Source: Bacteroidaceae bacterium
GTDB taxonomy: Bacteria > Bacteroidota > Bacteroidia > Bacteroidales > Bacteroidaceae
NCBI GenBank assembly: GCA_017557005.1
Contig: JAFZFZ010000020.1
Span: 1 to 64,000 of the forward strand
DNA length: 64,000 nucleotides
Direction: 5' to 3'
Part shown: positions 1 to 64,000 of the stretch, in pieces
Numbering within the stretch: the stretch's first letter is position 1
Layout: each line of letters opens with the position of its first letter
Notes under the pieces: generated by a model
The model's database searches: none
Seen by the model: only the letters and a program-made list of their open reading frames with translations
Told to the model about the DNA's origin: nothing
Program-made: the position numbers and the translations under genes

Positions 1-558
1 CGTCTACAAAGGCTTTTCAAAAAATGTAGGTCTAGACGAAGCGAATCAGACAAAGAGAATAATTCTGCCAGAGCCTTTCGTTAGATTTATCAGACAAAGG
101 CTTTTTCGCAAACGCAAGGCTCCTGTAGATTTATCAGAGCATCTAATTTCACCCCTAAATCGTCAAGTTTTACCCCTTACTCCCCCTTTTTTCAAGGTGA
201 AGAAAGTTCATATTTGGGTTGGCATTGGCAGCGGTGCAAAGCACCAACGATAACGATAACGCTGACGTTAACATCCATTCGGTAGGCAACTTCTAATTTT
301 CATGTTTTAATTCGCAACGTGATACGTTGCCACTGCCAACCTATTTATAGACTTTTTTCACTTAGTGTCCCAACGACTGCATTTTTTATTGTCTTGCTTA
401 TATTTGTACAATTCTCCACTCCCCCCCCACAAAAAAAAGGATTGTGCATTTATTCTACTACATATAATCCACTTTTCATATGCACCGAGATTATCTCTTG
501 ATTACAAAGTAAAATTCTACAACACAAATAAAAAGACTGAACGAAAAAGCTATAAAGG
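1..558. other. Non-coding region upstream of hsdM
   Basis: No convincing gene is present. The first 200 bases are AT-rich, with loosely repeated words (ttatcagacaaaggct, gtagatttatcagag) but no clear structure. A patch of mosaic repeats follows at about 215-345, and then AT-rich leader up to the hsdM promoter. The short reading frames here have no family features. Confidence 0.6.
215..345. repeat. Mosaic short-repeat patch with hairpins
   Basis: The patch is bounded by inverted copies of GGTTGGCA (near 218 and 334). Inside are a perfect micro-hairpin GGTGC-AAA-GCACC (233-245), a tandem AACGAT/AACGCT run, and a second palindrome GCAACGTGATACGTTGC near 314-330. The words and the 5-3-5 hairpin geometry match the repeats found far downstream in polysaccharide cluster II, so this is probably the same family at an isolated site. 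Confidence 0.65.
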
Positions 559-591
559 TTGATAGTGATTCGCAAATATTTGCTAAATTTG
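559..591 (+). promoter_or_regulatory. Bacteroidetes-type promoter for hsdM
   Basis: The sequence TAAATTTG at 584-591 matches the Bacteroidetes -7 consensus TAnnTTTG. A TTG lies at 559-561, 22 bases upstream, where the -33 element is expected. The hsdM ATG follows at 619. Confidence 0.6.
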
Positions 592-618
592 CAAAAACAG
601 TAATTGTACACATAAGAT

Positions 619-2130
619 ATGGCAAAAGTAAATACGGCAGACATAGGATTTGAAGATCAGATATGGAAAGCGGCAGATAAGATGCGTGGCAACATTGATG
701 CATCGGAGTACAAGTCAGTGGTACTCGGACTGATATTCTTGAAGTATATCTCTGATAAGTTTGAAACCCGCTACGAGGAGCTTGTGGCCGAGGGTGAGGG
801 CTTCGAGGAGGATAAGGACGAATACACTGCTGAGAACATCTTCTATGTTCCCACTGAGGCGCGATGGTCTACCATTGCCGAGGCGGCACATACACCCGAG
901 ATTGGCACGATGATTGACAATGCCATGCGTGCCATCGAGAAAGAGAACCGCCGACTGAAGGATATTCTGCCCAAGAACTTTGCCCGCCCCGAGCTCGACA
1001 AGCGTCGTTTGGGTGATGTGGTGGACCTCTTCACCAATATCAAGATGCACGAGCATGGCGACTCGAAAGATATCCTTGGCCGTGCCTACGAATATTGCCT
1101 GTCAAAGTTTGCCGAGGCCGAGGGCAAGTTAGCCGGTGAGTTCTACACTCCCGCTTGCATTGTCAAAACTTTGGTTAATGTATTGGAACCCTATGCAGGC
1201 CGTGTGTATGACCCCTGCTGTGGTTCGGGAGGTATGTTTGTGCAGTCGGCCAAGTTTATCGAGAGCCATGCAGGCAATATCAATCAGATTTCGGTATACG
1301 GTCAGGATGCCAACCCCACCACATGGAAGATGGCGCAGATGAACCTCGCCATCCGTGGCATCGAGGCCGACCTGGGACAATACAATGCCGACACCTTCTT
1401 TAATGACTGCCACCCCACGCTGAAGGCCGACTATGTGTTGGCCAATCCACCCTTCAACCTCTCTGACTGGGGTGCCGACCGCCTTGCCGACGATGTGCGC
1501 TGGAAGTATGGCACACCTCCCAATGGCAATGCCAACTTTGCTTGGATACAGCATATCATCCATCACCTTGCTCCCTCGGGTCGCGCAGGCGTGGTACTTG
1601 CCAATGGTTCCTTGTCGAGTCAGAGCGGTGGCGAGGGCGACATCCGCAAGCAGTTGGTAGAGGCCGACCTTGTGGATTGCATCGTAGCCATGCCCTCACA
1701 ACTGTTCTACACCACACAGATTCCCGTATGCGTATGGTTCTTCAATAAGGCCAAGAAGCAGAAGGGCAAGACCCTCTTCATCGATGCCCGCAACCTTGGT
1801 ACCATGGTCACTCGCAAGCTGCGCGAACTCACCGATGGTGAGGATGGCGACATCCTGCGCATCGCTAACACTTACAAACAATTTGTCGAAGGTACGCTGA
1901 CCGACGAAAAGGGCTTCTGTGCCGTAGTCGATACCGCCAAGATTGCAGAGCAAGACTACATCCTCACCCCAGGCCGTTATGTAGGCATTGCCGAGCAGGA
2001 GCAGGACAGCGAACCCTTTGAGGAAAAGATGACACGCCTCACCACTGAACTATCGTCACTCTTCGAGCAATCACACGCTTTGGAGGAGGAGATAAAGAAG
2101 CAGTTGGGTAGCATCGGATTCAAGTTTTGA
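619..2130 (+). CDS. hsdM: Type I restriction-modification DNA methyltransferase (HsdM)
   Basis: This is the modification subunit: it methylates adenine in the bipartite site chosen by HsdS and joins HsdS and HsdR in the restriction complex. An N-terminal helical HsdM_N domain (about residues 10-130) precedes an N6-adenine methylase fold with the AdoMet-binding motif DPCCGSGG at 198-205 and the catalytic NPPF at 276-279. At 503 residues it has normal family length. The C-terminal helices end in GSIGFKF. It heads the operon, and the next gene starts 18 bases downstream. A similar coded tail (AIGFKY) reappears after that next gene, hinting that the regulator was inserted between hsdM and hsdS. 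Confidence 0.96.
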   Translation: MAKVNTADIGFEDQIWKAADKMRGNIDASEYKSVVLGLIFLKYISDKFETRYEELVAEGEGFEEDKDEYTAENIFYVPTEARWSTIAEAAHTPEIGTMIDNAMRAIEKENRRLKDILPKNFARPELDKRRLGDVVDLFTNIKMHEHGDSKDILGRAYEYCLSKFAEAEGKLAGEFYTPACIVKTLVNVLEPYAGRVYDPCCGSGGMFVQSAKFIESHAGNINQISVYGQDANPTTWKMAQMNLAIRGIEADLGQYNADTFFNDCHPTLKADYVLANPPFNLSDWGADRLADDVRWKYGTPPNGNANFAWIQHIIHHLAPSGRAGVVLANGSLSSQSGGEGDIRKQLVEADLVDCIVAMPSQLFYTTQIPVCVWFFNKAKKQKGKTLFIDARNLGTMVTRKLRELTDGEDGDILRIANTYKQFVEGTLTDEKGFCAVVDTAKIAEQDYILTPGRYVGIAEQEQDSEPFEEKMTRLTTELSSLFEQSHALEEEIKKQLGSIGFKF

Positions 2131-2148
2131 ATAAATCGTAGATGGAAA

Positions 2149-3567
2149 ATGAAAAACGAAAATCAAAATATCGAGTACAAGGAAGCGTGGCGCGACGAAT
2201 ACTTGAAATGGATTTGCGGCTTTGCCAATGCACAAGGCGGTAAAATCTATATTGGTGTGGATGATGACAAGAATGTGGTTGGAGTGGTAGATGCCCACCG
2301 CCTGATGGAAGATATCCCAAACAAGATAGTCAATCATTTGGGTATCGTGGCCGATGTTAATCTGCTTAACGACAAAGACAGTGAATATATCGAAATAGTT
2401 GTTGCTCCCAGTAATATGCCCATAGCCTATAAGGGTATTTATCATTATCGTTCGGGGGCAACAAAGCAAGAATTGAAAGGTGTTGCTTTGCAACAATTCA
2501 TCATGCAGAAGATGGGGCGCTCATGGGATGATATCCCCATAGAGCATGCTTCGATAGATGATATTGACCGCAGTGCAGTGGACTATTTCCTGCGTTGTGG
2601 AATTAGTGCAGGAAGAGTAGCCGAAGATGAACGAGATGCATCTACAGAAGAGGTTCTTGCAAATCTGGGCCTTATCACGCCCGATGGAAAACTGAAAACA
2701 GCAGCCTTGTTACTATTCGGAAAACAGGTTAGAAAGTTTTTCCCGTCAGCTGATTTTAAGATAGGTAGGTTTCATTCCAGCGAAAGCGATCTTATAACAC
2801 AAGATTTGATAGAATGCAATATCATTCAGATGGCAGGTAAAGTTATTGAATCCTTGCGCTCGAAGTATCTGATCTCTCCTATCCATTATGAGGGCTTACA
2901 ACGTGTAGAAGAACTGGAGATTCCAGAAAAGGCTCTGCGCGAAATCATCTATAACTCCATTGCCCATAAAGATTACACGGGTCCCTCCATCCAAATGAGG
3001 GTGTATGATGATTGTGTGGAAATCTGGAATTATGGTTTATTGCCCGATGGACTGACACCTGAGGCTTTGATGCGCAAACATGCATCCTATCCTCGCAATA
3101 AGAATGTTGCATACGCTTTTTTTAAAGCCGGTTTCATAGAATCGTGGGGACGTGGCTATAAGAAAATTCGTGAAGAGCTCGACCGTGTGGGAATGCCCAT
3201 GCCTATCGTCGAGGAAATGGATGGTGGTGTGTTGGCAGTGATGAAGCGTTTTACTATTGATGAAGTTATTGCCAGACGAAAGGGGGATACGACAGAAACC
3301 GACAATGAGGTCGGGAACTTGTCGGGAACTTGTCGGGAACTTGTCGGGAACTTGTCGGGAACTAAATTGACCGGACGTCAGTGGAATATTTGTGCAATCA
3401 TCAAAGATAATCCATACTCTACCGCTGAATCTATGGCAGCATCCTTAAAAGTAAGCGTAAGAACAGTAGAACGTGACTTGTCTGCCTTGCAGAAACTTGG
3501 CATCATACGCCACGAAGGGAAAAGGAATACCGGTATTTGGGTGATACTTGAGCAACCTTGCAGATAA
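2149..3567 (+). CDS. AlbA_2/Schlafen-type ATP-binding transcriptional regulator in the hsd operon
   Basis: The N-terminus (NIEYKEAW, then FANAQGGKIYIGVDD) is the AlbA_2 (Schlafen-type) nucleic-acid-binding domain, residues 1-115. The middle and C-terminal part (about 280-390, with IIYNSIAHKDY and GFIESWGRGYKKI) matches the GHKL-like ATPase module of RecG-related putative regulators. A winged-helix or HTH region (about 405-465, TAESMAASLKVSVRTVERDL) ends the protein. Such genes are frequent passengers in type I restriction operons, and a regulatory role is inferred. The linker before the HTH is coded by five 11-bp repeats (3310-3364), which could make expression of the HTH phase-variable. It lies 18 bases after hsdM on the same strand. 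Confidence 0.82.
   Translation: MKNENQNIEYKEAWRDEYLKWICGFANAQGGKIYIGVDDDKNVVGVVDAHRLMEDIPNKIVNHLGIVADVNLLNDKDSEYIEIVVAPSNMPIAYKGIYHYRSGATKQELKGVALQQFIMQKMGRSWDDIPIEHASIDDIDRSAVDYFLRCGISAGRVAEDERDASTEEVLANLGLITPDGKLKTAALLLFGKQVRKFFPSADFKIGRFHSSESDLITQDLIECNIIQMAGKVIESLRSKYLISPIHYEGLQRVEELEIPEKALREIIYNSIAHKDYTGPSIQMRVYDDCVEIWNYGLLPDGLTPEALMRKHASYPRNKNVAYAFFKAGFIESWGRGYKKIREELDRVGMPMPIVEEMDGGVLAVMKRFTIDEVIARRKGDTTETDNEVGNLSGTCRELVGNLSGTKLTGRQWNICAIIKDNPYSTAESMAASLKVSVRTVERDLSALQKLGIIRHEGKRNTGIWVILEQPCR
3310..3364 (+). repeat. Five-copy 11-bp tandem repeat inside the regulator gene
   Basis: The unit gtcgggaactt is repeated five times (the last copy ends in a). It codes VGNLSGT-type linker sequence. 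Because 11 is not a multiple of three, gain or loss of one unit by slippage would shift frame ahead of the HTH domain. Confidence 0.9.
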
Positions 3568-3705
3568 TATGACATTGATGTAGCCATCGGATTTAAGTAT
3601 CGAAAGACGGAGAATTAAAACAAGAAAGCAATACGCATTTTTTGAGTCTTTGTCAGCCTTGATAGTTGGATAATATTGAGATATAATATTGAATAACGAT
3701 ATAGA

Positions 3706-4263
3706 ATGAACGATTTTTTTTCATCCATAAAAGCATTAGTAGAGAAAGTAGATTTGATTGTTTTACTTCTCTCATTGGCTATTAGCATATTTGTATTTAA
3801 TGTGTGGATACCCCATTCATTATGGGCTGTTTTTGTATTTTGTATTGCGTATCCTTGTATTGCTGGTGTTCACAAATTGATTGTGTATGGGTATAATGAG
3901 CGTAAGGCGAAGAAATATATTGCTAAGCAGGAAAGGCAGAAGGCTAAAGAAGAACAGGAAAAGGATGAACAAACTAAGGCGCATTTATGCACTATTTTTG
4001 CATCACTTCCGAATGATACAAAGAAAGGGCTGATTATGCTATATCAAATGCCAGAGCCAGATGGGGGATTCAAAAACACAAGAATTTTAACTGAGAGTAA
4101 TGAAAATTACCAATATATCTTGAACGCTATATCTATAGTCGGTTCAAGAAATATTAATCATCCATATGTCTATAGAGAAAATATGTTGAATCCATCAGTT
4201 TTTTATATTGACGTTGACTTTTATAAGGTGTTAGAAGAGAAGTCTAAAATATTTGAAATGTAA
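3706..4263 (+). CDS. Small two-helix membrane protein, possible superinfection-exclusion (SieB-like) protein
   Basis: The 185-residue protein has two hydrophobic segments near the N-terminus (about residues 17-35 and 40-62), then a very basic and acidic helix (about 65-100, KAKKYIAKQERQKAKEEQEK), then a cytosolic domain of about 85 residues with the phrase LPNDTKKGLIMLYQ. This layout resembles phage superinfection-exclusion SieB-type proteins, but I recognise no firm motif. It sits between the AlbA_2 regulator and hsdS on the same strand, 7 bases before the half-length hsdS. An accessory defence role is therefore plausible but unproven. Confidence 0.5.
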   Translation: MNDFFSSIKALVEKVDLIVLLLSLAISIFVFNVWIPHSLWAVFVFCIAYPCIAGVHKLIVYGYNERKAKKYIAKQERQKAKEEQEKDEQTKAHLCTIFASLPNDTKKGLIMLYQMPEPDGGFKNTRILTESNENYQYILNAISIVGSRNINHPYVYRENMLNPSVFYIDVDFYKVLEEKSKIFEM

Positions 4264-4270
4264 GTAATGT

Positions 4271-4813
4271 ATGAGTGAATGGAGAATATTACATATATCT
4301 GATATTGGAAGAATCGTAACAGGAAAGACTCCAAGGACATCCATAGAAAGGAATTATGGCGGTAGTATACCTTTTTTGACCCCCTCAGATGATTTGTCTG
4401 GAAAGTTTGTACCTCAAACGAATAAAACCATAACTGAGCAAGGATTGTCAGAGGTAAGGAATTGCCTTTTGCCTCCTAATTCTGTGTGCGTAAGCTGTAT
4501 CGGATCCGACTTGGGTAAAGTTGTTAAAACAACGAAACCATTGGTGACAAACCAACAATTCAACTCCATTATTCCTAATAATGATGAGTATGATTCTGAT
4601 TTCGTCTACTACTTAATGCTAACTGTTGGAAAGCGGCTAAACTACATAGGAAAGACATCGACTGCTGTCCCTATTGTGAATAAAACTCATTTTTCTAATT
4701 TTGAAGTTAATGTTCCTTCATTAGAAAAGCAAAGGCTTATCGCAAATATCTTATCCTCTCTCGACGATAAAATCGAGGTGAATCGTCGGATAAATGATAA
4801 TTTAGCAAACTAA
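4271..4813 (+). CDS. hsdS: Half-length HsdS specificity subunit at the expression site of the shufflon
   Basis: HsdS carries two target-recognition domains (TRDs) that read the two halves of the methylation site. This 180-residue product holds only the first TRD and the following conserved helix, LDDKIEVNRRINDNL. It stops three residues later because the inversion site supplies the stop codon. Full-length relatives continue EQQAQALYKQWF, as in the opposite-strand gene at 4810-5997. Inversion between the sites at 4790-4805 and 5457-5472 would fuse this half to the downstream C-terminal half and restore a subunit of about 400 residues. As the only hsdS read in the hsdM direction, it is probably the expressed copy. 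It may act as a dimer of half subunits in this orientation. Confidence 0.88.
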   Translation: MSEWRILHISDIGRIVTGKTPRTSIERNYGGSIPFLTPSDDLSGKFVPQTNKTITEQGLSEVRNCLLPPNSVCVSCIGSDLGKVVKTTKPLVTNQQFNSIIPNNDEYDSDFVYYLMLTVGKRLNYIGKTSTAVPIVNKTHFSNFEVNVPSLEKQRLIANILSSLDDKIEVNRRINDNLAN

Positions 4814-4818
4814 TCGAC
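4781..4818 (+). repeat. hsdS inversion site 1 (forward orientation)
   Basis: The 16-bp core ataaatgataatttag lies at 4790-4805. Its left flank aatcgtcg makes a 25-bp inverted repeat with 5457-5481 (one mismatch). Its right flank, to 4818, makes a 29-bp exact direct repeat with 7057-7085. It codes the RRINDNL junction of HsdS. Confidence 0.9.
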
Positions 4819-5997
4819 CAAAACATCATCAACGCTTAGTTCTCCGCTCATTAACTTTGGTAAGAGGGTATCACGAAGGGCTGCTAGCTTTTGATTTTCA
4901 ATTCTGTTTTTTGATATAATCCTATACAGAGGAATCACTTTATCTTCAAACTCACTTATAGTTTCAATTTTAGGGACTCTGAAATTATAATCCAATGTAT
5001 CTTTCGGATGAAATCGTTGATGACTTCCTGTTGACCCATTAGTTAATGATAGCACAAAATCATAAAAATCATCCGAGTTTAATAATGAATAACAAAATCC
5101 TAACATCTCAGATTTTTTTGGTTGGTATGGGACAAACTCCGTAGAACATATTGCATGCTCTGTTTGTGGATTAGGTAACCAAATACGTTTTATCCTCGGA
5201 TTCAATTTAGAAAACAGTATTACATTATCATTAATAATAAATTTGGAACTTTTAATATCACTACCTTTTTCACAAACAGGTAGTATCCCCGCATCATAAG
5301 CAGGTAAACTATAATGTTCAAAAATAGTATTGGGATACAACGATGGATTAATAGAGTCCTTATTGATATCTACAATTTGGCTGAGCTTTACTTCTTTCCA
5401 ATCCTCACTACGATTATCCACAAACCACTGCTTATACAACGCTTGTGCCTGCTGCTCTAAATTATCATTTATACGACGATTGTTTTCAATCTTATCATCC
5501 AATGCATCCAGTATTTCGACAATTCTATTTTGGATAGGGCGTGGAGGAAGACATAATGGCATATCTCCATATGTTTTTGCATTAATGTTTCCCCTCGTCC
5601 CTCCTGTGTCGAAAGATTTCACCCAATTATAATAAGGTTGGGAGTGTGTGTAATATTTTAGAATTCTAGGATTAACTTTTTGGTCATCTAATCTAAAGCG
5701 AATTAAGAATCCTGCATATACTAATACTCCATCACGACCGTCATAAAAGTATGAACGTCCAGTGCTATTTCCCGTTCTTGCGAATACAATATCATTCTTT
5801 TCAAGTAAATACTTTTCGGCATCTTCAGAATCGACAGACATTAATCCCGAATAGTTTAAAGTTCCATCATCGTTAATGTCTGTGATGCGTAGATAAGTGT
5901 ATTTGTCCTTATTAAAGGGGATCGCTGGCGCACCTATACCATATTCTCCTTTTCCCTTAGATAATTCCTTTAATGTATATGTTTTCCATTCTTCCAT
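4810..5997 (-). CDS. hsdS: Full-length HsdS specificity subunit on the opposite strand
   Basis: This type I specificity subunit has both TRDs: an N-terminal half (MEEWKTYTLKEL onward), the central helix DDKIENNRRINDNLEQQ, a second TRD, and the C-terminal helix NQKLAALRDTLLPKL. The 395 residues are normal for HsdS. The ATG at 5997 lies two bases beyond the recombinase stop; a TTG at 6003 is an alternative start. The gene faces against hsdM, just downstream of the recombinase, so it is transcribed from the recombinase side or stored. Its C-terminal half (4790-5472) is bracketed by inverted sites and can be flipped onto the expressed half-gene at 4271. Confidence 0.93.
   Translation of the reverse strand: MEEWKTYTLKELSKGKGEYGIGAPAIPFNKDKYTYLRITDINDDGTLNYSGLMSVDSEDAEKYLLEKNDIVFARTGNSTGRSYFYDGRDGVLVYAGFLIRFRLDDQKVNPRILKYYTHSQPYYNWVKSFDTGGTRGNINAKTYGDMPLCLPPRPIQNRIVEILDALDDKIENNRRINDNLEQQAQALYKQWFVDNRSEDWKEVKLSQIVDINKDSINPSLYPNTIFEHYSLPAYDAGILPVCEKGSDIKSSKFIINDNVILFSKLNPRIKRIWLPNPQTEHAICSTEFVPYQPKKSEMLGFCYSLLNSDDFYDFVLSLTNGSTGSHQRFHPKDTLDYNFRVPKIETISEFEDKVIPLYRIISKNRIENQKLAALRDTLLPKLMSGELSVDDVLVD
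5457..5481 (-). repeat. hsdS inversion site 2 (reverse orientation)
   Basis: The core (5457-5472, read on the minus strand) plus the flank aatcgtcg is the inverted partner of site 1. It lies at the RRINDNL codons of the full-length hsdS, exactly where its first TRD half ends. Confidence 0.9.
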
Positions 5998-5999
5998 AC

Positions 6000-6992
6000 T
6001 CAACTGATATATCTTCTATGTGAAATCTTTACATTGTTTTGATTGACCATAGCATAGTGCATGGTGGTGTCTATCTTTACATGTCCCAAGAGTTTCTGTA
6101 CTTGCTCTATAGGCATACCCTTGTCTATGGCCATTGTGGCAAGGGTTCGGCGAAACTTATGTGGATGTACCTTATTGATTGCGACTTTACGGCCAAGCTG
6201 TCTTAAGCGTAGCTCCACACCGTTAACGTTTAATCGGTTATGGGGGCTGTGTAGCGACACGAATAGTGCGGGATTATCATCTGTTCGGCTTGCAAGATAT
6301 TGTTTCAAGTGTATCTTGGTGCGTGCATTGAAGTACACCTCACGCTCTTTGTTTCCCTTACCAAACACCACACATTCGCGTTCATGGAAGTCGATGTCGT
6401 CACGATTGATTTTTACCAGTTCGCCTACACGAATACCCGTTGATGATAGCAGGTCAATGATGGCAAGGTCGCGAATGTGAGTACAACTATCGCGCAGAGT
6501 TTCGAGATTTTCATCGGAGAACACCTCTTTTACGAGTGAGCCAGTCTTGACCTTATGGATGCGACGCACAGGACTTTTAAGGATATAATCCTCATCTTCT
6601 AACCAGGAAAAGAAACTGGAGAAGATGCGACGGATATTGTCAATTGTCACTTTAGAGGAATGGTTGGTCGCTTGATAGTTCGACAAATAGCACCTCAAGT
6701 CATTGGTCGTGATATCGATGACATCTTTGTCTATTTGATTCATCATGCACTCAATGGTAGAGGAGTAGTACTTCAGTGTTTTCTCCGAACATCCTTCCAC
6801 ACGTTTGGCAGAAATAAACAACGCCTGCAACTGTGAGTTTGCACTCACTCTTGTTTGCGAATCAGGTGTCGATGCCGTTACCTCGACATGCTGCAATGTG
6901 CGAATCAACACATTGCTTAATACACTCATCTGTTCTGCCGAAATGACGGTTTGCATACTTGCCTTAATCTCTCTAATAATCTCATCCTTCAT
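6000..6992 (-). CDS. Tyrosine recombinase of the hsdS shufflon
   Basis: A 330-residue XerC/D-type site-specific recombinase. An N-terminal core-binding domain (SQLQALFISAKRVEGCSEKT onward) precedes a catalytic domain with the expected Arg in TGIRVGEL, His-x-x-Arg in HKFRRT, LLGH, and the nucleophile Tyr in TTMHYAMV. I chose ATG 6992 over a more upstream start because MKDEIIREIK begins the recognisable fold. It lies between the two hsdS C-terminal cassettes, the standard position for the invertase of Bacteroides-type hsdS shufflons, and very probably acts on the four 16-bp cores here. Its stop is two bases from the ATG of the following hsdS. Confidence 0.92.
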   Translation of the reverse strand: MKDEIIREIKASMQTVISAEQMSVLSNVLIRTLQHVEVTASTPDSQTRVSANSQLQALFISAKRVEGCSEKTLKYYSSTIECMMNQIDKDVIDITTNDLRCYLSNYQATNHSSKVTIDNIRRIFSSFFSWLEDEDYILKSPVRRIHKVKTGSLVKEVFSDENLETLRDSCTHIRDLAIIDLLSSTGIRVGELVKINRDDIDFHERECVVFGKGNKEREVYFNARTKIHLKQYLASRTDDNPALFVSLHSPHNRLNVNGVELRLRQLGRKVAINKVHPHKFRRTLATMAIDKGMPIEQVQKLLGHVKIDTTMHYAMVNQNNVKISHRRYIS

Positions 6993-7056
6993 AGCTGTAT
7001 ATTTTATTAAATCCACTAAAATACACAGTATGCCGTAATCCACGCAAAAATAATAC

Positions 7057-7085
7057 ATAAATGATAATTTAGCAAACTAATCGAC
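7057..7085 (+). repeat. hsdS inversion site 3 (forward orientation)
   Basis: A 29-bp exact direct copy of 4790-4818, carrying the core and the stop-proximal flank of the silent hsdS cassette. Recombination with site 1 would delete the recombinase and one cassette; recombination with site 4 would invert the silent cassette. Confidence 0.88.
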
Positions 7086-7739
7086 TAAAACATCATTAAC
7101 GCTCAGTTCTCCATTCATCAACTTGGGTAATAGCGTGTCGCGCAGAGTTGCCAAGTTTCGATTTTCGATTCTATTAGCAATTATAGCCTTAAATATTGGT
7201 GCAATCATATTATTGAGTTTTTCCAATTCCGAAGATTCAGGGATTAATACCTCTGAAACTTCCAAATCACCACGTTTAATATGCCCCATAGTCACGGCCT
7301 TGTCCTTTGCAATACGAATAAATTTAGCCAGATGATATTTCGTCCAATAATAAATAAACCATTGAGGATATTTGTCCGATGAAACTTTGAATAGGTGTTG
7401 GTTTAATCCACATGTTCCACCACACCAAACATCAACCAATAATGTTCCTGACCATGAAAAGATAATATCCCCATCGTTAATGACATATCTCTTATCTATA
7501 GATGAGGAGCAAAGATCACTTGATTCGTCACATCCACCTTGTCCTAACTCTTTAATCTTTAATACGGGGATACCTATTTCTCCTTCTTTTGGCCTGAACT
7601 TCTGCATAGCAAGCCCATTGAGATAACTCGCGATATCTGTTAAATATGCCTTGTTGCATGTAGTAATGAAAGCGGAGTTGTTAATAAAACTCTCTTCAAA
7701 CAACGCTTGTGTCTGCTGTTCTAAATTATCATTTATCAA
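7077..7739 (-). CDS. Silent HsdS C-terminal half cassette
   Basis: About 220 residues beginning INDNLEQQTQALF, i.e. from the central helix of HsdS onward, through the second TRD to the C-terminal helix NLATLRDTLLPKLM and the ending SVNDVLVD, which nearly matches the full-length gene. There is no N-terminal TRD, no ATG (only a TTG at 7739) and no evident promoter, so it is best read as a storage cassette. Inverted sites at 7057-7072 and 7721-7736 bracket it. Inversion against site 1 (4790-7736) would fuse it to the expressed N-terminal half, giving another specificity. Confidence 0.85.
   Translation of the reverse strand: MINDNLEQQTQALFEESFINNSAFITTCNKAYLTDIASYLNGLAMQKFRPKEGEIGIPVLKIKELGQGGCDESSDLCSSSIDKRYVINDGDIIFSWSGTLLVDVWCGGTCGLNQHLFKVSSDKYPQWFIYYWTKYHLAKFIRIAKDKAVTMGHIKRGDLEVSEVLIPESSELEKLNNMIAPIFKAIIANRIENRNLATLRDTLLPKLMNGELSVNDVLVD
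7721..7736 (-). repeat. hsdS inversion site 4 (reverse orientation)
   Basis: An exact 16-bp core, minus strand, at the truncated 5' edge of the silent hsdS cassette. It is the fourth copy of the recombination core. Confidence 0.88.
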
Positions 7740-7784
7740 CTATATCTGCAGAAAGTAGAGCAAAGAAAATAAAAAACTCATGCG

Positions 7785-7819
7785 TTGAGTCTTTTTTAAG
7801 AATAAAGGAGTTATCTTTG
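7785..7819 (+). promoter_or_regulatory. Bacteroidetes-type promoter for hsdR
   Basis: A TATCTTTG -7 element at 7812-7819, with TTG at 7785-7787 upstream. It is followed by three copies of the 12-bp unit gtaacggataaa (about 7859-7894) and the HsdR start at 7904 (or GTG 7871). Confidence 0.55.
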
Positions 7820-7903
7820 TAGATTTTACCTATAGCGAGAACTCATAATAAAGAAAAAGTAACGGATAAAGTGACGGATAAAGTAACGGATAAATCTTGC
7901 ACT

Positions 7904-10900
7904 ATGAGCAACTATAACTTCACCGAACAGCATTTTGAGAATGCGATATTGGAGCTGATGCATGAGCGCTTGAAGTACGATTATGTGTATGGGCCCAATG
8001 TGGAGCGCGACTATAGCGAACCGTTGCATATGGAATTGTTGCGCCAATCGCTATACAATATCAACAAGTTGCCTGCCGAAGCTATAGAGGAGGCGATAAT
8101 CAAGATTCGCACCATTGAGACAGGTTCGCTGGTGCAGCGCAATGAGACCTTTACCGACTATCTGCAAAATGGTGTGGAGGTAAACTACTACGATGGCAAG
8201 GAGCAACGCGCCACACGAGTGAAGTTGATCGACTATGCCCAGCCTCTGAACAATACCTTCACCGTTACTAATCAGTGGACTATAGAGGAGCGTTCGACAC
8301 GCCGTGCGGATATCATCGTATTCGTGAACGGCTTGCCTCTCGTGGTGGTAGAACTGAAATCGCCCTCGCGTGAGCAGACCAATGCTTCGGAAGCATATGC
8401 CCAGTTGCGTAACTACATGCAGGAAGTACCGTCGCTATTCGTATACAACGCTTTCTGCGTGATGAGCGATATGGCTATCTCAAAGGTGGGAACGATAACA
8501 GCAGGCGAAGACCGCTATATGGAGTGGAAGACGACGGACGGTTTCCGTGAGAGCAATCGCGCTATCACATTCGACGTGCTGTTTGAGGGTATGTTTGAGA
8601 AAACACGCCTGATAGAAATACTACGCGAGTTTATCTGTTTCTCAAAAGATGAGAAGCAGAGTGCCAAGATACTGGCTGGCTATCATCAGTTCTTTGCTGT
8701 GCGCAAGGCGGTAGACTCAGTAGTGGAGGCCACGAAGACCGATGGTAAGGGTGGTGTATTCTGGCATACGCAAGGCTCGGGCAAGTCGCTTTCCATGGTA
8801 TTCTTTGCCAAACGAATACAAGAGGCTTTATCATCGCCTACCATCGTAATACTTACTGACCGCAACGACCTTGATGGACAACTCTACAAGCAGTTTGCCA
8901 AGTGTGCTGACTTTCTGCGTCAGACACCCGTGCAAGCGACAAGCCGTGCCCACTTGAAGGAGTTGCTCGATGGACGCGAGGCAAACGGAATCTTCTTCAC
9001 CACGATGCAGAAGTTTGAAGAGAGCGAGGAGCCGCTATCAACACGACGCAACATCGTGGTGATGGCCGACGAGGCACACCGTAGCCAGTATGGACTGACC
9101 GAGAAGTTTGACCGTGAGGGCCGACTGAAGGTGGGTGCTGCACGCCGTGTGCGTAACTCACTGCCCAACGCTACATATATAGGATTTACAGGTACGCCCA
9201 TAGCGCAGAAAGACCGCTCTACACGTGAGGTATTTGGTGACTACATCGACATCTATGATATGACACAGGCTGTAGCCGATGGAGCTACACGTCCGGTATT
9301 CTATGAAAGTCGTGTCATCAATCTCAAATTGGATGATTTGGTGCTGCGTACTATTGACGATGAATATGAATCTATCGCTGCTGAAGGATTGGCCGAGGAG
9401 TATGTCATAGAGAAGAGCAAACGAGAGCTGGGACGTATGGAGTCGATACTCGGAGCCGAAGAGACGATAGAGTCGTTGGTGACGGATATCGTTTCGCACT
9501 ATGAGGAGTATCGCCAATATGAACAGACGGGTAAGGCGATGATTGTGGCTTACTCGCGCCCCATAGCGATGAAGATATATCACAGCATATTGGAGAAACG
9601 CAAAGATTGGAAGGAGAAGTTGGCCGTGGTGATGACCTCGGACAACAGAGACCCCGAAGAGTGGCGGGCTGTGATAGGCAATGATAGTTACAAGAAGGAA
9701 CTGGAGAAGCAATTCAAGGATAATGATAGTCCGCTGAAGATTGTCATCGTGGTGGATATGTGGCTCACGGGATTTGATGTGCCGTCATTGTCTACGATGT
9801 ATGTATACAAGCCGATGTCAGGGCACAACTTGATGCAGGCCATTGCGCGTGTCAACCGTGTGTTTGGCGACAAACAGGGTGGATTGGTGGTCGACTATGT
9901 GGGCATTGCCTCGGCACTGAAGCAGGCAATGAACGATTACACCATACGCGACCGAAAGAACTATGGCGATACGGACATATCGAAGACGGCTTATCCCGAG
10001 TTCCAGAAGAAACTGGAGGTGTGTCACGACTTGTTGCATGGGTTCGACTATTCGGGATTCTATGGAGAGTCTGCCATGGCGAGGGCTACGGCGATAAGTG
10101 GTGGAGTGAACTTCCTGCAATCTCCCGAACGTGAAGAGACTAAGCAACTCTACATTAAGGAGGCACTGATGCTGAAGCAGTCGTTGTCGCTCTGTCAGAG
10201 TCTGCTCAACCGTGAGGAGCGATTGAAAGCGGCCTACTTCGAGGCGGTACGCACATTGCTTACTCGCATAGAGGGTAAGGGAAAGATTTCGTTCCGCGAG
10301 ATAAACGAGCGCATCAATGAACTGCTGAAGCAGAGTATCAAGAGCGAGGGGGTAATCAATCTCTTCTCGGATATCAAGGAGGAGTTCTCCATCTTTGACC
10401 CGAAGTTCCTTGCCGAGATAGCACAGATGAAGGAGAAAAACTTTGCTGTGGAGTTGCTGCGCAAACTGATTGCTGAGCAGATACGTGTATACCAACGCAC
10501 CAATACGGTGAGAGCAACCAAGTTCTCGGAAATACTCGCTAACGCCATGAGCAGTTACCTCAAGGGAATGCTTACTAACGAAGAGGTGATAGAAGAACTC
10601 TTGAAAACAGCACATGCCATCATAAATGGCGAGGAGGAAAGCAAGAAACTGAATCTGTCATCTGAGGAGATGGCTTTCTATGATGCTATCACCAAACCAG
10701 AAGCCGTGCAAGACTTCTATACCAATGACCAACTGGTGGCCATTACGCGCGAATTGACTGAAGCGCTGCGTACCAACAAGACCATAGACTGGAACATGAA
10801 AGAAAGTGCAAGAGCAGGCATGCGACGTATTGTGAAGCGACTACTCAAGAAATACAAATATCCACCCGAAGGACAAGAGGCTGCACTGGAAACCATCATG

Positions 10901-10933
10901 GCACAGTGTGAGATGTGGAGTGAGAATAATTAA
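7904..10933 (+). CDS. hsdR: Type I restriction endonuclease subunit R (HsdR)
   Basis: This is the ATP-dependent translocase-nuclease subunit that cuts unmodified DNA. The N-terminal PD-(D/E)xK nuclease is visible as D136, E150 and K152 (RADIIV, then VELKSP). A superfamily 2 helicase core follows with Walker A GSGKS at 291-295 and DEAH at 389-392, then motif VI-like IARVNRVF and a C-terminal helical region binding HsdM/HsdS. About 1009 residues is typical. I chose ATG 7904 (MSNYNFTEQ); an in-frame GTG at 7871 would add 11 residues coded by a 12-bp repeat. It has its own promoter and is separated from hsdM by the shufflon. Confidence 0.95.
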   Translation: MSNYNFTEQHFENAILELMHERLKYDYVYGPNVERDYSEPLHMELLRQSLYNINKLPAEAIEEAIIKIRTIETGSLVQRNETFTDYLQNGVEVNYYDGKEQRATRVKLIDYAQPLNNTFTVTNQWTIEERSTRRADIIVFVNGLPLVVVELKSPSREQTNASEAYAQLRNYMQEVPSLFVYNAFCVMSDMAISKVGTITAGEDRYMEWKTTDGFRESNRAITFDVLFEGMFEKTRLIEILREFICFSKDEKQSAKILAGYHQFFAVRKAVDSVVEATKTDGKGGVFWHTQGSGKSLSMVFFAKRIQEALSSPTIVILTDRNDLDGQLYKQFAKCADFLRQTPVQATSRAHLKELLDGREANGIFFTTMQKFEESEEPLSTRRNIVVMADEAHRSQYGLTEKFDREGRLKVGAARRVRNSLPNATYIGFTGTPIAQKDRSTREVFGDYIDIYDMTQAVADGATRPVFYESRVINLKLDDLVLRTIDDEYESIAAEGLAEEYVIEKSKRELGRMESILGAEETIESLVTDIVSHYEEYRQYEQTGKAMIVAYSRPIAMKIYHSILEKRKDWKEKLAVVMTSDNRDPEEWRAVIGNDSYKKELEKQFKDNDSPLKIVIVVDMWLTGFDVPSLSTMYVYKPMSGHNLMQAIARVNRVFGDKQGGLVVDYVGIASALKQAMNDYTIRDRKNYGDTDISKTAYPEFQKKLEVCHDLLHGFDYSGFYGESAMARATAISGGVNFLQSPEREETKQLYIKEALMLKQSLSLCQSLLNREERLKAAYFEAVRTLLTRIEGKGKISFREINERINELLKQSIKSEGVINLFSDIKEEFSIFDPKFLAEIAQMKEKNFAVELLRKLIAEQIRVYQRTNTVRATKFSEILANAMSSYLKGMLTNEEVIEELLKTAHAIINGEEESKKLNLSSEEMAFYDAITKPEAVQDFYTNDQLVAITRELTEALRTNKTIDWNMKESARAGMRRIVKRLLKKYKYPPEGQEAALETIMAQCEMWSENN

Positions 10934-11066
10934 GGTATAAAGTAACCCGTTCCTTTTTCTTAGTTAAGTAAACTAATACAATCAGTTATTGTAATATATG
11001 AAACAGCTGAGAATTCGGTTGAACATATCAGAAAATTCCAACAGTAAAGACATAAGACATAGCAAA

Positions 11067-11094
11067 GAAAGAGGGTGCCGCAGCACCCTCTTTC
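11067..11094. terminator. Bidirectional terminator between hsdR and panD
   Basis: A perfect 12-bp stem gaaagagggtgc / gcaccctctttc with a CGCA loop, and T-rich or A-rich sequence on both sides. It suits the convergent hsdR and panD transcripts. Confidence 0.85.
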
Positions 11095-11115
11095 CTATAT
11101 ATATAATACTACACT

Positions 11116-11460
11116 TTACAGACGATTGCCAGGCTTGGGGAATATCACGGCAGGCTTGAATTCTTTAGCCTCCTCAGGAGTCATCTGGGCATAGGCCATA
11201 ATGATAACCACATCGTCGGGCTGCACGAGACGTGCAGCGGCGCCATTGAGACAGATAGAGCCAGAGCCACGCTCACCCTTAATGATGTAGGTAACGAAGC
11301 GCTCGCCGTTGTTATTGTTTACGATATGCACCTGCTCACCTTCGAGCATGCCTGCAGCATCCATCAAATCCTCATCGATGGTGATGCTACCCATATAGTT
11401 GAGATTGGCCTCGGTGACACGGGCACAATGTATCTTCGATTTCAATACTGTTACTAACAT
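11116..11460 (-). CDS. panD: Aspartate 1-decarboxylase (PanD)
   Basis: Makes beta-alanine from aspartate for pantothenate and coenzyme A. The proenzyme cleaves itself between Gly24 and Ser25 to form the pyruvoyl cofactor, and the motif is visible as NYMGSITID. The start is ATG 11460 ([15 protein letters not shown]), matching the family; an upstream extension overlapping panC is unlikely. The 114 residues are close to the usual 115-130. It starts one base after the panC stop, so panC-panD form one transcript. Confidence 0.95.
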
Positions 11461-11461
11461 A

Positions 11462-12304
11462 TTATTTATATCTGATATTATCAATCAATCGTACTTTTCC
11501 GCAATATACGGTGATGCATCCAACGATATAGTCGGCATCGTCCCAAGCAGCCACAGGCTGCAAGGTATCACCATTCACCACTTCGTAATACTCAAGCTCC
11601 AACCCTTCGGTATCAGCTATTGCCTGTTCCACCATCTGCTTGGTTTCCTCCAGTGAATGTTCCTTGGCATAGTCTACACTTGTGAAGAGTGCCTTTGAGA
11701 TGGCCAATGCCGTGACGCGCTGTTCGGGTGTGAGCAATGCATTGCGGCTACTGAGCGCCAAGCCATCGGCTTCACGTACAATGGGGCAACCTACGATCTC
11801 CAATTTGAAGTCCATCTGGCGCACCATCTCACGGATGATAGCCAACTGCTGGAAATCCTTTTCACCGAAATAGGCACGGTCGGGCTCAACATACATAAAG
11901 AGTTTGCTCACAATCTGTGCCACGCCATTGAAATGGCCGGGACGATACACACCCTCCATCACTTTATCGAGGGGATCAAAGTCAAACACGCGAGTGTCGG
12001 GCTCAGGGTACACCTCCTCCACAGTAGGGGCAAATACGCAATCGGTACCAAGCGCCTCAAGCAATTGGCAGTCGGCCTCCAATGTACGCGGATAGCGTTC
12101 CAGGTCACCTTTATCGTTAAACTGGGTAGGATTGACAAATACGCTCACCACAGTTACGCCATTCTCTTTCACACTACGCTTCACCAACGAAGCATGTCCT
12201 TCGTGCAAGGCACCCATCGTGGGCACCAAGCCTACACTCTTACCAGCGGCACGTGCCTCAGCAAGGAAAGCATGCAGTTTGTCTATAGTTTCTACTACCA
12301 ACAT
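11462..12304 (-). CDS. panC: Pantothenate synthetase (PanC)
   Basis: Joins pantoate and beta-alanine with ATP to give pantothenate. It is a HIGH-type nucleotidyltransferase fold with [10 protein letters not shown] (His34, His37) and the SSRN phosphate-binding loop in the second half. The ATG at 12304 ([13 protein letters not shown]) gives 280 residues, the family length. It is co-transcribed with panD, and a minus-strand -7 element lies 26 bases upstream. Confidence 0.96.
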
Positions 12305-12329
12305 TTCTTTCGTTTTTATAAAAACAGTG

Positions 12330-12337
12330 CAAAGGTA
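12330..12337 (-). promoter_or_regulatory. Promoter -7 element for panC-panD
   Basis: Minus-strand TACCTTTG (caaaggta on the plus strand), 26 bases upstream of the panC ATG, matches the TAnnTTTG consensus. The rest of 12338-12571 is AT-rich and without a recognisable gene. Confidence 0.6.
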
Positions 12338-12571
12338 ATCATTAATTAGGAAATAGGTAATAGAATATGTTTGGATTTTAACGTTGAAAGGCGGATTTAT
12401 ATGTATTGCACCTAATAGGAGGTACTCTTTTTCGTTTTTCCATAGTGTCGTCAATCCCAACAAAAACACCCAAAACGTTTCTTCCATATAGCAATTGCCA
12501 TACTCATAAAAGCCAACACACTGTTTCTCACGTATTTTAACAAACATTATAGGCAAAATCGGAATACAAAC

Positions 12572-12604
12572 TTGCGCATATGCCACATTTTTTTAGTATC
12601 TTTG
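12572..12604 (+). promoter_or_regulatory. Promoter for the glycogen-synthase-like gene
   Basis: TATCTTTG at 12597-12604 with TTG at 12572-12574. The downstream gene starts at 12674 after a leader of about 60 bases. Confidence 0.6.
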
Positions 12605-12673
12605 CACGAAATTTCGCCACGAAGGCGATTTTACTTGTTGATATAATACGTAATAAAGACATATACAACTTTA

Positions 12674-13489
12674 ATGAAAGCGAACAAAATTCTATTTATT
12701 GCCCAAGAGATCGTACCGTTTACGGAAAGTAGTGCAATGGCCGACAACTGTCGTTTCCTATTGCAAGCAACCCAAGAGAGAGGACACGAAATTAGGACTT
12801 TCATGCCCAAGTGGGGCAATATCAACGAACGCCGCAATCAACTACACGAGGTGATACGCCTGACAGGCATGAACATCATCGTTGACGATACCGACCACCC
12901 ACTTATCATCAAGGTAGCGTCAATCCAGCAATTGCGCACTCAGGTGTTCTTCATCCTCAACGACGACTATTTCCGCAACCACCTCAACACACGTGATGAG
13001 AATGGCGAGGAATATGCCGATAATGACGAGCGCACCATCTTCTTTGCTCGCAGCGTACTTGAGACCGTCAAGAAGCAGTCATGGTACCCCGACGTGATCC
13101 ACTGTCACGGATGGATTGGCGCTCTCACAGGCCTCTACATCAAGACATTCTACAAAGATGAGCCTGCATTTAAGAATACCAAGTTCGTATATTCACTCTA
13201 CGACGACGCCTTCAATGCATCGTTCCCTGAGGACTACCTGAAGAAGGTTATCATCAAGAACATGGAACAGGTTGACTTCGACGACATCGCCACACCCGTT
13301 ACCTACCAGGAGCTCAGCAAGATTGCTATCCGTTGGGCCGACGGCGTAATACAGAACAGCGAGAACGTAGACAGCACACTCGTTGACTATGCCCGTTCAC
13401 TTGGTAAGCCCGTACTTGAGTACAAGACCGGTGCCGAGTATGCCGATGCTTGCAGCGACTTCTACAACCAATTGTACGCTCAGGAGTAA
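12674..13489 (+). CDS. Glycogen/starch synthase catalytic-domain (GT5 N-terminal) protein
   Basis: The 271 residues match the N-terminal GT5 domain of glycogen synthase: a KILFIAQEIVPF start, FMPKWGNINER, and YPDVIHCHGWIGALTGLYIK around residues 138-158. Full glycogen synthases run 470-550 residues with a second Rossmann domain that is absent here. Short versions are common in Bacteroidales, so this may be a conserved family rather than a broken gene. The usual KTGGL substrate loop near the N-terminus is replaced by TESSAMADN, which casts doubt on ordinary synthase activity. A lipoprotein gene follows 32 bases downstream. Confidence 0.85.
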   Translation: MKANKILFIAQEIVPFTESSAMADNCRFLLQATQERGHEIRTFMPKWGNINERRNQLHEVIRLTGMNIIVDDTDHPLIIKVASIQQLRTQVFFILNDDYFRNHLNTRDENGEEYADNDERTIFFARSVLETVKKQSWYPDVIHCHGWIGALTGLYIKTFYKDEPAFKNTKFVYSLYDDAFNASFPEDYLKKVIIKNMEQVDFDDIATPVTYQELSKIAIRWADGVIQNSENVDSTLVDYARSLGKPVLEYKTGAEYADACSDFYNQLYAQE

Positions 13490-13521
13490 CTCTTTTGTAC
13501 AACCCAAAGCAATAGCGAGGA

Positions 13522-14901
13522 ATGAAAAGATCATTTATCTACATACTGATAGCCCTCGTATGCTGCATCGCTTGCGATGACAATACAGGAACATTAGGCA
13601 ACAGCATCACCCCGGGTGCCGACTCTATCGACATCAAGACCCGCACCTACTATGCCACGACACGTTCGTTGGCCGTAGATTCCGTTCTTGGCAAGACCGG
13701 CAAGGTATACCTTGGCCGATTCACCGATCCCGAGACCGATGCCATCTTTGAAGCCGATTTCATCGCTCAGTTCAACTGCGCCGAGGGTGGTAACGTATTC
13801 CCCCCTGCCGATAGCATCAAGGGCGACAGCGCCGTACGCACCGAGCTACGCCTGTTCTTTACCAGCTTCTTTGGCGACTCCATCAACACCATGGGCGCTG
13901 AAGTATACCAGTTGCAAGAGACACTCCAGGAGGGAGAGACATACTATACCAATATCGACCCCACCCAATACTATGACCCTGCAGGTCCTATCGCCAGCAA
14001 GGTATACACAGCTATTGACTACACCCTGGAGGATAGCGAATTGGAGGATTCAGAGCACTACGCCAATGTATGCATCCCCTTGCCCAACGAGATTGGCAAC
14101 GAGATGATCAAGCTCTACCGCAGCAATCCCGAATTCTTCGAGAATGCCACCAACTTCATCCAAAATGTATGTCCTGGCTACTATGTAAAGTCTACGCATG
14201 GCGACGGCACCGTACTCTACATTGACCAAGTGTCGCTCAACATACATTTCCAGGATCAGCGCACCGACTCCATCTACGTAACCCAATTCGTAGGTTCCGA
14301 AGAGGTATTGCAGACCAACCGCTTCAGCAACCAACAGGTAAGCCACCTCGTTGCAGATAGCAGTTGCACCTACCTTAAGACCCCTGCAGGTATCTTTACC
14401 GAGGTAACCCTCCCCGTGGATGATATCATGGCCGAAGGCGACAGCATCAACTCAGCCAAGATTATCTTCACCCGATACAACAACCCCACTGACACCCGTT
14501 ATCAGTTTGGCACACCTCAGACATTACTCATGGTGCGTAAGGGTGAGATGAGCGCCTTCTTCGAGAAGAACAAGCTCACTGACAACATCAGTTCTTACTA
14601 CACCACCTACAACGGCATCTACAACCGCTATGAATATAGCAACATTGCACGCCTCATCGTACATTGCTACAACGAGCGCATGAGCTGGCTGCAGGAAAAC
14701 GCAGATAAGACCGAGGCCGATTACGAAGCCGTTCATCCCGAGTGGAACAAGGTTGTACTCGTACCCGTTACTACGATTATTGATTCCAACAATAACATCG
14801 TCAACTTCCGCCACGACCTCAGCCTCAACTCTACCCGCCTCGTTGGTGGCAACGACAAGATAGAGATCAAGGTTATCAGCAGTTCGTTCAAGGCTGAATA
14901 A
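13522..14901 (+). CDS. DUF4270 family lipoprotein
   Basis: The 459-residue secreted protein has a lipobox-like signal, LIALVCCIACDD, giving a lipidated cysteine near residue 18. The rest follows the DUF4270 pattern of Bacteroidetes surface proteins, including DTNTGTLG-like opening residues (DDNTGTLGNSITP), YYATTRSLAVDSVLGKT and YLGRFTDPETDA. No enzymatic motif is seen. It is located immediately after the glycogen-synthase-like gene, an association often seen in Bacteroidales, and is closed by a strong terminator. Function unknown; probably periplasmic or outer-membrane anchored. Confidence 0.85.
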   Translation: MKRSFIYILIALVCCIACDDNTGTLGNSITPGADSIDIKTRTYYATTRSLAVDSVLGKTGKVYLGRFTDPETDAIFEADFIAQFNCAEGGNVFPPADSIKGDSAVRTELRLFFTSFFGDSINTMGAEVYQLQETLQEGETYYTNIDPTQYYDPAGPIASKVYTAIDYTLEDSELEDSEHYANVCIPLPNEIGNEMIKLYRSNPEFFENATNFIQNVCPGYYVKSTHGDGTVLYIDQVSLNIHFQDQRTDSIYVTQFVGSEEVLQTNRFSNQQVSHLVADSSCTYLKTPAGIFTEVTLPVDDIMAEGDSINSAKIIFTRYNNPTDTRYQFGTPQTLLMVRKGEMSAFFEKNKLTDNISSYYTTYNGIYNRYEYSNIARLIVHCYNERMSWLQENADKTEADYEAVHPEWNKVVLVPVTTIIDSNNNIVNFRHDLSLNSTRLVGGNDKIEIKVISSSFKAE

Positions 14902-14932
14902 GCGCAACCGCACTCACACGACACCACACACA

Positions 14933-14962
14933 AATAAAGGCCGCCCAATGGCGGCCTTTATT
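14933..14962. terminator. Terminator between the DUF4270 gene and riboflavin synthase
   Basis: A perfect 13-bp stem aataaaggccgcc / ggcggcctttatt with loop CAAT, between convergent genes. It is bidirectional. Confidence 0.88.
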
Positions 14963-14981
14963 GTTGTCTTCAACTAAATCC

Positions 14982-15590
14982 TTAAGCCTTATCGAGCGCT
15001 ATCATACGTGCCATATACTTGCCGATGATATCAAACTCAAGGTTCACCACACTACCCACACTAAAGGTATGGAAGTTGGTATGCTCGTGTGTATAGGGAA
15101 TGATAGCCACCTGGAAGGTATCTTCGGTGGGATTGCATACGGTCAGACTCACACCATTGACTGTCACCGATCCCTTATCTACAGTAAAGTAGCCACGGCG
15201 AGCCATCTCCTTGTCAAAGGTATACTTAAAGGTATAGTACCAGCTTCCCTCAGCATCCTGTACATTGATGCAGGTAGCCGTCTGATCCACGTGACCCTGC
15301 ACGATATGTCCGTCGAGTCGGCCATTCATCACCATACTGCGCTCCACGTTCACCTCATCGCCCACAGCCAGCAAGCCGAGGTTGCTGCGCTCGATGGTCT
15401 CCTTCATTGCAGTCACCGTATAGGTACCATCCTGAATGCTTACCACAGTGAGACACACACCATTGTGCGACACACTTTGGTCAATCTTCAACTCATCCAC
15501 AAAGCTACACTTAAGCGTGAGATGCAAGTTTTCCTGTTCCTTTACGATGCCAACAACCGTAGCACACTCTTCTACTATTCCTGAAAACAT
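14982..15590 (-). CDS. ribE: Riboflavin synthase, alpha subunit
   Basis: Dismutates two 6,7-dimethyl-8-ribityllumazines to riboflavin. It shows the family start MFSGIVEE and the two tandem lumazine-binding repeats: the first (1-97) with SHNGVCLTV, the second (98-200) with GHVDQTATC and TVNGVSLTV. The 202 residues are normal. It lies 48 bases downstream of a glycosyltransferase on the same strand and may be read from the wecC transcript. No FMN riboswitch is recognisable upstream. Confidence 0.95.
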   Translation of the reverse strand: MFSGIVEECATVVGIVKEQENLHLTLKCSFVDELKIDQSVSHNGVCLTVVSIQDGTYTVTAMKETIERSNLGLLAVGDEVNVERSMVMNGRLDGHIVQGHVDQTATCINVQDAEGSWYYTFKYTFDKEMARRGYFTVDKGSVTVNGVSLTVCNPTEDTFQVAIIPYTHEHTNFHTFSVGSVVNLEFDIIGKYMARMIALDKA

Positions 15591-15638
15591 ATTATTATCG
15601 TTTTATATACATTATAAGTCAATATCCAACACCAATGT

Positions 15639-16829
15639 TTACTCGCCTGCAGCAATAAACTCACAGAAACGTTCCATCTGCTTCGAGAATGAAAAAGCAT
15701 CGCGCGAAGCACTGAGACAATTCTCCACATACGCAGCATACGCCTCATCGTCCATAGCTACAAACGCACGTATATTCTGTGCCAAAGCCACGTAGTCGCC
15801 GTGTGCCGACACTAAGCCAAAGCCGTACTCCTCTACAATGCGAGCACCTTCGCCCTCACCACTGAACAGTACGGGGATACCCTCGGGCAGCAAATCAAAG
15901 ATCTTCGAAGGTACAGCACCATGGATATGAGCCGCAAGAGGAATAACGGAAAGATCATACTTCTTCAATTCCTCGCTCATCTGCTGCTTTGAGACATAAC
16001 CGTGATAGTAGATATTCTTATCACCCTGCTTGATATACTCCTCAATGGCGGCCATCTGGTTACCTCCACCATAAAGATGCATCTCCACGCCCAATTCCAC
16101 GAAATCGATGCCGCGCAACAACGACAACATATCTTGCGCCACACCGAAGAGTCCGGCATACACCACCTTCAGCACCTTGCTACGGGGCTTAGCCTCGCCT
16201 TCTACCTGCACAGGCTGCAAGTTGCGATACAGGAACGTACGTCGATCAGGGAACATACCGCGCACATGCTCTACAATCTCACCCGACTGGCCCATCACCG
16301 CATCGGCATTGCGATACATGAAACGTTCGATACGACACATCACACGGTGCGAAAGACTCCCCTCACGCATGAATCCGAGTTCCACGGCCGACATAGGCCA
16401 TAGGTCCGATACATTGAGAATCGTCTGCTTGCGGAAACATTTCTTAAACAGAGCAATGGCCGATGCAGCCACCAGGATAGGAGGCGACTGTATGATGACA
16501 CGGTCGTAACTTTTGATCAGTTTACGTCTACGAGCAAAAGCCCATAGCGTAGTAGCAAAAGCCATCATCGCCAATACACGCTTCAGCGGATTCTTCGACA
16601 CCGTAGCATACGTCCAATAACGATATACATCAATACCGTCAATGGTCTCTTTCATTGAGAAGTGGCCACGATAGCCATCAAAGATACGTCCTTTAGGATA
16701 ATTGGGCAAACAGGTCAGTACATCCACCTCCATTCCCGAAGCCTTCAATCCCTTTGCAAGGTTGGTGATGCGACTGGGTGCCGCTCCCACCTCAGGCTCG
16801 TAGTAGAATGAGACGATGAGTACCTTCAT
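15639..16829 (-). CDS. WbuB-like GT4 glycosyltransferase
   Basis: A GT-B fold glycosyltransferase (396 residues). The N-terminal domain has MKVLIVSFYYEPEVGAAPSR and LTCLPNYPKGRIFDGY, hallmarks of WbuB-type transferases that add N-acetylated aminosugars. The C-terminal donor domain has VVYAGLFG and the acidic loop LPEGIPVLFSGEGEGARIVEEYGFG. It follows wecB by 8 bases, so its donor may be UDP-ManNAc, UDP-ManNAcA or a derivative (inference). Its N- to C-domain linker is normal, without the repeat insert seen in other GT4 genes here. Confidence 0.88.
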   Translation of the reverse strand: MKVLIVSFYYEPEVGAAPSRITNLAKGLKASGMEVDVLTCLPNYPKGRIFDGYRGHFSMKETIDGIDVYRYWTYATVSKNPLKRVLAMMAFATTLWAFARRRKLIKSYDRVIIQSPPILVAASAIALFKKCFRKQTILNVSDLWPMSAVELGFMREGSLSHRVMCRIERFMYRNADAVMGQSGEIVEHVRGMFPDRRTFLYRNLQPVQVEGEAKPRSKVLKVVYAGLFGVAQDMLSLLRGIDFVELGVEMHLYGGGNQMAAIEEYIKQGDKNIYYHGYVSKQQMSEELKKYDLSVIPLAAHIHGAVPSKIFDLLPEGIPVLFSGEGEGARIVEEYGFGLVSAHGDYVALAQNIRAFVAMDDEAYAAYVENCLSASRDAFSFSKQMERFCEFIAAGE

Positions 16830-16837
16830 AAACCCTC

Positions 16838-18079
16838 TTAAATTGTCTTAATATAATTCACGATACGTTCACACGCCTTGCCGTCACCATACGGATTCAC
16901 CGCCTTGCTCATCGCATCATAGTAGGCTGCGTCGTCAAGCAGTTGTGACACCTCGTTAACGATCTTATCATAGTTTGTACCTACGAGCTTTACCGTACCC
17001 GCCTCCAAAGCCTCGGGGCGCTCGGTCGTGTCGCGCATCACAAGCACCGGCTTACCCAGTCCGGGCGCCTCCTCCTGGATGCCACCGCTATCGGTAAGCA
17101 CAAGGGTCGACTTCTCCATCAAGTATACGAAAGAGAGATACTCCAACGGTTCAATGAAGAACATGTTGCCAGCCTCACCCCAGCCCTCTCCAGCAGAGAG
17201 AGAGTTAAGGCCAGTGAACACCTCTTGGATAGGTTTGCGCACGTTGGGATTCAAGTGCATGGGATATACAAAATCCACATTGGGGTACTTCTGCACCAAA
17301 TCACGGATGGCCGTACACATATGGATGAAGCCATCACCAAAATTCTCTCGACGATGACCGGTGATCAAGACAAGCCTACGGCTCTTCAATTGACAATTGA
17401 CAATTGACAATTGACAATTATTTCCGCCATCGCTGTTCTTATTTTTTCCTAAGCGTTCTACATCATACCCAGCGGTAGCAAGCACGCCCTTCAGTTCCGC
17501 ACTGAGGCGTTCGTCACCTTTAATCTTGTCCACCACCCAGTAGAGAGCATCGATAACCGTATTACCAGTTACCGTGATACTAGCTTCGCTCACCTTCTCC
17601 TCCAAGAGGTTCTGGCGACTGAGCGGAGTGGGCGAAAAGTTATAGGTAGCGATACGACCCGTAATCTGACGGTTCATCTCCTCGGGCCAAGGGCTATAGA
17701 TATTGTGTGTACGCAAGCCAGCTTCCACATGGCCTACGGGAATCTGCTGATAGAAAGCAGCCAATGCAGCCGCCGTGCTGGTTGTGGTATCACCATGTAC
17801 GAGCACCACATCGGGTTGCACCTCACGCAACACATCACGCATACCGAGCAGCACACGAGATGTCACATCGTAGAGGTCCTGCCCCTGCTTCATGATGTTA
17901 AGGTCGTAATCGGGAGTAATCTCAAAGAGTCCCAACACCTGGTCCAGCATCTGACGGTGCTGACCGGTCACACATACGATTGTCTTGAAATCCTCGGTAT
18001 ATTGTTCGAACGCCTTCACCAACGGAGCCATCTTGATAGCCTCGGGGCGAGTACCAAACACAAGCATTACCTTCTTCAT
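16838..18079 (-). CDS. wecB: UDP-N-acetylglucosamine 2-epimerase with two repeat-derived inserts
   Basis: Non-hydrolysing epimerase converting UDP-GlcNAc to UDP-ManNAc. It has the family start VMLVFGTRPEAIKMAPL and catalytic positions D97 (HGDTTT), E119 (HVEAGLRT) and H242 (TGHRREN). At 413 residues it exceeds the usual 365-385. The excess is two low-complexity stretches: residues 211-234, coded by a 7-bp CAATTGA tandem, sit at the linker before the C-terminal domain; residues 291-304 (NSLSAGEGWGEAG) interrupt a surface loop. The catalytic core is otherwise intact, so it is probably functional. It pairs with wecC upstream to make UDP-ManNAcA for cluster I. Confidence 0.94.
   Translation of the reverse strand: MKKVMLVFGTRPEAIKMAPLVKAFEQYTEDFKTIVCVTGQHRQMLDQVLGLFEITPDYDLNIMKQGQDLYDVTSRVLLGMRDVLREVQPDVVLVHGDTTTSTAAALAAFYQQIPVGHVEAGLRTHNIYSPWPEEMNRQITGRIATYNFSPTPLSRQNLLEEKVSEASITVTGNTVIDALYWVVDKIKGDERLSAELKGVLATAGYDVERLGKNKNSDGGNNCQLSIVNCQLKSRRLVLITGHRRENFGDGFIHMCTAIRDLVQKYPNVDFVYPMHLNPNVRKPIQEVFTGLNSLSAGEGWGEAGNMFFIEPLEYLSFVYLMEKSTLVLTDSGGIQEEAPGLGKPVLVMRDTTERPEALEAGTVKLVGTNYDKIVNEVSQLLDDAAYYDAMSKAVNPYGDGKACERIVNYIKTI
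17387..17420. repeat. 7-bp CAATTGA tandem inside wecB
   Basis: Four complete caattga units and a partial fifth. Three units (21 bp) code seven residues, so the protein shows the periodic NCQLSIV-NCQL. It belongs to the mosaic repeat class seen in cluster II. Confidence 0.9.
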
Positions 18080-18091
18080 GCCTACACTTCT

Positions 18092-19297
18092 TTATTTCTT
18101 AAATACACCACAGAAGTCGAGCACCTGTACATCGGTACGATAGTTCAGTTCTGCAAACTCGCGGTGGTTTACTAAATAAACGACAATATCGGCTTTTTCG
18201 TATGCGACCTTGTAATCTGTCAGCTTAAACACATTATGTTCGGTGATATTGGGCTCCACCACCATCACATTACCATTGTTGCACGACTGCAACACACGAG
18301 ATGTGATAAACTTAGCAGGCGATTCGCGCAGATCATCAATATTGGGTTTGAAAGCCAATCCCATCATTGCCACTCTTGGTGAACGATGGTTCTTGAGTTC
18401 AAATTCCAGCATCATGCGACGCACCTTCTCGGCACACCACTGCGCCTTATGGTTATTGATTTCACGCGCTTGATAGATGATACGCGCTTCACCAGGATAA
18501 GCTGACGATATGAAATAGGGATCCACAGCAATGCAATGTCCACCCACGCCACATCCAGGCTGTAGGATATTTACACGCGGATGTTTGTTGGCCAGTTCGA
18601 TAAGTTCCCACACATTAATGCCCGCCTTATCACAGATGAGCGACAGTTCGTTGGCAAAGGCAATCTGTACATCGCGCGAAGCATTCTCTGTGAGTTTACA
18701 CATCTCAGCCGTACGACAATTGGTCGAGTGCAGCTGTCCCTTCACGAAATACTGATAAAACTCCTTAGCCTTCACGGTCGAAGCCTCATCGATACCACCA
18801 ATCACACGATCGTTGTTCACCAACTCATGGATGATGTTACCAGGCAACACACGCTCGGGGCAATATGCTATATAGATTTTACCTTTCAGCTCAGGACGCT
18901 CACCATAGATCAACTCCGCCATCTTCTCGGTCGTACCGATAGGCGATGTTGACTCAATCACATACAGGTCGCCCTCCTTCAGCAACGGAAGCACCATGCG
19001 TGTAGCCGCCTCTACAAAAGAGATATCAGGCTCGTGTTCCCCCTTGAAGGGTGTAGGTACCACGATAAAATAGGCATCAGACTCTTGAGGCTGAGTATAT
19101 GCTTTAAAATTGCCCGAAGCGATTGCCTCTTGCAGCAAATCCTCCAAGCCCTCTTCAATAATATGCAGCTTACCAGAGTTTGTCACCTCCACGACGTCTG
19201 AATTGACATCCACGCCAGCGACCTCTACGCCATGCTTTGCAGCTATAATTGCAGTTGGGAGACCGATGTATCCCAACCCCATGAAACATGCTTTCAT
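18092..19297 (-). CDS. wecC: UDP-N-acetyl-D-mannosamine dehydrogenase
   Basis: Oxidises UDP-ManNAc twice with NAD to UDP-ManNAcA. It has the N-terminal Rossmann motif GLGYIGLPTA (7-16), the central dimer domain, catalytic Cys255 in GGHCIAVDP (preceded by LQPGCGV) and a C-terminal UDP-binding domain with FKPNIDDLRESP. The length of 401 is normal. It heads the leftward wecC-wecB-glycosyltransferase group with a -7 element just upstream, divergent from wzi. UDP-Glc dehydrogenase is the main alternative, but the neighbouring wecB favours the ManNAc substrate. Confidence 0.93.
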   Translation of the reverse strand: MKACFMGLGYIGLPTAIIAAKHGVEVAGVDVNSDVVEVTNSGKLHIIEEGLEDLLQEAIASGNFKAYTQPQESDAYFIVVPTPFKGEHEPDISFVEAATRMVLPLLKEGDLYVIESTSPIGTTEKMAELIYGERPELKGKIYIAYCPERVLPGNIIHELVNNDRVIGGIDEASTVKAKEFYQYFVKGQLHSTNCRTAEMCKLTENASRDVQIAFANELSLICDKAGINVWELIELANKHPRVNILQPGCGVGGHCIAVDPYFISSAYPGEARIIYQAREINNHKAQWCAEKVRRMMLEFELKNHRSPRVAMMGLAFKPNIDDLRESPAKFITSRVLQSCNNGNVMVVEPNITEHNVFKLTDYKVAYEKADIVVYLVNHREFAELNYRTDVQVLDFCGVFKK

Positions 19298-19352
19298 ATA
19301 ATCTTTTTATACTATCATGCGAAGGGGCATACCTCCGCATCTCAAATTAAGG

Positions 19353-19360
19353 CAAAGATA
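19353..19360 (-). promoter_or_regulatory. Promoter -7 element for wecC
   Basis: Minus-strand TATCTTTG, 56 bases upstream of the wecC ATG. The -33 region is AT-rich without a clear TTTG. Confidence 0.55.
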
Positions 19361-19496
19361 GATAAAATTAAATTAACGAAAAAGTATTTGAGAAAAAAAG
19401 TGCGTCACCCCACTCCACGTTTCTTCATTCCTTCCCCACTGGAATATTAAACGCCACTTTTTCTGGCGGCATACACAAAATACCAAGATTTTTATG

Positions 19497-19504
19497 TAAG
19501 TTTG
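19497..19504 (+). promoter_or_regulatory. Promoter -7 element for wzi
   Basis: TAAGTTTG, 29 bases before the wzi ATG; divergent partner of the wecC promoter. Confidence 0.5.
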
Positions 19505-19532
19505 CAGTTTATTCGATACCAACACATACGAT

Positions 19533-21047
19533 ATGAGAGATAAGCTACTCTTGGGCGCGTTCCTGCTCTGCCTTACCCTTCCCTTACAGGCCGGCGACGA
19601 GTTCCATAAGATACGATACGACCTACAAACCGCTGCCACCCTATCATCAGGCAAGCACGCCCCCTTCTGGTTGGTCAGCAACCGCCAGGGAGAAACCTCG
19701 CTGACCCATAACCAGGCCTACCTCAGCGCAGGTTTGTATCGCGACTTCGACAAGACACAGAAGTTCACTTGGGCCTATGGCATCGAACTGATCGGTGCAT
19801 GGCGTCACACCTCACCCTACTACGTGCAGCAACTCTATGCCGATCTCAAATACCATTGTTGGGAGCTCAGTATCGGCAGCAAGGAGCGTTGGTCCGAGGG
19901 CAAGCACCGCACGTTGAGTGGTGGCGGACTCACCTTCTCGCCCAACGCCCGCCCCATCCCCCAGGTACGCTTCGGCATCAACGAGTACACCACTGCGCCC
20001 TGGCTGTTCAACGAGTGGGTACAGGTAAAAGGACACTTCAGCTATGGCAGATACGCTGACCGCGAGTTCATCCTCGCCCATATGACCCATGCCCCCGGAG
20101 GCACCTACTACACCTACGACATCCTCATGCACGAGAAGACCGCCTTCCTCAAGATCGGAAACGAAGCCAAGGCACCATTCTCGGTAGAGATTGGTTTGGA
20201 GATGTATACCCAATTTGGCGGCAAGTTCATGATCAAGCGCCACGGTATGGCCGATTCCCTCCGCTACGATCTCCCCCACAGCTACAAGGAGTACCTCAAA
20301 GCCTTCATCCCTATGGGAGGAGGCAACGATGCCCCCGCATCAGAAAAGCAGAACATCAATGGTAACGTCTTGGGCAGCTGGCACCTTGCAGCCAACTACC
20401 ACATCAACGACTGGCGCATCCGCCTCTACTACGAACACTTCTACGAAGACCACTCCGGTCTGCTGGGCTACCACAGGATCCGCAAGGGCGAAGTCGTATC
20501 CTATTTCCCCTGGTACGACGGACTCTATGGTTTCGAACTCGAGTTGCCATCCAACCCCATCGTCTCTACCCTCGTATACGAATACATCAATTCACGTACC
20601 CAGAGCGGCGCCATCGTCAACTATTGGGAAGACCCACTCGTAGGCAAGGACAACTACTACAACAACAGCATATACCAATCATGGCAACACGGTGGCATGG
20701 CCCTATGCAATCCCCACCACCTGTCGCCCATCTATGCCGATGTCCCCACCATGAACATGCCCTACACACGCATCAGTTCGCACCACATCGGTTTTGAGGG
20801 CACCCCCACCCCACAAATTGGCTATCGCTTCATGGGCTCCTACACCACACATTGGGGCACATACGACGACCCGCTCCCCCATCCGCAGAGCCAGCTCAGC
20901 CTGATGGCCGAAGTAAGCTATGCCCCCACCCAATGGCAAGGCTGGCAGTTTACCGGTGCTATCGCCCTCGACCGCAGTCCCCTCATTGGCAACAATGCAG
21001 GCACCCTGCTCACCCTGCGCAAACAAGGATTCATCAAGAACAAATAA
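19533..21047 (+). CDS. wzi: Wzi-family capsule assembly outer-membrane protein
   Basis: The 504-residue protein opens with a signal peptide (cut near QAGDE, residue 21). It has the capsule-assembly Wzi features: YDLQTAATLSSGKHAPFWLVSN near the mature start, alternating aromatic beta strands, and an LWGY-like barrel end. Wzi-type barrels help hold or assemble surface polysaccharide on the outer membrane. It lies between the nucleotide-sugar genes and the export operon, consistent with a role for cluster I polysaccharide. Codon use is rich in C-ending codons, as in other well-expressed genes here. Confidence 0.85.
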   Translation: MRDKLLLGAFLLCLTLPLQAGDEFHKIRYDLQTAATLSSGKHAPFWLVSNRQGETSLTHNQAYLSAGLYRDFDKTQKFTWAYGIELIGAWRHTSPYYVQQLYADLKYHCWELSIGSKERWSEGKHRTLSGGGLTFSPNARPIPQVRFGINEYTTAPWLFNEWVQVKGHFSYGRYADREFILAHMTHAPGGTYYTYDILMHEKTAFLKIGNEAKAPFSVEIGLEMYTQFGGKFMIKRHGMADSLRYDLPHSYKEYLKAFIPMGGGNDAPASEKQNINGNVLGSWHLAANYHINDWRIRLYYEHFYEDHSGLLGYHRIRKGEVVSYFPWYDGLYGFELELPSNPIVSTLVYEYINSRTQSGAIVNYWEDPLVGKDNYYNNSIYQSWQHGGMALCNPHHLSPIYADVPTMNMPYTRISSHHIGFEGTPTPQIGYRFMGSYTTHWGTYDDPLPHPQSQLSLMAEVSYAPTQWQGWQFTGAIALDRSPLIGNNAGTLLTLRKQGFIKNK

Positions 21048-21055
21048 CCTAACTC

Positions 21056-21508
21056 ATGAAACGCTATCTCACCCACATACTGACAACCTTAGCCATCGTC
21101 GCCCTTACCGCGTGCGACAGCTACCTCATCAATGGCCCCCTCGATGGCATGTGGCAACTGCAAACCATCGAGCGTACCGCCCCCGACACCCTCATCACCA
21201 ATGAGGGCGACCTCTTCTACTCATTCCAGCGCCACACCGTGCTGATAGGCGACTACTACAATCCCAACGAACTTGTCGGCCAACTGAAGAACGAACAATA
21301 CGTCAGCCTCTTCACGTATGAGGGCGATAGCATCACCATGGGCGAGTTTCACCTCTACTATAAGCGCGAGGACCAGCCCTACGACACCACACGGCTGAGA
21401 CGATTCGGTCTATACGATACGTACACCACCTTCCATATCGAAGAGCTTACGACGCAACGTCTCGTACTCCGTTCCGACAGTGCCCTGCTCACTCTACGCA
21501 AATATTAA
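21056..21508 (+). CDS. Lipocalin-like lipoprotein
   Basis: A 150-residue lipoprotein with a lipobox, VALTACDS (Cys near residue 20). The mature part begins with GPLDGMWQLQTIERT, typical of small Bacteroidales lipocalin-like proteins (GxW at the first strand), followed by antiparallel beta sequence. It lies 8 bases after wzi in the same direction and is probably co-transcribed. No binding ligand can be inferred. Confidence 0.75.
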   Translation: MKRYLTHILTTLAIVALTACDSYLINGPLDGMWQLQTIERTAPDTLITNEGDLFYSFQRHTVLIGDYYNPNELVGQLKNEQYVSLFTYEGDSITMGEFHLYYKREDQPYDTTRLRRFGLYDTYTTFHIEELTTQRLVLRSDSALLTLRKY

Positions 21509-21558
21509 CATGAAATAAAACCAACAGATTATCATCCATCTACAGACATTTCACACCT

Positions 21559-22647
21559 ATGACAACAACTGCACCACAACCGACGAAACGAATCGAATAT
21601 ATTGACGCCCTGCGCGGCATGACCATGATCTTGGTCGTATTCGCCCACATCGAAATGACCAGTTTCGGGTTCAGCACCCCCACCTTCATCAATAGCCTCT
21701 TCATGTCGTTCCGCATGCCCCTGTTCTTCTTCATCAGCGGTTTCATCGCCTACAAGGCCAACATAGAATGGAACCGACGCACCTGGTGGAGCATGAGCAA
21801 GAAGAAGCTGTTAGTACAGTTGATTCCTACCTTCTTCTTCGGTCTCCTCTATGCCTACGCCTACTTTGGAGCCGACTTCCACACCTTTATCACCCACAAC
21901 GGCAAACTCGGTTATTGGTTTACGATAGCCCTGCTCGAAATCTTCCTCCTTGTATACACGGCAAACACCCTCCTATACCACCCCAACCAGCATGTCCACC
22001 GCAAGCGCATGCTCATGGCCCTCATCCTATTGTCGGGAGGTTTGTTTCTGGCCAAGATAGCCCTTAAGATGTATCCCACATTAAATGAGATAGGCAATGT
22101 GCTCAGTCTGCACCACTCATTCAACTACTTCCAGTATTTCGCATTCGGATACATCTGCTCGATGTATAAGGACGATTTCTCCAGACTGCTCGACAACAGA
22201 TACCTCACCACAGCCATCATCATCCTGTTTGCCAGCCTGTTCTACACCAAGACAAGCTACATCAGCACCCATGTAGGCACCAGCATGAATATCTGGAAGA
22301 TGGTCGACATCCTCCTCGAAATGCTCATTGGCTACTTGGGTCTACTCGTTGTTTACAACACCTTCAAAACCTACCAAGACAGCTTCACTGCCGACACCAA
22401 GATCGGTTCAGCCCTCCAGTTTATCGGCAAGCGCACCTTAGACATCTACCTGCTCCACTACTTCCTCCTTCCCCACCTCCCCCAGGTAGGTCAATTCCTG
22501 CAAGAGGGCAACAACGCCACCTTAGAGATTACCATCGGCGTGCTCCTCTCACTCATCGTGATAGCTCTTTGCCTCCTCATCAGCAGCATCTTGCGCACCA
22601 GTCCCCTTCTGGCCAAATACCTCTTTGGAGTAAGTAAACGAAAGTAG
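21559..22647 (+). CDS. Acyltransferase 3 family integral membrane protein
   Basis: The 362-residue protein has about ten transmembrane segments. The start RIEYIDALRGMTMILVVFAH carries the family Arg and His (IDALRG, then FAH), and FRMPLFFFISGF is the typical second block. These enzymes O-acetylate or otherwise acylate sugars at the membrane. It follows the wzi-lipoprotein pair and probably decorates cluster I polysaccharide. The acyl group and target are unknown. Confidence 0.9.
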   Translation: MTTTAPQPTKRIEYIDALRGMTMILVVFAHIEMTSFGFSTPTFINSLFMSFRMPLFFFISGFIAYKANIEWNRRTWWSMSKKKLLVQLIPTFFFGLLYAYAYFGADFHTFITHNGKLGYWFTIALLEIFLLVYTANTLLYHPNQHVHRKRMLMALILLSGGLFLAKIALKMYPTLNEIGNVLSLHHSFNYFQYFAFGYICSMYKDDFSRLLDNRYLTTAIIILFASLFYTKTSYISTHVGTSMNIWKMVDILLEMLIGYLGLLVVYNTFKTYQDSFTADTKIGSALQFIGKRTLDIYLLHYFLLPHLPQVGQFLQEGNNATLEITIGVLLSLIVIALCLLISSILRTSPLLAKYLFGVSKRK

Positions 22648-22703
22648 AAATCTGCGAGTTATACTATAGCAGTAGTACAAAAGCAAGAATGTCCCCGACT
22701 TTT

Positions 22704-23570
22704 CTACGAACAAAATCCATCCTTCAACTGAGGATACCGTTCCACGACACGTCGTATCTGTTTATCGTTGTTATCCTCATGCAAGTTCGACGCCATCAGC
22801 GAAGCATCCTTATGCAGCAGCTGATACAGCAGGTCCACCTGATAGAAGGGATAGCCAAAGTCGATCAGTCGGGTCTGCGTACCCGCTACCTCACCCATAG
22901 CCCAGAACCACACATCATCGGCCTGCGGTGCCAATTGCATGAAAAGCTCCTTGTTCGTCACATCAGCATGCAACGAATGCGGTGGGTAGAGCGTACCCGA
23001 TCCGCCCAAGGGAAACACACGTCCCTCCGATTGATACATCACATTATGCTTCCATCTCTTGTAGGGAACGAATTTCCCATTCACCACCACAGGTTCGTGA
23101 GCCAGCGGACAGAGTCGCATGTCAGGTGTTTCCAGATGCGCCTCATAAAGTTTTTCCAGCAATCGGCGTTTATAGAGCAAGTCATCATCTACCGTTACCA
23201 GAATATCCTCCGGACACAGCTGTAAAGTCGGGATCAACTTCTTATACGAACGCAAGTCCTCACAGAAACGTATTTCAATGCCATACCTGTCACGCATCAC
23301 CGCCAGACGTTTAGGCAACTTCGTTTCCGAGAAGTTCACATTATCCAGCCACAGGATAATCCGATCAGGACGCCTCGTCTGCACCAGCAGCGATGCCAGC
23401 ACATGAGGTACCGTCTTCGCGGCACGTCGTCCATAGCTCGTCAGCGTCACCACCAACTGCGGATGCGCCTTTCCCTCCACTGCCGCCAAGCGTCTCTTGG
23501 GCACCAGCATCAGCCATGCCGCATAGATAAGTCCGCAAGCATAAGCCCATAAGATACGGATATACTTCAT
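22704..23570 (-). CDS. Glycosyltransferase (GT2-like, membrane-anchored)
   Basis: 288 residues with an N-terminal hydrophobic anchor (5-23). A GT-A core follows: QLVVTLTSYGRRA, RPDRIILWLDN, the metal-binding DDD in ILVTVDDDLLY, and DVWFWAMGEV. This family (DUF-type glycosyltransferase 2 variants with the LTSYxxR start) is common in Bacteroidetes capsule loci. It overlaps the upstream glycosyltransferase by four bases (ATGA-type junction) and is the last gene of the leftward export operon. Confidence 0.82.
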   Translation of the reverse strand: MKYIRILWAYACGLIYAAWLMLVPKRRLAAVEGKAHPQLVVTLTSYGRRAAKTVPHVLASLLVQTRRPDRIILWLDNVNFSETKLPKRLAVMRDRYGIEIRFCEDLRSYKKLIPTLQLCPEDILVTVDDDLLYKRRLLEKLYEAHLETPDMRLCPLAHEPVVVNGKFVPYKRWKHNVMYQSEGRVFPLGGSGTLYPPHSLHADVTNKELFMQLAPQADDVWFWAMGEVAGTQTRLIDFGYPFYQVDLLYQLLHKDASLMASNLHEDNNDKQIRRVVERYPQLKDGFCS

Positions 23571-24514
23571 ACGTTGAATGAGAAATAGTTGTTTTCCAAT
23601 ACCAATCGATTAAAATCCTCCTGCGTCACACCCTCCTTTGCCACGGCATCACGCACCAGCTGCTTATACAGTCGGCTTGTCAGTCCCACGCTCCGTGTTG
23701 CCCTGTAGAAATAGCGCATCACCAAGGGAAGGTTAAGTAGCTTCCATACAGCAAAAGAGGCAGTTCCCATATGCTGGCGCACATCGATGTAACGGTTCAG
23801 ATAGTGCATATACAGTTTGCCCACCCCATTCATCCTATTACCCGATGCCCCCACCTTATGGTAGATCAGCGAGTCGAGCACACATGCCATCGCCACCCCC
23901 TGTTCCTTCAGGCGTAGCGAGAATTCAAAATCCTCCTCACCGAAGAAAAAGCGCTGCGTAAGCAGATGTCCCTGCTCATCCAACAGCTCCGGATAAAAGT
24001 AGAGCGCACATCCTGTAACGAACGAGATGGGGATATACTCCGTCTCACGCACCGCCGAGTTGGGTTCACCCGCATAATAGTACTTGCGGAATCCAAAAGC
24101 AAGTTTACCACCACAGTTCCATATCTTTTGCTTGTCGAAGAAGAAGTTTATCTTCGGCGTCAGCACCCTGCATTCGGGATGCTTCTTGGCAAAGGACCTC
24201 AGGCGTACGAGGAAGTCGGGACGCACCTCCGTATCGTTGTTGAGCAAGAGATAGCTGTCAGGCTGCAGTTCACGCGCCACCTCCAATCCCTTGTTGTTAC
24301 CACGGGCAAAGCCATAGTTCTTGTCCAGCGGTACGAGGCGTACCTCCACCTCAGCATGCTCATCCATCCACGATTGTATGCGCGCAAGCGAGTCATCCGC
24401 CGAACCATTGTCTACGACATACACCACAAACTCCCCTTCAGCCTTTGCCAACGACTGCAAGCATGCAATCGTATCATCGGCCCCGTTCCAATTGAGTATA
24501 ATAATAGCCGTCAT
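23567..24514 (-). CDS. GT2 family glycosyltransferase
   Basis: 315 residues starting TAIIILNWNGADDTIACLQSL, the rhamnosyltransferase-like GT2 signature, with LLLNNDTEV as the metal/donor motif and FFGEEDFEFSLRLKEQG as the acceptor-side motif. It transfers one sugar onto the lipid-linked repeat unit at the cytoplasmic face. It overlaps wzx (24511-24514) and the following transferase by four bases each, so it is translationally coupled. Confidence 0.9.
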   Translation of the reverse strand: MTAIIILNWNGADDTIACLQSLAKAEGEFVVYVVDNGSADDSLARIQSWMDEHAEVEVRLVPLDKNYGFARGNNKGLEVARELQPDSYLLLNNDTEVRPDFLVRLRSFAKKHPECRVLTPKINFFFDKQKIWNCGGKLAFGFRKYYYAGEPNSAVRETEYIPISFVTGCALYFYPELLDEQGHLLTQRFFFGEEDFEFSLRLKEQGVAMACVLDSLIYHKVGASGNRMNGVGKLYMHYLNRYIDVRQHMGTASFAVWKLLNLPLVMRYFYRATRSVGLTSRLYKQLVRDAVAKEGVTQEDFNRLVLENNYFSFNV

Positions 24515-25761
24515 GCGTGTTTCTTTATTCGATAGATACTAAACAGACATAATAAGAACAGCAGCACCTCAGACAACGACATTGCCCAAGCTGCAGCCAC
24601 AGAGCCATAGAGCGGTGTCATCAGCAGCATGAATACCACGCTGAACACACCCGTCACCATCACCGAGCGGAAGAAGTAGCGCTGACCATCCATATTGATC
24701 AGTCCTACGATTCCCACCAGGTAGTTGATTTCGCCAAAGAGTATCACCAAGGTCATGATACGTATCAGCGGCACACATGCCGCAAACTCCTTACCACAAA
24801 GTATATCCGATATCAGCGGAGCAAAGATATACACTCCGATGGTCACCACCAGCACCACCGCCGTGAAGGGCAGCGCAATCTGACGCAGCAAACGCATATT
24901 CTCCTTCACCGGCTGCCCCTTGAAGCGCAGACTCAGGTGTGGGAACAACGCCTGCGCTGCAGGCGATATCAGCGACTGGAATCCCTTGATCACCTTCTCT
25001 GCAGCCGAATACAATCCCACCAGGTCGTCAGACACAAACTGCTTCAAGATGATGATATTCGCATTGCGATAGAGGTTCATACCAAATGTAGAGCCAAACA
25101 CCGCACTGCCCTCCTTCAGCTGCAGCACGATATCCCTCCACGTCGTCCTCTGCAGGCGTAGATGAAACTGTCGGTACACCAGTCCCAAACTGAGCGCACC
25201 CGCCAGCAGATAGCCACACGAGTTGAGCAGGATGAGCACGTTAAAGTCATCACTCTCGCGCACCACCAGGAATATCAGTATGGTAAACAATATCTTCGAC
25301 GAAGCGTTCACCATCGTCATGTACTTCATCTTCTCCATACCCTGAAACAGCCAAACCGGTGTGAGCACATCGCCCGCCACCATGCCCAAGCCATAGAGAA
25401 ACATCATCACCCCCACCTCATTCTTGAACACCCAGCGGGAGGTCATCAGCAGCAATGCCGACAACACGATAGCGATCAGTCCCTTGCTCGCCGTCACGGC
25501 ATTATAGATACGCGCCACCCTCTCCGCATCGTCACGGCACTGTGAAATCTGCTTCGTTGCCGAGAAGTTGAAGCCATAGGTACTGAACAGGATCACATAC
25601 TGCAACACCGCATACACATACGAGTAAGCCCCGTAGTTAGCCTTTCCCACCACATGCAGTATGTAGGGCAGTGTCACCAGCGGCAACAGCACATTCAGCG
25701 CATTCAGGATCGAAAGCGAGAAGAAGTTTTCTATGAGTTGACGATAGCGCTTAATGTACAT
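24511..25761 (-). CDS. Wzx-type repeat-unit flippase
   Basis: 416 residues with about 12 membrane helices and the polysaccharide-biosynthesis (MATE-superfamily) pattern: FSLSILNALNVLLPLVTLPYILHVVG start, YGFNFSATKQIS, and PVWLFQGMEKMKYM. It moves lipid-linked repeat units across the inner membrane. It overlaps the polymerase gene by 31 bases and directly precedes the glycosyltransferases. Confidence 0.92.
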   Translation of the reverse strand: MYIKRYRQLIENFFSLSILNALNVLLPLVTLPYILHVVGKANYGAYSYVYAVLQYVILFSTYGFNFSATKQISQCRDDAERVARIYNAVTASKGLIAIVLSALLLMTSRWVFKNEVGVMMFLYGLGMVAGDVLTPVWLFQGMEKMKYMTMVNASSKILFTILIFLVVRESDDFNVLILLNSCGYLLAGALSLGLVYRQFHLRLQRTTWRDIVLQLKEGSAVFGSTFGMNLYRNANIIILKQFVSDDLVGLYSAAEKVIKGFQSLISPAAQALFPHLSLRFKGQPVKENMRLLRQIALPFTAVVLVVTIGVYIFAPLISDILCGKEFAACVPLIRIMTLVILFGEINYLVGIVGLINMDGQRYFFRSVMVTGVFSVVFMLLMTPLYGSVAAAWAMSLSEVLLFLLCLFSIYRIKKHA

Positions 25762-26996
25762 TCTTGCAATTTTAGTTCGTTCATTTTAGGCTTACATAGC
25801 TTACACAGCAGCCATAAAGCCAGCGATAGCATAGGAATCTCAATCACCGACAAACTGGCAAAATAGGAGTCGAACCATCCCATGAAGAGCAATCCGCACT
25901 CAAAGAAATAGGCCGTATACACATATATATTGTTGAATCGTATCGTTGCAACCTTCATCAGATATATAGCACTACTCACAAAGAGCACAAACAGCGCAAA
26001 CGTCACATAATCAGCATTGATAAGCACTGTTCCGAAGAATGTACGCACATTGGTCAGATTAAATCCCGTATTATAGTAATAGGGATTCAATGGAACTATC
26101 AGCTCACCACTCCCCGTCAATGCTCTTGCAATATTTACAAGCTGGGCAATCACCATATCAAATTCGCCCTCATCGGGAAATCCGAGCTCCATATCCACAC
26201 TGAGTCCTAACGTACCACTCGTCAGATAATGAATAAAGTTTCTGAAGATAAACGACAACACCTCATTATCCAGATCATTCTCCTCCACCAGCACCAACGA
26301 AATCACATACGACCCTAAGAATACCACAGCCACACCTAATACGACATACAACATTAGCGACAGCCTCAGTTTCGTCTTTCCTGTATATAGTCTGAGCATG
26401 ATACCTACCAGACAAGGAATGATGAGCCAACCCAAAATCTGATACAGAACAGCAATAATAAATATCGGAACAATGATCAGCCACAACCACCACCTCTGTC
26501 GGTCCACGAAGTAGATTGACATCATCAAAATAGGCAAAGACAATTGACGCAAGTGTCCCCAAATACCCTTACCACAAAGTTCATCACCAAAGTCGCGCGA
26601 CCCAATAGGGAAAGCACCATTCACCGATCTGAATCTCCACACAAACAGCAATATAACAAATACAGCTATATACACTATCAGCTTCGGCATATCCTCCTCA
26701 GCCATGCTGCTATTCAGCGGCCGGTTATGTTTTTGCAACACAAAAGCCAACACATAACTGGGTATGGCAAAAAGCACCAATCCAACACTCCAGATAAAGA
26801 TACTGGGATAGTAGAAATCCACAAAGCCGAAGTTTCCAGATATTGCTATGGAGATAAGCAATATGATCGAATAGGGCACCATCAAGAAAATGAGCGGCGT
26901 ATACAACGACCTCCATGCCTTCAGTTCCAGATAGAGCAGCACCGCCACCTCTATTAAAAACGACACGAGAATCAGTATATCCTGAAATCCACCCAT
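25731..26996 (-). CDS. Wzy-type polysaccharide polymerase
   Basis: 421 residues, about 11 membrane helices, little soluble sequence, and a large periplasmic loop (about 245-320) with DMELGFPDEGEFD. The oligosaccharide-repeat-unit polymerase role is assigned from topology and position between wzz and wzx, since Wzy sequences diverge widely. It may belong to one of the Bacteroidetes DUF families of polymerases. It is leftward in the export operon. Confidence 0.78.
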   Translation of the reverse strand: MGGFQDILILVSFLIEVAVLLYLELKAWRSLYTPLIFLMVPYSIILLISIAISGNFGFVDFYYPSIFIWSVGLVLFAIPSYVLAFVLQKHNRPLNSSMAEEDMPKLIVYIAVFVILLFVWRFRSVNGAFPIGSRDFGDELCGKGIWGHLRQLSLPILMMSIYFVDRQRWWLWLIIVPIFIIAVLYQILGWLIIPCLVGIMLRLYTGKTKLRLSLMLYVVLGVAVVFLGSYVISLVLVEENDLDNEVLSFIFRNFIHYLTSGTLGLSVDMELGFPDEGEFDMVIAQLVNIARALTGSGELIVPLNPYYYNTGFNLTNVRTFFGTVLINADYVTFALFVLFVSSAIYLMKVATIRFNNIYVYTAYFFECGLLFMGWFDSYFASLSVIEIPMLSLALWLLCKLCKPKMNELKLQECTLSAIVNS

Positions 26997-27025
26997 ACCG
27001 CAAGCCTACATACAAGCCCTATCTA

Positions 27026-28102
27026 TCAGCCCTTGTGGCTATCTATGATACGATCCTTTACGATAATCCACGCCACCGTACCGAATCCAGCGAGGAACAC
27101 ATACAGCAGTCCCATCATCATCTTCTTCGGCGACGAAGCCTTGACAGGCATGAAGGCCGGTTGCATGATTACACACACAGGCGTGCTCTCAGCCACCTTG
27201 GCGCGAGCCATTTCCAGCTGTTGTGCCAACTGGTTATATACCCCGAAAGCCAGATCCTGTTCGTTCGACAATCGGTTCTGCTCTATCTGATATTGCATCT
27301 TCACCACCCCCTGGTGCTGATCCACATACATCGCATAAGCCTGCTGCGCAGCATAGTACTTATCCTGCGCCTCCTTATATAGTGTCTCCGTGTATGTCAG
27401 GTCCTTGCGCGCCTTTGCCGAGCGATAGGTACCGATATACTCCTGCAGCTTATCCGACACCACGCTGGCCACATAGGCAGCCACCTTCGGATCCTGCATG
27501 GTCACATGCAACGTAATCACGTAGTTACCCTTATCTACCGACACCACAATCAGTTCGTTCAATGCCTGCAACATCAGATACTGTTTACGAGTGAAGAACA
27601 TCTCCTGTCCTTTGGAAGGGATTACCGTATCCTCCTCCACCTTGCCGAACATCTTCTTCACCATCTTGATGGGAGCCTTTATCATCTTGCTCCACCAGGT
27701 CTTCTTCTGATGCTTGCTCAGGTAATCATACAGCGTAGTACACAGTTCGCCCTCCTTCGTCTCAATCTGCAGACTCATCAAGTCACACAGGAAGGGAGTC
27801 GACGACACGATCTGCGGATATAGTTCCGGATACAAAGCATCCTCACCACCCGACAATCCACCCAGGCTGAATCCCGCCATCGAAGCCAATGCTCCGAGGC
27901 TACCCGAAGCGCCCGAACCCGACGAAGCCTCCGGTGCCATCACCACGGTCGACGTATACTGTTTGGGAATGCTATAAGCCACGATGATAGCCAGCACACC
28001 GCCGATAAAGCAGTTCGTGATGATACGCTTACGCTTGCTCCACAGCAAGAGTATCAGTCCTACGATATCTATATCTTTGCGTTCGTTCTGTGTATTCTCC
28101 AT
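27026..28102 (-). CDS. Wzz-type chain-length determinant protein
   Basis: 358 residues with an N-terminal helix (about 30-50, IITNCFIGGVLAIIVAYSIP), a Wzz domain start (YTSTVVMAPEAS), a long periplasmic coiled coil (about 205-295, ending QQLEMARAKVAESTP), and a Pro-rich second membrane segment PVKASSPKKMMMGLLYVFLAG. No C-terminal tyrosine kinase domain is present. It regulates polymer length with Wzy and contacts the SLBB exporter, whose gene ends 5 bases upstream. Confidence 0.92.
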   Translation of the reverse strand: MENTQNERKDIDIVGLILLLWSKRKRIITNCFIGGVLAIIVAYSIPKQYTSTVVMAPEASSGSGASGSLGALASMAGFSLGGLSGGEDALYPELYPQIVSSTPFLCDLMSLQIETKEGELCTTLYDYLSKHQKKTWWSKMIKAPIKMVKKMFGKVEEDTVIPSKGQEMFFTRKQYLMLQALNELIVVSVDKGNYVITLHVTMQDPKVAAYVASVVSDKLQEYIGTYRSAKARKDLTYTETLYKEAQDKYYAAQQAYAMYVDQHQGVVKMQYQIEQNRLSNEQDLAFGVYNQLAQQLEMARAKVAESTPVCVIMQPAFMPVKASSPKKMMMGLLYVFLAGFGTVAWIIVKDRIIDSHKG

Positions 28103-28106
28103 ACCA

Positions 28107-30590
28107 CTATTTTCTAAGAATATTTGTCAATGCGATGATTACGGTAGCCAACGAAGCCGATGTTGATCCTAAGCTCAAGATTTCTGTAGTCTTCAGGCGC
28201 TCCTTATCCTTTACGGGTACTACGATTTCGCATCCCGGCTGTATTGCGTTGCGGTTCAGTCGGTTGGCACGTGCCACCGTACCATTCATATATACGATAT
28301 ACACCTTTGACTTCTTCGCCTCATTGCTATATCCACCGGCCTGGTCCAGGTAGTAGTTCAGACCCTTACCCTTCTTGTACGATACCGTGTTCACATACAT
28401 CACCTCGCCGCTCATCTTCACCGTGTTCGAGTATTGAGGAATGATCAGTCTGTCGCCATCACGCAGTGTCACGTCGGCATCCGATCCGGGCTTTGCCAAT
28501 GCCTTATCCAACTCGATACCCACGGGATAGTCCGTCTGGTTCATGATTTTGTTACGTATAGCCAGCGAGTCAGCCTTGTCCTTCGCCAACTGCAGCGAGG
28601 TCTCCATGGTCGTCTCCAGTCGTGCCTTCTCCTCATCGGTCATCGCTCGCACCAGTCGGGCACCCTGCGCATACGCCTGCGGAGTCAGTCCGCCCGCACT
28701 AGCCACCAGTTCGCTCAGTCGTTGGTTCTTCTTCTCCAGGGCGTAGGTACCGTTGAAGAGCACCTCACCCTCGATCACCACGTTCTCCTGCTTGAAGTAT
28801 CCCGGGCTCTTGCGCACATACACCTCATCGAAGGGCATCAACGTAAAGTTCGGGTTACCCTCCACGATGAGTCCGTCGCTGATAGCAAACGAGTACATAT
28901 GTGATATCGTATCGCTGGCCGATGTAGCACGTGAGTTCTTCACGCGTCGTGCCACGTCCACCTTAGCTGTTGATGCCGCCTCGGTAAGACCACCCGCATT
29001 CACGATGAAGTCCTCCACCGACATATTCTCCACATATTCATACATACCGGGGAAGGCCACCTCACCAAAGATCTTCACGGTCTGCACCTCCTGCATATCG
29101 AAGAGGCTCGGCACCAGCAACACGTCGTTCTTGCGCAGTGCCACATCAGCCGCCTTGCCGCTCATCAGCTCTTCCAGGTTGATAGCCAAGTTCTCCATCG
29201 TATTGTTCGAGTTGCGACGGTTCAGGATAGCACGGTTCATGAAGGCATCATCCTTCAGTCCGCCCGCACACTCTATCAACTGCTTCACCGTGCTCACACG
29301 TCCATCCATCTGGAACTGTCCGGGACGATATACCGCACCCTTCACCTCCACCATATTGGCAAATGAAGGCATGATGGAATCCACCGACACCGAGTCTCCA
29401 TCGGCCAATATAAAGCTCTGCTGTTCAGCCGCGTTGAGTGTATAGATCTCACGTTCGCGCTTACCATTACGGATCAGTCGCACATCCTCCTTGTAGGCGT
29501 TGCCAGCAAATCCACCGGCATACTTCATCAGCTGTGCCAATGTCTCGTTGTCCAGCACCTCATAGTACATCGGGCGCTTCACGTTACCCGTCACGCTCAC
29601 TAGATTCTTGTAAGCATCTACGCTCACCACGTCGTTATCCTCCAGACGGATACCCATATCCGAGTTACCATTGAGGATAAAGTCATACACGTCGTATGTA
29701 GCCACCATCTTGTCGTTACGGTACACCTTCACCTCACGCAGTGTACCCACCTCATTCACGCCACCAGCCTGGTATAGTGCGTTGAAGATGGTTGCAAACG
29801 ATGACATCGCGTAGGTACCCGGGTTCTCCACCTCACCCATCACATGCACCTGTATGGTACGGTTCTGTGCCAGCGACAGGCGGATATTCGATTCCGGTTC
29901 ATCACCGCTGATGCTCGAGTATATCTGTCCCAGCTGTTTCTTCAGATAGTTATTAGCCTGCGTCACAGTCAGTCCGCTCAGGTGCACCGGTCCCAAGTTC
30001 TCCACATAGATGTTACCATCGGGCGAGATGGTCTCCTGGATGGTCGACTGCGATGCCCCCCAGATATCGATTACCACCTCATCACCCGACCCCAACTTAT
30101 AGTTGGCCGGTGTAGGCAGGTTATAGCTTGCCTCGAAGGTCACATCCTTGTTTTGGAAGATGCGATGTCCGAAGATCTCCTTCTTCTTCTCCTCGCGTGC
30201 CATATACATCATCGTCGAGTCGGGGAAGAGGAATCCAAGTTCACCCGTCATCATCTCCTCGCGCTCTGTAGCGTTCATCTTATCCTTTTCCTGCTTGGCA
30301 CTCTGCAGTTCCACGGCACCATTCTTAGCCGGTGCCTTGCGTGTACGTTCCTTTTCGGTCATCGTAGCACCCACGCCCGTCGACTTCTGGTTTTCCATTT
30401 TCCGCTTGATGCGGTTCACCTGGTCCATGGTCACACCCCTGCGTAGCAAGTCCTTGGCAATCTGCTGCTGGCTATCCCCCTTCTCCTGGGCAGCCATCAC
30501 ATATTCAATCACTTGGTCATCGGTCATCTTCTGTGCCGACACCACGCCAACACATAACAAAAAGAAAAGCAAAAGCGAAAATTTCTTCAT
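28107..30590 (-). CDS. Polysaccharide export protein with multiple SLBB domains
   Basis: An 827-residue secreted protein with a signal peptide (1-19, cut before QKMTDD). A basic region and a Poly_export domain (about 165-245, LGSGDEVVIDIWGASQ) follow, then five or six SLBB/beta-grasp repeats (VHVMGEVENPGTY, VSVTGNVKRPMYY, VEVKGAVYRPGQF, VKIFGEVAFPGMY, VVIEGEVLFNGTY, VKMSGEVMYVNTV) and a C-terminal helix LASLATVIIALTNIL. It forms the outer-membrane/periplasmic export channel. It is much longer than E. coli Wza (about 380), as usual for Bacteroidetes. Second gene of the operon. Confidence 0.93.
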   Translation of the reverse strand: MKKFSLLLFFLLCVGVVSAQKMTDDQVIEYVMAAQEKGDSQQQIAKDLLRRGVTMDQVNRIKRKMENQKSTGVGATMTEKERTRKAPAKNGAVELQSAKQEKDKMNATEREEMMTGELGFLFPDSTMMYMAREEKKKEIFGHRIFQNKDVTFEASYNLPTPANYKLGSGDEVVIDIWGASQSTIQETISPDGNIYVENLGPVHLSGLTVTQANNYLKKQLGQIYSSISGDEPESNIRLSLAQNRTIQVHVMGEVENPGTYAMSSFATIFNALYQAGGVNEVGTLREVKVYRNDKMVATYDVYDFILNGNSDMGIRLEDNDVVSVDAYKNLVSVTGNVKRPMYYEVLDNETLAQLMKYAGGFAGNAYKEDVRLIRNGKREREIYTLNAAEQQSFILADGDSVSVDSIMPSFANMVEVKGAVYRPGQFQMDGRVSTVKQLIECAGGLKDDAFMNRAILNRRNSNNTMENLAINLEELMSGKAADVALRKNDVLLVPSLFDMQEVQTVKIFGEVAFPGMYEYVENMSVEDFIVNAGGLTEAASTAKVDVARRVKNSRATSASDTISHMYSFAISDGLIVEGNPNFTLMPFDEVYVRKSPGYFKQENVVIEGEVLFNGTYALEKKNQRLSELVASAGGLTPQAYAQGARLVRAMTDEEKARLETTMETSLQLAKDKADSLAIRNKIMNQTDYPVGIELDKALAKPGSDADVTLRDGDRLIIPQYSNTVKMSGEVMYVNTVSYKKGKGLNYYLDQAGGYSNEAKKSKVYIVYMNGTVARANRLNRNAIQPGCEIVVPVKDKERLKTTEILSLGSTSASLATVIIALTNILRK

Positions 30591-30615
30591 TTTTCGTTTC
30601 GAGATAAGTTTCTAA

Positions 30616-31260
30616 TTAAAATTTCTTGCCGCTGATGATTGAGAAAGCGGTCTTACACACAATCATCAGGTCACCCCACAGCGAACGTGTGGTCAGATAC
30701 TCCAAGTCCATGTTCAGACGAGTGATCATCTTCTCCATCGTGTCGGTATACCCGTTATACAAGGTTGCGTTCGAGGTCAGTCCCGGACGCATCTTGTAGA
30801 TATGCACATAGTGCGGTGCCACCTCCATAATCTTGTCGATAAACACCTGACGTTCTGGGCGCGGACCCACCAGCGTCATGTCGCCGTTGAGCACGTTAAA
30901 CATCTGCGGCAGCTCATCCAGATGGTGTTCACGCAAGAATCGTCCCACCTTGGTCATCTGCTCCAGACGCTCCTCCTCCGTACGTGGGATACCATGCTTC
31001 TCAGCATCCTTCTTCATCGTACGAAACTTGTATATCGTAAATGTTTTACCCTTATACCCCACGCGTTCCTGCTTGTATATCGCCTCGCCTCCAGCACATT
31101 GGATGATGATATACACGATAAGCAGTACGGGCGACAATATCACAATACCACAAAATGCAGCCACTATATCAATCAATCGTTTCACGGCGCGTTGCACTCC
31201 GTTCATAGCATCCTTATATTCTGCCGCATTTGCGTTTGTCACAGTAGTTATATCTTCCAT
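30616..31260 (-). CDS. Initiating sugar-phosphate transferase
   Basis: A 214-residue bacterial sugar transferase (WcaJ/PglC-type) that moves a sugar-1-phosphate from a nucleotide sugar to undecaprenyl phosphate, starting repeat-unit synthesis. One reentrant membrane helix (about 30-52) is followed by YKQERVGYKGKTFTIYKFRTM, LREHHLDELPQMFNVL and LVGPRPERQ, the diagnostic blocks. It heads the export operon behind a divergent promoter shared with fabD. Confidence 0.94.
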   Translation of the reverse strand: MEDITTVTNANAAEYKDAMNGVQRAVKRLIDIVAAFCGIVILSPVLLIVYIIIQCAGGEAIYKQERVGYKGKTFTIYKFRTMKKDAEKHGIPRTEEERLEQMTKVGRFLREHHLDELPQMFNVLNGDMTLVGPRPERQVFIDKIMEVAPHYVHIYKMRPGLTSNATLYNGYTDTMEKMITRLNMDLEYLTTRSLWGDLMIVCKTAFSIISGKKF

Positions 31261-31350
31261 ATCTATTATTTCAGCGTTCTATTCTTATCTATAAGATAAA
31301 CGCGCGCGTTCTTTTTATATTGTATAATATTTCGATTTTAATTTATCGCA

Positions 31351-31358
31351 CAAAGGTA
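31351..31358 (-). promoter_or_regulatory. Promoter -7 element for the polysaccharide export operon
   Basis: Minus-strand TACCTTTG, 91 bases upstream of the sugar transferase ATG. It is arranged back to back with the fabD promoter. Confidence 0.6.
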
Positions 31359-31370
31359 GTATATTTTCGG

Positions 31371-31398
31371 TTGAATACAATAAAAATTATTACCTTTG
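31371..31398 (+). promoter_or_regulatory. Promoter for fabD
   Basis: TACCTTTG at 31391-31398 with TTG at 31371-31373; the fabD ATG follows at 31481. Confidence 0.62.
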
Positions 31399-31480
31399 CG
31401 CAAATTTTTCACGTACAAACACCGATTAAAGTACATTATAACCTATATAATAAGACAATTAACTAAGAAAAAGACCACTT

Positions 31481-32341
31481 ATGAAATCATTTGTTTTCCC
31501 CGGTCAGGGAGCCCAGTTCTCAGGTATGGGCAAAGACCTTTACGAAACCTCCCCCCTTGCAAAGGAACTTTTTGAGAAGGCCAACGACATCCTTGGCTTT
31601 CGCATCACCGATATCATGTTTGCCGGCACCGACGAAGAGCTTCGCCAGACCAAGGTGACCCAGCCCGCTGTGTTCCTGCATTCAGTCATCACCGCCCTCT
31701 GCATGGGCGATGACTTCTGCCCCGACATGGTTGCCGGCCACTCGCTGGGCGAGTTCTCAGCCATGGTAGCCAGTGGCGCCCTCACCTTCGAGGATGGCCT
31801 CAAGCTCGTCTATGCCCGTGCCATGGCTATGCAGAAGGCATGCGAGATGCAGCCCTCTACGATGGCCGCCATCCTCGGTTTGCCCGACGAGACCATCGAG
31901 ACCATCTGTCAGGAGATCACCGCCGGCGGACACACCGTCGTTGCGGCCAACTACAACTGTCCCGGCCAGGTTGTCATCTCGGGTAGCCTCGAGGGCATCC
32001 AGCTCGCCTGTGCCAAGCTCACCGAGGCCGGTGCCAAGCGTGCCCTTCCCTTGAGCGTTGGTGGCGCCTTCCACTCACCGCTGATGGATCCCGCCAAGGT
32101 AGAGCTCGCTGCCGCCATCGAGTCCACCGAGTTCCACACTCCCCAGTGCCCCGTATACCAGAATGTAGATGCCCTTCCCCATACCGATCCCGAAGAGATC
32201 AAGGCCAACCTCATCGCACAGCTCACTGCTCCCGTCCGCTGGACACAGAGCGTCCTCAACATGCGTGCCGCCGGTGCTGAATCCTTCACCGAATGTGGTC
32301 CGGGCAACGTCCTGACGGGGTTGGTTCGAAAGATTAGATAA
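31481..32341 (+). CDS. fabD: Malonyl CoA-acyl carrier protein transacylase (FabD)
   Basis: Loads malonate from CoA onto acyl carrier protein for fatty acid synthesis. It shows FVFPGQGAQFSGMG at the start, nucleophile Ser88 in AGHSLGE with His87, and active-site His198 in GGAFHSPLM. The 286 residues are normal. Heavily C-ending codon usage suggests high expression. Its stop is followed within 10 bases by the first inverted 7-bp repeat array. Confidence 0.96.
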   Translation: MKSFVFPGQGAQFSGMGKDLYETSPLAKELFEKANDILGFRITDIMFAGTDEELRQTKVTQPAVFLHSVITALCMGDDFCPDMVAGHSLGEFSAMVASGALTFEDGLKLVYARAMAMQKACEMQPSTMAAILGLPDETIETICQEITAGGHTVVAANYNCPGQVVISGSLEGIQLACAKLTEAGAKRALPLSVGGAFHSPLMDPAKVELAAAIESTEFHTPQCPVYQNVDALPHTDPEEIKANLIAQLTAPVRWTQSVLNMRAAGAESFTECGPGNVLTGLVRKIR

Positions 32342-32350
32342 TCTTTCGAA

Positions 32351-32392
32351 GGTCTACGGTCAACGGTCTACAGTCAACGGTCAATGGTCAAG
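32351..32392. repeat. Left 7-bp repeat array flanking the four-helix-bundle gene
   Basis: Six 7-bp units (ggtctac, ggtcaac, ggtctac, agtcaac, ggtcaat, ggtcaag). They are the inverted form of the right array at 32802-32857. Confidence 0.92.
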
Positions 32393-32414
32393 TTTGTCAA
32401 TATAAATTAGAAAT

Positions 32415-32813
32415 ATGAGTAACAGGAAATTAGAGGAGTTAAGGATTTGGAACGATGCCAGGAAGCTTGTAAAAGAGATATACCTTCTTATGAAGGATAA
32501 TCGAGACTATGGTTTCAAGGACCAGATACAGCGCGCAACAATTTCCATCATGAACAATATTGCAGAAGGATCCGAATACCATTCCGATCCAGTTTTTATA
32601 AGATATCTGAACATAGCCAAAGGAAGCTGCGCTGAAGTCAAAAGCATGCTATATCTATGCGAAGATCTCGGTTATTGCGACAAAGCCAACCGAGAAAGAC
32701 TACACAAACAGCTACACAGCCTCACAAGCGGCATATACAAGATGATAGAATATTTAAACTCCCCCAAGAAAGAACCAACAGCACCCGCCGACAAAAATCC
32801 CGTTGACCGTTGA
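32415..32813 (+). CDS. Four-helix-bundle protein (23S rRNA intervening-sequence/S23 family)
   Basis: A 132-residue all-helical protein with the family signatures KLEELRIWNDARKLVKEIY, FKDQIQRATISIMNNIAEG and the late RLHKQLHSLTSGIYKMIEYL. Relatives are coded in intervening sequences of 23S rRNA genes, and structural cousins (Avd) serve diversity-generating retroelements; no reverse transcriptase is seen here. The gene sits alone between fabD and the amylase, flanked by inverted 7-bp arrays. Its last codons (NPVDR) and stop are inside the right array, which suggests a movable cassette. Confidence 0.9.
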   Translation: MSNRKLEELRIWNDARKLVKEIYLLMKDNRDYGFKDQIQRATISIMNNIAEGSEYHSDPVFIRYLNIAKGSCAEVKSMLYLCEDLGYCDKANRERLHKQLHSLTSGIYKMIEYLNSPKKEPTAPADKNPVDR

Positions 32814-32857
32814 CTGTTGACCGTTGACCGTTGACTGTTGACCGTTGACCGTTGACT
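32802..32857. repeat. Right 7-bp repeat array flanking the four-helix-bundle gene
   Basis: Eight GTTGACC/GTTGACT units in perfect 7-bp register. The TGA stop of the four-helix gene (32811-32813) is within it. Confidence 0.93.
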
Positions 32858-32878
32858 TTAGACAATAAATTAAACATT

Positions 32879-34561
32879 ATGAATAAAATCATCCTTTATC
32901 AGATTTTTACTCGCCTTTTCGGCAACGACAACACCCAGTGTGTAGCAAACGGTAGCATCGAGCAGAACGGCTGCGGCAAGTTTGCCAATTTCACCCCCGA
33001 GGCCCTGGCAGCCATCAAGGAGCTGGGCGTCACCCACGTATGGTACACCGGTGTCATTGAGCACGCCACGCAGACCGACTATAGCGCGCAAGGCATCCGC
33101 CCCGACCACAAGGCCACCGTCAAGGGCAAGGCCGGCTCCCCCTACGCCATCAAGGACTACTACGATGTAGACCCCGACCTCGCCACCGATGTACCGGGCC
33201 GCATGAAGGAGTTTAACCAACTCGTGAAGCGCACCCACGCAGCCGGTTTGAAGATGATCATCGACTTCGTCCCCAACCACGTAGCCCGCTGTTACCACTC
33301 CGATGCCAAGCCCAAGAACGTCGTCGACCTCGGCGAAAAGGATGACACCACCCAGTTCTTCTCACCGAAGAACAACTTCTACTACCTCCCCGGCACCACG
33401 CTCGGCGGCGAGGTCGACTGGCAGGACTACACCGAGACCCCTGCACGCGCTACCGGTAACAACCGCTTCGACGCCTACCCCTCACGCAACGACTGGTACG
33501 AGACCGTGAAGCTCAACTACGGAGTCAACTACCTCGAGGGCGAGCGCACCGAGTTCTACCCCTTCCCCTCCACCTGGCTCAAGATGCGCGACATCCTCCT
33601 CTACTGGGCCAAGAAGGGCGTCGATGGCTTCCGCTGCGACATGGCCGAGATGGTCCCCTTCCAGTTCTGGGGTTGGGTGATACCTATTATAAAGGAGAAG
33701 TACCCCCACATCATCTTCATTGCCGAGGTATACAACACCTGGGAGTACTACAACTACGTCAAGCACGGTAAGTTTGACTACCTCTACGACAAGGTAGGCC
33801 TCTACGACACCCTCATCGGCGTCATCCGCCATCAGCAGTCGGCCACCGACATCACCCGCTGCTGGCAAAACCTCGGTGAGCTCCGCAGCCACATGCTCCA
33901 TTTCATGGAGAACCACGACGAGCAGCGCCTCGCCTCCGACTTCATCGTCGGCCACGGTCGTCCCGCCCTGCCCGCCATGCTCGTGAGCGCCACCATCGAC
34001 ACCTGTCCCACCATGATCTACTTTGGCCAGGAGCTCGGTGAGCGCGGCATGGACCAAGAGGGCTATAGCGGACGCGACGGACGCACCACCATCTTCGACT
34101 ACTGGAGCGTCGACACCCTCCGCCGCTGGCACGACGGCGGCACCTTCTCAGGCCGTGAGCTCAACGACGGCGAGCGCGACCTACAGGCCTACTACAGCCG
34201 CCTGCTCCACATCGCACGCGACGAGAAAGCCATCGTCGAGGGCGACTTCTTCGACCTCATGTATGCCAACCCCCACTCGGTCCATTTCAACCCCCACCGC
34301 CACTACGCCTTCCTGCGTAAGTGCGAAGGCGAGTTGTTGCTCATCGTGGCCAACTTCGATGCTCACGACACCGACGTGAAGGTCCACATCCCCAGCCACG
34401 CGTTCGACTACTTTGAGCTCCCCACCCTCTACAGTATCGAGGCCACCGAGCTGCTCACTGGCACTGCTACAGCGCTCACCCTCAGCCCCGAACAGCCCAT
34501 CGAGGTGACGCTTCCCGGTTATTCGGGTGCCATCTTAAAGTTGCAAATTCCCGAATGCTAA
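32879..34561 (+). CDS. Alpha-amylase family glycoside hydrolase (GH13)
   Basis: A 560-residue cytoplasmic-looking GH13 enzyme (no signal peptide). It has a TIM barrel with FVPNHVAR (region I), the nucleophile Asp in GFRCDMAE (region II), the acid/base Glu in FIAEVYN (region III) and ENHDEQR (region IV, with catalytic Asp). A beta-sandwich C-terminal domain ends the protein. It probably cleaves alpha-1,4-glucan, possibly glycogen or maltodextrins; substrate not certain. I chose ATG 32879, since the upstream TTG lies inside the repeat array. Codons are strongly C-biased. Confidence 0.9.
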   Translation: MNKIILYQIFTRLFGNDNTQCVANGSIEQNGCGKFANFTPEALAAIKELGVTHVWYTGVIEHATQTDYSAQGIRPDHKATVKGKAGSPYAIKDYYDVDPDLATDVPGRMKEFNQLVKRTHAAGLKMIIDFVPNHVARCYHSDAKPKNVVDLGEKDDTTQFFSPKNNFYYLPGTTLGGEVDWQDYTETPARATGNNRFDAYPSRNDWYETVKLNYGVNYLEGERTEFYPFPSTWLKMRDILLYWAKKGVDGFRCDMAEMVPFQFWGWVIPIIKEKYPHIIFIAEVYNTWEYYNYVKHGKFDYLYDKVGLYDTLIGVIRHQQSATDITRCWQNLGELRSHMLHFMENHDEQRLASDFIVGHGRPALPAMLVSATIDTCPTMIYFGQELGERGMDQEGYSGRDGRTTIFDYWSVDTLRRWHDGGTFSGRELNDGERDLQAYYSRLLHIARDEKAIVEGDFFDLMYANPHSVHFNPHRHYAFLRKCEGELLLIVANFDAHDTDVKVHIPSHAFDYFELPTLYSIEATELLTGTATALTLSPEQPIEVTLPGYSGAILKLQIPEC

Positions 34562-34646
34562 TTTAGCCCCACACCCGTTGGATGTTAAACCTCAAAAAAA
34601 ATGCTAAAAAACATGTATTTGTGTTTATCAATTAAAAATTTTGTTG

Positions 34647-34654
34647 TAATTTTG
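34647..34654 (+). promoter_or_regulatory. Promoter -7 element for the DUF3575 operon
   Basis: TAATTTTG, 26 bases upstream of the first gene; the upstream region is AT-rich and has no other clear element. Confidence 0.5.
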
Positions 34655-34680
34655 CACGAAATTTTATCAATATACACAAA

Positions 34681-35826
34681 ATGTCTCTTGTAAATAAAGG
34701 TTTTATCCAACGGGTATTGGTTTTTGCCCTCTTGAGCTGTAGCTTGAGTGCTACTGCATTGGCACAGGACAAGATTACACGTACACCGTCTGTATCAACC
34801 AATCTGATTGATTGGATGCTCGTAGTCCCCAATGTGGGCGTTGAGATTCCCCTGTCGCATCCTCAGTATGTCAATGGATCATCATTGTACCTTGAGGGTA
34901 AGGCAAGTTTGAATGCCAATAGAATGTATGCTCCTGACATGAACTACCGTCTCTTCTCAGGTAAGGCGGAGTTTCGTCGTCATTTCCGTTTCGGTGAGCA
35001 GACCCACTACACCATCAATGGTGAGTATACCACAGAAGAAGGCGATGTTGTATACCTCAACATCTTGGACTCATTGTCATGGATGATCCGCGCCACCAAT
35101 AAGGTAGCCGGTGCCGTGTCGACCAAGAAGTTCTGGGACAAGCGTCGTGTCAACTACGTCGACGACCTGGGTCGCAGCTACGTAGGTGTGTTCGCTCAGT
35201 ATGCTGACTATTCTATGTGCCTCCCCCTCTTTGATTACAGCCGTGGTCGTAAGGGCGAAGCCGCTATCGTAGGTCTTTCATTGGGTTATCAGAAGCCCTT
35301 CCACAACTTCAGCAACCGTTTCTACCTTGAGTGGGAGATGGGTGGTAGCTTGGGTTGCGTAGTGACCGAGTTCGACAAGTACAACCGTGTCGAGAGCGAG
35401 GTTACCGGTCAGGGCAAGTGGTTCTATCCTCTGATTACCGACCTTCACGTATCTTTGGTATTGCGTCGTCACTCAGTGAAGGACCTCTATGCTAAGAAGA
35501 AGCAGGTAGCCGATTTCAAGCCCGCCCAGATTGAGCGCATCATGGAGAAGCAGGAGAAGGCCGTTGCCGTTCAGCAAGAGAAGCAGGAGAAGGCAGCAGC
35601 CAAGGAGCAGGCCGATGCAGCATGCAAGGTAGCTAAGGAGGAGAAGAAAGAGCTCAAGAGATTGGCCAAGGAGCAAGCCAAAGCCGAGAAGGAGCAAGCC
35701 AAGGTAGCTAAGGAGCAGGAGAAAGAGGCCAAGAAGTTGGCCAAGCAGCAGGCCAAGGAGGCTAAGCAATTAGCCAAGGAGCAAGAGAAACTCGAGAAGC
35801 AACAACAAGAAACAGAGGGTAAATAA
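34681..35826 (+). CDS. DUF3575-type outer-membrane protein with a long charged C-terminal tail
   Basis: 381 residues: a signal peptide (cut after ATALAQ, about 29), a DUF3575-like beta domain (about 35-265, STNLIDWMLVVPNVGVEIPL), then about 100 residues of Lys/Glu/Ala/Gln helix built from KEQAK-like repeats (about 280-381) that should form a coiled coil or single helix. DUF3575 proteins accompany OmpA-like and fimbria-related outer-membrane genes in Bacteroidales. First gene of the four-gene envelope group. Function unknown. Confidence 0.8.
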   Translation: MSLVNKGFIQRVLVFALLSCSLSATALAQDKITRTPSVSTNLIDWMLVVPNVGVEIPLSHPQYVNGSSLYLEGKASLNANRMYAPDMNYRLFSGKAEFRRHFRFGEQTHYTINGEYTTEEGDVVYLNILDSLSWMIRATNKVAGAVSTKKFWDKRRVNYVDDLGRSYVGVFAQYADYSMCLPLFDYSRGRKGEAAIVGLSLGYQKPFHNFSNRFYLEWEMGGSLGCVVTEFDKYNRVESEVTGQGKWFYPLITDLHVSLVLRRHSVKDLYAKKKQVADFKPAQIERIMEKQEKAVAVQQEKQEKAAAKEQADAACKVAKEEKKELKRLAKEQAKAEKEQAKVAKEQEKEAKKLAKQQAKEAKQLAKEQEKLEKQQQETEGK

Positions 35827-35831
35827 ATAGT

Positions 35832-36386
35832 ATGAATATCAAGGATAATAAGAAATGGATAACGGTACCTGTAATAGCCTTCATGCTATTATGGGCGTTG
35901 CCGTCTACTGCCCAGCAAATTGCGATTAAGACCAATACACTTTCTGATTTGGGTGCTTTGCCCAATATTGGTGCCGAGCTTATTGTGGGCGAGAAAACCA
36001 GTTTAGAGTTCAGTTTTACCGGAGCTATTGCCGATCCCTGGGGTCAGGATCTCGACCTCACCATGGGTAGCTTCCAGTACCGTTATTGGATTCCTCAGCG
36101 TGCTCTTACCCAGCTCTTTGTAGGTGCTGGTGTCAAGGCCGGTAGCTATCGTTACAGCGACACATCTACCCTTTTCGAGGGCGACTTTGCTGCAGCCGAG
36201 TTGGTAGGTGGTTGGGCATGGCCCATTGCCAAGCGTTGGAACCTCGAGCTTAGCTACGGTTTCGGTTTGGTGATGCGTCACCAGTACGAGATTGCGCACG
36301 AGGCCGCATCTACCGTATCACCGAGCATGAAGTACGACATTGCTACTACCACGTTAGGTGTTAGTTTCGTCTATATTATCAAATAG
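35832..36386 (+). CDS. DUF3575 family outer-membrane protein
   Basis: 184 residues with a signal peptide (about 1-30, ending STAQQ) and a compact beta-barrel-like domain: IAIKTNTLSDLGALPNIGAEL, TMGSFQYRYWIP and a final aromatic strand, all DUF3575 features. It begins 5 bases after the preceding gene. The two DUF3575 genes look like paralogues, the first with an added charged tail. Probably an outer-membrane partner of the OmpA-like protein downstream. Confidence 0.85.
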   Translation: MNIKDNKKWITVPVIAFMLLWALPSTAQQIAIKTNTLSDLGALPNIGAELIVGEKTSLEFSFTGAIADPWGQDLDLTMGSFQYRYWIPQRALTQLFVGAGVKAGSYRYSDTSTLFEGDFAAAELVGGWAWPIAKRWNLELSYGFGLVMRHQYEIAHEAASTVSPSMKYDIATTTLGVSFVYIIK

Positions 36387-36405
36387 CTTTTAATTCGTGG
36401 AAAGT

Positions 36406-38865
36406 ATGAAACGTATCTTAGGCTTTATCTGCTTAATCTGTCTGCTGGCTACAGCAAAAGTATATGCCCAGGACCACTACGTACAGGGTCGTGTCTCCAA
36501 CGTTACCGATGGTGGAGCACCCTTTAGAGTAGGTACTGTGAAGATGTTCTTTTCTGAGAACCGCAAAGAGGCAGAAACCATTGTAAAGAATCTGAAGAAG
36601 GACCACCATTACTACGATGTCAGAGTAAAGGATGTCATGATCATCGTACCTGACGAGAATGGTTATTATGTATGCGAAGAGGCATACGAGTTCGGTTACA
36701 TTGTTGTCGATGTAGGTACCAAGGTTATCCAGATGTACCCCATCGCCGGACTCTCTGACCTCGACATCGAGATCGCCGTTGAAGGTGAAAAGCTCGACGA
36801 GGTATACGTAGAGGCCAAGTTGCCCGATGCCCCCACCCTTCCTCCCACCGCACCTACGGTGATTGGTAACGTCATGTTCTTCGAGCCCCAGTTTGCCGCT
36901 CTCGGCGACGAGGACGACCGCATCATCTTCCAGCCCTACGTAACCTCATGTTTCTTGGAGCAGGACACCGTGGTCGAGTTCCTCAACCCCGTCATCCTTC
37001 AGGGCGCTGAGTTCGAGCTCACTCAGGACCGTCGCATGGGCTACGATATCACCCGCGACCCCATCCAGAAGTTTGTTGTCGACACCCTGATTGCATCCAA
37101 TGGCGACACCATCACCGGACTCAAGGACAACAAGTACTTCAAGTTCAGCCGCAGCTACCGTTTTGAGATGCCCGATCCCTCGGCCTACTATCAGGTACGC
37201 TTCTCAAAGGTAACTCAGGAGTACCCCGGCGTCACCGAATCGTTCGACACCATCGTATGTAAGTGCCAGCGCGAGGATCCCCTCCAGTACTTCCAGTACG
37301 ATTTCGAAACCTATTCATACGGCCTCGATCCCTTGAAGTATCGTCCCAGCTCGCAGTTGCGTGCCCGTAACGATGCCGACACCGTATCGCTCACCTTCCT
37401 TGTTGGCCGCACACAGCTCGACCCCAACAACCCCAAGAACGAAACCGAGTGGGAAAAGATCGTGAACCGTCTCAACGAGATCCTCGAGATGAAGGGATCA
37501 AAGATCCAGTCATACGAGATTGTCGGTGTAGCATCACCTGAAGGTGGCTACCAGATGAACCAGGACCTCGCACAACGTCGTGCCAACTACGCCATCAACC
37601 GCCTTACCGAGCAGGGCCTCTTGAAGAAGAGCATGCCCACCTCATCCAAGGGTGAGGTAGCCGGTTGGGACCAGGTAGCCGCATTGCTCGATGCCGGCCA
37701 CCCCGAGAAGGCAACCGCCGTACGCGAGATCATCGCCAAGCACAGCACCATCGACGCACAGTCAAGCATTATCCGCAAGCTCCCCTACTACGGACTCATC
37801 AAGGATAGCATCCTTCCTCAGCTCCGTGTAGTACGCACCAGCTGTAAGTATGTTGTACGTCGTAACCTCCACGCACACGAGATTGTCGAGATCTATAGAA
37901 CCGATCCCAGCTTCCGTTTCGAGCCCACCGAGTACTGGTCGCTCATCCAGTCCATCAAGGACCCCGCCGAGAAGATCGAGATCTGTAAGCGTGCACTCCG
38001 TGAGAACAGATTCGACACCCCCCTCCGTCCCTTCGCGGCCAACGAAATGGCACGTGCCGAAAAGAGTCTCAACGTCGTTGACACCACCACCCTGAAGGAG
38101 TTCATCTTCGATCAGTACCGTGTCAACCAGCCCCAGAAGATCACCGACACCTATACCAAGATCTACAACCCCGATGCCATCATCGGTAACCAGGTATGCA
38201 TGTTGCTCGAGGCCCGTCACTTCTTCGATGCAGCCAGCCTCGTACGTCGCATCAACGACCTCCCCGAGTACCGTGAACTCTCACAGCTCGTAGCCTGCTT
38301 GAACGGTTACTACGCCGAGGATCCCGCCGTGCTGAATGCTAACTTGGGTAAAGACCTCATCAACACCGTTGTGTTGCACCTCGCTATGGGTGCCAAGCAG
38401 AACAAGGATAAGGTATCACGCGAGCAGCAGCGCTACCACAACTTCCAGGCAATGAAGTACATCCGTCAGCTCAACGACGTACCTGCCGAGAAGAAAGCCC
38501 TCGCCTACTACCTCAAGGCCGTTATCTACAACCGCATAGGTTACCTTTTGGTCGATGTTCCCGAGATCCAGTTCTACTCATACCTCTTCGAGCAGAAGCC
38601 CGTCGACTGCCTGGTTAAGTGCTTCGAGCTCGACGAGTCGTTCATCCAGCGTTGTCAGGGCGATGCCTACATCCGCGACAAGTACGACGATGCCGACCCC
38701 AACGATCGCGATATCTTCGACGAAGCCTGCGACCGCTACTTCAAGTGGAAGAATGGCGATGCCGAGTTGGGCTACACCGTACTCGACGATATGGAGCACA
38801 ACTTCATGAGCTGCCCCGACCCCACACCCGAGAACCTGAAAGAATGGGGACTTATTAAAGAATAA
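36406..38865 (+). CDS. Large OmpA-like periplasmic/outer-membrane protein
   Basis: 819 residues with a signal peptide (cut near YAQDHY) and an N-terminal carboxypeptidase-regulatory-like segment (25-130). A large beta region follows, then an OmpA-like peptidoglycan-binding domain (about 350-410, LTFLVGRTQLDPN and IVGVASPEGGYQMNQDLAQRRANYAI), then a long helical repeat region to the end (tetratricopeptide-like). I chose ATG 36406 over a GTG nine bases upstream. It may link the outer membrane to peptidoglycan and organise its DUF3575 and barrel neighbours (inference). Confidence 0.78.
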   Translation: MKRILGFICLICLLATAKVYAQDHYVQGRVSNVTDGGAPFRVGTVKMFFSENRKEAETIVKNLKKDHHYYDVRVKDVMIIVPDENGYYVCEEAYEFGYIVVDVGTKVIQMYPIAGLSDLDIEIAVEGEKLDEVYVEAKLPDAPTLPPTAPTVIGNVMFFEPQFAALGDEDDRIIFQPYVTSCFLEQDTVVEFLNPVILQGAEFELTQDRRMGYDITRDPIQKFVVDTLIASNGDTITGLKDNKYFKFSRSYRFEMPDPSAYYQVRFSKVTQEYPGVTESFDTIVCKCQREDPLQYFQYDFETYSYGLDPLKYRPSSQLRARNDADTVSLTFLVGRTQLDPNNPKNETEWEKIVNRLNEILEMKGSKIQSYEIVGVASPEGGYQMNQDLAQRRANYAINRLTEQGLLKKSMPTSSKGEVAGWDQVAALLDAGHPEKATAVREIIAKHSTIDAQSSIIRKLPYYGLIKDSILPQLRVVRTSCKYVVRRNLHAHEIVEIYRTDPSFRFEPTEYWSLIQSIKDPAEKIEICKRALRENRFDTPLRPFAANEMARAEKSLNVVDTTTLKEFIFDQYRVNQPQKITDTYTKIYNPDAIIGNQVCMLLEARHFFDAASLVRRINDLPEYRELSQLVACLNGYYAEDPAVLNANLGKDLINTVVLHLAMGAKQNKDKVSREQQRYHNFQAMKYIRQLNDVPAEKKALAYYLKAVIYNRIGYLLVDVPEIQFYSYLFEQKPVDCLVKCFELDESFIQRCQGDAYIRDKYDDADPNDRDIFDEACDRYFKWKNGDAELGYTVLDDMEHNFMSCPDPTPENLKEWGLIKE

Positions 38866-38877
38866 AACGCAACAAAC

Positions 38878-40782
38878 ATGAAAAGAATACATCTTACAAG
38901 AATCCTGTTCTTCGCATCTGCCCTGCTGATGCTTCAGACAGCGAAAGCACAATCCAACAACGATTTGGATTCTGTGAAGTATGCTATCGAGCGTCAGGCC
39001 CAGCTCGAGAACTTCAATAAGGAGCAGGGAGCCAAGGATGCCGAGGAGGCCGAGAAACTCGCCGAGGCCGAGGCCGAGAAGCTTGCCGAGCAAGAGTCGT
39101 TCAAGACCGTGATGAACTTCCTCTTCATCAACCGCTACCGTAACCCCCACAAGCACGTCTACGCACGTGGTGCTGGTCAGAACTGGTCAATGGGTGTATA
39201 CACCGACCAGCCCATCCCCTTCATCGCCACCGACCGTACCGATCTTATTGGCAACTACAACTTCCACTGGGGAGGATTCGTAGCCAAGAGCTTCGACCCC
39301 GCCAACAGCGTACGCTTGAGCTACGACTATGCCAACAACTCCTTGGCCAACGACATGTTTGCCATCCGTCACCAGGTAGGTGTTGACTACCTCTGGGATA
39401 TGTCAAACTACTTCTATGGTTACAACGAGGCACGCCGCTGGTCGTTCTCATACCTCGCCGGTATCGACTTCGGTCACAACACCATTGCCAACACCGTCAA
39501 CCTCTACGGAGGCCTTCACACCGGTGTTCAGGTACGTGCCAACCTCTCACCCCGCACCTACTTCCTGGTTGAGCCCCGCATCTCGGCCTACACCAACGAC
39601 GAGGTGTTCGAAGACTGGCACAAGGTCGACGTCCGTGGCCACGTCCTCGTAGGTTTAGGCGTACGTTTGAGCTCACCCTACAAGCCCTTGCAGTGGAACT
39701 ACGACATCGATAAGGACAGCGTATCACTCACCGACAACTTCTTCATCCAGCTCAGCATGGGTGCTTTCGATAGCTTTAGAGACATGCGCGAGAACAACTT
39801 TGGCGAGATGGGCCCCGCCCTCCACTTCGCAGCCGGTCGCTGGTTCAACCCCACCCTGGGTATGCGTGCTTCACTCTATGCCGAGCAGCTCGACAAGCTC
39901 GATCGCAACCGCCGTGCCGGTGGTATGATCGAGGGCGTCCTCAACATCCCCGAGCTCTTCGGCTTCTCTATGGGCCGCTTCGGTCTCGAGGCTTCAGCCG
40001 GTGTGCGCTACGACCGCACCTGTTGGGCACTCTTCCAGTGGGGTAGCTCTTCATCCGTGCAGTTAAAGTACTTCCTCAACCAGCAGTTCGCCCTCTTCGC
40101 CGACACCCGCTTCTCATCTATGTACAACGATGAGCACGATCGTTACGACCGTTACGGCAACCTCAACCTCGGTATCGAGTTCTACCGCTCAAACTACCAC
40201 CGCTACCACGCTCGTAAGATGACCTCAGGCAATGTCGATTACAAGAAGGGCCTCGTCCTCTCATACGCTTACGGTCAGCAGTACCCCTTCCTCATGGGTG
40301 GCGACTGGTTGGCAACACTCAACAGCACCTTCCAGGCCTCATTGGCTTACCGTTTCGACGATCTCCACGCTTTGCGCTTGAAGTTCGAGCACACCAACTT
40401 TGAGTTATACAACACATGGACAGGAATAGCTATGAAGCCCATGTGTAACTGGATCACCTTCAATCCCCAGTACATGTTCAACCTCACCAACGCATGGGCA
40501 CGCAACACCAACCATCGTTTCGACCTCCGTCCCTACGTAGGTGCCGTATACTCTATCACTGAGGAGGACTTCTTCGGTTATGGTATCGAGGTAGGTGCAC
40601 AAGCCACCTTGAAGCTTGCCCCCAGCTTCGAACTCTTCGTAGAGCCCTCATACCGCTACATGTCAAGCGAGAGCTTGAAGCAATGTATCCACTGGGACAA
40701 GGGCCTCGTAAGCATGTCAGCCGGTCTCAATGTAGTGCTCGGTCCCGACAAGAGCCGCAAGAATGCCGACGTAGCATACTAA
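38878..40782 (+). CDS. Outer-membrane beta-barrel protein with an acidic helical N-terminus
   Basis: 634 residues with a signal peptide (1-24, cut after AKAQ), an Ala/Glu-rich helix (about 35-75, EEAEKLAEAEAEKLAEQE), and many amphipathic aromatic-ending beta strands consistent with a large barrel; the last residues are DKSRKNADVAY. No transport motif (TonB box or plug) is visible. It follows the OmpA-like gene by 12 bases, completes the four-gene group and is closed by a strong terminator. Function unknown. Confidence 0.75.
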   Translation: MKRIHLTRILFFASALLMLQTAKAQSNNDLDSVKYAIERQAQLENFNKEQGAKDAEEAEKLAEAEAEKLAEQESFKTVMNFLFINRYRNPHKHVYARGAGQNWSMGVYTDQPIPFIATDRTDLIGNYNFHWGGFVAKSFDPANSVRLSYDYANNSLANDMFAIRHQVGVDYLWDMSNYFYGYNEARRWSFSYLAGIDFGHNTIANTVNLYGGLHTGVQVRANLSPRTYFLVEPRISAYTNDEVFEDWHKVDVRGHVLVGLGVRLSSPYKPLQWNYDIDKDSVSLTDNFFIQLSMGAFDSFRDMRENNFGEMGPALHFAAGRWFNPTLGMRASLYAEQLDKLDRNRRAGGMIEGVLNIPELFGFSMGRFGLEASAGVRYDRTCWALFQWGSSSSVQLKYFLNQQFALFADTRFSSMYNDEHDRYDRYGNLNLGIEFYRSNYHRYHARKMTSGNVDYKKGLVLSYAYGQQYPFLMGGDWLATLNSTFQASLAYRFDDLHALRLKFEHTNFELYNTWTGIAMKPMCNWITFNPQYMFNLTNAWARNTNHRFDLRPYVGAVYSITEEDFFGYGIEVGAQATLKLAPSFELFVEPSYRYMSSESLKQCIHWDKGLVSMSAGLNVVLGPDKSRKNADVAY

Positions 40783-40805
40783 TCCATAACGTACATACAT
40801 ATACG

Positions 40806-40838
40806 AATAAAGGCGACACACAATGTGTCGCCTTTATT
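40806..40838. terminator. Strong terminator after the DUF3575/OmpA-like operon
   Basis: A perfect 15-bp stem aataaaggcgacaca / tgtgtcgcctttatt with a 3-nt loop, followed by T-rich sequence. It closely parallels the terminator at 14933-14962 (same aataaaggc...gcctttatt frame). Confidence 0.9.
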
Positions 40839-41277
40839 GTTGAAACCTCACCCCACTTAAAAGTTCTGTAGCATTTGCTTGTTTAGTTTGTAGAGTTTAG
40901 GGGTTAGTTGAATGATGAACGATTAACGGTTAAGGGTGACAGGTTAGAGGACCATCTGGATGGCTGTCTTCGTCATCGCTATCATTGGCAACAAAGTTGC
41001 CTTATCCGGCAGGCAGTCAACGTTATCGTTATCGTTATCGTTACAAGCTATGCTTGTTCAGCGTGCGTAGATTCGTGGTCAAAATCAATTCATCCGGAGG
41101 CTGTTTTCTTTTAGTTTAGAACACGAATCTCTCGAATCTCACGAATAAATTTCCGTGTATTCTGTGATTTGCTTTTCCCTTCGGCCAGCGAACTTCGTTT
41201 CAGTGTGAGATTATACGATTCATCCGGAGGCAGTCATCGTTATCGTTAACGTCAACGTTACAGCGCAGCTGTCTTTT
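40839..41277. repeat. Mosaic repeat region between the envelope operon and cluster II
   Basis: No gene is seen here. The region is a patchwork: GGCAAC-AAA-GTTGCC hairpin (40987-41001), a CGTTAT tandem (41019-41041), ACAAGC-TAT-GCTTGT hairpin (41043-41057), ATTCGTG and CACGAATCT words, TTCTGTGATTT, ATCCGGAGGC (twice), another CGTTAT/CGTCAA run (41236-41259), and ACAGC-GCA-GCTGT hairpin (41260-41272). The same vocabulary recurs throughout cluster II. Confidence 0.85.
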
Positions 41278-42735
41278 CTACGCGTGTCCCATTCTCCAAA
41301 ATAAATGCCACACCTTGAACAGCGGACTCCACAGCACCTCCGACGGATAGCTCCGCACAAACCGGAAGTTACGTATCACCTTACGCAGCCCCCAACGGAA
41401 AGTCCCCTCCCCTTCTGCACGCTGCATACGCTCATCGTACTTACCGAAGTTACCCGCCAGCATAATCTCATCCAGCAGGAAGCGCCCCTCCTTCGCATCA
41501 GGCGAAGTAAGGAGATATCGATCCGGCAAGCCATACACCTCCTGCAGCACCCACATCACCGCCCGTGTGAAGCGCATCATACCCAGTGAGCGCAACGTAC
41601 GTAGCGTCTCCTCACGTTCCACCTCTGTGAAGCCCTGCTGCAGCACGAAGTAATAGTCCAGCAACTGCTTCAACCCGATACCCTCTGCAAACAGATGACG
41701 ATATATATGCACCAGGATATATATGCGGTTGAATGCGTTGTTCGGAGTGGGAAGCGTTGCTTGTTTAGTGTTGAGTGTTGAGTGTTTAGTGTCACCATCC
41801 GGCAGGAACTGTTGACTGTTGTCTGTTGTCTGTTGATTATAGACTGTTGAACTGAAGAATCGCTGCAAGCGGTGGTTCTTTAGCGGACTATTCATCCACG
41901 TCGGCGTGAAATGCACCTCGATGCTCACATCGCTTACCACAGGAAAATCCACATGATGATACACCGGCTTGCAGTCCGGCACACACCTACGCACATACTT
42001 CAATATCGCACTACGCTCCCCATGCAACCAGATATCGATATCTCCCGGAGTACGATAATTACTTATCGAGCTACGCTCTACTTGTTTAGAATCTAAACAA
42101 GTGTCAACAGTCAACGGTCTACGGTCAACGGTCCCATCCGGATGGCCACACGCGAGCGAAGCAATGCGTGCATTCTGTGAATTCGTGTCTAATTCGCGTT
42201 GACAAATATTCTCCGCGTTGCAAGAAAATTCTGTGTCTTCTGTGAGTTCTGTGTGAGATATTTGAGAACATCCCGGATGGCCAGAGTCCCCTCTCTCTCT
42301 GGAGCCGACGCGATGTGAAAGCGTCGGTTGCTCCGACTGCCGGTTTATCGGCACCAAGGAGTCTTTCGTAGAAAGTTTACTAGGGTGAGGCCCGTCTTCG
42401 TAATTGCTAAGTTGATACAACTTTGCAATTCCTTGCCCCTTCAGCACCACACCCGGGAACCCCTCTTCGAGGAACTTATTCGCCACCGCCAACGTCTTCC
42501 GATCCATCTCCTCGTTGAGCGCCTTGATGCGCTCCGTCGCCATGTACCATTGCATCAGCATGACACGCTGTGGCCTCTGCTCCACAGGCAGCTTCTCCAC
42601 ACCACGGAAGGCAATGCCCACCATCGCCTGCTTCTGCGCCAGGGCATAAAGCTCCCTCCACTCCTCCGCTGTAGGAGTGTGCGACAGCTGCGACCGATTC
42701 CCAATCGCTATTTGTAGAAGTTCAAAGAATAACAT
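41278..42735 (-). CDS. Nucleotidyltransferase-family protein with two large repeat-derived inserts
   Basis: 485 residues of the NTP_transf_5-type family. The core blocks are GVVLKGQGIAKLY (95-108), RTPGDIDIWLHG (228-239, catalytic Asp pair) and NRIYILVHIYRHLF. Typical proteins run about 330-370. The excess is an insert of about 119 residues (109-227), directly between the substrate loop and the GDIDIW strand, and a second of about 35 (295-330). Both are coded by mosaic repeats (GTTGACT, TCTGTGAATTC, CCGGATGGCCA words). The frame stays open and the family motifs survive, so it is probably still made. It is the last gene of cluster II; substrate unknown. Confidence 0.82.
   Translation of the reverse strand: MLFFELLQIAIGNRSQLSHTPTAEEWRELYALAQKQAMVGIAFRGVEKLPVEQRPQRVMLMQWYMATERIKALNEEMDRKTLAVANKFLEEGFPGVVLKGQGIAKLYQLSNYEDGPHPSKLSTKDSLVPINRQSEQPTLSHRVGSRERGDSGHPGCSQISHTELTEDTEFSCNAENICQRELDTNSQNARIASLACGHPDGTVDRRPLTVDTCLDSKQVERSSISNYRTPGDIDIWLHGERSAILKYVRRCVPDCKPVYHHVDFPVVSDVSIEVHFTPTWMNSPLKNHRLQRFFSSTVYNQQTTDNSQQFLPDGDTKHSTLNTKQATLPTPNNAFNRIYILVHIYRHLFAEGIGLKQLLDYYFVLQQGFTEVEREETLRTLRSLGMMRFTRAVMWVLQEVYGLPDRYLLTSPDAKEGRFLLDEIMLAGNFGKYDERMQRAEGEGTFRWGLRKVIRNFRFVRSYPSEVLWSPLFKVWHLFWRMGHA
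41750..41855. repeat. In-frame mosaic insert 2 in the nucleotidyltransferase gene
   Basis: Tandem GTGTTGAGTGTTGAGTGTTTAGTG and GTTGTCTGTTGTCTGTTGA words separated by CATCCGGCAGG. It codes about 35 extra residues ahead of the FNRIYILVHIYRHLF block. Confidence 0.82.
42060..42400. repeat. In-frame mosaic insert 1 in the nucleotidyltransferase gene
   Basis: Contains GTCAACGGTCTACGGTCAACGG (7-bp class), CATCCGGATGGCC, GCGAAGCAATGCGTGCATTCTGTGAATTCG words, TTCTGTGTCTTCTGTGAG, and a palindromic CGACGC...GCGTCG near 42310-42325. It codes residues of about 109-227. Confidence 0.85.
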
Positions 42736-42743
42736 ATTTTATA

Positions 42744-42861
42744 GCAGCTTAGCTGCGGTGAAAGAAGCTGCGCTTCGGTTAAAGCACTCTGTGCGGTTAA
42801 AGTTGCTTTGCAACGGTGAAAGCTGCTGCGCAACGGTTAAAGTCGCGAAGCGACGGTTAAA
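42744..42861. repeat. Micro-hairpin array, six units, 20-bp period
   Basis: Six consecutive units of hairpin plus linker: GCAGC-TTA-GCTGC, GAAGC-TGC-GCTTC, GCAC-TCT-GTGC, GTTGC-TTT-GCAAC, GCTGC-TGC-GCAAC (one mismatch) and GTCGC-GAA-GCGAC, each followed by GGTGAAA or GGTTAAA. Starts are at 42744, 42764, 42784, 42802, 42822 and 42842. Stems differ while pairing is kept. A 7-bp AGCCAAT/AGCCAAC run follows at about 42861-42893. Confidence 0.95.
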
Positions 42862-42935
42862 AGCCAATAGCCAACAGCCAAGAGCCAATAGCTAAAGAAC
42901 TCACACAGAAATCACAGAAATCACAGAAAATTATA

Positions 42936-43211
42936 TCAAAACAAGTCTGAGTGAGAACCAGTACGCACCAATGTAACAATTTTCACTGTTACATCACGAC
43001 TATAGATCAATAGCCAATCTGGGGAAATATGACATTCTCGAAAACCCTTGTAATTACCAGTGAGAGAATGGTCACGATTCTTCTTAGGCAACTCAGCGCC
43101 CGAAATAAGTTTCAGGATCACTGCATTTAACTTTGTCTCATCGAGCCCTCTCTTACGAGCCAACTTCAAGTCCTTAAGATACTGATGAGTAAGTTCTAAT
43201 TCGAACATCAC
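42936..43211 (-). CDS. YafQ-family type II toxin (mRNA interferase)
   Basis: A 91-residue RelE-superfamily protein matching YafQ: start FELELTHQYLKDLKLARKRG, GAELPKKNRDHSLTGNYKGFRECHISPDWLLIYSRD and a C-terminal LVRTGSHSDLF with the conserved His. It is predicted to cut mRNA on the ribosome and to be neutralised by the upstream partner. It overlaps the antitoxin by four bases. The pair sits inside the mosaic repeat region, like the other small cassettes here. Confidence 0.92.
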   Translation of the reverse strand: MMFELELTHQYLKDLKLARKRGLDETKLNAVILKLISGAELPKKNRDHSLTGNYKGFRECHISPDWLLIYSRDVTVKIVTLVRTGSHSDLF

Positions 43212-43417
43212 TTCACGGCATTAAGATATTCTTCAAAATTACTGCACTTAATCGTCTTACCCTTCTTTGCCTCATTCATAGCCTTTAGGGTAGTCTTATT
43301 AGGCACAGCTTCATCTGTTCTCTCCACAATAGAACCAACACCGCGCAACATCGTGATGGCACGTTTCAATTCGGCCAACAAACTAACATCTTCAACGTTT
43401 ACAATCAGCTGTGTCAT
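43208..43417 (-). CDS. Antitoxin partner of the YafQ-like toxin
   Basis: A 69-residue protein starting at ATG 43417 (MTQLIVNVEDVSLLAELKRAI), ending EEYLNAVK, four-base overlap with the toxin start. An N-terminal beta-helix DNA-binding segment and a basic/helical C-terminal toxin-wrapping segment are plausible from the layout. It is small, precedes the toxin and is co-transcribed, as type II antitoxins are. The exact family is not recognised. Confidence 0.8.
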   Translation of the reverse strand: MTQLIVNVEDVSLLAELKRAITMLRGVGSIVERTDEAVPNKTTLKAMNEAKKGKTIKCSNFEEYLNAVK

Positions 43418-43429
43418 AATAGTATGCAA

Positions 43430-44188
43430 TAAAATTTACAAATCTTCTCCATGCAAAGGTATACAATATCTTCTAAACCACCAACAAATCCACAAAGTTT
43501 AAGAATTCCTAGTATTTTCCTGTTCGCGAAAGCTCCACGATGTAGTTTGGTAAGACTCGCCGCCCAGCGTGACGACTTTGAACACCCCGAATGGCAGTCA
43601 TCGTTAACGTTATTGTCAACGTTATTGTCATCGTTATCGTTGTAACAAAGTTGCTCTCACCCGGCAGGCCAGCACAAGCGAAGCACGTGCGTAGATTCGT
43701 TAGATTCGTGTGATTAGTGTTCAAGAAAAAACACTCATGCACCTTTAATTTATTTTGACCACGAATTTCACGAATTACACGAATTTAACCATCAACAGGA
43801 TTATACACGATTTCACACGATTCATACATCGCTTCCGCTCGTATGTCACCATCCGGATGGCCAGCAAGGGCGAAGCGACTTGCAAATTCTGTGAATTAAA
43901 AACCAGCGTTGAAGGAGTTAAGAATAATTCTGTGAGTTCTGTGAATTCTGTGTGAGATAATTTTGTTTAGTGTTTAGAGTTGAAAGTTTAGTGACCATCC
44001 GGAGGCAGGAAGAGACTCCTTGGGGAAGATAAACCTTCCGTCGTCGCAACCGATGCTTTCATTGCTTTTCCCATACGGCCAGCGACCTAAAGGTTCCGCA
44101 TTGGCGTCGCAACCGATGCTTTCATACCGCATCGGCGTTATCGTCTTCGTACACGCAAGCGTGTCCTTTAACCTCTAACCTTTAACCA
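43430..44188. repeat. Mosaic repeat region, about 0.75 kb, no gene
   Basis: From about 43590 the sequence is built from recurring words: CGTTATTGTCAACG/CGTTATCG runs (43600-43645), CATCCGGATGGCCAGCAAGGGCGAAGC and ACCCGGCAGGCCAGCACAAGCGAAGC, AGATTCGTTAGATTCGTGTG, CACGAATTTCACGAATTACACGAATTT, TTCTGTGAGTTCTGTGAATTCTGTGTGAGA (43930-43960), GTTTAGTGTTTAGAGTT, and CGTCGCAACCGATGCTTTCAT twice (44042-44130). No credible gene is seen; short frames are low-complexity translations of the words. Confidence 0.85.
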
Positions 44189-44346
44189 GCCGCTCTGCGG
44201 CGATTAACCAGCGACTCCGTCGCGATTAACCGCACCAAAGGTGCTTTAACCGTGCCAAAGGCACATTAACCGAAGCGAAGCTTCTTTAACCGTTGCGCAG
44301 CAACTTTCACCGCACCAAAGGTGCTTTCACCGCACACTCCGTGTGC
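44189..44346. repeat. Micro-hairpin array, eight units, reaching into the WecG-type gene
   Basis: Eight hairpins, all perfectly paired: GCCGC-TCT-GCGGC (44189), GCGAC-TCC-GTCGC (44211), GCACC-AAA-GGTGC (44232), GTGCC-AAA-GGCAC (44252), GAAGC-GAA-GCTTC (44272), GTTGC-GCA-GCAAC (44292), GCACC-AAA-GGTGC (44312) and GCACAC-TCC-GTGTGC (44332). Period is exactly 20 from the third on. On the minus strand each is followed by GGTTAAA, GGTTAAT or GGTGAAA. The last unit codes the C-terminus of the adjacent gene and its linker supplies the TGA stop. Confidence 0.96.
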
Positions 44347-45064
44347 TCTTCTCCTCCCTTATAATCCCCGGCAACGTACAGATAATCTGCTTGCAACGCG
44401 CCCACTGCTTCTTCGGCTCTGCCCAGATGCGGTACACGAATTCCAGGTGCATGCGCCGCATCCATGCCGGAGCACGCTTCTCCTCAAGTCCGCTATAGAA
44501 TTTGAAGGCCGCCCCTACGGCAATCTGCACACCCCGCTTCAGGTACGGATTCAGCTTGCTCATGAATATCTCCTGCTTCGGAGCACCCAACGCCACCCAG
44601 ATGATGTCCGGGTTATCACGGTTCACCATCTCCGCTATCGCCGAGTAGTCAAACTCCTCCACCTTGCAGAAGGGCAGTTCATAGAACGTCATGTTCTCTA
44701 TCGCCGGGTCCATCTCCACCAAGTTCTTCTTCAGCGCTGTGAGCACCTCCGTAGAGGTCCCCATGAAGAACTGTCGGTACCGACGCATCTCGATGATATC
44801 CTTGAATATCATGCTACCGCAATAATGCTCATGCTTCACCCCATAAAGCCGCTTCACAAAGATAGGCACCCAGCTGCTGTCGCAGATGGAGAACATCGCC
44901 CCATCCACCACCTCCCGGTAGCCCAGATCGTTATGCACCTGCTGCAGAATGTTGGCATCCGCCACACATATATACCCAGCCTCCGCCGTCTCCACCTGCT
45001 CCGCAATGCGCTCCTGCACCACGGCCTTATCAAACTCGTAACGTATATTGAAATATTTTTCCAT
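44327..45064 (-). CDS. WecG/TagA/CpsF family glycosyltransferase
   Basis: A 245-residue GT26-type enzyme that adds a sugar such as ManNAc or ManNAcA to a lipid-linked acceptor. Family blocks: YICVADANILQQVHND, the GTSTEV glycine loop (GxxxxV), NPDIIWVALGAPKQEIFMSK and VGAAFKFYSGLEEKRAPAWMRRMHLEFVYRI. Its C-terminal tail (EEKSTRSVR) and stop are within the hairpin array. The WecB and WecC products from cluster I could provide its donor (inference). Confidence 0.93.
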   Translation of the reverse strand: MEKYFNIRYEFDKAVVQERIAEQVETAEAGYICVADANILQQVHNDLGYREVVDGAMFSICDSSWVPIFVKRLYGVKHEHYCGSMIFKDIIEMRRYRQFFMGTSTEVLTALKKNLVEMDPAIENMTFYELPFCKVEEFDYSAIAEMVNRDNPDIIWVALGAPKQEIFMSKLNPYLKRGVQIAVGAAFKFYSGLEEKRAPAWMRRMHLEFVYRIWAEPKKQWARCKQIICTLPGIIREEKSTRSVR

Positions 45065-45380
45065 TATATATATACTTGTTTCAAGATCAACGATCTACAT
45101 GAACAATCTAAAATCATTATCTCACACAGAATTCACAGAAGACACAGACTTCCTTTAAGTGCCTTTTACTCTGAGATTTTAGAATTCACAGACCGACGCG
45201 GTATGAAAGCGTCGGATGCGACGACGGAGCCTTTAGGGTCCCAAAGGAGTACGAAGCCTTTGGCGAGTCCCACGACACTTCGCTTGTGCTCCCTCCGGCC
45301 AGATCTCCCATCCGGACAGATATTTTCCTTAGAAATTCTGTGTAACACCTAAAATAAACTTAGTTTGAGGCCTTAAAAAC
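45065..45380. repeat. Mosaic repeat region left of the GxxExxY gene
   Basis: No gene is present. Contains CTCACACAGAATTCACAG (45121-45138) and AGACACAGACTTC, an imperfect palindrome CGACGC...GCGTCG (about 45194-45214), GCCTTTAGGGTCCCAAAGG, ATCCGGACAG and TTCTGTGTAAC. Its TTCTGTG words are inverted relative to those right of the GxxExxY gene. Confidence 0.82.
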
Positions 45381-45764
45381 TCACCCATTAATCACCCGCT
45401 TCACACCTGCCATCAAGTCGTTAACATTAAAGTTAATTAACAAACCCAGATGACAATTGGTAAGTCTTAGATAGGTCTGCAACTGCTTATAATGAATAGG
45501 TTTGAGTTCTTCTACCGACTTAAGTTCCACAATTAGCTTACCATCAACCAGCAAATCTAATCTCAATCCCTCACCGATATTCATCCCTTTATAATTCAGA
45601 TTCACCTCTACCTGAGACTCTACTGGAATTCCATTTTCATTTAATTCATATACTAGAGCCTTTTCGTAAGCACTCTCTAATAACCCAGGACCCAGCGTCT
45701 TGTATACTTCCAAAGCACAACCAATCACCTTATATGACAAGTCATTCAGCGTCTTCCTATCCAT
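45381..45764 (-). CDS. GxxExxY protein (PD-(D/E)xK-like)
   Basis: A 127-residue protein named for G27-x-x-E30-x-x-Y33 (GLLESAY). A nuclease-like core is visible as D70, E80 and K82 (RLDLLVDGKLIVELKS), and the ending is LINFNVNDLMAGVKRVING. The biochemical role of the family is not established. It stands alone between WecG and a glycosyltransferase, flanked by inverted mosaic repeats, like the four-helix gene at 32415. A passenger or mobile cassette is likely. Confidence 0.9.
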   Translation of the reverse strand: MDRKTLNDLSYKVIGCALEVYKTLGPGLLESAYEKALVYELNENGIPVESQVEVNLNYKGMNIGEGLRLDLLVDGKLIVELKSVEELKPIHYKQLQTYLRLTNCHLGLLINFNVNDLMAGVKRVING

Positions 45765-46035
45765 TGTTATATAAATATTTATTTACCCACCCGGAGGCCC
45801 AGCACAAGCGAAGCGTGTGCGTATTCTGTGAATTAAAAACCAGCGTTATTGGAAAAAGCTAAAATTCTGTGAATTCTGTGAAGTCTGTGTGAGATTAAAG
45901 TATTCATCCCGGAGGCCACACGCGAGCGAAGCAATGCGTGCATTCTGTGTGAGACTTAAAATTCTGTGTGAAACAAAAAAGAATATCAGTGTGAGATCCC
46001 TAATAATCTCCGTGTGAACCCAAGACATCCCGTTA
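45765..46035. repeat. Mosaic repeat region right of the GxxExxY gene
   Basis: ACCCGGAGGCCCAGCACAAG, GCGAAGCGTGTGCG, TTCTGTGAATTCTGTGAAGTCTGTGTGAGA (45865-45894), CATCCCGGAGGCCACACGC, GCGAAGCAATGCGTGCATTCTGTGTGAGA and repeated CTGTGTGA words. No gene. Confidence 0.83.
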
Positions 46036-47406
46036 TCACCCGTTCCCAACGATCCCCTTCAGCAACCCCGTGAACCGCATCTCAAACACCTCCAGCGTCA
46101 TCCTCTCCCGATACAACTCATACCCCCGCTGCCCCATGGCCACCCGCATCTGCGGCTCAGCGATGAGCTTGCGCAGCGCCTCGGCCAGCGCCTGCACATC
46201 CCGTTGCGGACATACGAATCCGTTGACCCCATCCGTCACGATGTCAGGTATCGCCCCCACATCGGTAGATACGATCGGTAAGCGATATTGCATCGCCTCC
46301 ACCAGCGTCAAGGGGAAGCAGTCGTCAGAGGTTGGTTGCACGAATATATCCGCTTCGCGGAAGAAGCGATCCTTCGCAGCCCCATACTGCGGTCCGTGAT
46401 AAGTAACGCAGTCGGTAAGCCCCCGCTCCGCTATCGCACTGCGGAACGCCTCTCCCGATATCAACTTGCTCTCACCCCCCACATAATCGCACTGAAACAC
46501 TATCCCCTCCTCCTTCAGCATGCGGCACGCCTCCAGCAACACATAAATACCCTTACTCTCGATGAGGTTAGAGAGGAACAACAAACGAGGAACCGAAGGT
46601 TCCAACGATGACGATAACGATGACGAAAACTGGGCTTCGCGATGTCTACCCATCCCGGAGGCCAGCAAGGGCGAAGCGACTTGCAAATTCTGTGAATTCT
46701 CATCCAGAGTACTTTGCTTGTCCTGTGAGACTATATTTTTCTGTGTATTCTGTGATTTCTGTGTGAGACCAAAGCCCTCATCCGGATGGCCAGCACAAGC
46801 CTGCGTGTGCGTTAACGCGTCTAAATTCGTGTGTTTATCGTGTTGATTAAATAAACCATCAGTTGATAATTGACTGTTGTCCGTTGTCTGTTGACCGTTG
46901 TCCAACGGTGGAACACCGTTTGCGCACACCACCACCTGCTCCCGCTTCACCACAGCCGATATATCCTCATACAAATGCCACGACAGCAACATCACCGTCG
47001 TGTTACGATACACTAGCGGCATCAGCCAGCGGTAGGGCCAGCGATTCACGTCGCGCGACATTCCCTTGTTATGCTGGTGCAACACCACCTTACGGCCGAA
47101 CAACTTGCATAGTAGCACGAAGGGAGCATCCTTCAGGAACCCCATGCCATGGCATGTGATGGCCAGGTAGCATAGCGAGTAGCGGTGCGTGATGAGCTTC
47201 CATAGCACCTCAAAGTACGCAGCCACAAACCGGAACAGTTTCTTTATACCCCCCTTCCCTATCTCCTCCATCGTGCGCGATGTCGATAGGTTCACGAAGT
47301 CACAGTCGAAGCTCTCCTGTATCAGTGTACTCTCCTTGATATATTTGCTCACCATCGACGAGCCATGCACGGGTGGTGGAAGAGGAGCGATAAAAAGAAT
47401 TTTCAT
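46036..47406 (-). CDS. GT4 glycosyltransferase with a ~104-residue repeat-derived interdomain insert
   Basis: A GT-B retaining glycosyltransferase, 456 residues against a usual 350. The N-domain starts KILFIAPLPPPVHGSSMVS and ends VVCANGVPP (about 158-167). The C-domain resumes at PRLLFLSNLIESKG (about 273) and carries the donor motif FVQPTSDDCFPLTLVEAM (E-x7-E type). Between them residues 168-271 are low-complexity sequence (TNLDALTHTQACAGHPDEG, SQNTQKNIVSQDKQ) coded by mosaic repeats at 46590-46905. Both domains are intact and the frame is open, so activity is plausible. It acts in cluster II; sugar unknown. Confidence 0.88.
   Translation of the reverse strand: MKILFIAPLPPPVHGSSMVSKYIKESTLIQESFDCDFVNLSTSRTMEEIGKGGIKKLFRFVAAYFEVLWKLITHRYSLCYLAITCHGMGFLKDAPFVLLCKLFGRKVVLHQHNKGMSRDVNRWPYRWLMPLVYRNTTVMLLSWHLYEDISAVVKREQVVVCANGVPPLDNGQQTTDNSQLSTDGLFNQHDKHTNLDALTHTQACAGHPDEGFGLTQKSQNTQKNIVSQDKQSTLDENSQNLQVASPLLASGMGRHREAQFSSSLSSSLEPSVPRLLFLSNLIESKGIYVLLEACRMLKEEGIVFQCDYVGGESKLISGEAFRSAIAERGLTDCVTYHGPQYGAAKDRFFREADIFVQPTSDDCFPLTLVEAMQYRLPIVSTDVGAIPDIVTDGVNGFVCPQRDVQALAEALRKLIAEPQMRVAMGQRGYELYRERMTLEVFEMRFTGLLKGIVGNG
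46590..46905. repeat. In-frame mosaic insert in a GT4 gene
   Basis: Contains CCAACGATGACGATAACGATGACG, CATCCCGGAGGCCAGCAAGG, TGCAAATTCTGTGAATTCTC, TCTGTGTATTCTGTGATTTC, CATCCGGATGGCCAGCACAAG, GCGTCTAAATTCGTGTG and GTTGTCCGTTGTCTGTTGACC. Nearly every word recurs in other mosaics of the window. Confidence 0.88.
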
Positions 47407-47432
47407 TTTAGTTTAGAGTGTAGAGTTATCCA

Positions 47433-48422
47433 TTAATCATTCAACCGATAATGCTTTATCAAAGAGTCTAGAGCAGCCAAATCCTTCTTATAGTTATCCT
47501 CAGTTATTCTACAGCTATCCTTATACATGCATTCTATGATTCGTTTATTATATGCATGCGAGTGATGCCTCAAATCCATATATTCATTCAAATTACAGAT
47601 AAACTCCTCTTTCTGAAAATCATACAATTTCACATTGGGGTATTTGAGTAATTTTTCAATCATATATTGCTTAAAATCTAACACCTGTTTCCAATGCCCA
47701 TATTGTTCAAGCATCTTAAACTCAAATATGGAATAAGGTGAAAAATAAATGTACATATCTTTATCTTGCAAAAGAGGCATGACAGTTTCCAGCATTTCAT
47801 CAAAACGTACCTCCATCCGACTAAAATCATATCTACCAAAATATTTTTCGTTATTATCCCGCATATAATACTTCAATAGGAGTTCTTTACCACATGACGA
47901 ATTAAAGTGATACACTTCATCCCGAGAAGTTACAATTTTGCGTTTGGTTAATTTATTAAAAAGATTTGTACATGATGTATAATTCACCCAATATGGATAG
48001 TCATTCCACCATTTATTATCATACAGATAGGGCTCTAAAGAATAGGTAGTTGGCAAAGTAAAACTAAAGAAATCCAATCCCCAGATCATATGCTTCACTT
48101 TCCCTTGCCTTGCTATATGAGGAAACAACAAATTGTAATCTGCATCCACACCACCTTTAACAGTCATGTTTATCGTATTCCAGCCAAATAGTGAGTCCAC
48201 TTGACTTGGATAATGATTCATCGCCATAGAGCTACCCACAATCACCGCATCGTAATCTTGAGTCTTAGCTATACCCGGATTGCTCAATCGCTGATTTGAC
48301 ATGAACACATCGCTCTGCTTATATTGCTGATAAGGATCCACTATCACAACCACCCCAACTATCATCAATAGCGACAATAATATACAGCCCAATGTTATAA
48401 AAAAGTATCTCTTTGAGTTCAT
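47433..48422 (-). CDS. DltD/SGNH-like protein partnered with an MBOAT acyltransferase
   Basis: 329 residues with one N-terminal membrane helix (8-28). The periplasmic part has AVIVGSSMAMNH (GSS, SGNH block I-like) and DLRHHSHAYN near the C-terminus (Asp-x-x-His, block V-like). This is the DltD/AlgX-like arrangement in which a periplasmic protein completes acyl transfer started by an MBOAT enzyme. The MBOAT gene ends 11 bases upstream, supporting the pair. Proposed role: O-acylation of cluster II polysaccharide. Confidence 0.78.
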   Translation of the reverse strand: MNSKRYFFITLGCILLSLLMIVGVVVIVDPYQQYKQSDVFMSNQRLSNPGIAKTQDYDAVIVGSSMAMNHYPSQVDSLFGWNTINMTVKGGVDADYNLLFPHIARQGKVKHMIWGLDFFSFTLPTTYSLEPYLYDNKWWNDYPYWVNYTSCTNLFNKLTKRKIVTSRDEVYHFNSSCGKELLLKYYMRDNNEKYFGRYDFSRMEVRFDEMLETVMPLLQDKDMYIYFSPYSIFEFKMLEQYGHWKQVLDFKQYMIEKLLKYPNVKLYDFQKEEFICNLNEYMDLRHHSHAYNKRIIECMYKDSCRITEDNYKKDLAALDSLIKHYRLND

Positions 48423-48433
48423 CAGATTTCCAA

Positions 48434-49846
48434 TTAAAAATTAAAGTATAGGAAGGTCACCACTCGAGAGATAAATAGACATCCAATTACGAATGTAACG
48501 ATTGTTGCTGCAGACTTCCAACGATAATGTCCCTTTGTTTCCATCCACTGATATGCAGTTTTACCAAACACTCCAAGTACAAAAGAAAGAAATAGAATCA
48601 CCCTGTTCATACTATAAGGCACTATAGTAGATAAGTTGTCTGTATAGCTTCGTGTCAGAGTTAAATCCCAATTATTAAACATTGCCGCCACTATCTGCAT
48701 CGCATCACTCAAGCTATCTGCTCTGAAGAAGACCCAAAAGATATTTACAAAAAAGAAGGTCAAAGGTATAGCTATCCAGTTGGGTAGCGTCACACCATAT
48801 TTCTTCCACAGGCGATTCACTATCATGGCGATGCCATGCAGTATACCCCACACAATGAATGTCCACCCTGCCCCATGCCATATACCACTCACAAGGAACA
48901 CGATGAAGATATTCACCAAGGTACGCACCTCACCTCTACGGCTACCACCTAACGGTATATAGAGATACTGTGTCAGGAAGCGGTTCAGCGTCATGTGCCA
49001 CCTACGCCAAAAATCTTGAAAGTCGCACGCCCAGTATGGAGCATTGAAGTTCAGCGGCAGCTTGATGTTAAACATCAAGCCTATACCGATAGCCATATCA
49101 CAATAACCGCTAAAGTCAAAGTACAGTTGGAACGAGTACGATAACGATGTCAGCCAAGCCTCCGCCATCGTATAGGTGGTCATCAGATCAAATCCCGTAT
49201 TGGCGAATACAGCAATAGAATCAGCTATCAACACCTTCTTACCCAAGCCAAGAGCAAAGATGAACAAGCCATTGAACATATTCTCGTAGTTCACCCTACG
49301 ATTGGCTCTATCCTCAAACTGCGGCAGCATCTCCTCAGGCAGCACAATTGGCCCTGCTATCAGTTGCGGGAAGAAGGTAACGAAGTTACAGTAATCCAAG
49401 AAACCTGGCAGTTCCGTCTTCCTTCGATAACTATCCACCACGAAGGCCACCTGCTGGAAGGTAAAAAAACTGATACCAAGCGGCAACAAAATATTGCGTA
49501 GTGTAAAATCAGTCTTGAATAGTGCATTCACATTCTCAATAAAGAAATCAAAGTACTTGAAGTACCCTATCATTCCGATGTTAAACGCCACACCTACAAC
49601 CAACCACAACTTCCGCAGCCATGGTTTATCGTCCACCTTCATTCGCCAAGCCACCAAGTAGTTGACCAAGATAGAAGAAATGATGATGGGAAGATAGCTC
49701 CAGTTAAAGAAAGCATAAAAATAGAGCGACGCCACCACCAAGGCTATCTTTGCCGTTGTGTAGTGACGCATCCTATTCAAACCGAAATACACTAAAAATG
49801 TAATCGGGAGAAATGCAAATATAAAAACGAATGAATTGAATAGCAT
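48434..49846 (-). CDS. MBOAT family O-acyltransferase (first copy)
   Basis: A 470-residue, multi-helix enzyme of the AlgI/DltB type: start FNSFVFIFAFLPITFLVYF, FPQLIAGPIVLPEEM, the conserved ACDFQDFWRRWHMTLNRFL and the catalytic-His motif VSGIWHGAGWTFIVWG. It carries acyl groups across the inner membrane for transfer to polysaccharide by its DltD-like partner downstream. A second MBOAT gene (55490-56911) belongs to the same cluster. Confidence 0.94.
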   Translation of the reverse strand: MLFNSFVFIFAFLPITFLVYFGLNRMRHYTTAKIALVVASLYFYAFFNWSYLPIIISSILVNYLVAWRMKVDDKPWLRKLWLVVGVAFNIGMIGYFKYFDFFIENVNALFKTDFTLRNILLPLGISFFTFQQVAFVVDSYRRKTELPGFLDYCNFVTFFPQLIAGPIVLPEEMLPQFEDRANRRVNYENMFNGLFIFALGLGKKVLIADSIAVFANTGFDLMTTYTMAEAWLTSLSYSFQLYFDFSGYCDMAIGIGLMFNIKLPLNFNAPYWACDFQDFWRRWHMTLNRFLTQYLYIPLGGSRRGEVRTLVNIFIVFLVSGIWHGAGWTFIVWGILHGIAMIVNRLWKKYGVTLPNWIAIPLTFFFVNIFWVFFRADSLSDAMQIVAAMFNNWDLTLTRSYTDNLSTIVPYSMNRVILFLSFVLGVFGKTAYQWMETKGHYRWKSAATIVTFVIGCLFISRVVTFLYFNF

Positions 49847-49883
49847 CTAATCAATAATCTTAACCGATAAAAAGGACCTAATG

Positions 49884-51311
49884 CTAATCTCTCCTAAATA
49901 TATCACGACTATAAACCTTATCATGTACGTCATCAAGAACACTATCGTAGCGATTGGCTATAATAGCACGTGAGAGGCGCTTGAACTCGGCAAGGTCGTT
50001 GACCACGCTGCTACCAAAGAAGAGGGTGCTATCGGGTAACGAGGGCTCGTAGATGATGACCTCGGCGCCCTTGGCCTTGATACGCTTCATGACGCCCTGG
50101 ATGGAGCTGTGACGGAAGTTGTCCGAATTGGATTTCATGGTGAGGCGATACACTCCTACAACCGGTGGGGTGTTGAACGTTGAACGTTGAACGTTGAACG
50201 AAGATGTGTATTGATTATTCTCTGTATAGCTGTACCAGCCAGCGAGGCGGAGTACCTGGTCGGCAATGAAATCCTTGCGGGTGCGGTTACTCTCCACGAT
50301 AGCAGTCATCATATTCTGTGGTACATCCTCATAGTTCGCCAATAGTTGCTTGGTATCTTTAGGCAAACAATACCCACCATATCCAAACGACGGGTTATTA
50401 TAATGATCTCCTATTCGTGGGTCGAGACCTATACCACGAATGATTGCTGCAGAATCCAAACCCTTGACCTCCGCGTAGGTGTCAAGTTCATTAAAGTAGC
50501 TTACACGTAAGGCCAAATAGGTATTGGCAAATAATTTGACAGCCTCAGCCTCCTTGAGTCCCATGAACAACAAAGGAATGCCTTTGTTGTTGGCCGTTGG
50601 CTGTTGGCTGTTGACTGTTAACTGTTCGCTATTGGTTGTAGACTGTAGACTGTTGACATTAGACACGGCATTGCCGACTGCTCCTTCCACAAGGAGGCGG
50701 GCAAAGGCATGGGCAGCATCCTCTAGATGATTGCCCGCTATCTGCTTGATAGCCTTGTTTTCCTCATCAAATTGTTCTATCATCTTGGGATATCCCACGA
50801 TGATACGTGATGGATAGAGATTATCATATAGAGCTTTACTTTCACGCAAAAACTCTGGAGAGAATAGCAAGCGGAGTTTACGAGTAGCATCATATCCACG
50901 CTCCTTGAATAATCGAGCATACTTTACGTAAAGGCTACGGCAATACCCTACAGGGATGGTGCTCTTAATGACCATCGTTGCCTCTGAGCCGCAGTTGAGA
51001 ACAGCATCTATCACATTTTCCACTGCAGAGGTATCGAAGAAGTTCTTCTGGCTATCATAATTGGTAGGCGCTGCAATGATAATAAAGTCTGCATCTCTAT
51101 AGGCTGCTTCCGCATCCAGAGTAGCCACGAGATTGAGTTCCTTCTCTGCAAAGAATTTCTCAATATACTCATCCTGTATGGGCGACACACGACGATTTAT
51201 CATATCCACCTTTTCGGGAATGATATCTACTGCCACCACCTCATTATGCTGTGCCAATAGAGTGGCCATACTAAGCCCTACATACCCTGTTCCTGTAACT
51301 GCTATTTTCAT
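49884..51311 (-). CDS. UDP-glucose 6-dehydrogenase-type nucleotide sugar dehydrogenase with two repeat-derived inserts
   Basis: Converts a UDP-hexose to the uronic acid with NAD. It has the Rossmann motif [10 protein letters not shown] (7-16), [14 protein letters not shown], and catalytic Cys315 in [12 protein letters not shown], with C-terminal YEPSLPD and SRDIFRRD. At 475 residues it exceeds the short-type enzyme (about 390-400). Two inserts explain the excess: residues about 211-244 ([20 protein letters not shown]), ahead of the dimerisation helix, and about 361-382 (between the core and the VVGVYRL strand of the UDP-binding domain). Core motifs are intact, and it supplies UDP-glucuronate or a relative to cluster II. 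Confidence 0.92.
50172..50203. repeat. In-frame mosaic insert 2 in the UDP-sugar dehydrogenase gene
   Basis: GTTGAACGTTGAACGTTGAACGTTGAACG run (8-bp period), coding the FNVQRSTFN stretch. Confidence 0.87.
50580..50665. repeat. In-frame mosaic insert 1 in the UDP-sugar dehydrogenase gene
   Basis: GTTGTTGGCCGTTGGCTGTTGGCTGTTGACTGTTAACTG and GTTGTAGACTGTAGACTGTTGACA form a 7-bp-period run in the GTTGACT/GTTGGCT class. Confidence 0.88.
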
Positions 51312-51318
51312 AAGTGTA

Positions 51319-52312
51319 TTAACCTTTCAAGAATTTTAGAATATTATACTTTTCTCTTTTTCCTATAATTTCCACCAACACATACTGAAGATAATAAATA
51401 CCTACTGCAGCCATATAGACTACCACAAATCTCGTCGACCATACCATATCCATGCGAGCAGTGATAGATATGAAGGGAATATGCCATAGATAACCAGATA
51501 GAATTGCATCCTATAAAATTCACTATAGTATTCAGTCTCGCTCTTCGCTTAATATTGACAATCGTATAGCCCAACACAGCCATTATCAACCCATATAGCA
51601 AAAAGATGTTTGTAGGAGGATATTTCCAATCATTTACATGAAAAAACACTGAATCATTCCCTAAAAGTGAATACATACCTACTACTCCCATGGCAATAAA
51701 GAGAGCCACTATAATTGCAATGAAGAGCATAACATCCACACACTTGAGGCCCTTCATTCGTATACCCAATAGAAATACGAATCCATATCCTATAGCATAG
51801 TACACCCAATCACGGACAAGTACCACGTCCATGCCCACCTTATAATAAGCAATGAGTAAATACAAAATAAGGGCGATACTATATAGCCATATAAATATGA
51901 TATTGCTTTTAATGATTTGGTTTATCTTAATAAGGCCAGGAGTCACCATTGCTATCAATAGAAGCACTCTAATAATCCACACAAAGCCAATTCCATCCAT
52001 CAAAAGATAGCTCTCATACACTTGTTTGAAGGTTAGTCCAAAATCAAGGCCTACAAACTTCGCTGCATAAATCATCAAGAAATAGACTGTCAAGAATATC
52101 CACACCGGAAATACAAGTCGGGCAAACCGATGTGACAAGTAGCCCCAACTAAAACGTATATCCTTCTGATAGCAAGTCAATCCCGACACGAATACCATCA
52201 AGGGCACATCGAAGCAGCGAAGATTGAGCACAAGCAACGGAGGCGTTACATGAGCCAATATAATAAGGCTCAAACCAACAAACCTCAGTAAGTCAATATT
52301 ATGGTCTCTCAT
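51319..52312 (-). pseudogene. Acyltransferase 3 family gene with a C-terminal frameshift
   Basis: A membrane acyltransferase (start NIDLLRFVGLSLIILAHVTPP, then LNLRCFDVPLMVFVSGL, about ten helices). The frame from ATG 52312 is normal to about residue 272 (FIGCNSIWL), then reads through unrelated sequence (SMAYSLHIYHCSHGYGMVDE) to a stop at 51344. In the next frame the expected family ending resumes at once (GYLWHIPFISIT, VVYMAAVGIYYLQYVLVE) and runs to a stop at 51319-51321. A two-base loss or one-base gain near 51490-51500 explains it, as mutation or sequencing error. If real, the last membrane helix is lost. Confidence 0.85.
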
Positions 52313-52321
52313 ATTAAATCT

Positions 52322-53425
52322 TTATGCCTTATTGATTGCATCCAGATAGGTACGTATCACATTATCCCGTGAGAATATCTTCTTGTCCTCAAACGCTTGG
52401 TTGGCCACCTTAGATACCAACTCGGGGGTCTCGTGCAGGCGCACTAAGATATCCGTCAGTTCACCCTCCGTCTTGTATATAAAACCATTCTCCCCATCAC
52501 GTATGATATCCAGCGCCACACCTGTAGGCTTCGTTATCAAGCAGCGTCCTAATGCAAAGGGCTCAGCTATGCATCGGCCATAGGTCTCCACGTTAGAAGA
52601 TACCAATGCGATATTCGACTTCTCATATAGGGCTATCACATCCTTATGTGCCAATTTCCCAGGGAATATCACATTCTCATTCAATCCCTTTGCAGCCACC
52701 ATCTCCTTATATCCATCCAGCAGTTCACCCGTTCCTGGCAGATATAGTTTTATTGAAGTATCCTTCGTCTGGAGTATATACTTTGCTACTGCATTTATCA
52801 AGATATCCTGATTCTTACCATGGCGGAACTGAGCAGGGAATACCATCTTCAACGGGCTTGTCTCCACTACATTCTCCACCTTATTAAACTCAGGCTTACT
52901 CATAATATAGAATACGGTATCCGTCTTATACCCTACAAACCAGAAACGCTTCGATACATACTTCGACATACTTATCACCCTGTCAGCAAAGAGCAATAAT
53001 GCCATACCAATTACAAAGATTGCCAACAATGATTTCAGATAGGAGTTATGCCTATATCCATGAATGGTGTAAATAATCTTTACATCCTTTGCCTTTCTAC
53101 TCCAATATTTAACATACGCTATAATCGCTAGCTGCCAGTTGTTGTGCACATTGACATGAGTGATACCCTTCTCTTCAATTAATGCAGCTACCTGATCTGC
53201 CAATGACTTGATATTCTTATGCACATCCAAGTCATTGATAATAGTCATATCTACCCCCGCTTCACGTACCTTCTGATGCAGCCCCTGCTCCATCTCATTT
53301 TGGCTCGATACCGCATAAAATGCTACCGAGTCCTCTTTCTGAAGCTCTAGTATCTGTTCCGTCAATGCCTGTGTCAGCCCAACCATATAGTCGGAGCCAA
53401 AGAATAGAAGTTTCACCTTATTCAT
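52322..53425 (-). CDS. GT4 glycosyltransferase
   Basis: 367 residues, GT-B fold. N-domain VKLLFFGSDYMVGLTQALTEQ, with a membrane-associated hydrophobic stretch (about 138-155). C-domain MVFPAQFRHGKNQDILI, PGKLAHKDVIALYEKSNIAL and the donor motif CIAEPFALGRCLI (E-x7-type). Normal length with no repeat insert at the interdomain linker, unlike two GT4 genes in this cluster. It lies one base from the preceding GT2 gene. Confidence 0.9.
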   Translation of the reverse strand: MNKVKLLFFGSDYMVGLTQALTEQILELQKEDSVAFYAVSSQNEMEQGLHQKVREAGVDMTIINDLDVHKNIKSLADQVAALIEEKGITHVNVHNNWQLAIIAYVKYWSRKAKDVKIIYTIHGYRHNSYLKSLLAIFVIGMALLLFADRVISMSKYVSKRFWFVGYKTDTVFYIMSKPEFNKVENVVETSPLKMVFPAQFRHGKNQDILINAVAKYILQTKDTSIKLYLPGTGELLDGYKEMVAAKGLNENVIFPGKLAHKDVIALYEKSNIALVSSNVETYGRCIAEPFALGRCLITKPTGVALDIIRDGENGFIYKTEGELTDILVRLHETPELVSKVANQAFEDKKIFSRDNVIRTYLDAINKA

Positions 53426-53426
53426 A

Positions 53427-54314
53427 TCAATATTTATTTATTAAGTTCAATATTATATAAGCATATACTTTATAATTAGAAGGATTATATCGCAAAGAAA
53501 TTAGAGCCTCCTTTAAACTCTTCTTCCTCATCCCTAATCGCATATAAATAGAGGTACGCATCTTATGCCAGTTAGCAATATAGTGCTTCATACCTCTTTT
53601 CTTAGGATAAGCCTTCCATAGCCGTTTAAGTTCTTCCCCTACTACATCTACTTCCGCTGGTATACGCTTAGGTCGTTCATTCACGCCATACCCCTCCACA
53701 TTGAATACCGCACACGGAGTGAGTGAATATGCCCAGTCAGTACGCACAGCCATGCGAGCCCATGTGAGAAGGTCCTCTCCCGACTTGATACCAAGCGGAA
53801 AACAGCCAACCTCCATCAGCAATGCACGCTCTATACATACTGCACTCGTCCATACAGGAGGATGTGAATGACTTGCCACCTCAAAGTAATTGGTGAGCAC
53901 ACCACGTTCACCCGAGAAGGGCAATTTATTGAGTATTATGTTTATCTTCTCTCCATTCTGGCACTGCACATAGGATGTTGCCTGTGCCCTGCACTCAGGG
54001 AATTCTTGCTGCAGCGCCACTATTTCTGCTAAGAACTCCGGCCTCCACTCATCATCGGCATCGAGAAATGCCACATACTCCCCTCGCGCCTCGGCAATGC
54101 CACGGTTGCGTGCAGCACTTACACCCGCATTTGTTTGGCGAATGAGCCGTATACGAGGGTCAGTATATTGTTCCACGACAGCAGCGCCATCATCGGCACT
54201 GCCATCATCCACTACTACGACCTCAAAGTCTTGGTAGGTCTGGGCTAGCACGCTATCTAGAGCGGTAGCGATACTGTCTTTTTTGTTATATAAAGGAATT
54301 ATAACGGAAATCAT
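53427..54314 (-). CDS. GT2 glycosyltransferase
   Basis: 295 residues, GT-A fold: ISVIIPLYNKKDSIATALDSVL, VVVVDDGSADDG, the metal-binding DADDEW and the acceptor-binding SGEDLLTWARMA. It adds a sugar to the lipid-linked repeat unit of cluster II. Specificity cannot be read. Operon member between a GT4 gene and an SGNH-like gene. Confidence 0.92.
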   Translation of the reverse strand: MISVIIPLYNKKDSIATALDSVLAQTYQDFEVVVVDDGSADDGAAVVEQYTDPRIRLIRQTNAGVSAARNRGIAEARGEYVAFLDADDEWRPEFLAEIVALQQEFPECRAQATSYVQCQNGEKINIILNKLPFSGERGVLTNYFEVASHSHPPVWTSAVCIERALLMEVGCFPLGIKSGEDLLTWARMAVRTDWAYSLTPCAVFNVEGYGVNERPKRIPAEVDVVGEELKRLWKAYPKKRGMKHYIANWHKMRTSIYMRLGMRKKSLKEALISLRYNPSNYKVYAYIILNLINKY

Positions 54315-54324
54315 AGTTCTTGTT

Positions 54325-54430
54325 TTGGGGTGCTATCAGCAGTCAGCTATGAGAGGTCAGCTATGAGAGGTCAGCTGCTCAAAGCTCATCGCTCATTCCT
54401 CAATGCTCAAAGCCCATTGCTCACTGCTCA
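54325..54430. repeat. Tandem short-repeat run eroding the 3' end of the SGNH-like gene
   Basis: AGTCAGCTATGAGAGGTCAGCTATGAGAGGTCAGCTG, then GCTCAAAGCTCATCGCTCATTCCTCAATGCTCAAAGCCCATTGCTCACTGCTCAA, with about 8-bp spacing. The last codons of the gene (ALSSEQWALSIEE) and its stop at 54393 are inside it. Confidence 0.85.
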
Positions 54431-55325
54431 AGGCTATCCAGCTCTTCACCTTCTCCGTAATCAGCGGACTGATGACCTGCTGGCCTTGTACGTTCAGGTG
54501 TATGCGGTCAAAGAAGAGTTCGTGACGTGATGCATATTCGGGATTGAAGTCCCAGTACTCGATGAGCGGTTGCTCATCTGCATAGTGCTGAAACCAGTCC
54601 ACCACCATCTGGTAGCAATCCGGCTCGTAGTTGTTGACAAGGTCCAGCGTGGGGGTATTCACCAATGCCACCTTGATGCCGCGGGATGTCAGCATATCCA
54701 TCGTCTCGCGGAACTCGGCTATCAGTTCCTCATTCATCTCTATATGGCGCTCGCCACCCTCTGCCAGTTGCTTCTTGTATGCCTCTATATCTATAGCACC
54801 ACTCTTCATGTTGCTCCAGTTATGCAGCCACCCACGTGCAGCACCATTCTTCATAGCATCGTCGCTATAGCGTGTGGTGCGCACCAGCTTATGCAGCCAG
54901 TAGTCCTGTGCGCTACCCTGCTCACGGATGTAACGTCCTATCTTCGCATCATCCATGAAGGGATAGAACAGCTTGTATGAGTTAGCACTGAGCCCTTCAC
55001 CGGTGAAGGTGCAGAGGTCCACTCCATACAGCACCACCTTCAGCGAGTCGCCATATCCCGAATCGAGGAACTGCTGTATCATCACCTTGCGGTCCGACAC
55101 GTTCACTCCCTCACGCGTATACTTCGACACTTTCATCCCCAGATCATCCTCCATCTGCTGTTTATCGGTGGCCAACATCAAGTGCGAGTGGCCTACAAGC
55201 AGCACATCAGCATACTGGTTCAGTCCATACATTTCGTCCACTCCATGCTTCATTATGCGTTCTACGGCAAAGTCACATGCGAAGAATATTATAATAATCA
55301 GTAATATTCCCTTTATCCTTTTCAT
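54393..55325 (-). CDS. SGNH/DltD-like protein partnered with the second MBOAT
   Basis: About 310 residues with an N-terminal membrane segment (ILLIIIIFFACDFAV) and a periplasmic SGNH-like domain: LLVGHSHLML (block I-like, Ser in GHS) and DRIHLNVQGQQ (Asp-x-x-His, block V). I chose ATG 55325 because the segment upstream lies in repeats. Its C-terminus is built of repeat sequence. The MBOAT gene lies 164 bases upstream, as for the pair at 47433/48434. Probable role: O-acylation of the polysaccharide. Confidence 0.78.
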   Translation of the reverse strand: MKRIKGILLIIIIFFACDFAVERIMKHGVDEMYGLNQYADVLLVGHSHLMLATDKQQMEDDLGMKVSKYTREGVNVSDRKVMIQQFLDSGYGDSLKVVLYGVDLCTFTGEGLSANSYKLFYPFMDDAKIGRYIREQGSAQDYWLHKLVRTTRYSDDAMKNGAARGWLHNWSNMKSGAIDIEAYKKQLAEGGERHIEMNEELIAEFRETMDMLTSRGIKVALVNTPTLDLVNNYEPDCYQMVVDWFQHYADEQPLIEYWDFNPEYASRHELFFDRIHLNVQGQQVISPLITEKVKSWIALSSEQWALSIEE

Positions 55326-55489
55326 ATTATTCTTTTTATAAAACATAAATGGCCATAAATTACTCGTGAATGTTCGTAAATACAAGGAAAGCATTTATGA
55401 CAATTCGTGATTCATTTATGGTAATTCGCGTTTAAATCAAACAAAAGAAAGATTTCGTTTTCATTGACGTTATTGCCACGCTTCGCGTG
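55326..55489. repeat. Short mosaic patch between the SGNH-like and second MBOAT genes
   Basis: Contains AATGGCCATAAATTACTCGTGAATGTTCGTAAATACA and TTATGACAATTCGTGATTCATTTATGGTAATTCGCG words, and the perfect hairpin CACGC-TTC-GCGTG (55477-55489), which abuts the TGA of the MBOAT gene. Confidence 0.8.
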
Positions 55490-56911
55490 TCAAAACTGAA
55501 AATACACAAAATTATCAGCTGAGACACTGAAGAGGCCGAGTAGGATGAGGAGTACCACTACCCAGAGCACATTCATGACGGATGACTTGGCGAAGTTATC
55601 TTCACTGATGAGCCATTTACGATACAGCAGCCAGTCGAAGGCGATGAAGAGCACTACCAGGAATAGGTTACACACAAAGGTGAAGGCTGAGCCTCCTGTT
55701 GCTATGGGCGATGCCATATCGGTAAAGATCTTACCCACCACATACGTAGCAGTTGAGAAGTCCTCGATGCGGAAGAATATCCAGGCGATGGTAACCAGCA
55801 CAAATACCAGCAATGTAGCAGGTAGCTTGAGCAGACGTGGCGTCTCATATCCCTTGCGGTGAATGCCACAGGCATACTCTATCAAGTAATACACAGCATG
55901 CAAGGCACCCCACAGGAGGAAGTTCCACGATGCCCCATGCCATATACCACTCAGCACGAACACCATGGATATGTTGAACACCCAGCGGGCCTTCAGGCGC
56001 ACTCGGTTACCGCCCAATGAGAAATACACATACTCGGTAAACCATGAGGTGAGCGAAATATGCCAGCGGCGCCAAAATTCCTTGATGGTGGTAGCAAAGT
56101 AGGGGAATCGGAAGTTACGTGTCACATCAAAGCCCAATGCCTTGGCCACACCCCATGCCATATCGGAGTAACCACTAAAGTCACAATATATCTGTATGCT
56201 ATACAATATGGCAGCCAGTGCCAAGGTTGCACCCGACTGATACTCCACTCCGGTGTATGCCATGTTCACATATGCACATAAACGATCGGCTATAACGATT
56301 TTCTTAAACAAACCCCAGATAAAAGTTACCGCACCTTCCATAAAGGCATTAGCCGTCATTGCCCTGTAAGCGCGCAACTGTGGCAGTAGGTTACGTGCCT
56401 TCTCTATTGGCCCAGAGAGTACCGTTGGGAAGAAGGCCACGAAGAGCATAAAGTCGGGCAGCGAGTAGTGCTCGGTAATCTTACCTCTATATACATCTAT
56501 CGAGTACGACAATGCCTGGAAGGTAAAGAACGATATACCTATAGGCATCACCCATCCACTGAGCCACTCTGCATCCGATATAATGCCACATAGCTGCTGT
56601 ATGCTTGTGACGATAAATGCCGTATACTTATAGCATAGTAGCGGCAGCAGCGACAGCACCACACCAATCCCCATTGTCCGCTTACAGTGTGTACCTCCCT
56701 TCAGCAGTAGCTCGCCCGTGATATAGTTTACCAGCGTCACATAGAGGAGCACCAGCAAGAACCCCACATTGAACCACCCATAAAACACATAGCTGGCCAC
56801 CAACAGCAGTGCATTGCGTACAGCTATGCGCTTTGTTGTAAACCGCTCTATACATAGCAGCAGATATACTACCGCAAAGAAAATAATAAAAGCAAAGCTA
56901 TTAAATACCAT
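55490..56911 (-). CDS. MBOAT family O-acyltransferase (second copy)
   Basis: 473 residues with the AlgI/DltB pattern: FNSFAFIIFFAVVYLLLC start, FPTVLSGPIEKARNLLPQL, TIKEFWRRWHISLTSWFTEY and the catalytic-His motif LSGIWHGASWNFLLWG. A paralogue of the enzyme at 48434-49846 and divergent enough to act on another group or position. It overlaps the upstream O-antigen ligase gene by 11 bases. Confidence 0.94.
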   Translation of the reverse strand: MVFNSFAFIIFFAVVYLLLCIERFTTKRIAVRNALLLVASYVFYGWFNVGFLLVLLYVTLVNYITGELLLKGGTHCKRTMGIGVVLSLLPLLCYKYTAFIVTSIQQLCGIISDAEWLSGWVMPIGISFFTFQALSYSIDVYRGKITEHYSLPDFMLFVAFFPTVLSGPIEKARNLLPQLRAYRAMTANAFMEGAVTFIWGLFKKIVIADRLCAYVNMAYTGVEYQSGATLALAAILYSIQIYCDFSGYSDMAWGVAKALGFDVTRNFRFPYFATTIKEFWRRWHISLTSWFTEYVYFSLGGNRVRLKARWVFNISMVFVLSGIWHGASWNFLLWGALHAVYYLIEYACGIHRKGYETPRLLKLPATLLVFVLVTIAWIFFRIEDFSTATYVVGKIFTDMASPIATGGSAFTFVCNLFLVVLFIAFDWLLYRKWLISEDNFAKSSVMNVLWVVVLLILLGLFSVSADNFVYFQF

Positions 56912-58256
56912 TTCTTATCCTATTCAATTCGTTCTGTTTGCGCTTCGCATCCTCTATATCCACCATCTTCAGGAAGAACCCCAAGAATATAAAGGGCATA
57001 ATCATGGATTGCATCGAGTTGGATACCACATTATCAAAGTACATGCAGAAGGCGATACCTGCCATACTTGATAGCGCCATGATACCTGTAAGCTTTACCA
57101 TATACCCATACCTCAATATAACAACACATTGTACAACTTTAATAATCACAAATATGTAAAACAAGCATAACAAGCTTACTCCAATGATTCCGGTTTCTGC
57201 CAATAATTGCACATAGTCATTGTGGATTAGTCCTACTGCTATAAGTTTCTTCATCCATAAATCCAACAAATAGTGTTTAGCAACACCCAATCCACTACCA
57301 CGCCATTCATGCCCCTTATAGAATTTGTCCAATATCAATTCCCATGTTGCATTACGTCCACTAGTATCCATATTGTCCATACTCAAAGCATCACCCTGAA
57401 CAATATCAGCAGCCGTTACTGTACCCGCATTCTCTCCAAAGAATTTTTCATTTACCTCTGGTACAAATAGTATTACACTGACAAACATTGCACCAGCAAA
57501 AAGCACACCAGGTACAGCTCGCATCTTAAAGCGAAGTAATATGGCAAATACAAAGACAAGCATCATACCACCCATACCTGTACGTACCGACTCCAAAACG
57601 GTTGAGAGAACCATCCACAAAGCACAAAAGATATATTTTTTCTCTTTTGTTAACCAATATAAAATAATCGGAACTATAAAAATTGCGGTCAAAAAGTCTG
57701 CGAATGGAGCATATTTTGCAAATTGTGCGCCAATAGGACCTTTATAAATTTTAAGAAATAACTCGAAACCCTGACCGCCAATAAACAGACAATATATGCA
57801 TGCTATAGCATTTACTACTTTAAGAAAAATCACTAAATCTTTCTCATTGTTTATTGCCGAATATCCCACCCAAAGGAAACAAAGCGGAAGGAAGTATTTT
57901 ACCAACATCATAAATGCATCTCGCGGAACAGGAGAATAGGTTGTAGCAAAGACTAACCACAAAAAAAACACAAGATACATCACCATTGCAGGCTCCATCA
58001 CCATACGTACTTTATTAGATAATAACAGCCATAATATAACAGCTAACCAAAGGCCATACTTCAACAAGGACAGTGAACCCAAAAACACAGGAGCCGTACA
58101 TACCGTAAAGATAACGAAATACATATTGCGAGAGAGCAAATAGTATTCTTTCTTGTTATACTCCACCATACGGAACTTTTTCTTATTCGTAAAATAAAGA
58201 GTCCCCAGCCACAATACCAATACCACAAATATCAATACTGAAAGAATAATACGCAT
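56901..58256 (-). CDS. O-antigen ligase/polymerase family membrane protein
   Basis: 451 residues, about 11-12 membrane helices, with the Wzy_C/WaaL-type large periplasmic loop (about 290-340) holding RNATWELILDKFYKGHEWRGSG and a following helix with GLIHNDYVQLLAETGIIG, the H-N-D-Y motif of the O-antigen ligase family. It either polymerises cluster II units or ligates them to a lipid; sequence alone does not decide. Within the cluster II operon, before the MBOAT gene. Confidence 0.85.
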   Translation of the reverse strand: MRIILSVLIFVVLVLWLGTLYFTNKKKFRMVEYNKKEYYLLSRNMYFVIFTVCTAPVFLGSLSLLKYGLWLAVILWLLLSNKVRMVMEPAMVMYLVFFLWLVFATTYSPVPRDAFMMLVKYFLPLCFLWVGYSAINNEKDLVIFLKVVNAIACIYCLFIGGQGFELFLKIYKGPIGAQFAKYAPFADFLTAIFIVPIILYWLTKEKKYIFCALWMVLSTVLESVRTGMGGMMLVFVFAILLRFKMRAVPGVLFAGAMFVSVILFVPEVNEKFFGENAGTVTAADIVQGDALSMDNMDTSGRNATWELILDKFYKGHEWRGSGLGVAKHYLLDLWMKKLIAVGLIHNDYVQLLAETGIIGVSLLCLFYIFVIIKVVQCVVILRYGYMVKLTGIMALSSMAGIAFCMYFDNVVSNSMQSMIMPFIFLGFFLKMVDIEDAKRKQNELNRIRNGI

Positions 58257-58300
58257 AATTATATCAATTTCTTATATAAATCATTCAATATGTTATGAAA

Positions 58301-58380
58301 GCGCTTATAGCGCGGTTAAAGAAACTTTGCTTCGGTAAAAGTTGCGGAGCAACGGTGAAAATGCCTCTGGCATGGTTAAA
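58301..58380. repeat. Micro-hairpin array, four units, exact 20-bp period
   Basis: GCGCT-TAT-AGCGC (58301), GAAAC-TTT-GCTTC (58321, one mismatch), GTTGC-GGA-GCAAC (58341) and ATGCC-TCT-GGCAT (58361), each followed by GGTTAAA, GGTAAAA or GGTGAAA. A TAACCATTAACCATTAACC 7-bp run (58398-58420) follows, up to the next gene's 3' end. Confidence 0.94.
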
Positions 58381-58404
58381 GGATACCAGTACTAACATTA
58401 ACCA

Positions 58405-59820
58405 TTAACCATTAACCTTTAATCGTTCATACAGATTGCAGATTGACTTCGCATATCGCTCAAAACTGTACTTCTCCACCTCACATAATGCTTGTGTGCG
58501 AAGCCTGCTATACAATTCATTATCTCCAAGCAACTCAGACACCTTTGCCGACATATCCTGCACATCCAAAGTACGATGCAGCAAGCCACATACGCCATCG
58601 CGCACCACTTCAGGCAGGCCACCCACATTGGAGGCCACCATCACGCACCCATTGGCCATGGCCTCAATGGCTGTAAGCCCAAAGCCCTCGCTACGCGAAG
58701 GCATCAGCACAATATCCATCTGGCCATACCATTGCGCCAGCTCCTCCTGTGGCTGCCGCCCCACCCATGTGATGCGGTCGGCACAGCCCAGCTCTGCCGC
58801 CTGCTGCTCCATCATAGCACGCAGCGAGCCATCGCCCACCACCAACAACCGCACCTCCGGAAACCGCTTCAGCACCTCAGCAAATGCCGGCACCACCAGG
58901 TCCATACCTTTGATGGATTCAAGGCGGCTCACAACGCCGATTGTCGAGCGGTGAGCGGTGAGCGGTGAGCGGTGAGTATAGTTTTCGTCAACGTTAGCGT
59001 TTTCGTACACGCCCTGCGTGTCCTCATCCGGCAGGGCAGCACAAGCTTGCATGTGCGTAAACGTGTCTAAATTCGTGTCTAAATCTTGTTGACAAGATAA
59101 ATTAAGGTCGATGGATGACGGTTGAGGGTTTAGTGAAGCAGCTCCGCTGCTAATTGTCAATTGTGAATTATCAATTGTGAATTGTGAATTGTTTTCGTTA
59201 ACGTTATCGTACACGCTTTGCGTGTCCTCATCCCGGAGGCTGTCAACGTCAACGTTAGCGTCAACGTTACAACGCATCTGCGCAGGCAGCGCGTTGTAAA
59301 TCGTAAAATGATTCCTCTTCCCCAGCACCGTCTCCGTGGTATAGAGCTGCGAGCTCCCGAAGAAGCTGCGCTCGGCACGCTCGGTGATGCAGGTGAAGGC
59401 ACGCAGACAATGACGCTGCAAGAAGTGTATGAGTCGCAAATCCTTGTATATGTCTGCTGCCGTGTGTGCTGTAGCGATGATGTTCCTTACACCGAGGAGC
59501 CAGAGTAGGAGGATTACCATAGCACCCGGTGCCATGTACTGCACATGTGTCACGTCGGGGCGCACCTCCTTGATGGTGCGTCGCAGATGCTTGTAGAGGT
59601 AAGGTATGGCGCGGTAACCCCCTACACGAGTGCCCTCAGGGGAGAATAGCAGCACCTTAGCACCCGCCTTGCGGTAGCGCTCCACCATGTAGGGCGTATG
59701 CTCAAAGTAGCATGCTACCGTCACCTCATGAGCGCCCTGCACTAAGGCATGCACGGTATTGAGTGTTTGTATTTCAGTTCCACCTGTCAGAAGACAGGGG
59801 ATACAGATGAAAGTTTTCAA
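58405..59820 (-). CDS. GT4 glycosyltransferase with a ~109-residue repeat-derived interdomain insert
   Basis: 471 residues where about 360 are usual. The N-domain runs from FICIPCLLTGGTEIQTLN to HFTIYNALPAQ (about 182). The C-domain begins STIGVVSRLESIKG (about 292) and ends with the donor motif MPSRSEGFGLTAIEAMANG. Residues 183-291 are low-complexity (SQFTIDNSQLTI, DTNLDTFTHMQACAALPDED), coded by mosaic repeats at about 58940-59290. The insert sits at the same structural position as in the GT4 gene at 46036, and the two inserts share recognisable peptide words. The catalytic frame is open. Confidence 0.88.
   Translation of the reverse strand: MKTFICIPCLLTGGTEIQTLNTVHALVQGAHEVTVACYFEHTPYMVERYRKAGAKVLLFSPEGTRVGGYRAIPYLYKHLRRTIKEVRPDVTHVQYMAPGAMVILLLWLLGVRNIIATAHTAADIYKDLRLIHFLQRHCLRAFTCITERAERSFFGSSQLYTTETVLGKRNHFTIYNALPAQMRCNVDANVDVDSLRDEDTQSVYDNVNENNSQFTIDNSQLTISSGAASLNPQPSSIDLNLSCQQDLDTNLDTFTHMQACAALPDEDTQGVYENANVDENYTHRSPLTAHRSTIGVVSRLESIKGMDLVVPAFAEVLKRFPEVRLLVVGDGSLRAMMEQQAAELGCADRITWVGRQPQEELAQWYGQMDIVLMPSRSEGFGLTAIEAMANGCVMVASNVGGLPEVVRDGVCGLLHRTLDVQDMSAKVSELLGDNELYSRLRTQALCEVEKYSFERYAKSICNLYERLKVNG
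58940..59290. repeat. In-frame mosaic insert in the second GT4 gene
   Basis: GAGCGGTGAGCGGTGAGCGG tandem (58948-58977), CGTTAGCGTTTTCG, hairpins ACACGC-CCT-GCGTGT (59007-59021) and ACACGC-TTT-GCGTGT (59211-59225), CATCCGGCAGGGCAGCACAAG, AATTGTCAATTGTGAATTATC runs and CGTCAACGTTAGCGTCAACG. No stop codons arise in the gene's frame. Confidence 0.9.
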
Positions 59821-59824
59821 TTTT

Positions 59825-59898
59825 GTTTAGTGTTTAGAGAGTTTTCATCTACAACGATGAACGGTTAACGTGGAACGTGTAACGATTAAAGATGAACA
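59825..59898. repeat. Short mosaic patch
   Basis: GTTTAGTGTTTAGAG followed by GATGAACGGTTAACGTGGAACGTGTAACGATTAAAG (about 8-bp spacing). The stop of the downstream ATP-grasp gene lies at its right end. Confidence 0.75.
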
Positions 59899-61077
59899 TT
59901 ATAGCTTCTTAAATATAGATCGCCAGATCTTTGAAACTAAACGAGAAACAAACATCGGAATCAGCGCTAAGGCGATTCTCTTGTCGTACGACACATAGTA
60001 TCGATATGCCTTAGCTGAACGGAACAGATGCCACCATTGCGTAAAAGAAATCTCACGAGATAACACACGACGAACATCCAACACCTCATCAATCATCGGG
60101 TATTCACCCTGTTCGTAGAGCATATCTTCAACAATTAACTTTCCCTTACATGCACGATAATATACATATGGTATATTTACTCCCGAAGCCAAAGGATAGT
60201 GTGATGTGCCATCGTTGCGGAGGTTTATCTCGAAGAAATAGTTCTGCCCCTTCTCCAAGCCAAATTCAATACTGAAGGGACCAACATAGTTTAAGGTGTT
60301 AACAAACTCTATTACCCTGTCCAACTCGGGCAGATGTTCTTTTACTGCCGTAGTCACAATGGCGTGTGTATATTCACCCGTACTCGACACTCCCGGCTTC
60401 TTCACTAACGAGGGTATCCAAACATCACCATTGGGGAGTCGAAGTCCCAAGAAAAGTAGGTCAGCTTCGTTTTGAATATATTGCTGGATAATAAACTCTT
60501 TGGTATGCTTGGCTGAGGAGAGCGCTTCGTCCAATTCATCCCGATGGCTACATACCCGCATATCCACCTTACTACCACTTATACTTATAAGCGGCTTCAC
60601 CATACACGGATATGTCACTTGATTTATATCATAATCTGTACGATTGGTATACATACTCTGCAAAGTACGTATACCATGCTGCATGGCAATGGAAGTTTGC
60701 ACATCCTTCTCCATCAAGCGAGTCACTTCACCTTGCTTTCCACAATGAGGGAATGAGAAATGCGGAATTAGAGCATTGTAGTGGCAATCTAACAATGTCT
60801 CAACTGTGTCCGATGTCGGATAGATAACCGTTCCCTGAGGGAACTCCGCTTGATGAATTAATAGCCACTCTAGCCCCTCTTGTTCCGTCTGCACCACATG
60901 GCCATAACGGGCAAACTTGCTATGGCCAATGACCACCCCATCAAGCATCCTCTTTCCTGAGTCTACCTGCAACAAGAAGACCTCTATGCCCTTTGCGGCC
61001 ATGCAATGAAGCACACCCAAGGAGTTGTAGTTACCCTCACCAAAAAGGATGAAATCGTGTCGTCCTAAATACTCCAT
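59899..61077 (-). CDS. ATP-grasp carboxylate-amine ligase
   Basis: 392 residues of the ATP-grasp superfamily: Pro-Met lysine loop YPCMVKPLISISGSKV (ATP-binding Lys), glycine/serine region, and metal-binding GPFSIEFGLEKGQNYFFEINLRND (Glu and Asn). The N-terminal ligand-binding domain FILFGEGNYNSLGVLHCMAAKG is typical. Enzymes like this join an amino acid to a sugar carboxylate, so the uronic acids made by the Ugd-type enzyme are candidate substrates (inference). It lies in cluster II. Confidence 0.85.
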   Translation of the reverse strand: MEYLGRHDFILFGEGNYNSLGVLHCMAAKGIEVFLLQVDSGKRMLDGVVIGHSKFARYGHVVQTEQEGLEWLLIHQAEFPQGTVIYPTSDTVETLLDCHYNALIPHFSFPHCGKQGEVTRLMEKDVQTSIAMQHGIRTLQSMYTNRTDYDINQVTYPCMVKPLISISGSKVDMRVCSHRDELDEALSSAKHTKEFIIQQYIQNEADLLFLGLRLPNGDVWIPSLVKKPGVSSTGEYTHAIVTTAVKEHLPELDRVIEFVNTLNYVGPFSIEFGLEKGQNYFFEINLRNDGTSHYPLASGVNIPYVYYRACKGKLIVEDMLYEQGEYPMIDEVLDVRRVLSREISFTQWWHLFRSAKAYRYYVSYDKRIALALIPMFVSRLVSKIWRSIFKKL

Positions 61078-61167
61078 TGGTTAACAAAAAATTTCAACAA
61101 TCTATGTATTTGAGTTATCACAGAATACGGTGATAATATATTAGATATCAACCCAAACCTATCTCAT

Positions 61168-62001
61168 TCATTTAAGATAAAAAACCCCCATACGACGACT
61201 TAATCGATTACGAAGTCTTAAGACTCGATTTAATACCTTAATGGGGAATATTATAAGTCTTTTTAGAAATTTACAACTCTGTAACCAGATAAAGACATTA
61301 TACACAGCCTCATCTTCATATGGTAAATAATCACTAATAATACGCGGAAACTTTTCGTTTAAATATTCTATTTTTTTGCTATTCTCTAGATATCCTGATG
61401 TAGTACTTATACCATAGGAGTTAAATTTACTCAATACCACATCTAATGTCCTATAACTACAATGATGCAAAATAACTGCATCCAAAAAGAAAAGCCAGTC
61501 AGAAATAATCTTATAAGATTCATTATAACCTCCTAGGCAATTTAATAGTTCGCGTTTAATTAGGGATGTGGGATGAGGGAGTGATCCACCTACAAATGTA
61601 AATAAAGAAACATCCTTTGGTGGCACCTTTAGCCATTCGTGTTTTTCATCAAAATTATTACAAATACAGCTAACAATATCTTCCGAGAAATTATAATTAA
61701 ACACCTTTTCCAACACATCATCCGCAGCAAGGAAATCACCAGAATTGAGATATAAACAATACTCACCTTGGGCAATACGCGTACCCTTATTCATGGCATT
61801 ATAAATGCCCGTATCAGGTTCCGAAACCCAATGGGTAAGTTTATCGGCATACTTCTTGATGACATCAACACTACCGTCGGTTGAGGCACCATCAATGACG
61901 ATATACTCAAAATCCCTGAAGGTCTGATTGATGACACTTTGAATGGTCTTATCAAGACCTGCATGGTCATTAAAATTAATTGTAATGATTGATAATTTCA
62001 T
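61168..62001 (-). CDS. GT2 glycosyltransferase
   Basis: 277 residues: start KLSIITINFNDHAGLDKTIQSV, VIDGASTDGSVDVIKKY, the family motif WVSEPDTGIYNAMNKG and LYLNSGDFLAADD. I took ATG 62001; an in-frame GTG at 62007 would add two residues and overlap the stop of the upstream gene. It transfers a sugar to the repeat unit. It is the next gene after the GT4 enzyme. Confidence 0.92.
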   Translation of the reverse strand: MKLSIITINFNDHAGLDKTIQSVINQTFRDFEYIVIDGASTDGSVDVIKKYADKLTHWVSEPDTGIYNAMNKGTRIAQGEYCLYLNSGDFLAADDVLEKVFNYNFSEDIVSCICNNFDEKHEWLKVPPKDVSLFTFVGGSLPHPTSLIKRELLNCLGGYNESYKIISDWLFFLDAVILHHCSYRTLDVVLSKFNSYGISTTSGYLENSKKIEYLNEKFPRIISDYLPYEDEAVYNVFIWLQSCKFLKRLIIFPIKVLNRVLRLRNRLSRRMGVFYLK

Positions 62002-62003
62002 AA

Positions 62004-63197
62004 TCACCCTTTTATTGAACTAAAAAAGTCCATGTAACGTTTTGCCTGCAACTCAGGTGAGAACATTGAATGTGCCCTCACGGAAATACCATCTCTATCA
62101 AACTTTTGTATATTATCCAGAAACAAATGAATACCCTCTAACAAGCTATCTGAGTTCATTTGCTCGACCAATACACCATTCTCAAATGTCCGAATATGGT
62201 CACGCATGCCACCATTAGAAAAAGAGATGACAGGAGTGCCACAACATAGAGACTCAACCATCGTATTCGGCAGATTATCTTCACGACTCGGTAATATAAA
62301 AGCATCGGCAGCAGCATAAAGCATAGCCATACGCTGCTCGTCATTAATAGTACCTACAAATTGACAATTATCTATTGACTTAAGTACCTCATTTGCTTCC
62401 CCTACGACCAATAAAACACAATCACGATGGAGATTCTTTAATGCATCTTGCAATAAATCAAATCCCTTTCTGCGATTCTCAACACTTTGACTAACAAACA
62501 AAAGAATAGGTTTATCCAATGGAAGATTCAAGTCAATCCTTGCATCTTTCTTATCATAAGCCCTAAATACATTAGTGTCAATGCTATTAGGTATAATCGT
62601 GTGTGTACGATTAGCAAATGCCTCAGATTCCTCAGAATAGGACTTCATCCATTGACAGAGATTTATCGCCGACAGGTTAGGGTGTTGACAAACATATTTG
62701 CTTTTCAATTCTCTGATTTGCTCCTCAAGTTCAGCAAACTGAGTATTGACATCTCTATCACCGCAATAGTGAGCTATTCCCATAAATGGATTCATATCGT
62801 GAAGCGTCCAAACGATAGGTTTACTCACATTCCTAAAGAAACGAGTATAATCCAATACACTACCAACCCAATGCAAATTAACTATATCAGTTTCTTGAAT
62901 AAGTGGATGCTTAGAGATGTCATATATTGCCTCTGGGAAAGACACGCATTCGTAGCACTCAGACAGTGCTTTATAGTACTTCTTATAATTATTTTGTTTG
63001 TACGGGATAAAGGGGAGATGATCAATGACCTTAGTAAGAATAGGTTTCTTATACTCATACACCTTGGGAGTATTCGATTCCTTATGCAAACATAGCATAG
63101 AGGAGTCTACACCGTTAGACATCAAAGCCTTATGCAGACGCAGTGCGGCAATGCCTGCACCACCACTATCACTAGAACTAACAATAGCAATCTTCAT
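62004..63197 (-). CDS. GT4 glycosyltransferase
   Basis: 397 residues: start KIAIVSSSDSGGAGIAALRLHK (donor-side GGA motif), VWTLHDMNPFMGIAHYCGD, and C-domain ILLFVSQSVENRRKGFDLL, ending with the donor motif LPSREDNLPNTMVESLCCG. The start at ATG 63197 is set by an ATGA overlap with the stop of the upstream gene. Normal length, with no repeat insert at the interdomain linker. Confidence 0.93.
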   Translation of the reverse strand: MKIAIVSSSDSGGAGIAALRLHKALMSNGVDSSMLCLHKESNTPKVYEYKKPILTKVIDHLPFIPYKQNNYKKYYKALSECYECVSFPEAIYDISKHPLIQETDIVNLHWVGSVLDYTRFFRNVSKPIVWTLHDMNPFMGIAHYCGDRDVNTQFAELEEQIRELKSKYVCQHPNLSAINLCQWMKSYSEESEAFANRTHTIIPNSIDTNVFRAYDKKDARIDLNLPLDKPILLFVSQSVENRRKGFDLLQDALKNLHRDCVLLVVGEANEVLKSIDNCQFVGTINDEQRMAMLYAAADAFILPSREDNLPNTMVESLCCGTPVISFSNGGMRDHIRTFENGVLVEQMNSDSLLEGIHLFLDNIQKFDRDGISVRAHSMFSPELQAKRYMDFFSSIKG

Positions 63198-64000
63198 ATT
63201 CGGAATTGTTGTTTCCAAAGTTCAATCCTCTCAAACGGAATATTTAGGTTTAAGTTGTATGGACAAGCAATCCAATCCTCCAACTCTTCTATACGATTCT
63301 CATCTAACACAGGAAGACCGAAATCTCGCGCCATCTCCTTTGCTCGATTGTCGATACCGATGATAAATGATCGGACAGACTTCTGAAGTGCTCTAATACC
63401 AGCATGAAGGCGAGTTCCGACATAATCAACATCTCCCGACTCTAAAATGGTATTATATGCAGCAATCTGTGGGCTTATAAATTGAAAACGATCCGCATAA
63501 CCCAGTTCCTCAATGTATGGGATATCACCCGTTCCTTGAGGAAACAAATATACGGTATCATAATTACGCAAACAGATATCAAGCAGTTTGATATCTCGCT
63601 CTTTATTTCGATTATAATCGGTCAATGTTACGACTACACTATTCTTCTTCTCTTTAGGTATTCGCTTCACAACATCATCTGTAATGCGCCATAATGTAGG
63701 GCAGCCTGTATTGATACTATCAATCCCTATTGTTGCCAACTTGTTTTTAGTGTACTCATCTCGTACAGAATGGATATATTGTTTCGACAATATCCTATCA
63801 AAAGCCCATCGAGTGTACCGGGTCACAGGCTGCTCCTCATATTGCCACCAACCACATCCCAACAAAACGATGTCAGATAACATAATAATGTTATGCAATG
63901 ATAAATCCCACTGACGATATTTACGAATATCACTATTCAAGATATTAGTCCCTCCCACAAACGAGATACTGCTCATCGCATTGTAATGTCGTGCATTTGT
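63194..64000 (-). CDS. Polysaccharide pyruvyl transferase family protein, 5' end beyond the window
   Basis: At least 268 residues; the frame stays open to the right window edge (TNARHYNAMSSISFVGGTN), so the N-terminus is missing. It shows a PS_pyruv_trans pattern: IVLLGCGWWQY, HSVRDEYTKNKLATIGI, TGCPTLWRI, and GDVDYVGTRLHAGIRALQ, with conserved R-L-H-A-G. It adds ketal-linked pyruvate to a sugar or, in some members, transfers related groups. First visible gene of the leftward cluster II operon. Confidence 0.85.
   Translation of the reverse strand, partial: TNARHYNAMSSISFVGGTNILNSDIRKYRQWDLSLHNIIMLSDIVLLGCGWWQYEEQPVTRYTRWAFDRILSKQYIHSVRDEYTKNKLATIGIDSINTGCPTLWRITDDVVKRIPKEKKNSVVVTLTDYNRNKERDIKLLDICLRNYDTVYLFPQGTGDIPYIEELGYADRFQFISPQIAAYNTILESGDVDYVGTRLHAGIRALQKSVRSFIIGIDNRAKEMARDFGLPVLDENRIEELEDWIACPYNLNLNIPFERIELWKQQFRI

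Follow-up and report, generated by a model that had tools for sequence, protein, structure and literature searches.

How can a row of hairpins keep each stem self-complementary while the stem sequence changes from one hairpin to the next? The question is raised by an array at positions 42744-42861 of a 64,000-nucleotide stretch of a Bacteroidaceae genome (hereafter, the window), in which the initial annotation had described six hairpins with 3-nt loops, five of them perfect and one mismatched, joined by GGTKAAA linkers. Direct reading confirmed both this description and the coordinates, the single mismatch being C·A. The array and its surroundings are arranged as follows.

41278-42735, reverse strand: NTP_transf_5 nucleotidyltransferase family gene flanking the array, predicted start codon 8 bases away
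42744-42756, forward strand: hairpin 1, GCAGC-TTA-GCTGC, then linker GGTGAAA (42757-42763); direct reading
42764-42776, forward strand: hairpin 2, GAAGC-TGC-GCTTC, then linker GGTTAAA (42777-42783); direct reading and linker pattern search
42784-42794, forward strand: hairpin 3, GCAC-TCT-GTGC, with a 4-bp stem, then linker GGTTAAA (42795-42801); direct reading and linker pattern search
42802-42814, forward strand: hairpin 4, GTTGC-TTT-GCAAC, then linker GGTGAAA (42815-42821); direct reading and linker pattern search
42822-42834, forward strand: hairpin 5, GCTGC-TGC-GCAAC, with one C·A mismatch, then linker GGTTAAA (42835-42841); direct reading and mismatch scan
42842-42854, forward strand: hairpin 6, GTCGC-GAA-GCGAC, then linker GGTTAAA (42855-42861); direct reading and linker pattern search
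42862-42892, forward strand: degenerate heptamer array AGCCAAN adjoining the hairpins, the last composite member before a nonamer run; Tandem Repeats Finder
42936-43211, reverse strand: YafQ-type toxin gene of a type II toxin-antitoxin pair on the other flank, predicted antitoxin partner at 43208-43429

The units are spaced by 20, 20, 18, 20 and 20, the spacing of 18 being due to the 4-bp stem of hairpin 3. Because the stems differ, Tandem Repeats Finder detects the array in part only, with 77% matches. Hairpin 6 includes GCGAAGC, a very stable DNA mini-hairpin. The toxin-antitoxin pair formed by the YafQ-type gene and its predicted partner (42936-43429) directly adjoins the array.

Beyond what the initial annotation had noticed, arrays of this kind occur throughout the genome and the genus, and a second one lies within the window itself. 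The window also holds a third, partly decayed array.

About 44168-44346, reverse strand: second array, eight hairpins with GGTGAA/GGTTAA linkers; pattern search and reading
58290-58380, forward strand: third array, partly decayed, with GCGC-TTAT-GCGC, GAAAC/GCTTC with an A·C mismatch, GTTGC and ATGCC; pattern search

The frame of a WecG-family gene (44327-45064, reverse strand) ends in the first unit of the second array, where a linker provides its TGA stop. Several short repeats are combined in the intergenic spacers of this genome: heptamers GGTTAAN, AGCCAAN and GTTGACN, hexamers AACGAT and nonamers CACAGAAAT; the linker is also found without hairpins, as runs of GGTTAAN heptamers, and isolated micro-hairpins also adjoin AACGAT runs. 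Tandem Repeats Finder reports some 89 tandem-repeat rows in the window, hexamer and nonamer arrays included, and degenerate heptamer arrays of many kinds (GTTGACN, TGTTGGC, TGCTCAA, AATTGTN) are seen, for example, at 32800-32857, 50588-50655, 54376-54435 and 59152-59192.

A pattern defined by the linkers only (GGTKAAN{10,18}GGTKAA, pairing not required) has 206 matches in the 2.58-Mb genome versus 9 for the reversed pattern, and the window's 145-kb contig carries most of the matches listed. Perfectly paired stems of 4 bp or longer occur in 82 of 100 listed inserts versus 4.7 after insert shuffling, although 7 of these 82 are not hairpins but 'TTAA' artefacts from heptamer runs made of linker only; with the minimum raised to 5 bp, the counts are 70 and 0.6. 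The hairpins thus lie far beyond chance expectation. Of 18 genus-mates, 7 contain matches to a strict pattern, against none of 42 genomes of other genera, and a larger draw of 282 family genomes from outside the genus yielded a single chance match, a non-palindromic one. When 84,980 species plus viral contigs were scanned with GGTTAAAG-N11-CGGTTAA, all five of five pairs were formed, among the matches listed, in 11 of 11 matches from the genus, in 0 of 109 prokaryote matches outside it and in 0 of 27 viral matches. A linker-blind scan of 16 further genomes (8 genus-mates and 8 other family members, mostly 20-40 kb each) revealed no comparable array. The named records that carry arrays are Bacteroidaceae MAGs from the gut of cattle, sheep, goat and water deer; among the genomes tested, the arrays are restricted to one genus of uncultured herbivore-gut Bacteroidaceae. 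A phage or plasmid origin was rejected: neither the 50,697 phage records nor the 72,556 plasmid records searched contained a match, and the viral contigs yielded chance matches only, without five-of-five pairing.

The units follow one format. The 187 perfect linker-flanked hairpins reduce to 95 distinct stem-loops with 35 stems, of which 5-bp stems are the commonest. The unit spacing, mostly 18, 20, 22 or 24, tracks the stem length, both arms changing length together. In 44 distinct 26-mers, 97.7% of stem cells are paired (66.6±2.1% after shuffling and 20-64% when slid) and 75 stem cells are altered on both sides, with a covariation score of 0.798 versus 0.161±0.028 for shuffled sets; the information in these figures comes from the closing pair and the three inner pairs alone, since the outer G-C pair was fixed by the pattern that collected most of the 26-mers. 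In the 20-bp class (123 units), 603 of 615 cells are paired versus 360±11 with partners shuffled. The 5' arm in this class varies between units at 0.42 per site and the loop within one stem word at 0.386 per site, while the diversity of the 3' arm given the 5' arm is 0.012 per site. The loop-closing pair is C-G in 92 of the 95 distinct stem-loops, and GNA on either strand occupies 42 of 89 distinct 3-nt loops where column composition predicts a fraction of 0.256 (P about 1e-5). Loops of the GNA type closed by G-C pairs, C(GNA)G, form extraordinarily stable DNA mini-hairpins (PMC4686876). Hairpins with mismatches amount to 7%. Among the imperfect units, GCTCC-NNN-GTCGC and ACTCCC-NNN-GGTCGT recur, with TC at the two middle positions of both arms and hence T·C and C·T mismatches; these units are conserved across species (L047 2298-2320, L051 1203-1242, L045 2479-2500) and are exceptions to the palindrome rule.

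Covariation this strong is normally taken as proof of a functional RNA. The arrays could accordingly be RNA elements, transcribed in 5' or 3' untranslated regions, in which pairing is selected because the hairpins stabilise mRNA or tune translation, an explanation that we hold unlikely. The arrays are mostly intergenic and often start no more than about 30 bases from a start or stop codon, and in Beggiatoaceae a role in translational regulation has been proposed for heptamer repeats immediately preceding start codons (PMC4679880). In several cases a start codon directly beside the array can be read, and in 28 of 34 cases it is the 5' end of the array (on the linker strand), not the 3' end, that is closer to a gene boundary (sign test, P 0.0002), a bias that may be partly inflated by the ORF caller since the linkers contain stop codons. 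The reverse strand of the array at 42744-42861 folds somewhat better than its shuffles (z -2.67), whereas the forward strand does not (z +0.17), long-range pairings compete with the hairpins, and none of four folds computed with energy models forms the chain of six. If RNA on the linker strand were selected, G·U should outnumber A·C substitutions by far. However, the mismatched array hairpins contain 6 G·T, 5 A·C and 3 other mismatches, a wider mismatch scan likewise reveals no excess of G·T over A·C, and just 4 of 220 cells in the 44 distinct 26-mers are wobble pairs, too few for this explanation. The orientation of the arrays relative to genes is mixed as well: both neighbours are on the opposite strand in 19 cases and on the same strand in 13, the rest being divided or at contig ends. 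An RNA gene or riboswitch as such was rejected for the lack of wobble asymmetry, for a forward-strand fold no better than shuffled and because a search of 42000-45500 against Rfam gave no match up to E 5. Taken together, the absence of wobble, the mixed orientation, the C-G closing pairs and the GNA-like loops point, indirectly, to hairpins formed by DNA and not RNA. The initial annotation had left a choice between selection on pairing and a copying mechanism that makes palindromes; as wobble pairs are rare and not asymmetric, selection on RNA is disfavoured and copying fits better.

In a hand-compiled list of 33 arrays with 197 hairpins, a few related arrays included, adjacent units share a stem just once, versus 6.3 times expected from shuffling within arrays (P 0.005) and 8.6 times from global shuffling (P 0.001). 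Ordinary tandem duplication would produce the opposite of such neighbour dissimilarity. The earlier contention that stems which differ while complementarity is kept do not reflect the decay of an ordinary tandem repeat is supported; covariation across units is extreme and neighbours are less alike than by chance.

The initial annotation had also suggested looking for paired substitutions at orthologous sites, and here the expectation was not supported. In the few homologous copies that could be aligned, about 8 changes fall in loops, 5 are single stem changes that leave a position unpaired and 2 replace a whole hairpin; linkers changed as well, and blocks were replaced. Neither a double compensatory change nor arm-to-arm copying was seen, all by small hand-made counts. 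When G004 and G002 are compared at a site with flanks 95-98% identical, the shared hairpins are identical, two linkers are altered and one unit is missing. A hairpin that seemed to be 'swapped' between two C44 arrays was discarded as an example, since flank alignment puts the start of the shared block after that hairpin. By the same small hand-made counts, loops account for 8 of the 13 point changes versus 3 of 13 sites (P 0.003), which means that stems change more slowly and loops about five times faster. Unpaired random changes in stems had been considered fatal to selection on pairing; single unpaired changes do occur, so part of this objection stands, but the stems are still about five times slower. 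It is very improbable that there is no upkeep at all, i.e., that some 35-40 perfect palindromes arose a single time as a founder set, were recently copied, are still young and show ordinary decay in the mismatched 7%. The single unpaired changes among homologous copies and the partial co-inheritance of stem and loop as 'words' are consistent with such a founder set, but the origin of 35-40 different palindromes in one format would be left unexplained, and a loop diversity of 0.386 versus a 3' arm diversity of 0.012 in hairpins of the same age requires selection or correction.

Array blocks are also gained, lost and dispersed. One block of about 110-170 bp is dispersed over several sites in G004, G012 and G013, and a five-hairpin block is common to contigs C137 and C174 of G004, with one loop base different. 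The G004:C137 array and the rest of its composite block are absent at the orthologous sites of G012, G002, G014 and G007, where the flanks are 85-92% identical. The arrays might be non-autonomous mobile palindromes that depend on a single-strand transposase acting in trans, as REPs and BIMEs depend on RAYTs, the hairpin serving as the recognition fold and the linker as a cleavage or guide motif. This is unlikely. The dispersal of short array blocks in unrelated contexts, their presence or absence at orthologous sites, and a fixed motif beside the hairpin would all follow, and palindromes are also retained in modified REPs of Stenotrophomonas BIMEs (PMC2817692). Yet the block inserted at G004:C137 combines repeats of several types and is not a clean element, the GTAG/CGTC tag is missing, and, with the stems not conserved, a transposase would have to recognize shape alone. 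A search for the Y1/RAYT domain PF01797 gave a marginal hit in G000 (22.8 bits, in part of a 369-aa frame) and none in G004 and G002, these genomes being 74-83% complete.

The reading that we prefer, tentatively and at somewhat less than an even chance, is that these are BIME-like mosaic arrays of micro-palindromes, built of 13-15 bp units and the heptamer GGTKAAN, that exist at the DNA level and are kept symmetrical by hairpin template switching. When replication exposes single-stranded DNA, each palindrome would fold as a C(GNA)G triloop hairpin of very high stability, at which the polymerase would stall and occasionally switch template to the opposite arm, by the quasipalindrome mechanism. 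One arm would then serve as the template for its partner, and a stem mutation would be either erased or made into a new perfect stem, while loops would drift freely. Recombination or slippage at the linkers, which are short and repeated, may carry blocks of units from one intergenic site to another, and deletion of identical adjacent units would leave neighbours that differ. In E. coli, template switching is known to turn imperfect inverted repeats into perfect ones, and quasipalindrome mutation is strand-biased (PMC7202029). The linker strand of the arrays shows no bias by local GC skew (17 of 33 arrays); a replication-strand orientation was rejected on this ground, and, given the strand bias of the E. 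coli process, the lack of bias speaks against template switching. The constant linker and the closeness of the 5' array end to a gene boundary are not accounted for by template switching either, and the failure of energy models to produce the chain of hairpins also counts against it.

The alternative hardest to separate from template switching is selection on the DNA hairpin, which predicts nearly the same pattern. The hairpin or cruciform would be functional, as a site of protein binding, a topoisomerase site or a barrier to transcription or replication, purifying selection would keep it self-complementary, and neighbours would differ so that units fold separately. Stems conserved relative to loops, stable C-GNA-G loops and the absence of wobble all agree with this, neighbour dissimilarity would follow from the avoidance of pairing between units, and BIMEs are known to bind gyrase and Pol I (PMC2817692). 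We nevertheless consider a functional DNA hairpin distinctly unlikely: no conserved gene context was seen, and the wholesale turnover between close species, together with absence from most of the genus (at the pattern used) and from all other genera tested, implies that no conserved role is needed. With no evidence of a host function seen, the default is that the arrays are near-neutral or selfish repeats whose presence between genes is tolerated. It is quite doubtful that a dedicated 'palindrome-writing' activity, whether of a polymerase, a reverse transcriptase or a single-stranded DNA transposase, adds new self-complementary stems between GGTTAAA heptamers; if it did, stem diversity would be generated rather than mutated, and the arrays would represent a new kind of bacterial repeat.

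How do the arrays compare with known systems? REPs are imperfect palindromes of 20-40 bp with few conserved sequences and a GTAG or CGTC tag (PMC3733652). Like REPs and BIMEs, the arrays are extragenic, high-copy mosaic clusters (about 200 linker-flanked matches in 2.58 Mb), and the BIMEs and REPs of enterobacteria, Pseudomonas and Stenotrophomonas similarly number hundreds per genome, are species-specific, have short linkers and vary between strains (PMC2817692). Unlike REPs, the array units are 13-15 bp long and perfect, with 35-40 stems, a GGTKAA linker and no GTAG/CGTC tag, and they stand head-to-tail on one strand where REPs alternate in orientation. REPs are tied to RAYT genes; no convincing RAYT was found in the incomplete genomes G000, G002 and G004. 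Membership in the RAYT/REP system was rejected on the tag, the form of the unit and its orientation, the transposase being unconvincing. The TAACTGA heptamer repeats of Beggiatoaceae, Cyanobacteria and some Bacteroidetes are, like the arrays, intergenic 7-bp repeats of patchy distribution that are often beside start codons (PMC4679880), but they consist of one fixed heptamer and are hairpin-free. Hairpin elements in the mitochondria of sponges and other organisms are also small, mobile-looking and intergenic, with conserved stems, variable loops and tandem insertion (PMC2800124); in contrast to the arrays, each family has one or a few stem sequences, they reside in organelle genomes and they lack a constant linker. 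Template switching at quasipalindromes in E. coli and yeast is known at single mutational hotspots and not as a genome-wide upkeep of repeats. In CRISPR arrays, constant repeats separate unrelated, non-palindromic spacers and cas genes are adjacent. A CRISPR array was rejected here: the inserts are themselves palindromic, 11-18 nt long, their stems recur, and the neighbours are the NTP_transf_5, YafQ and WecG genes.

The open-access literature yielded no description of such arrays, and the view that no named Bacteroidetes element has this form is borne out there as well as in Rfam and in phage and plasmid records. We place the arrays as intergenic mosaic palindromic repeats that work like BIMEs yet are not REPs, with a minority chance that they are categorically new. 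Because wobble pairs and a consistent sense strand are lacking, the arrays constitute a natural test of DNA-level mimicry of RNA covariation, and they raise the question of whether template switching on DNA, or selection on DNA hairpins, can imitate RNA covariation at genomic scale. Dozens of them occur in related gut species and offer a simple, countable system for the origin, correction and spread of palindromes and for neighbour avoidance.

Repeats of other types are also present in these genomes. In-frame stretches of the NTP_transf_5 gene (41278-42735) and of a group-1 glycosyltransferase gene (46036-47406) match intergenic repeats elsewhere in the window, for example 42135-42179 resembling 45905-45949 (95.7%) and 46642-46698 resembling 43843-43897 (93%). 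Judging from these matches, repeat blocks seem to have invaded the coding frames of both genes in a manner reminiscent of the Rickettsia palindromic elements. Other dispersed repeats of 100-190 bp (L043 6300-6420, L053 3440-3770) are present in multiple copies in nearly every genus-mate, including those without hairpin arrays.
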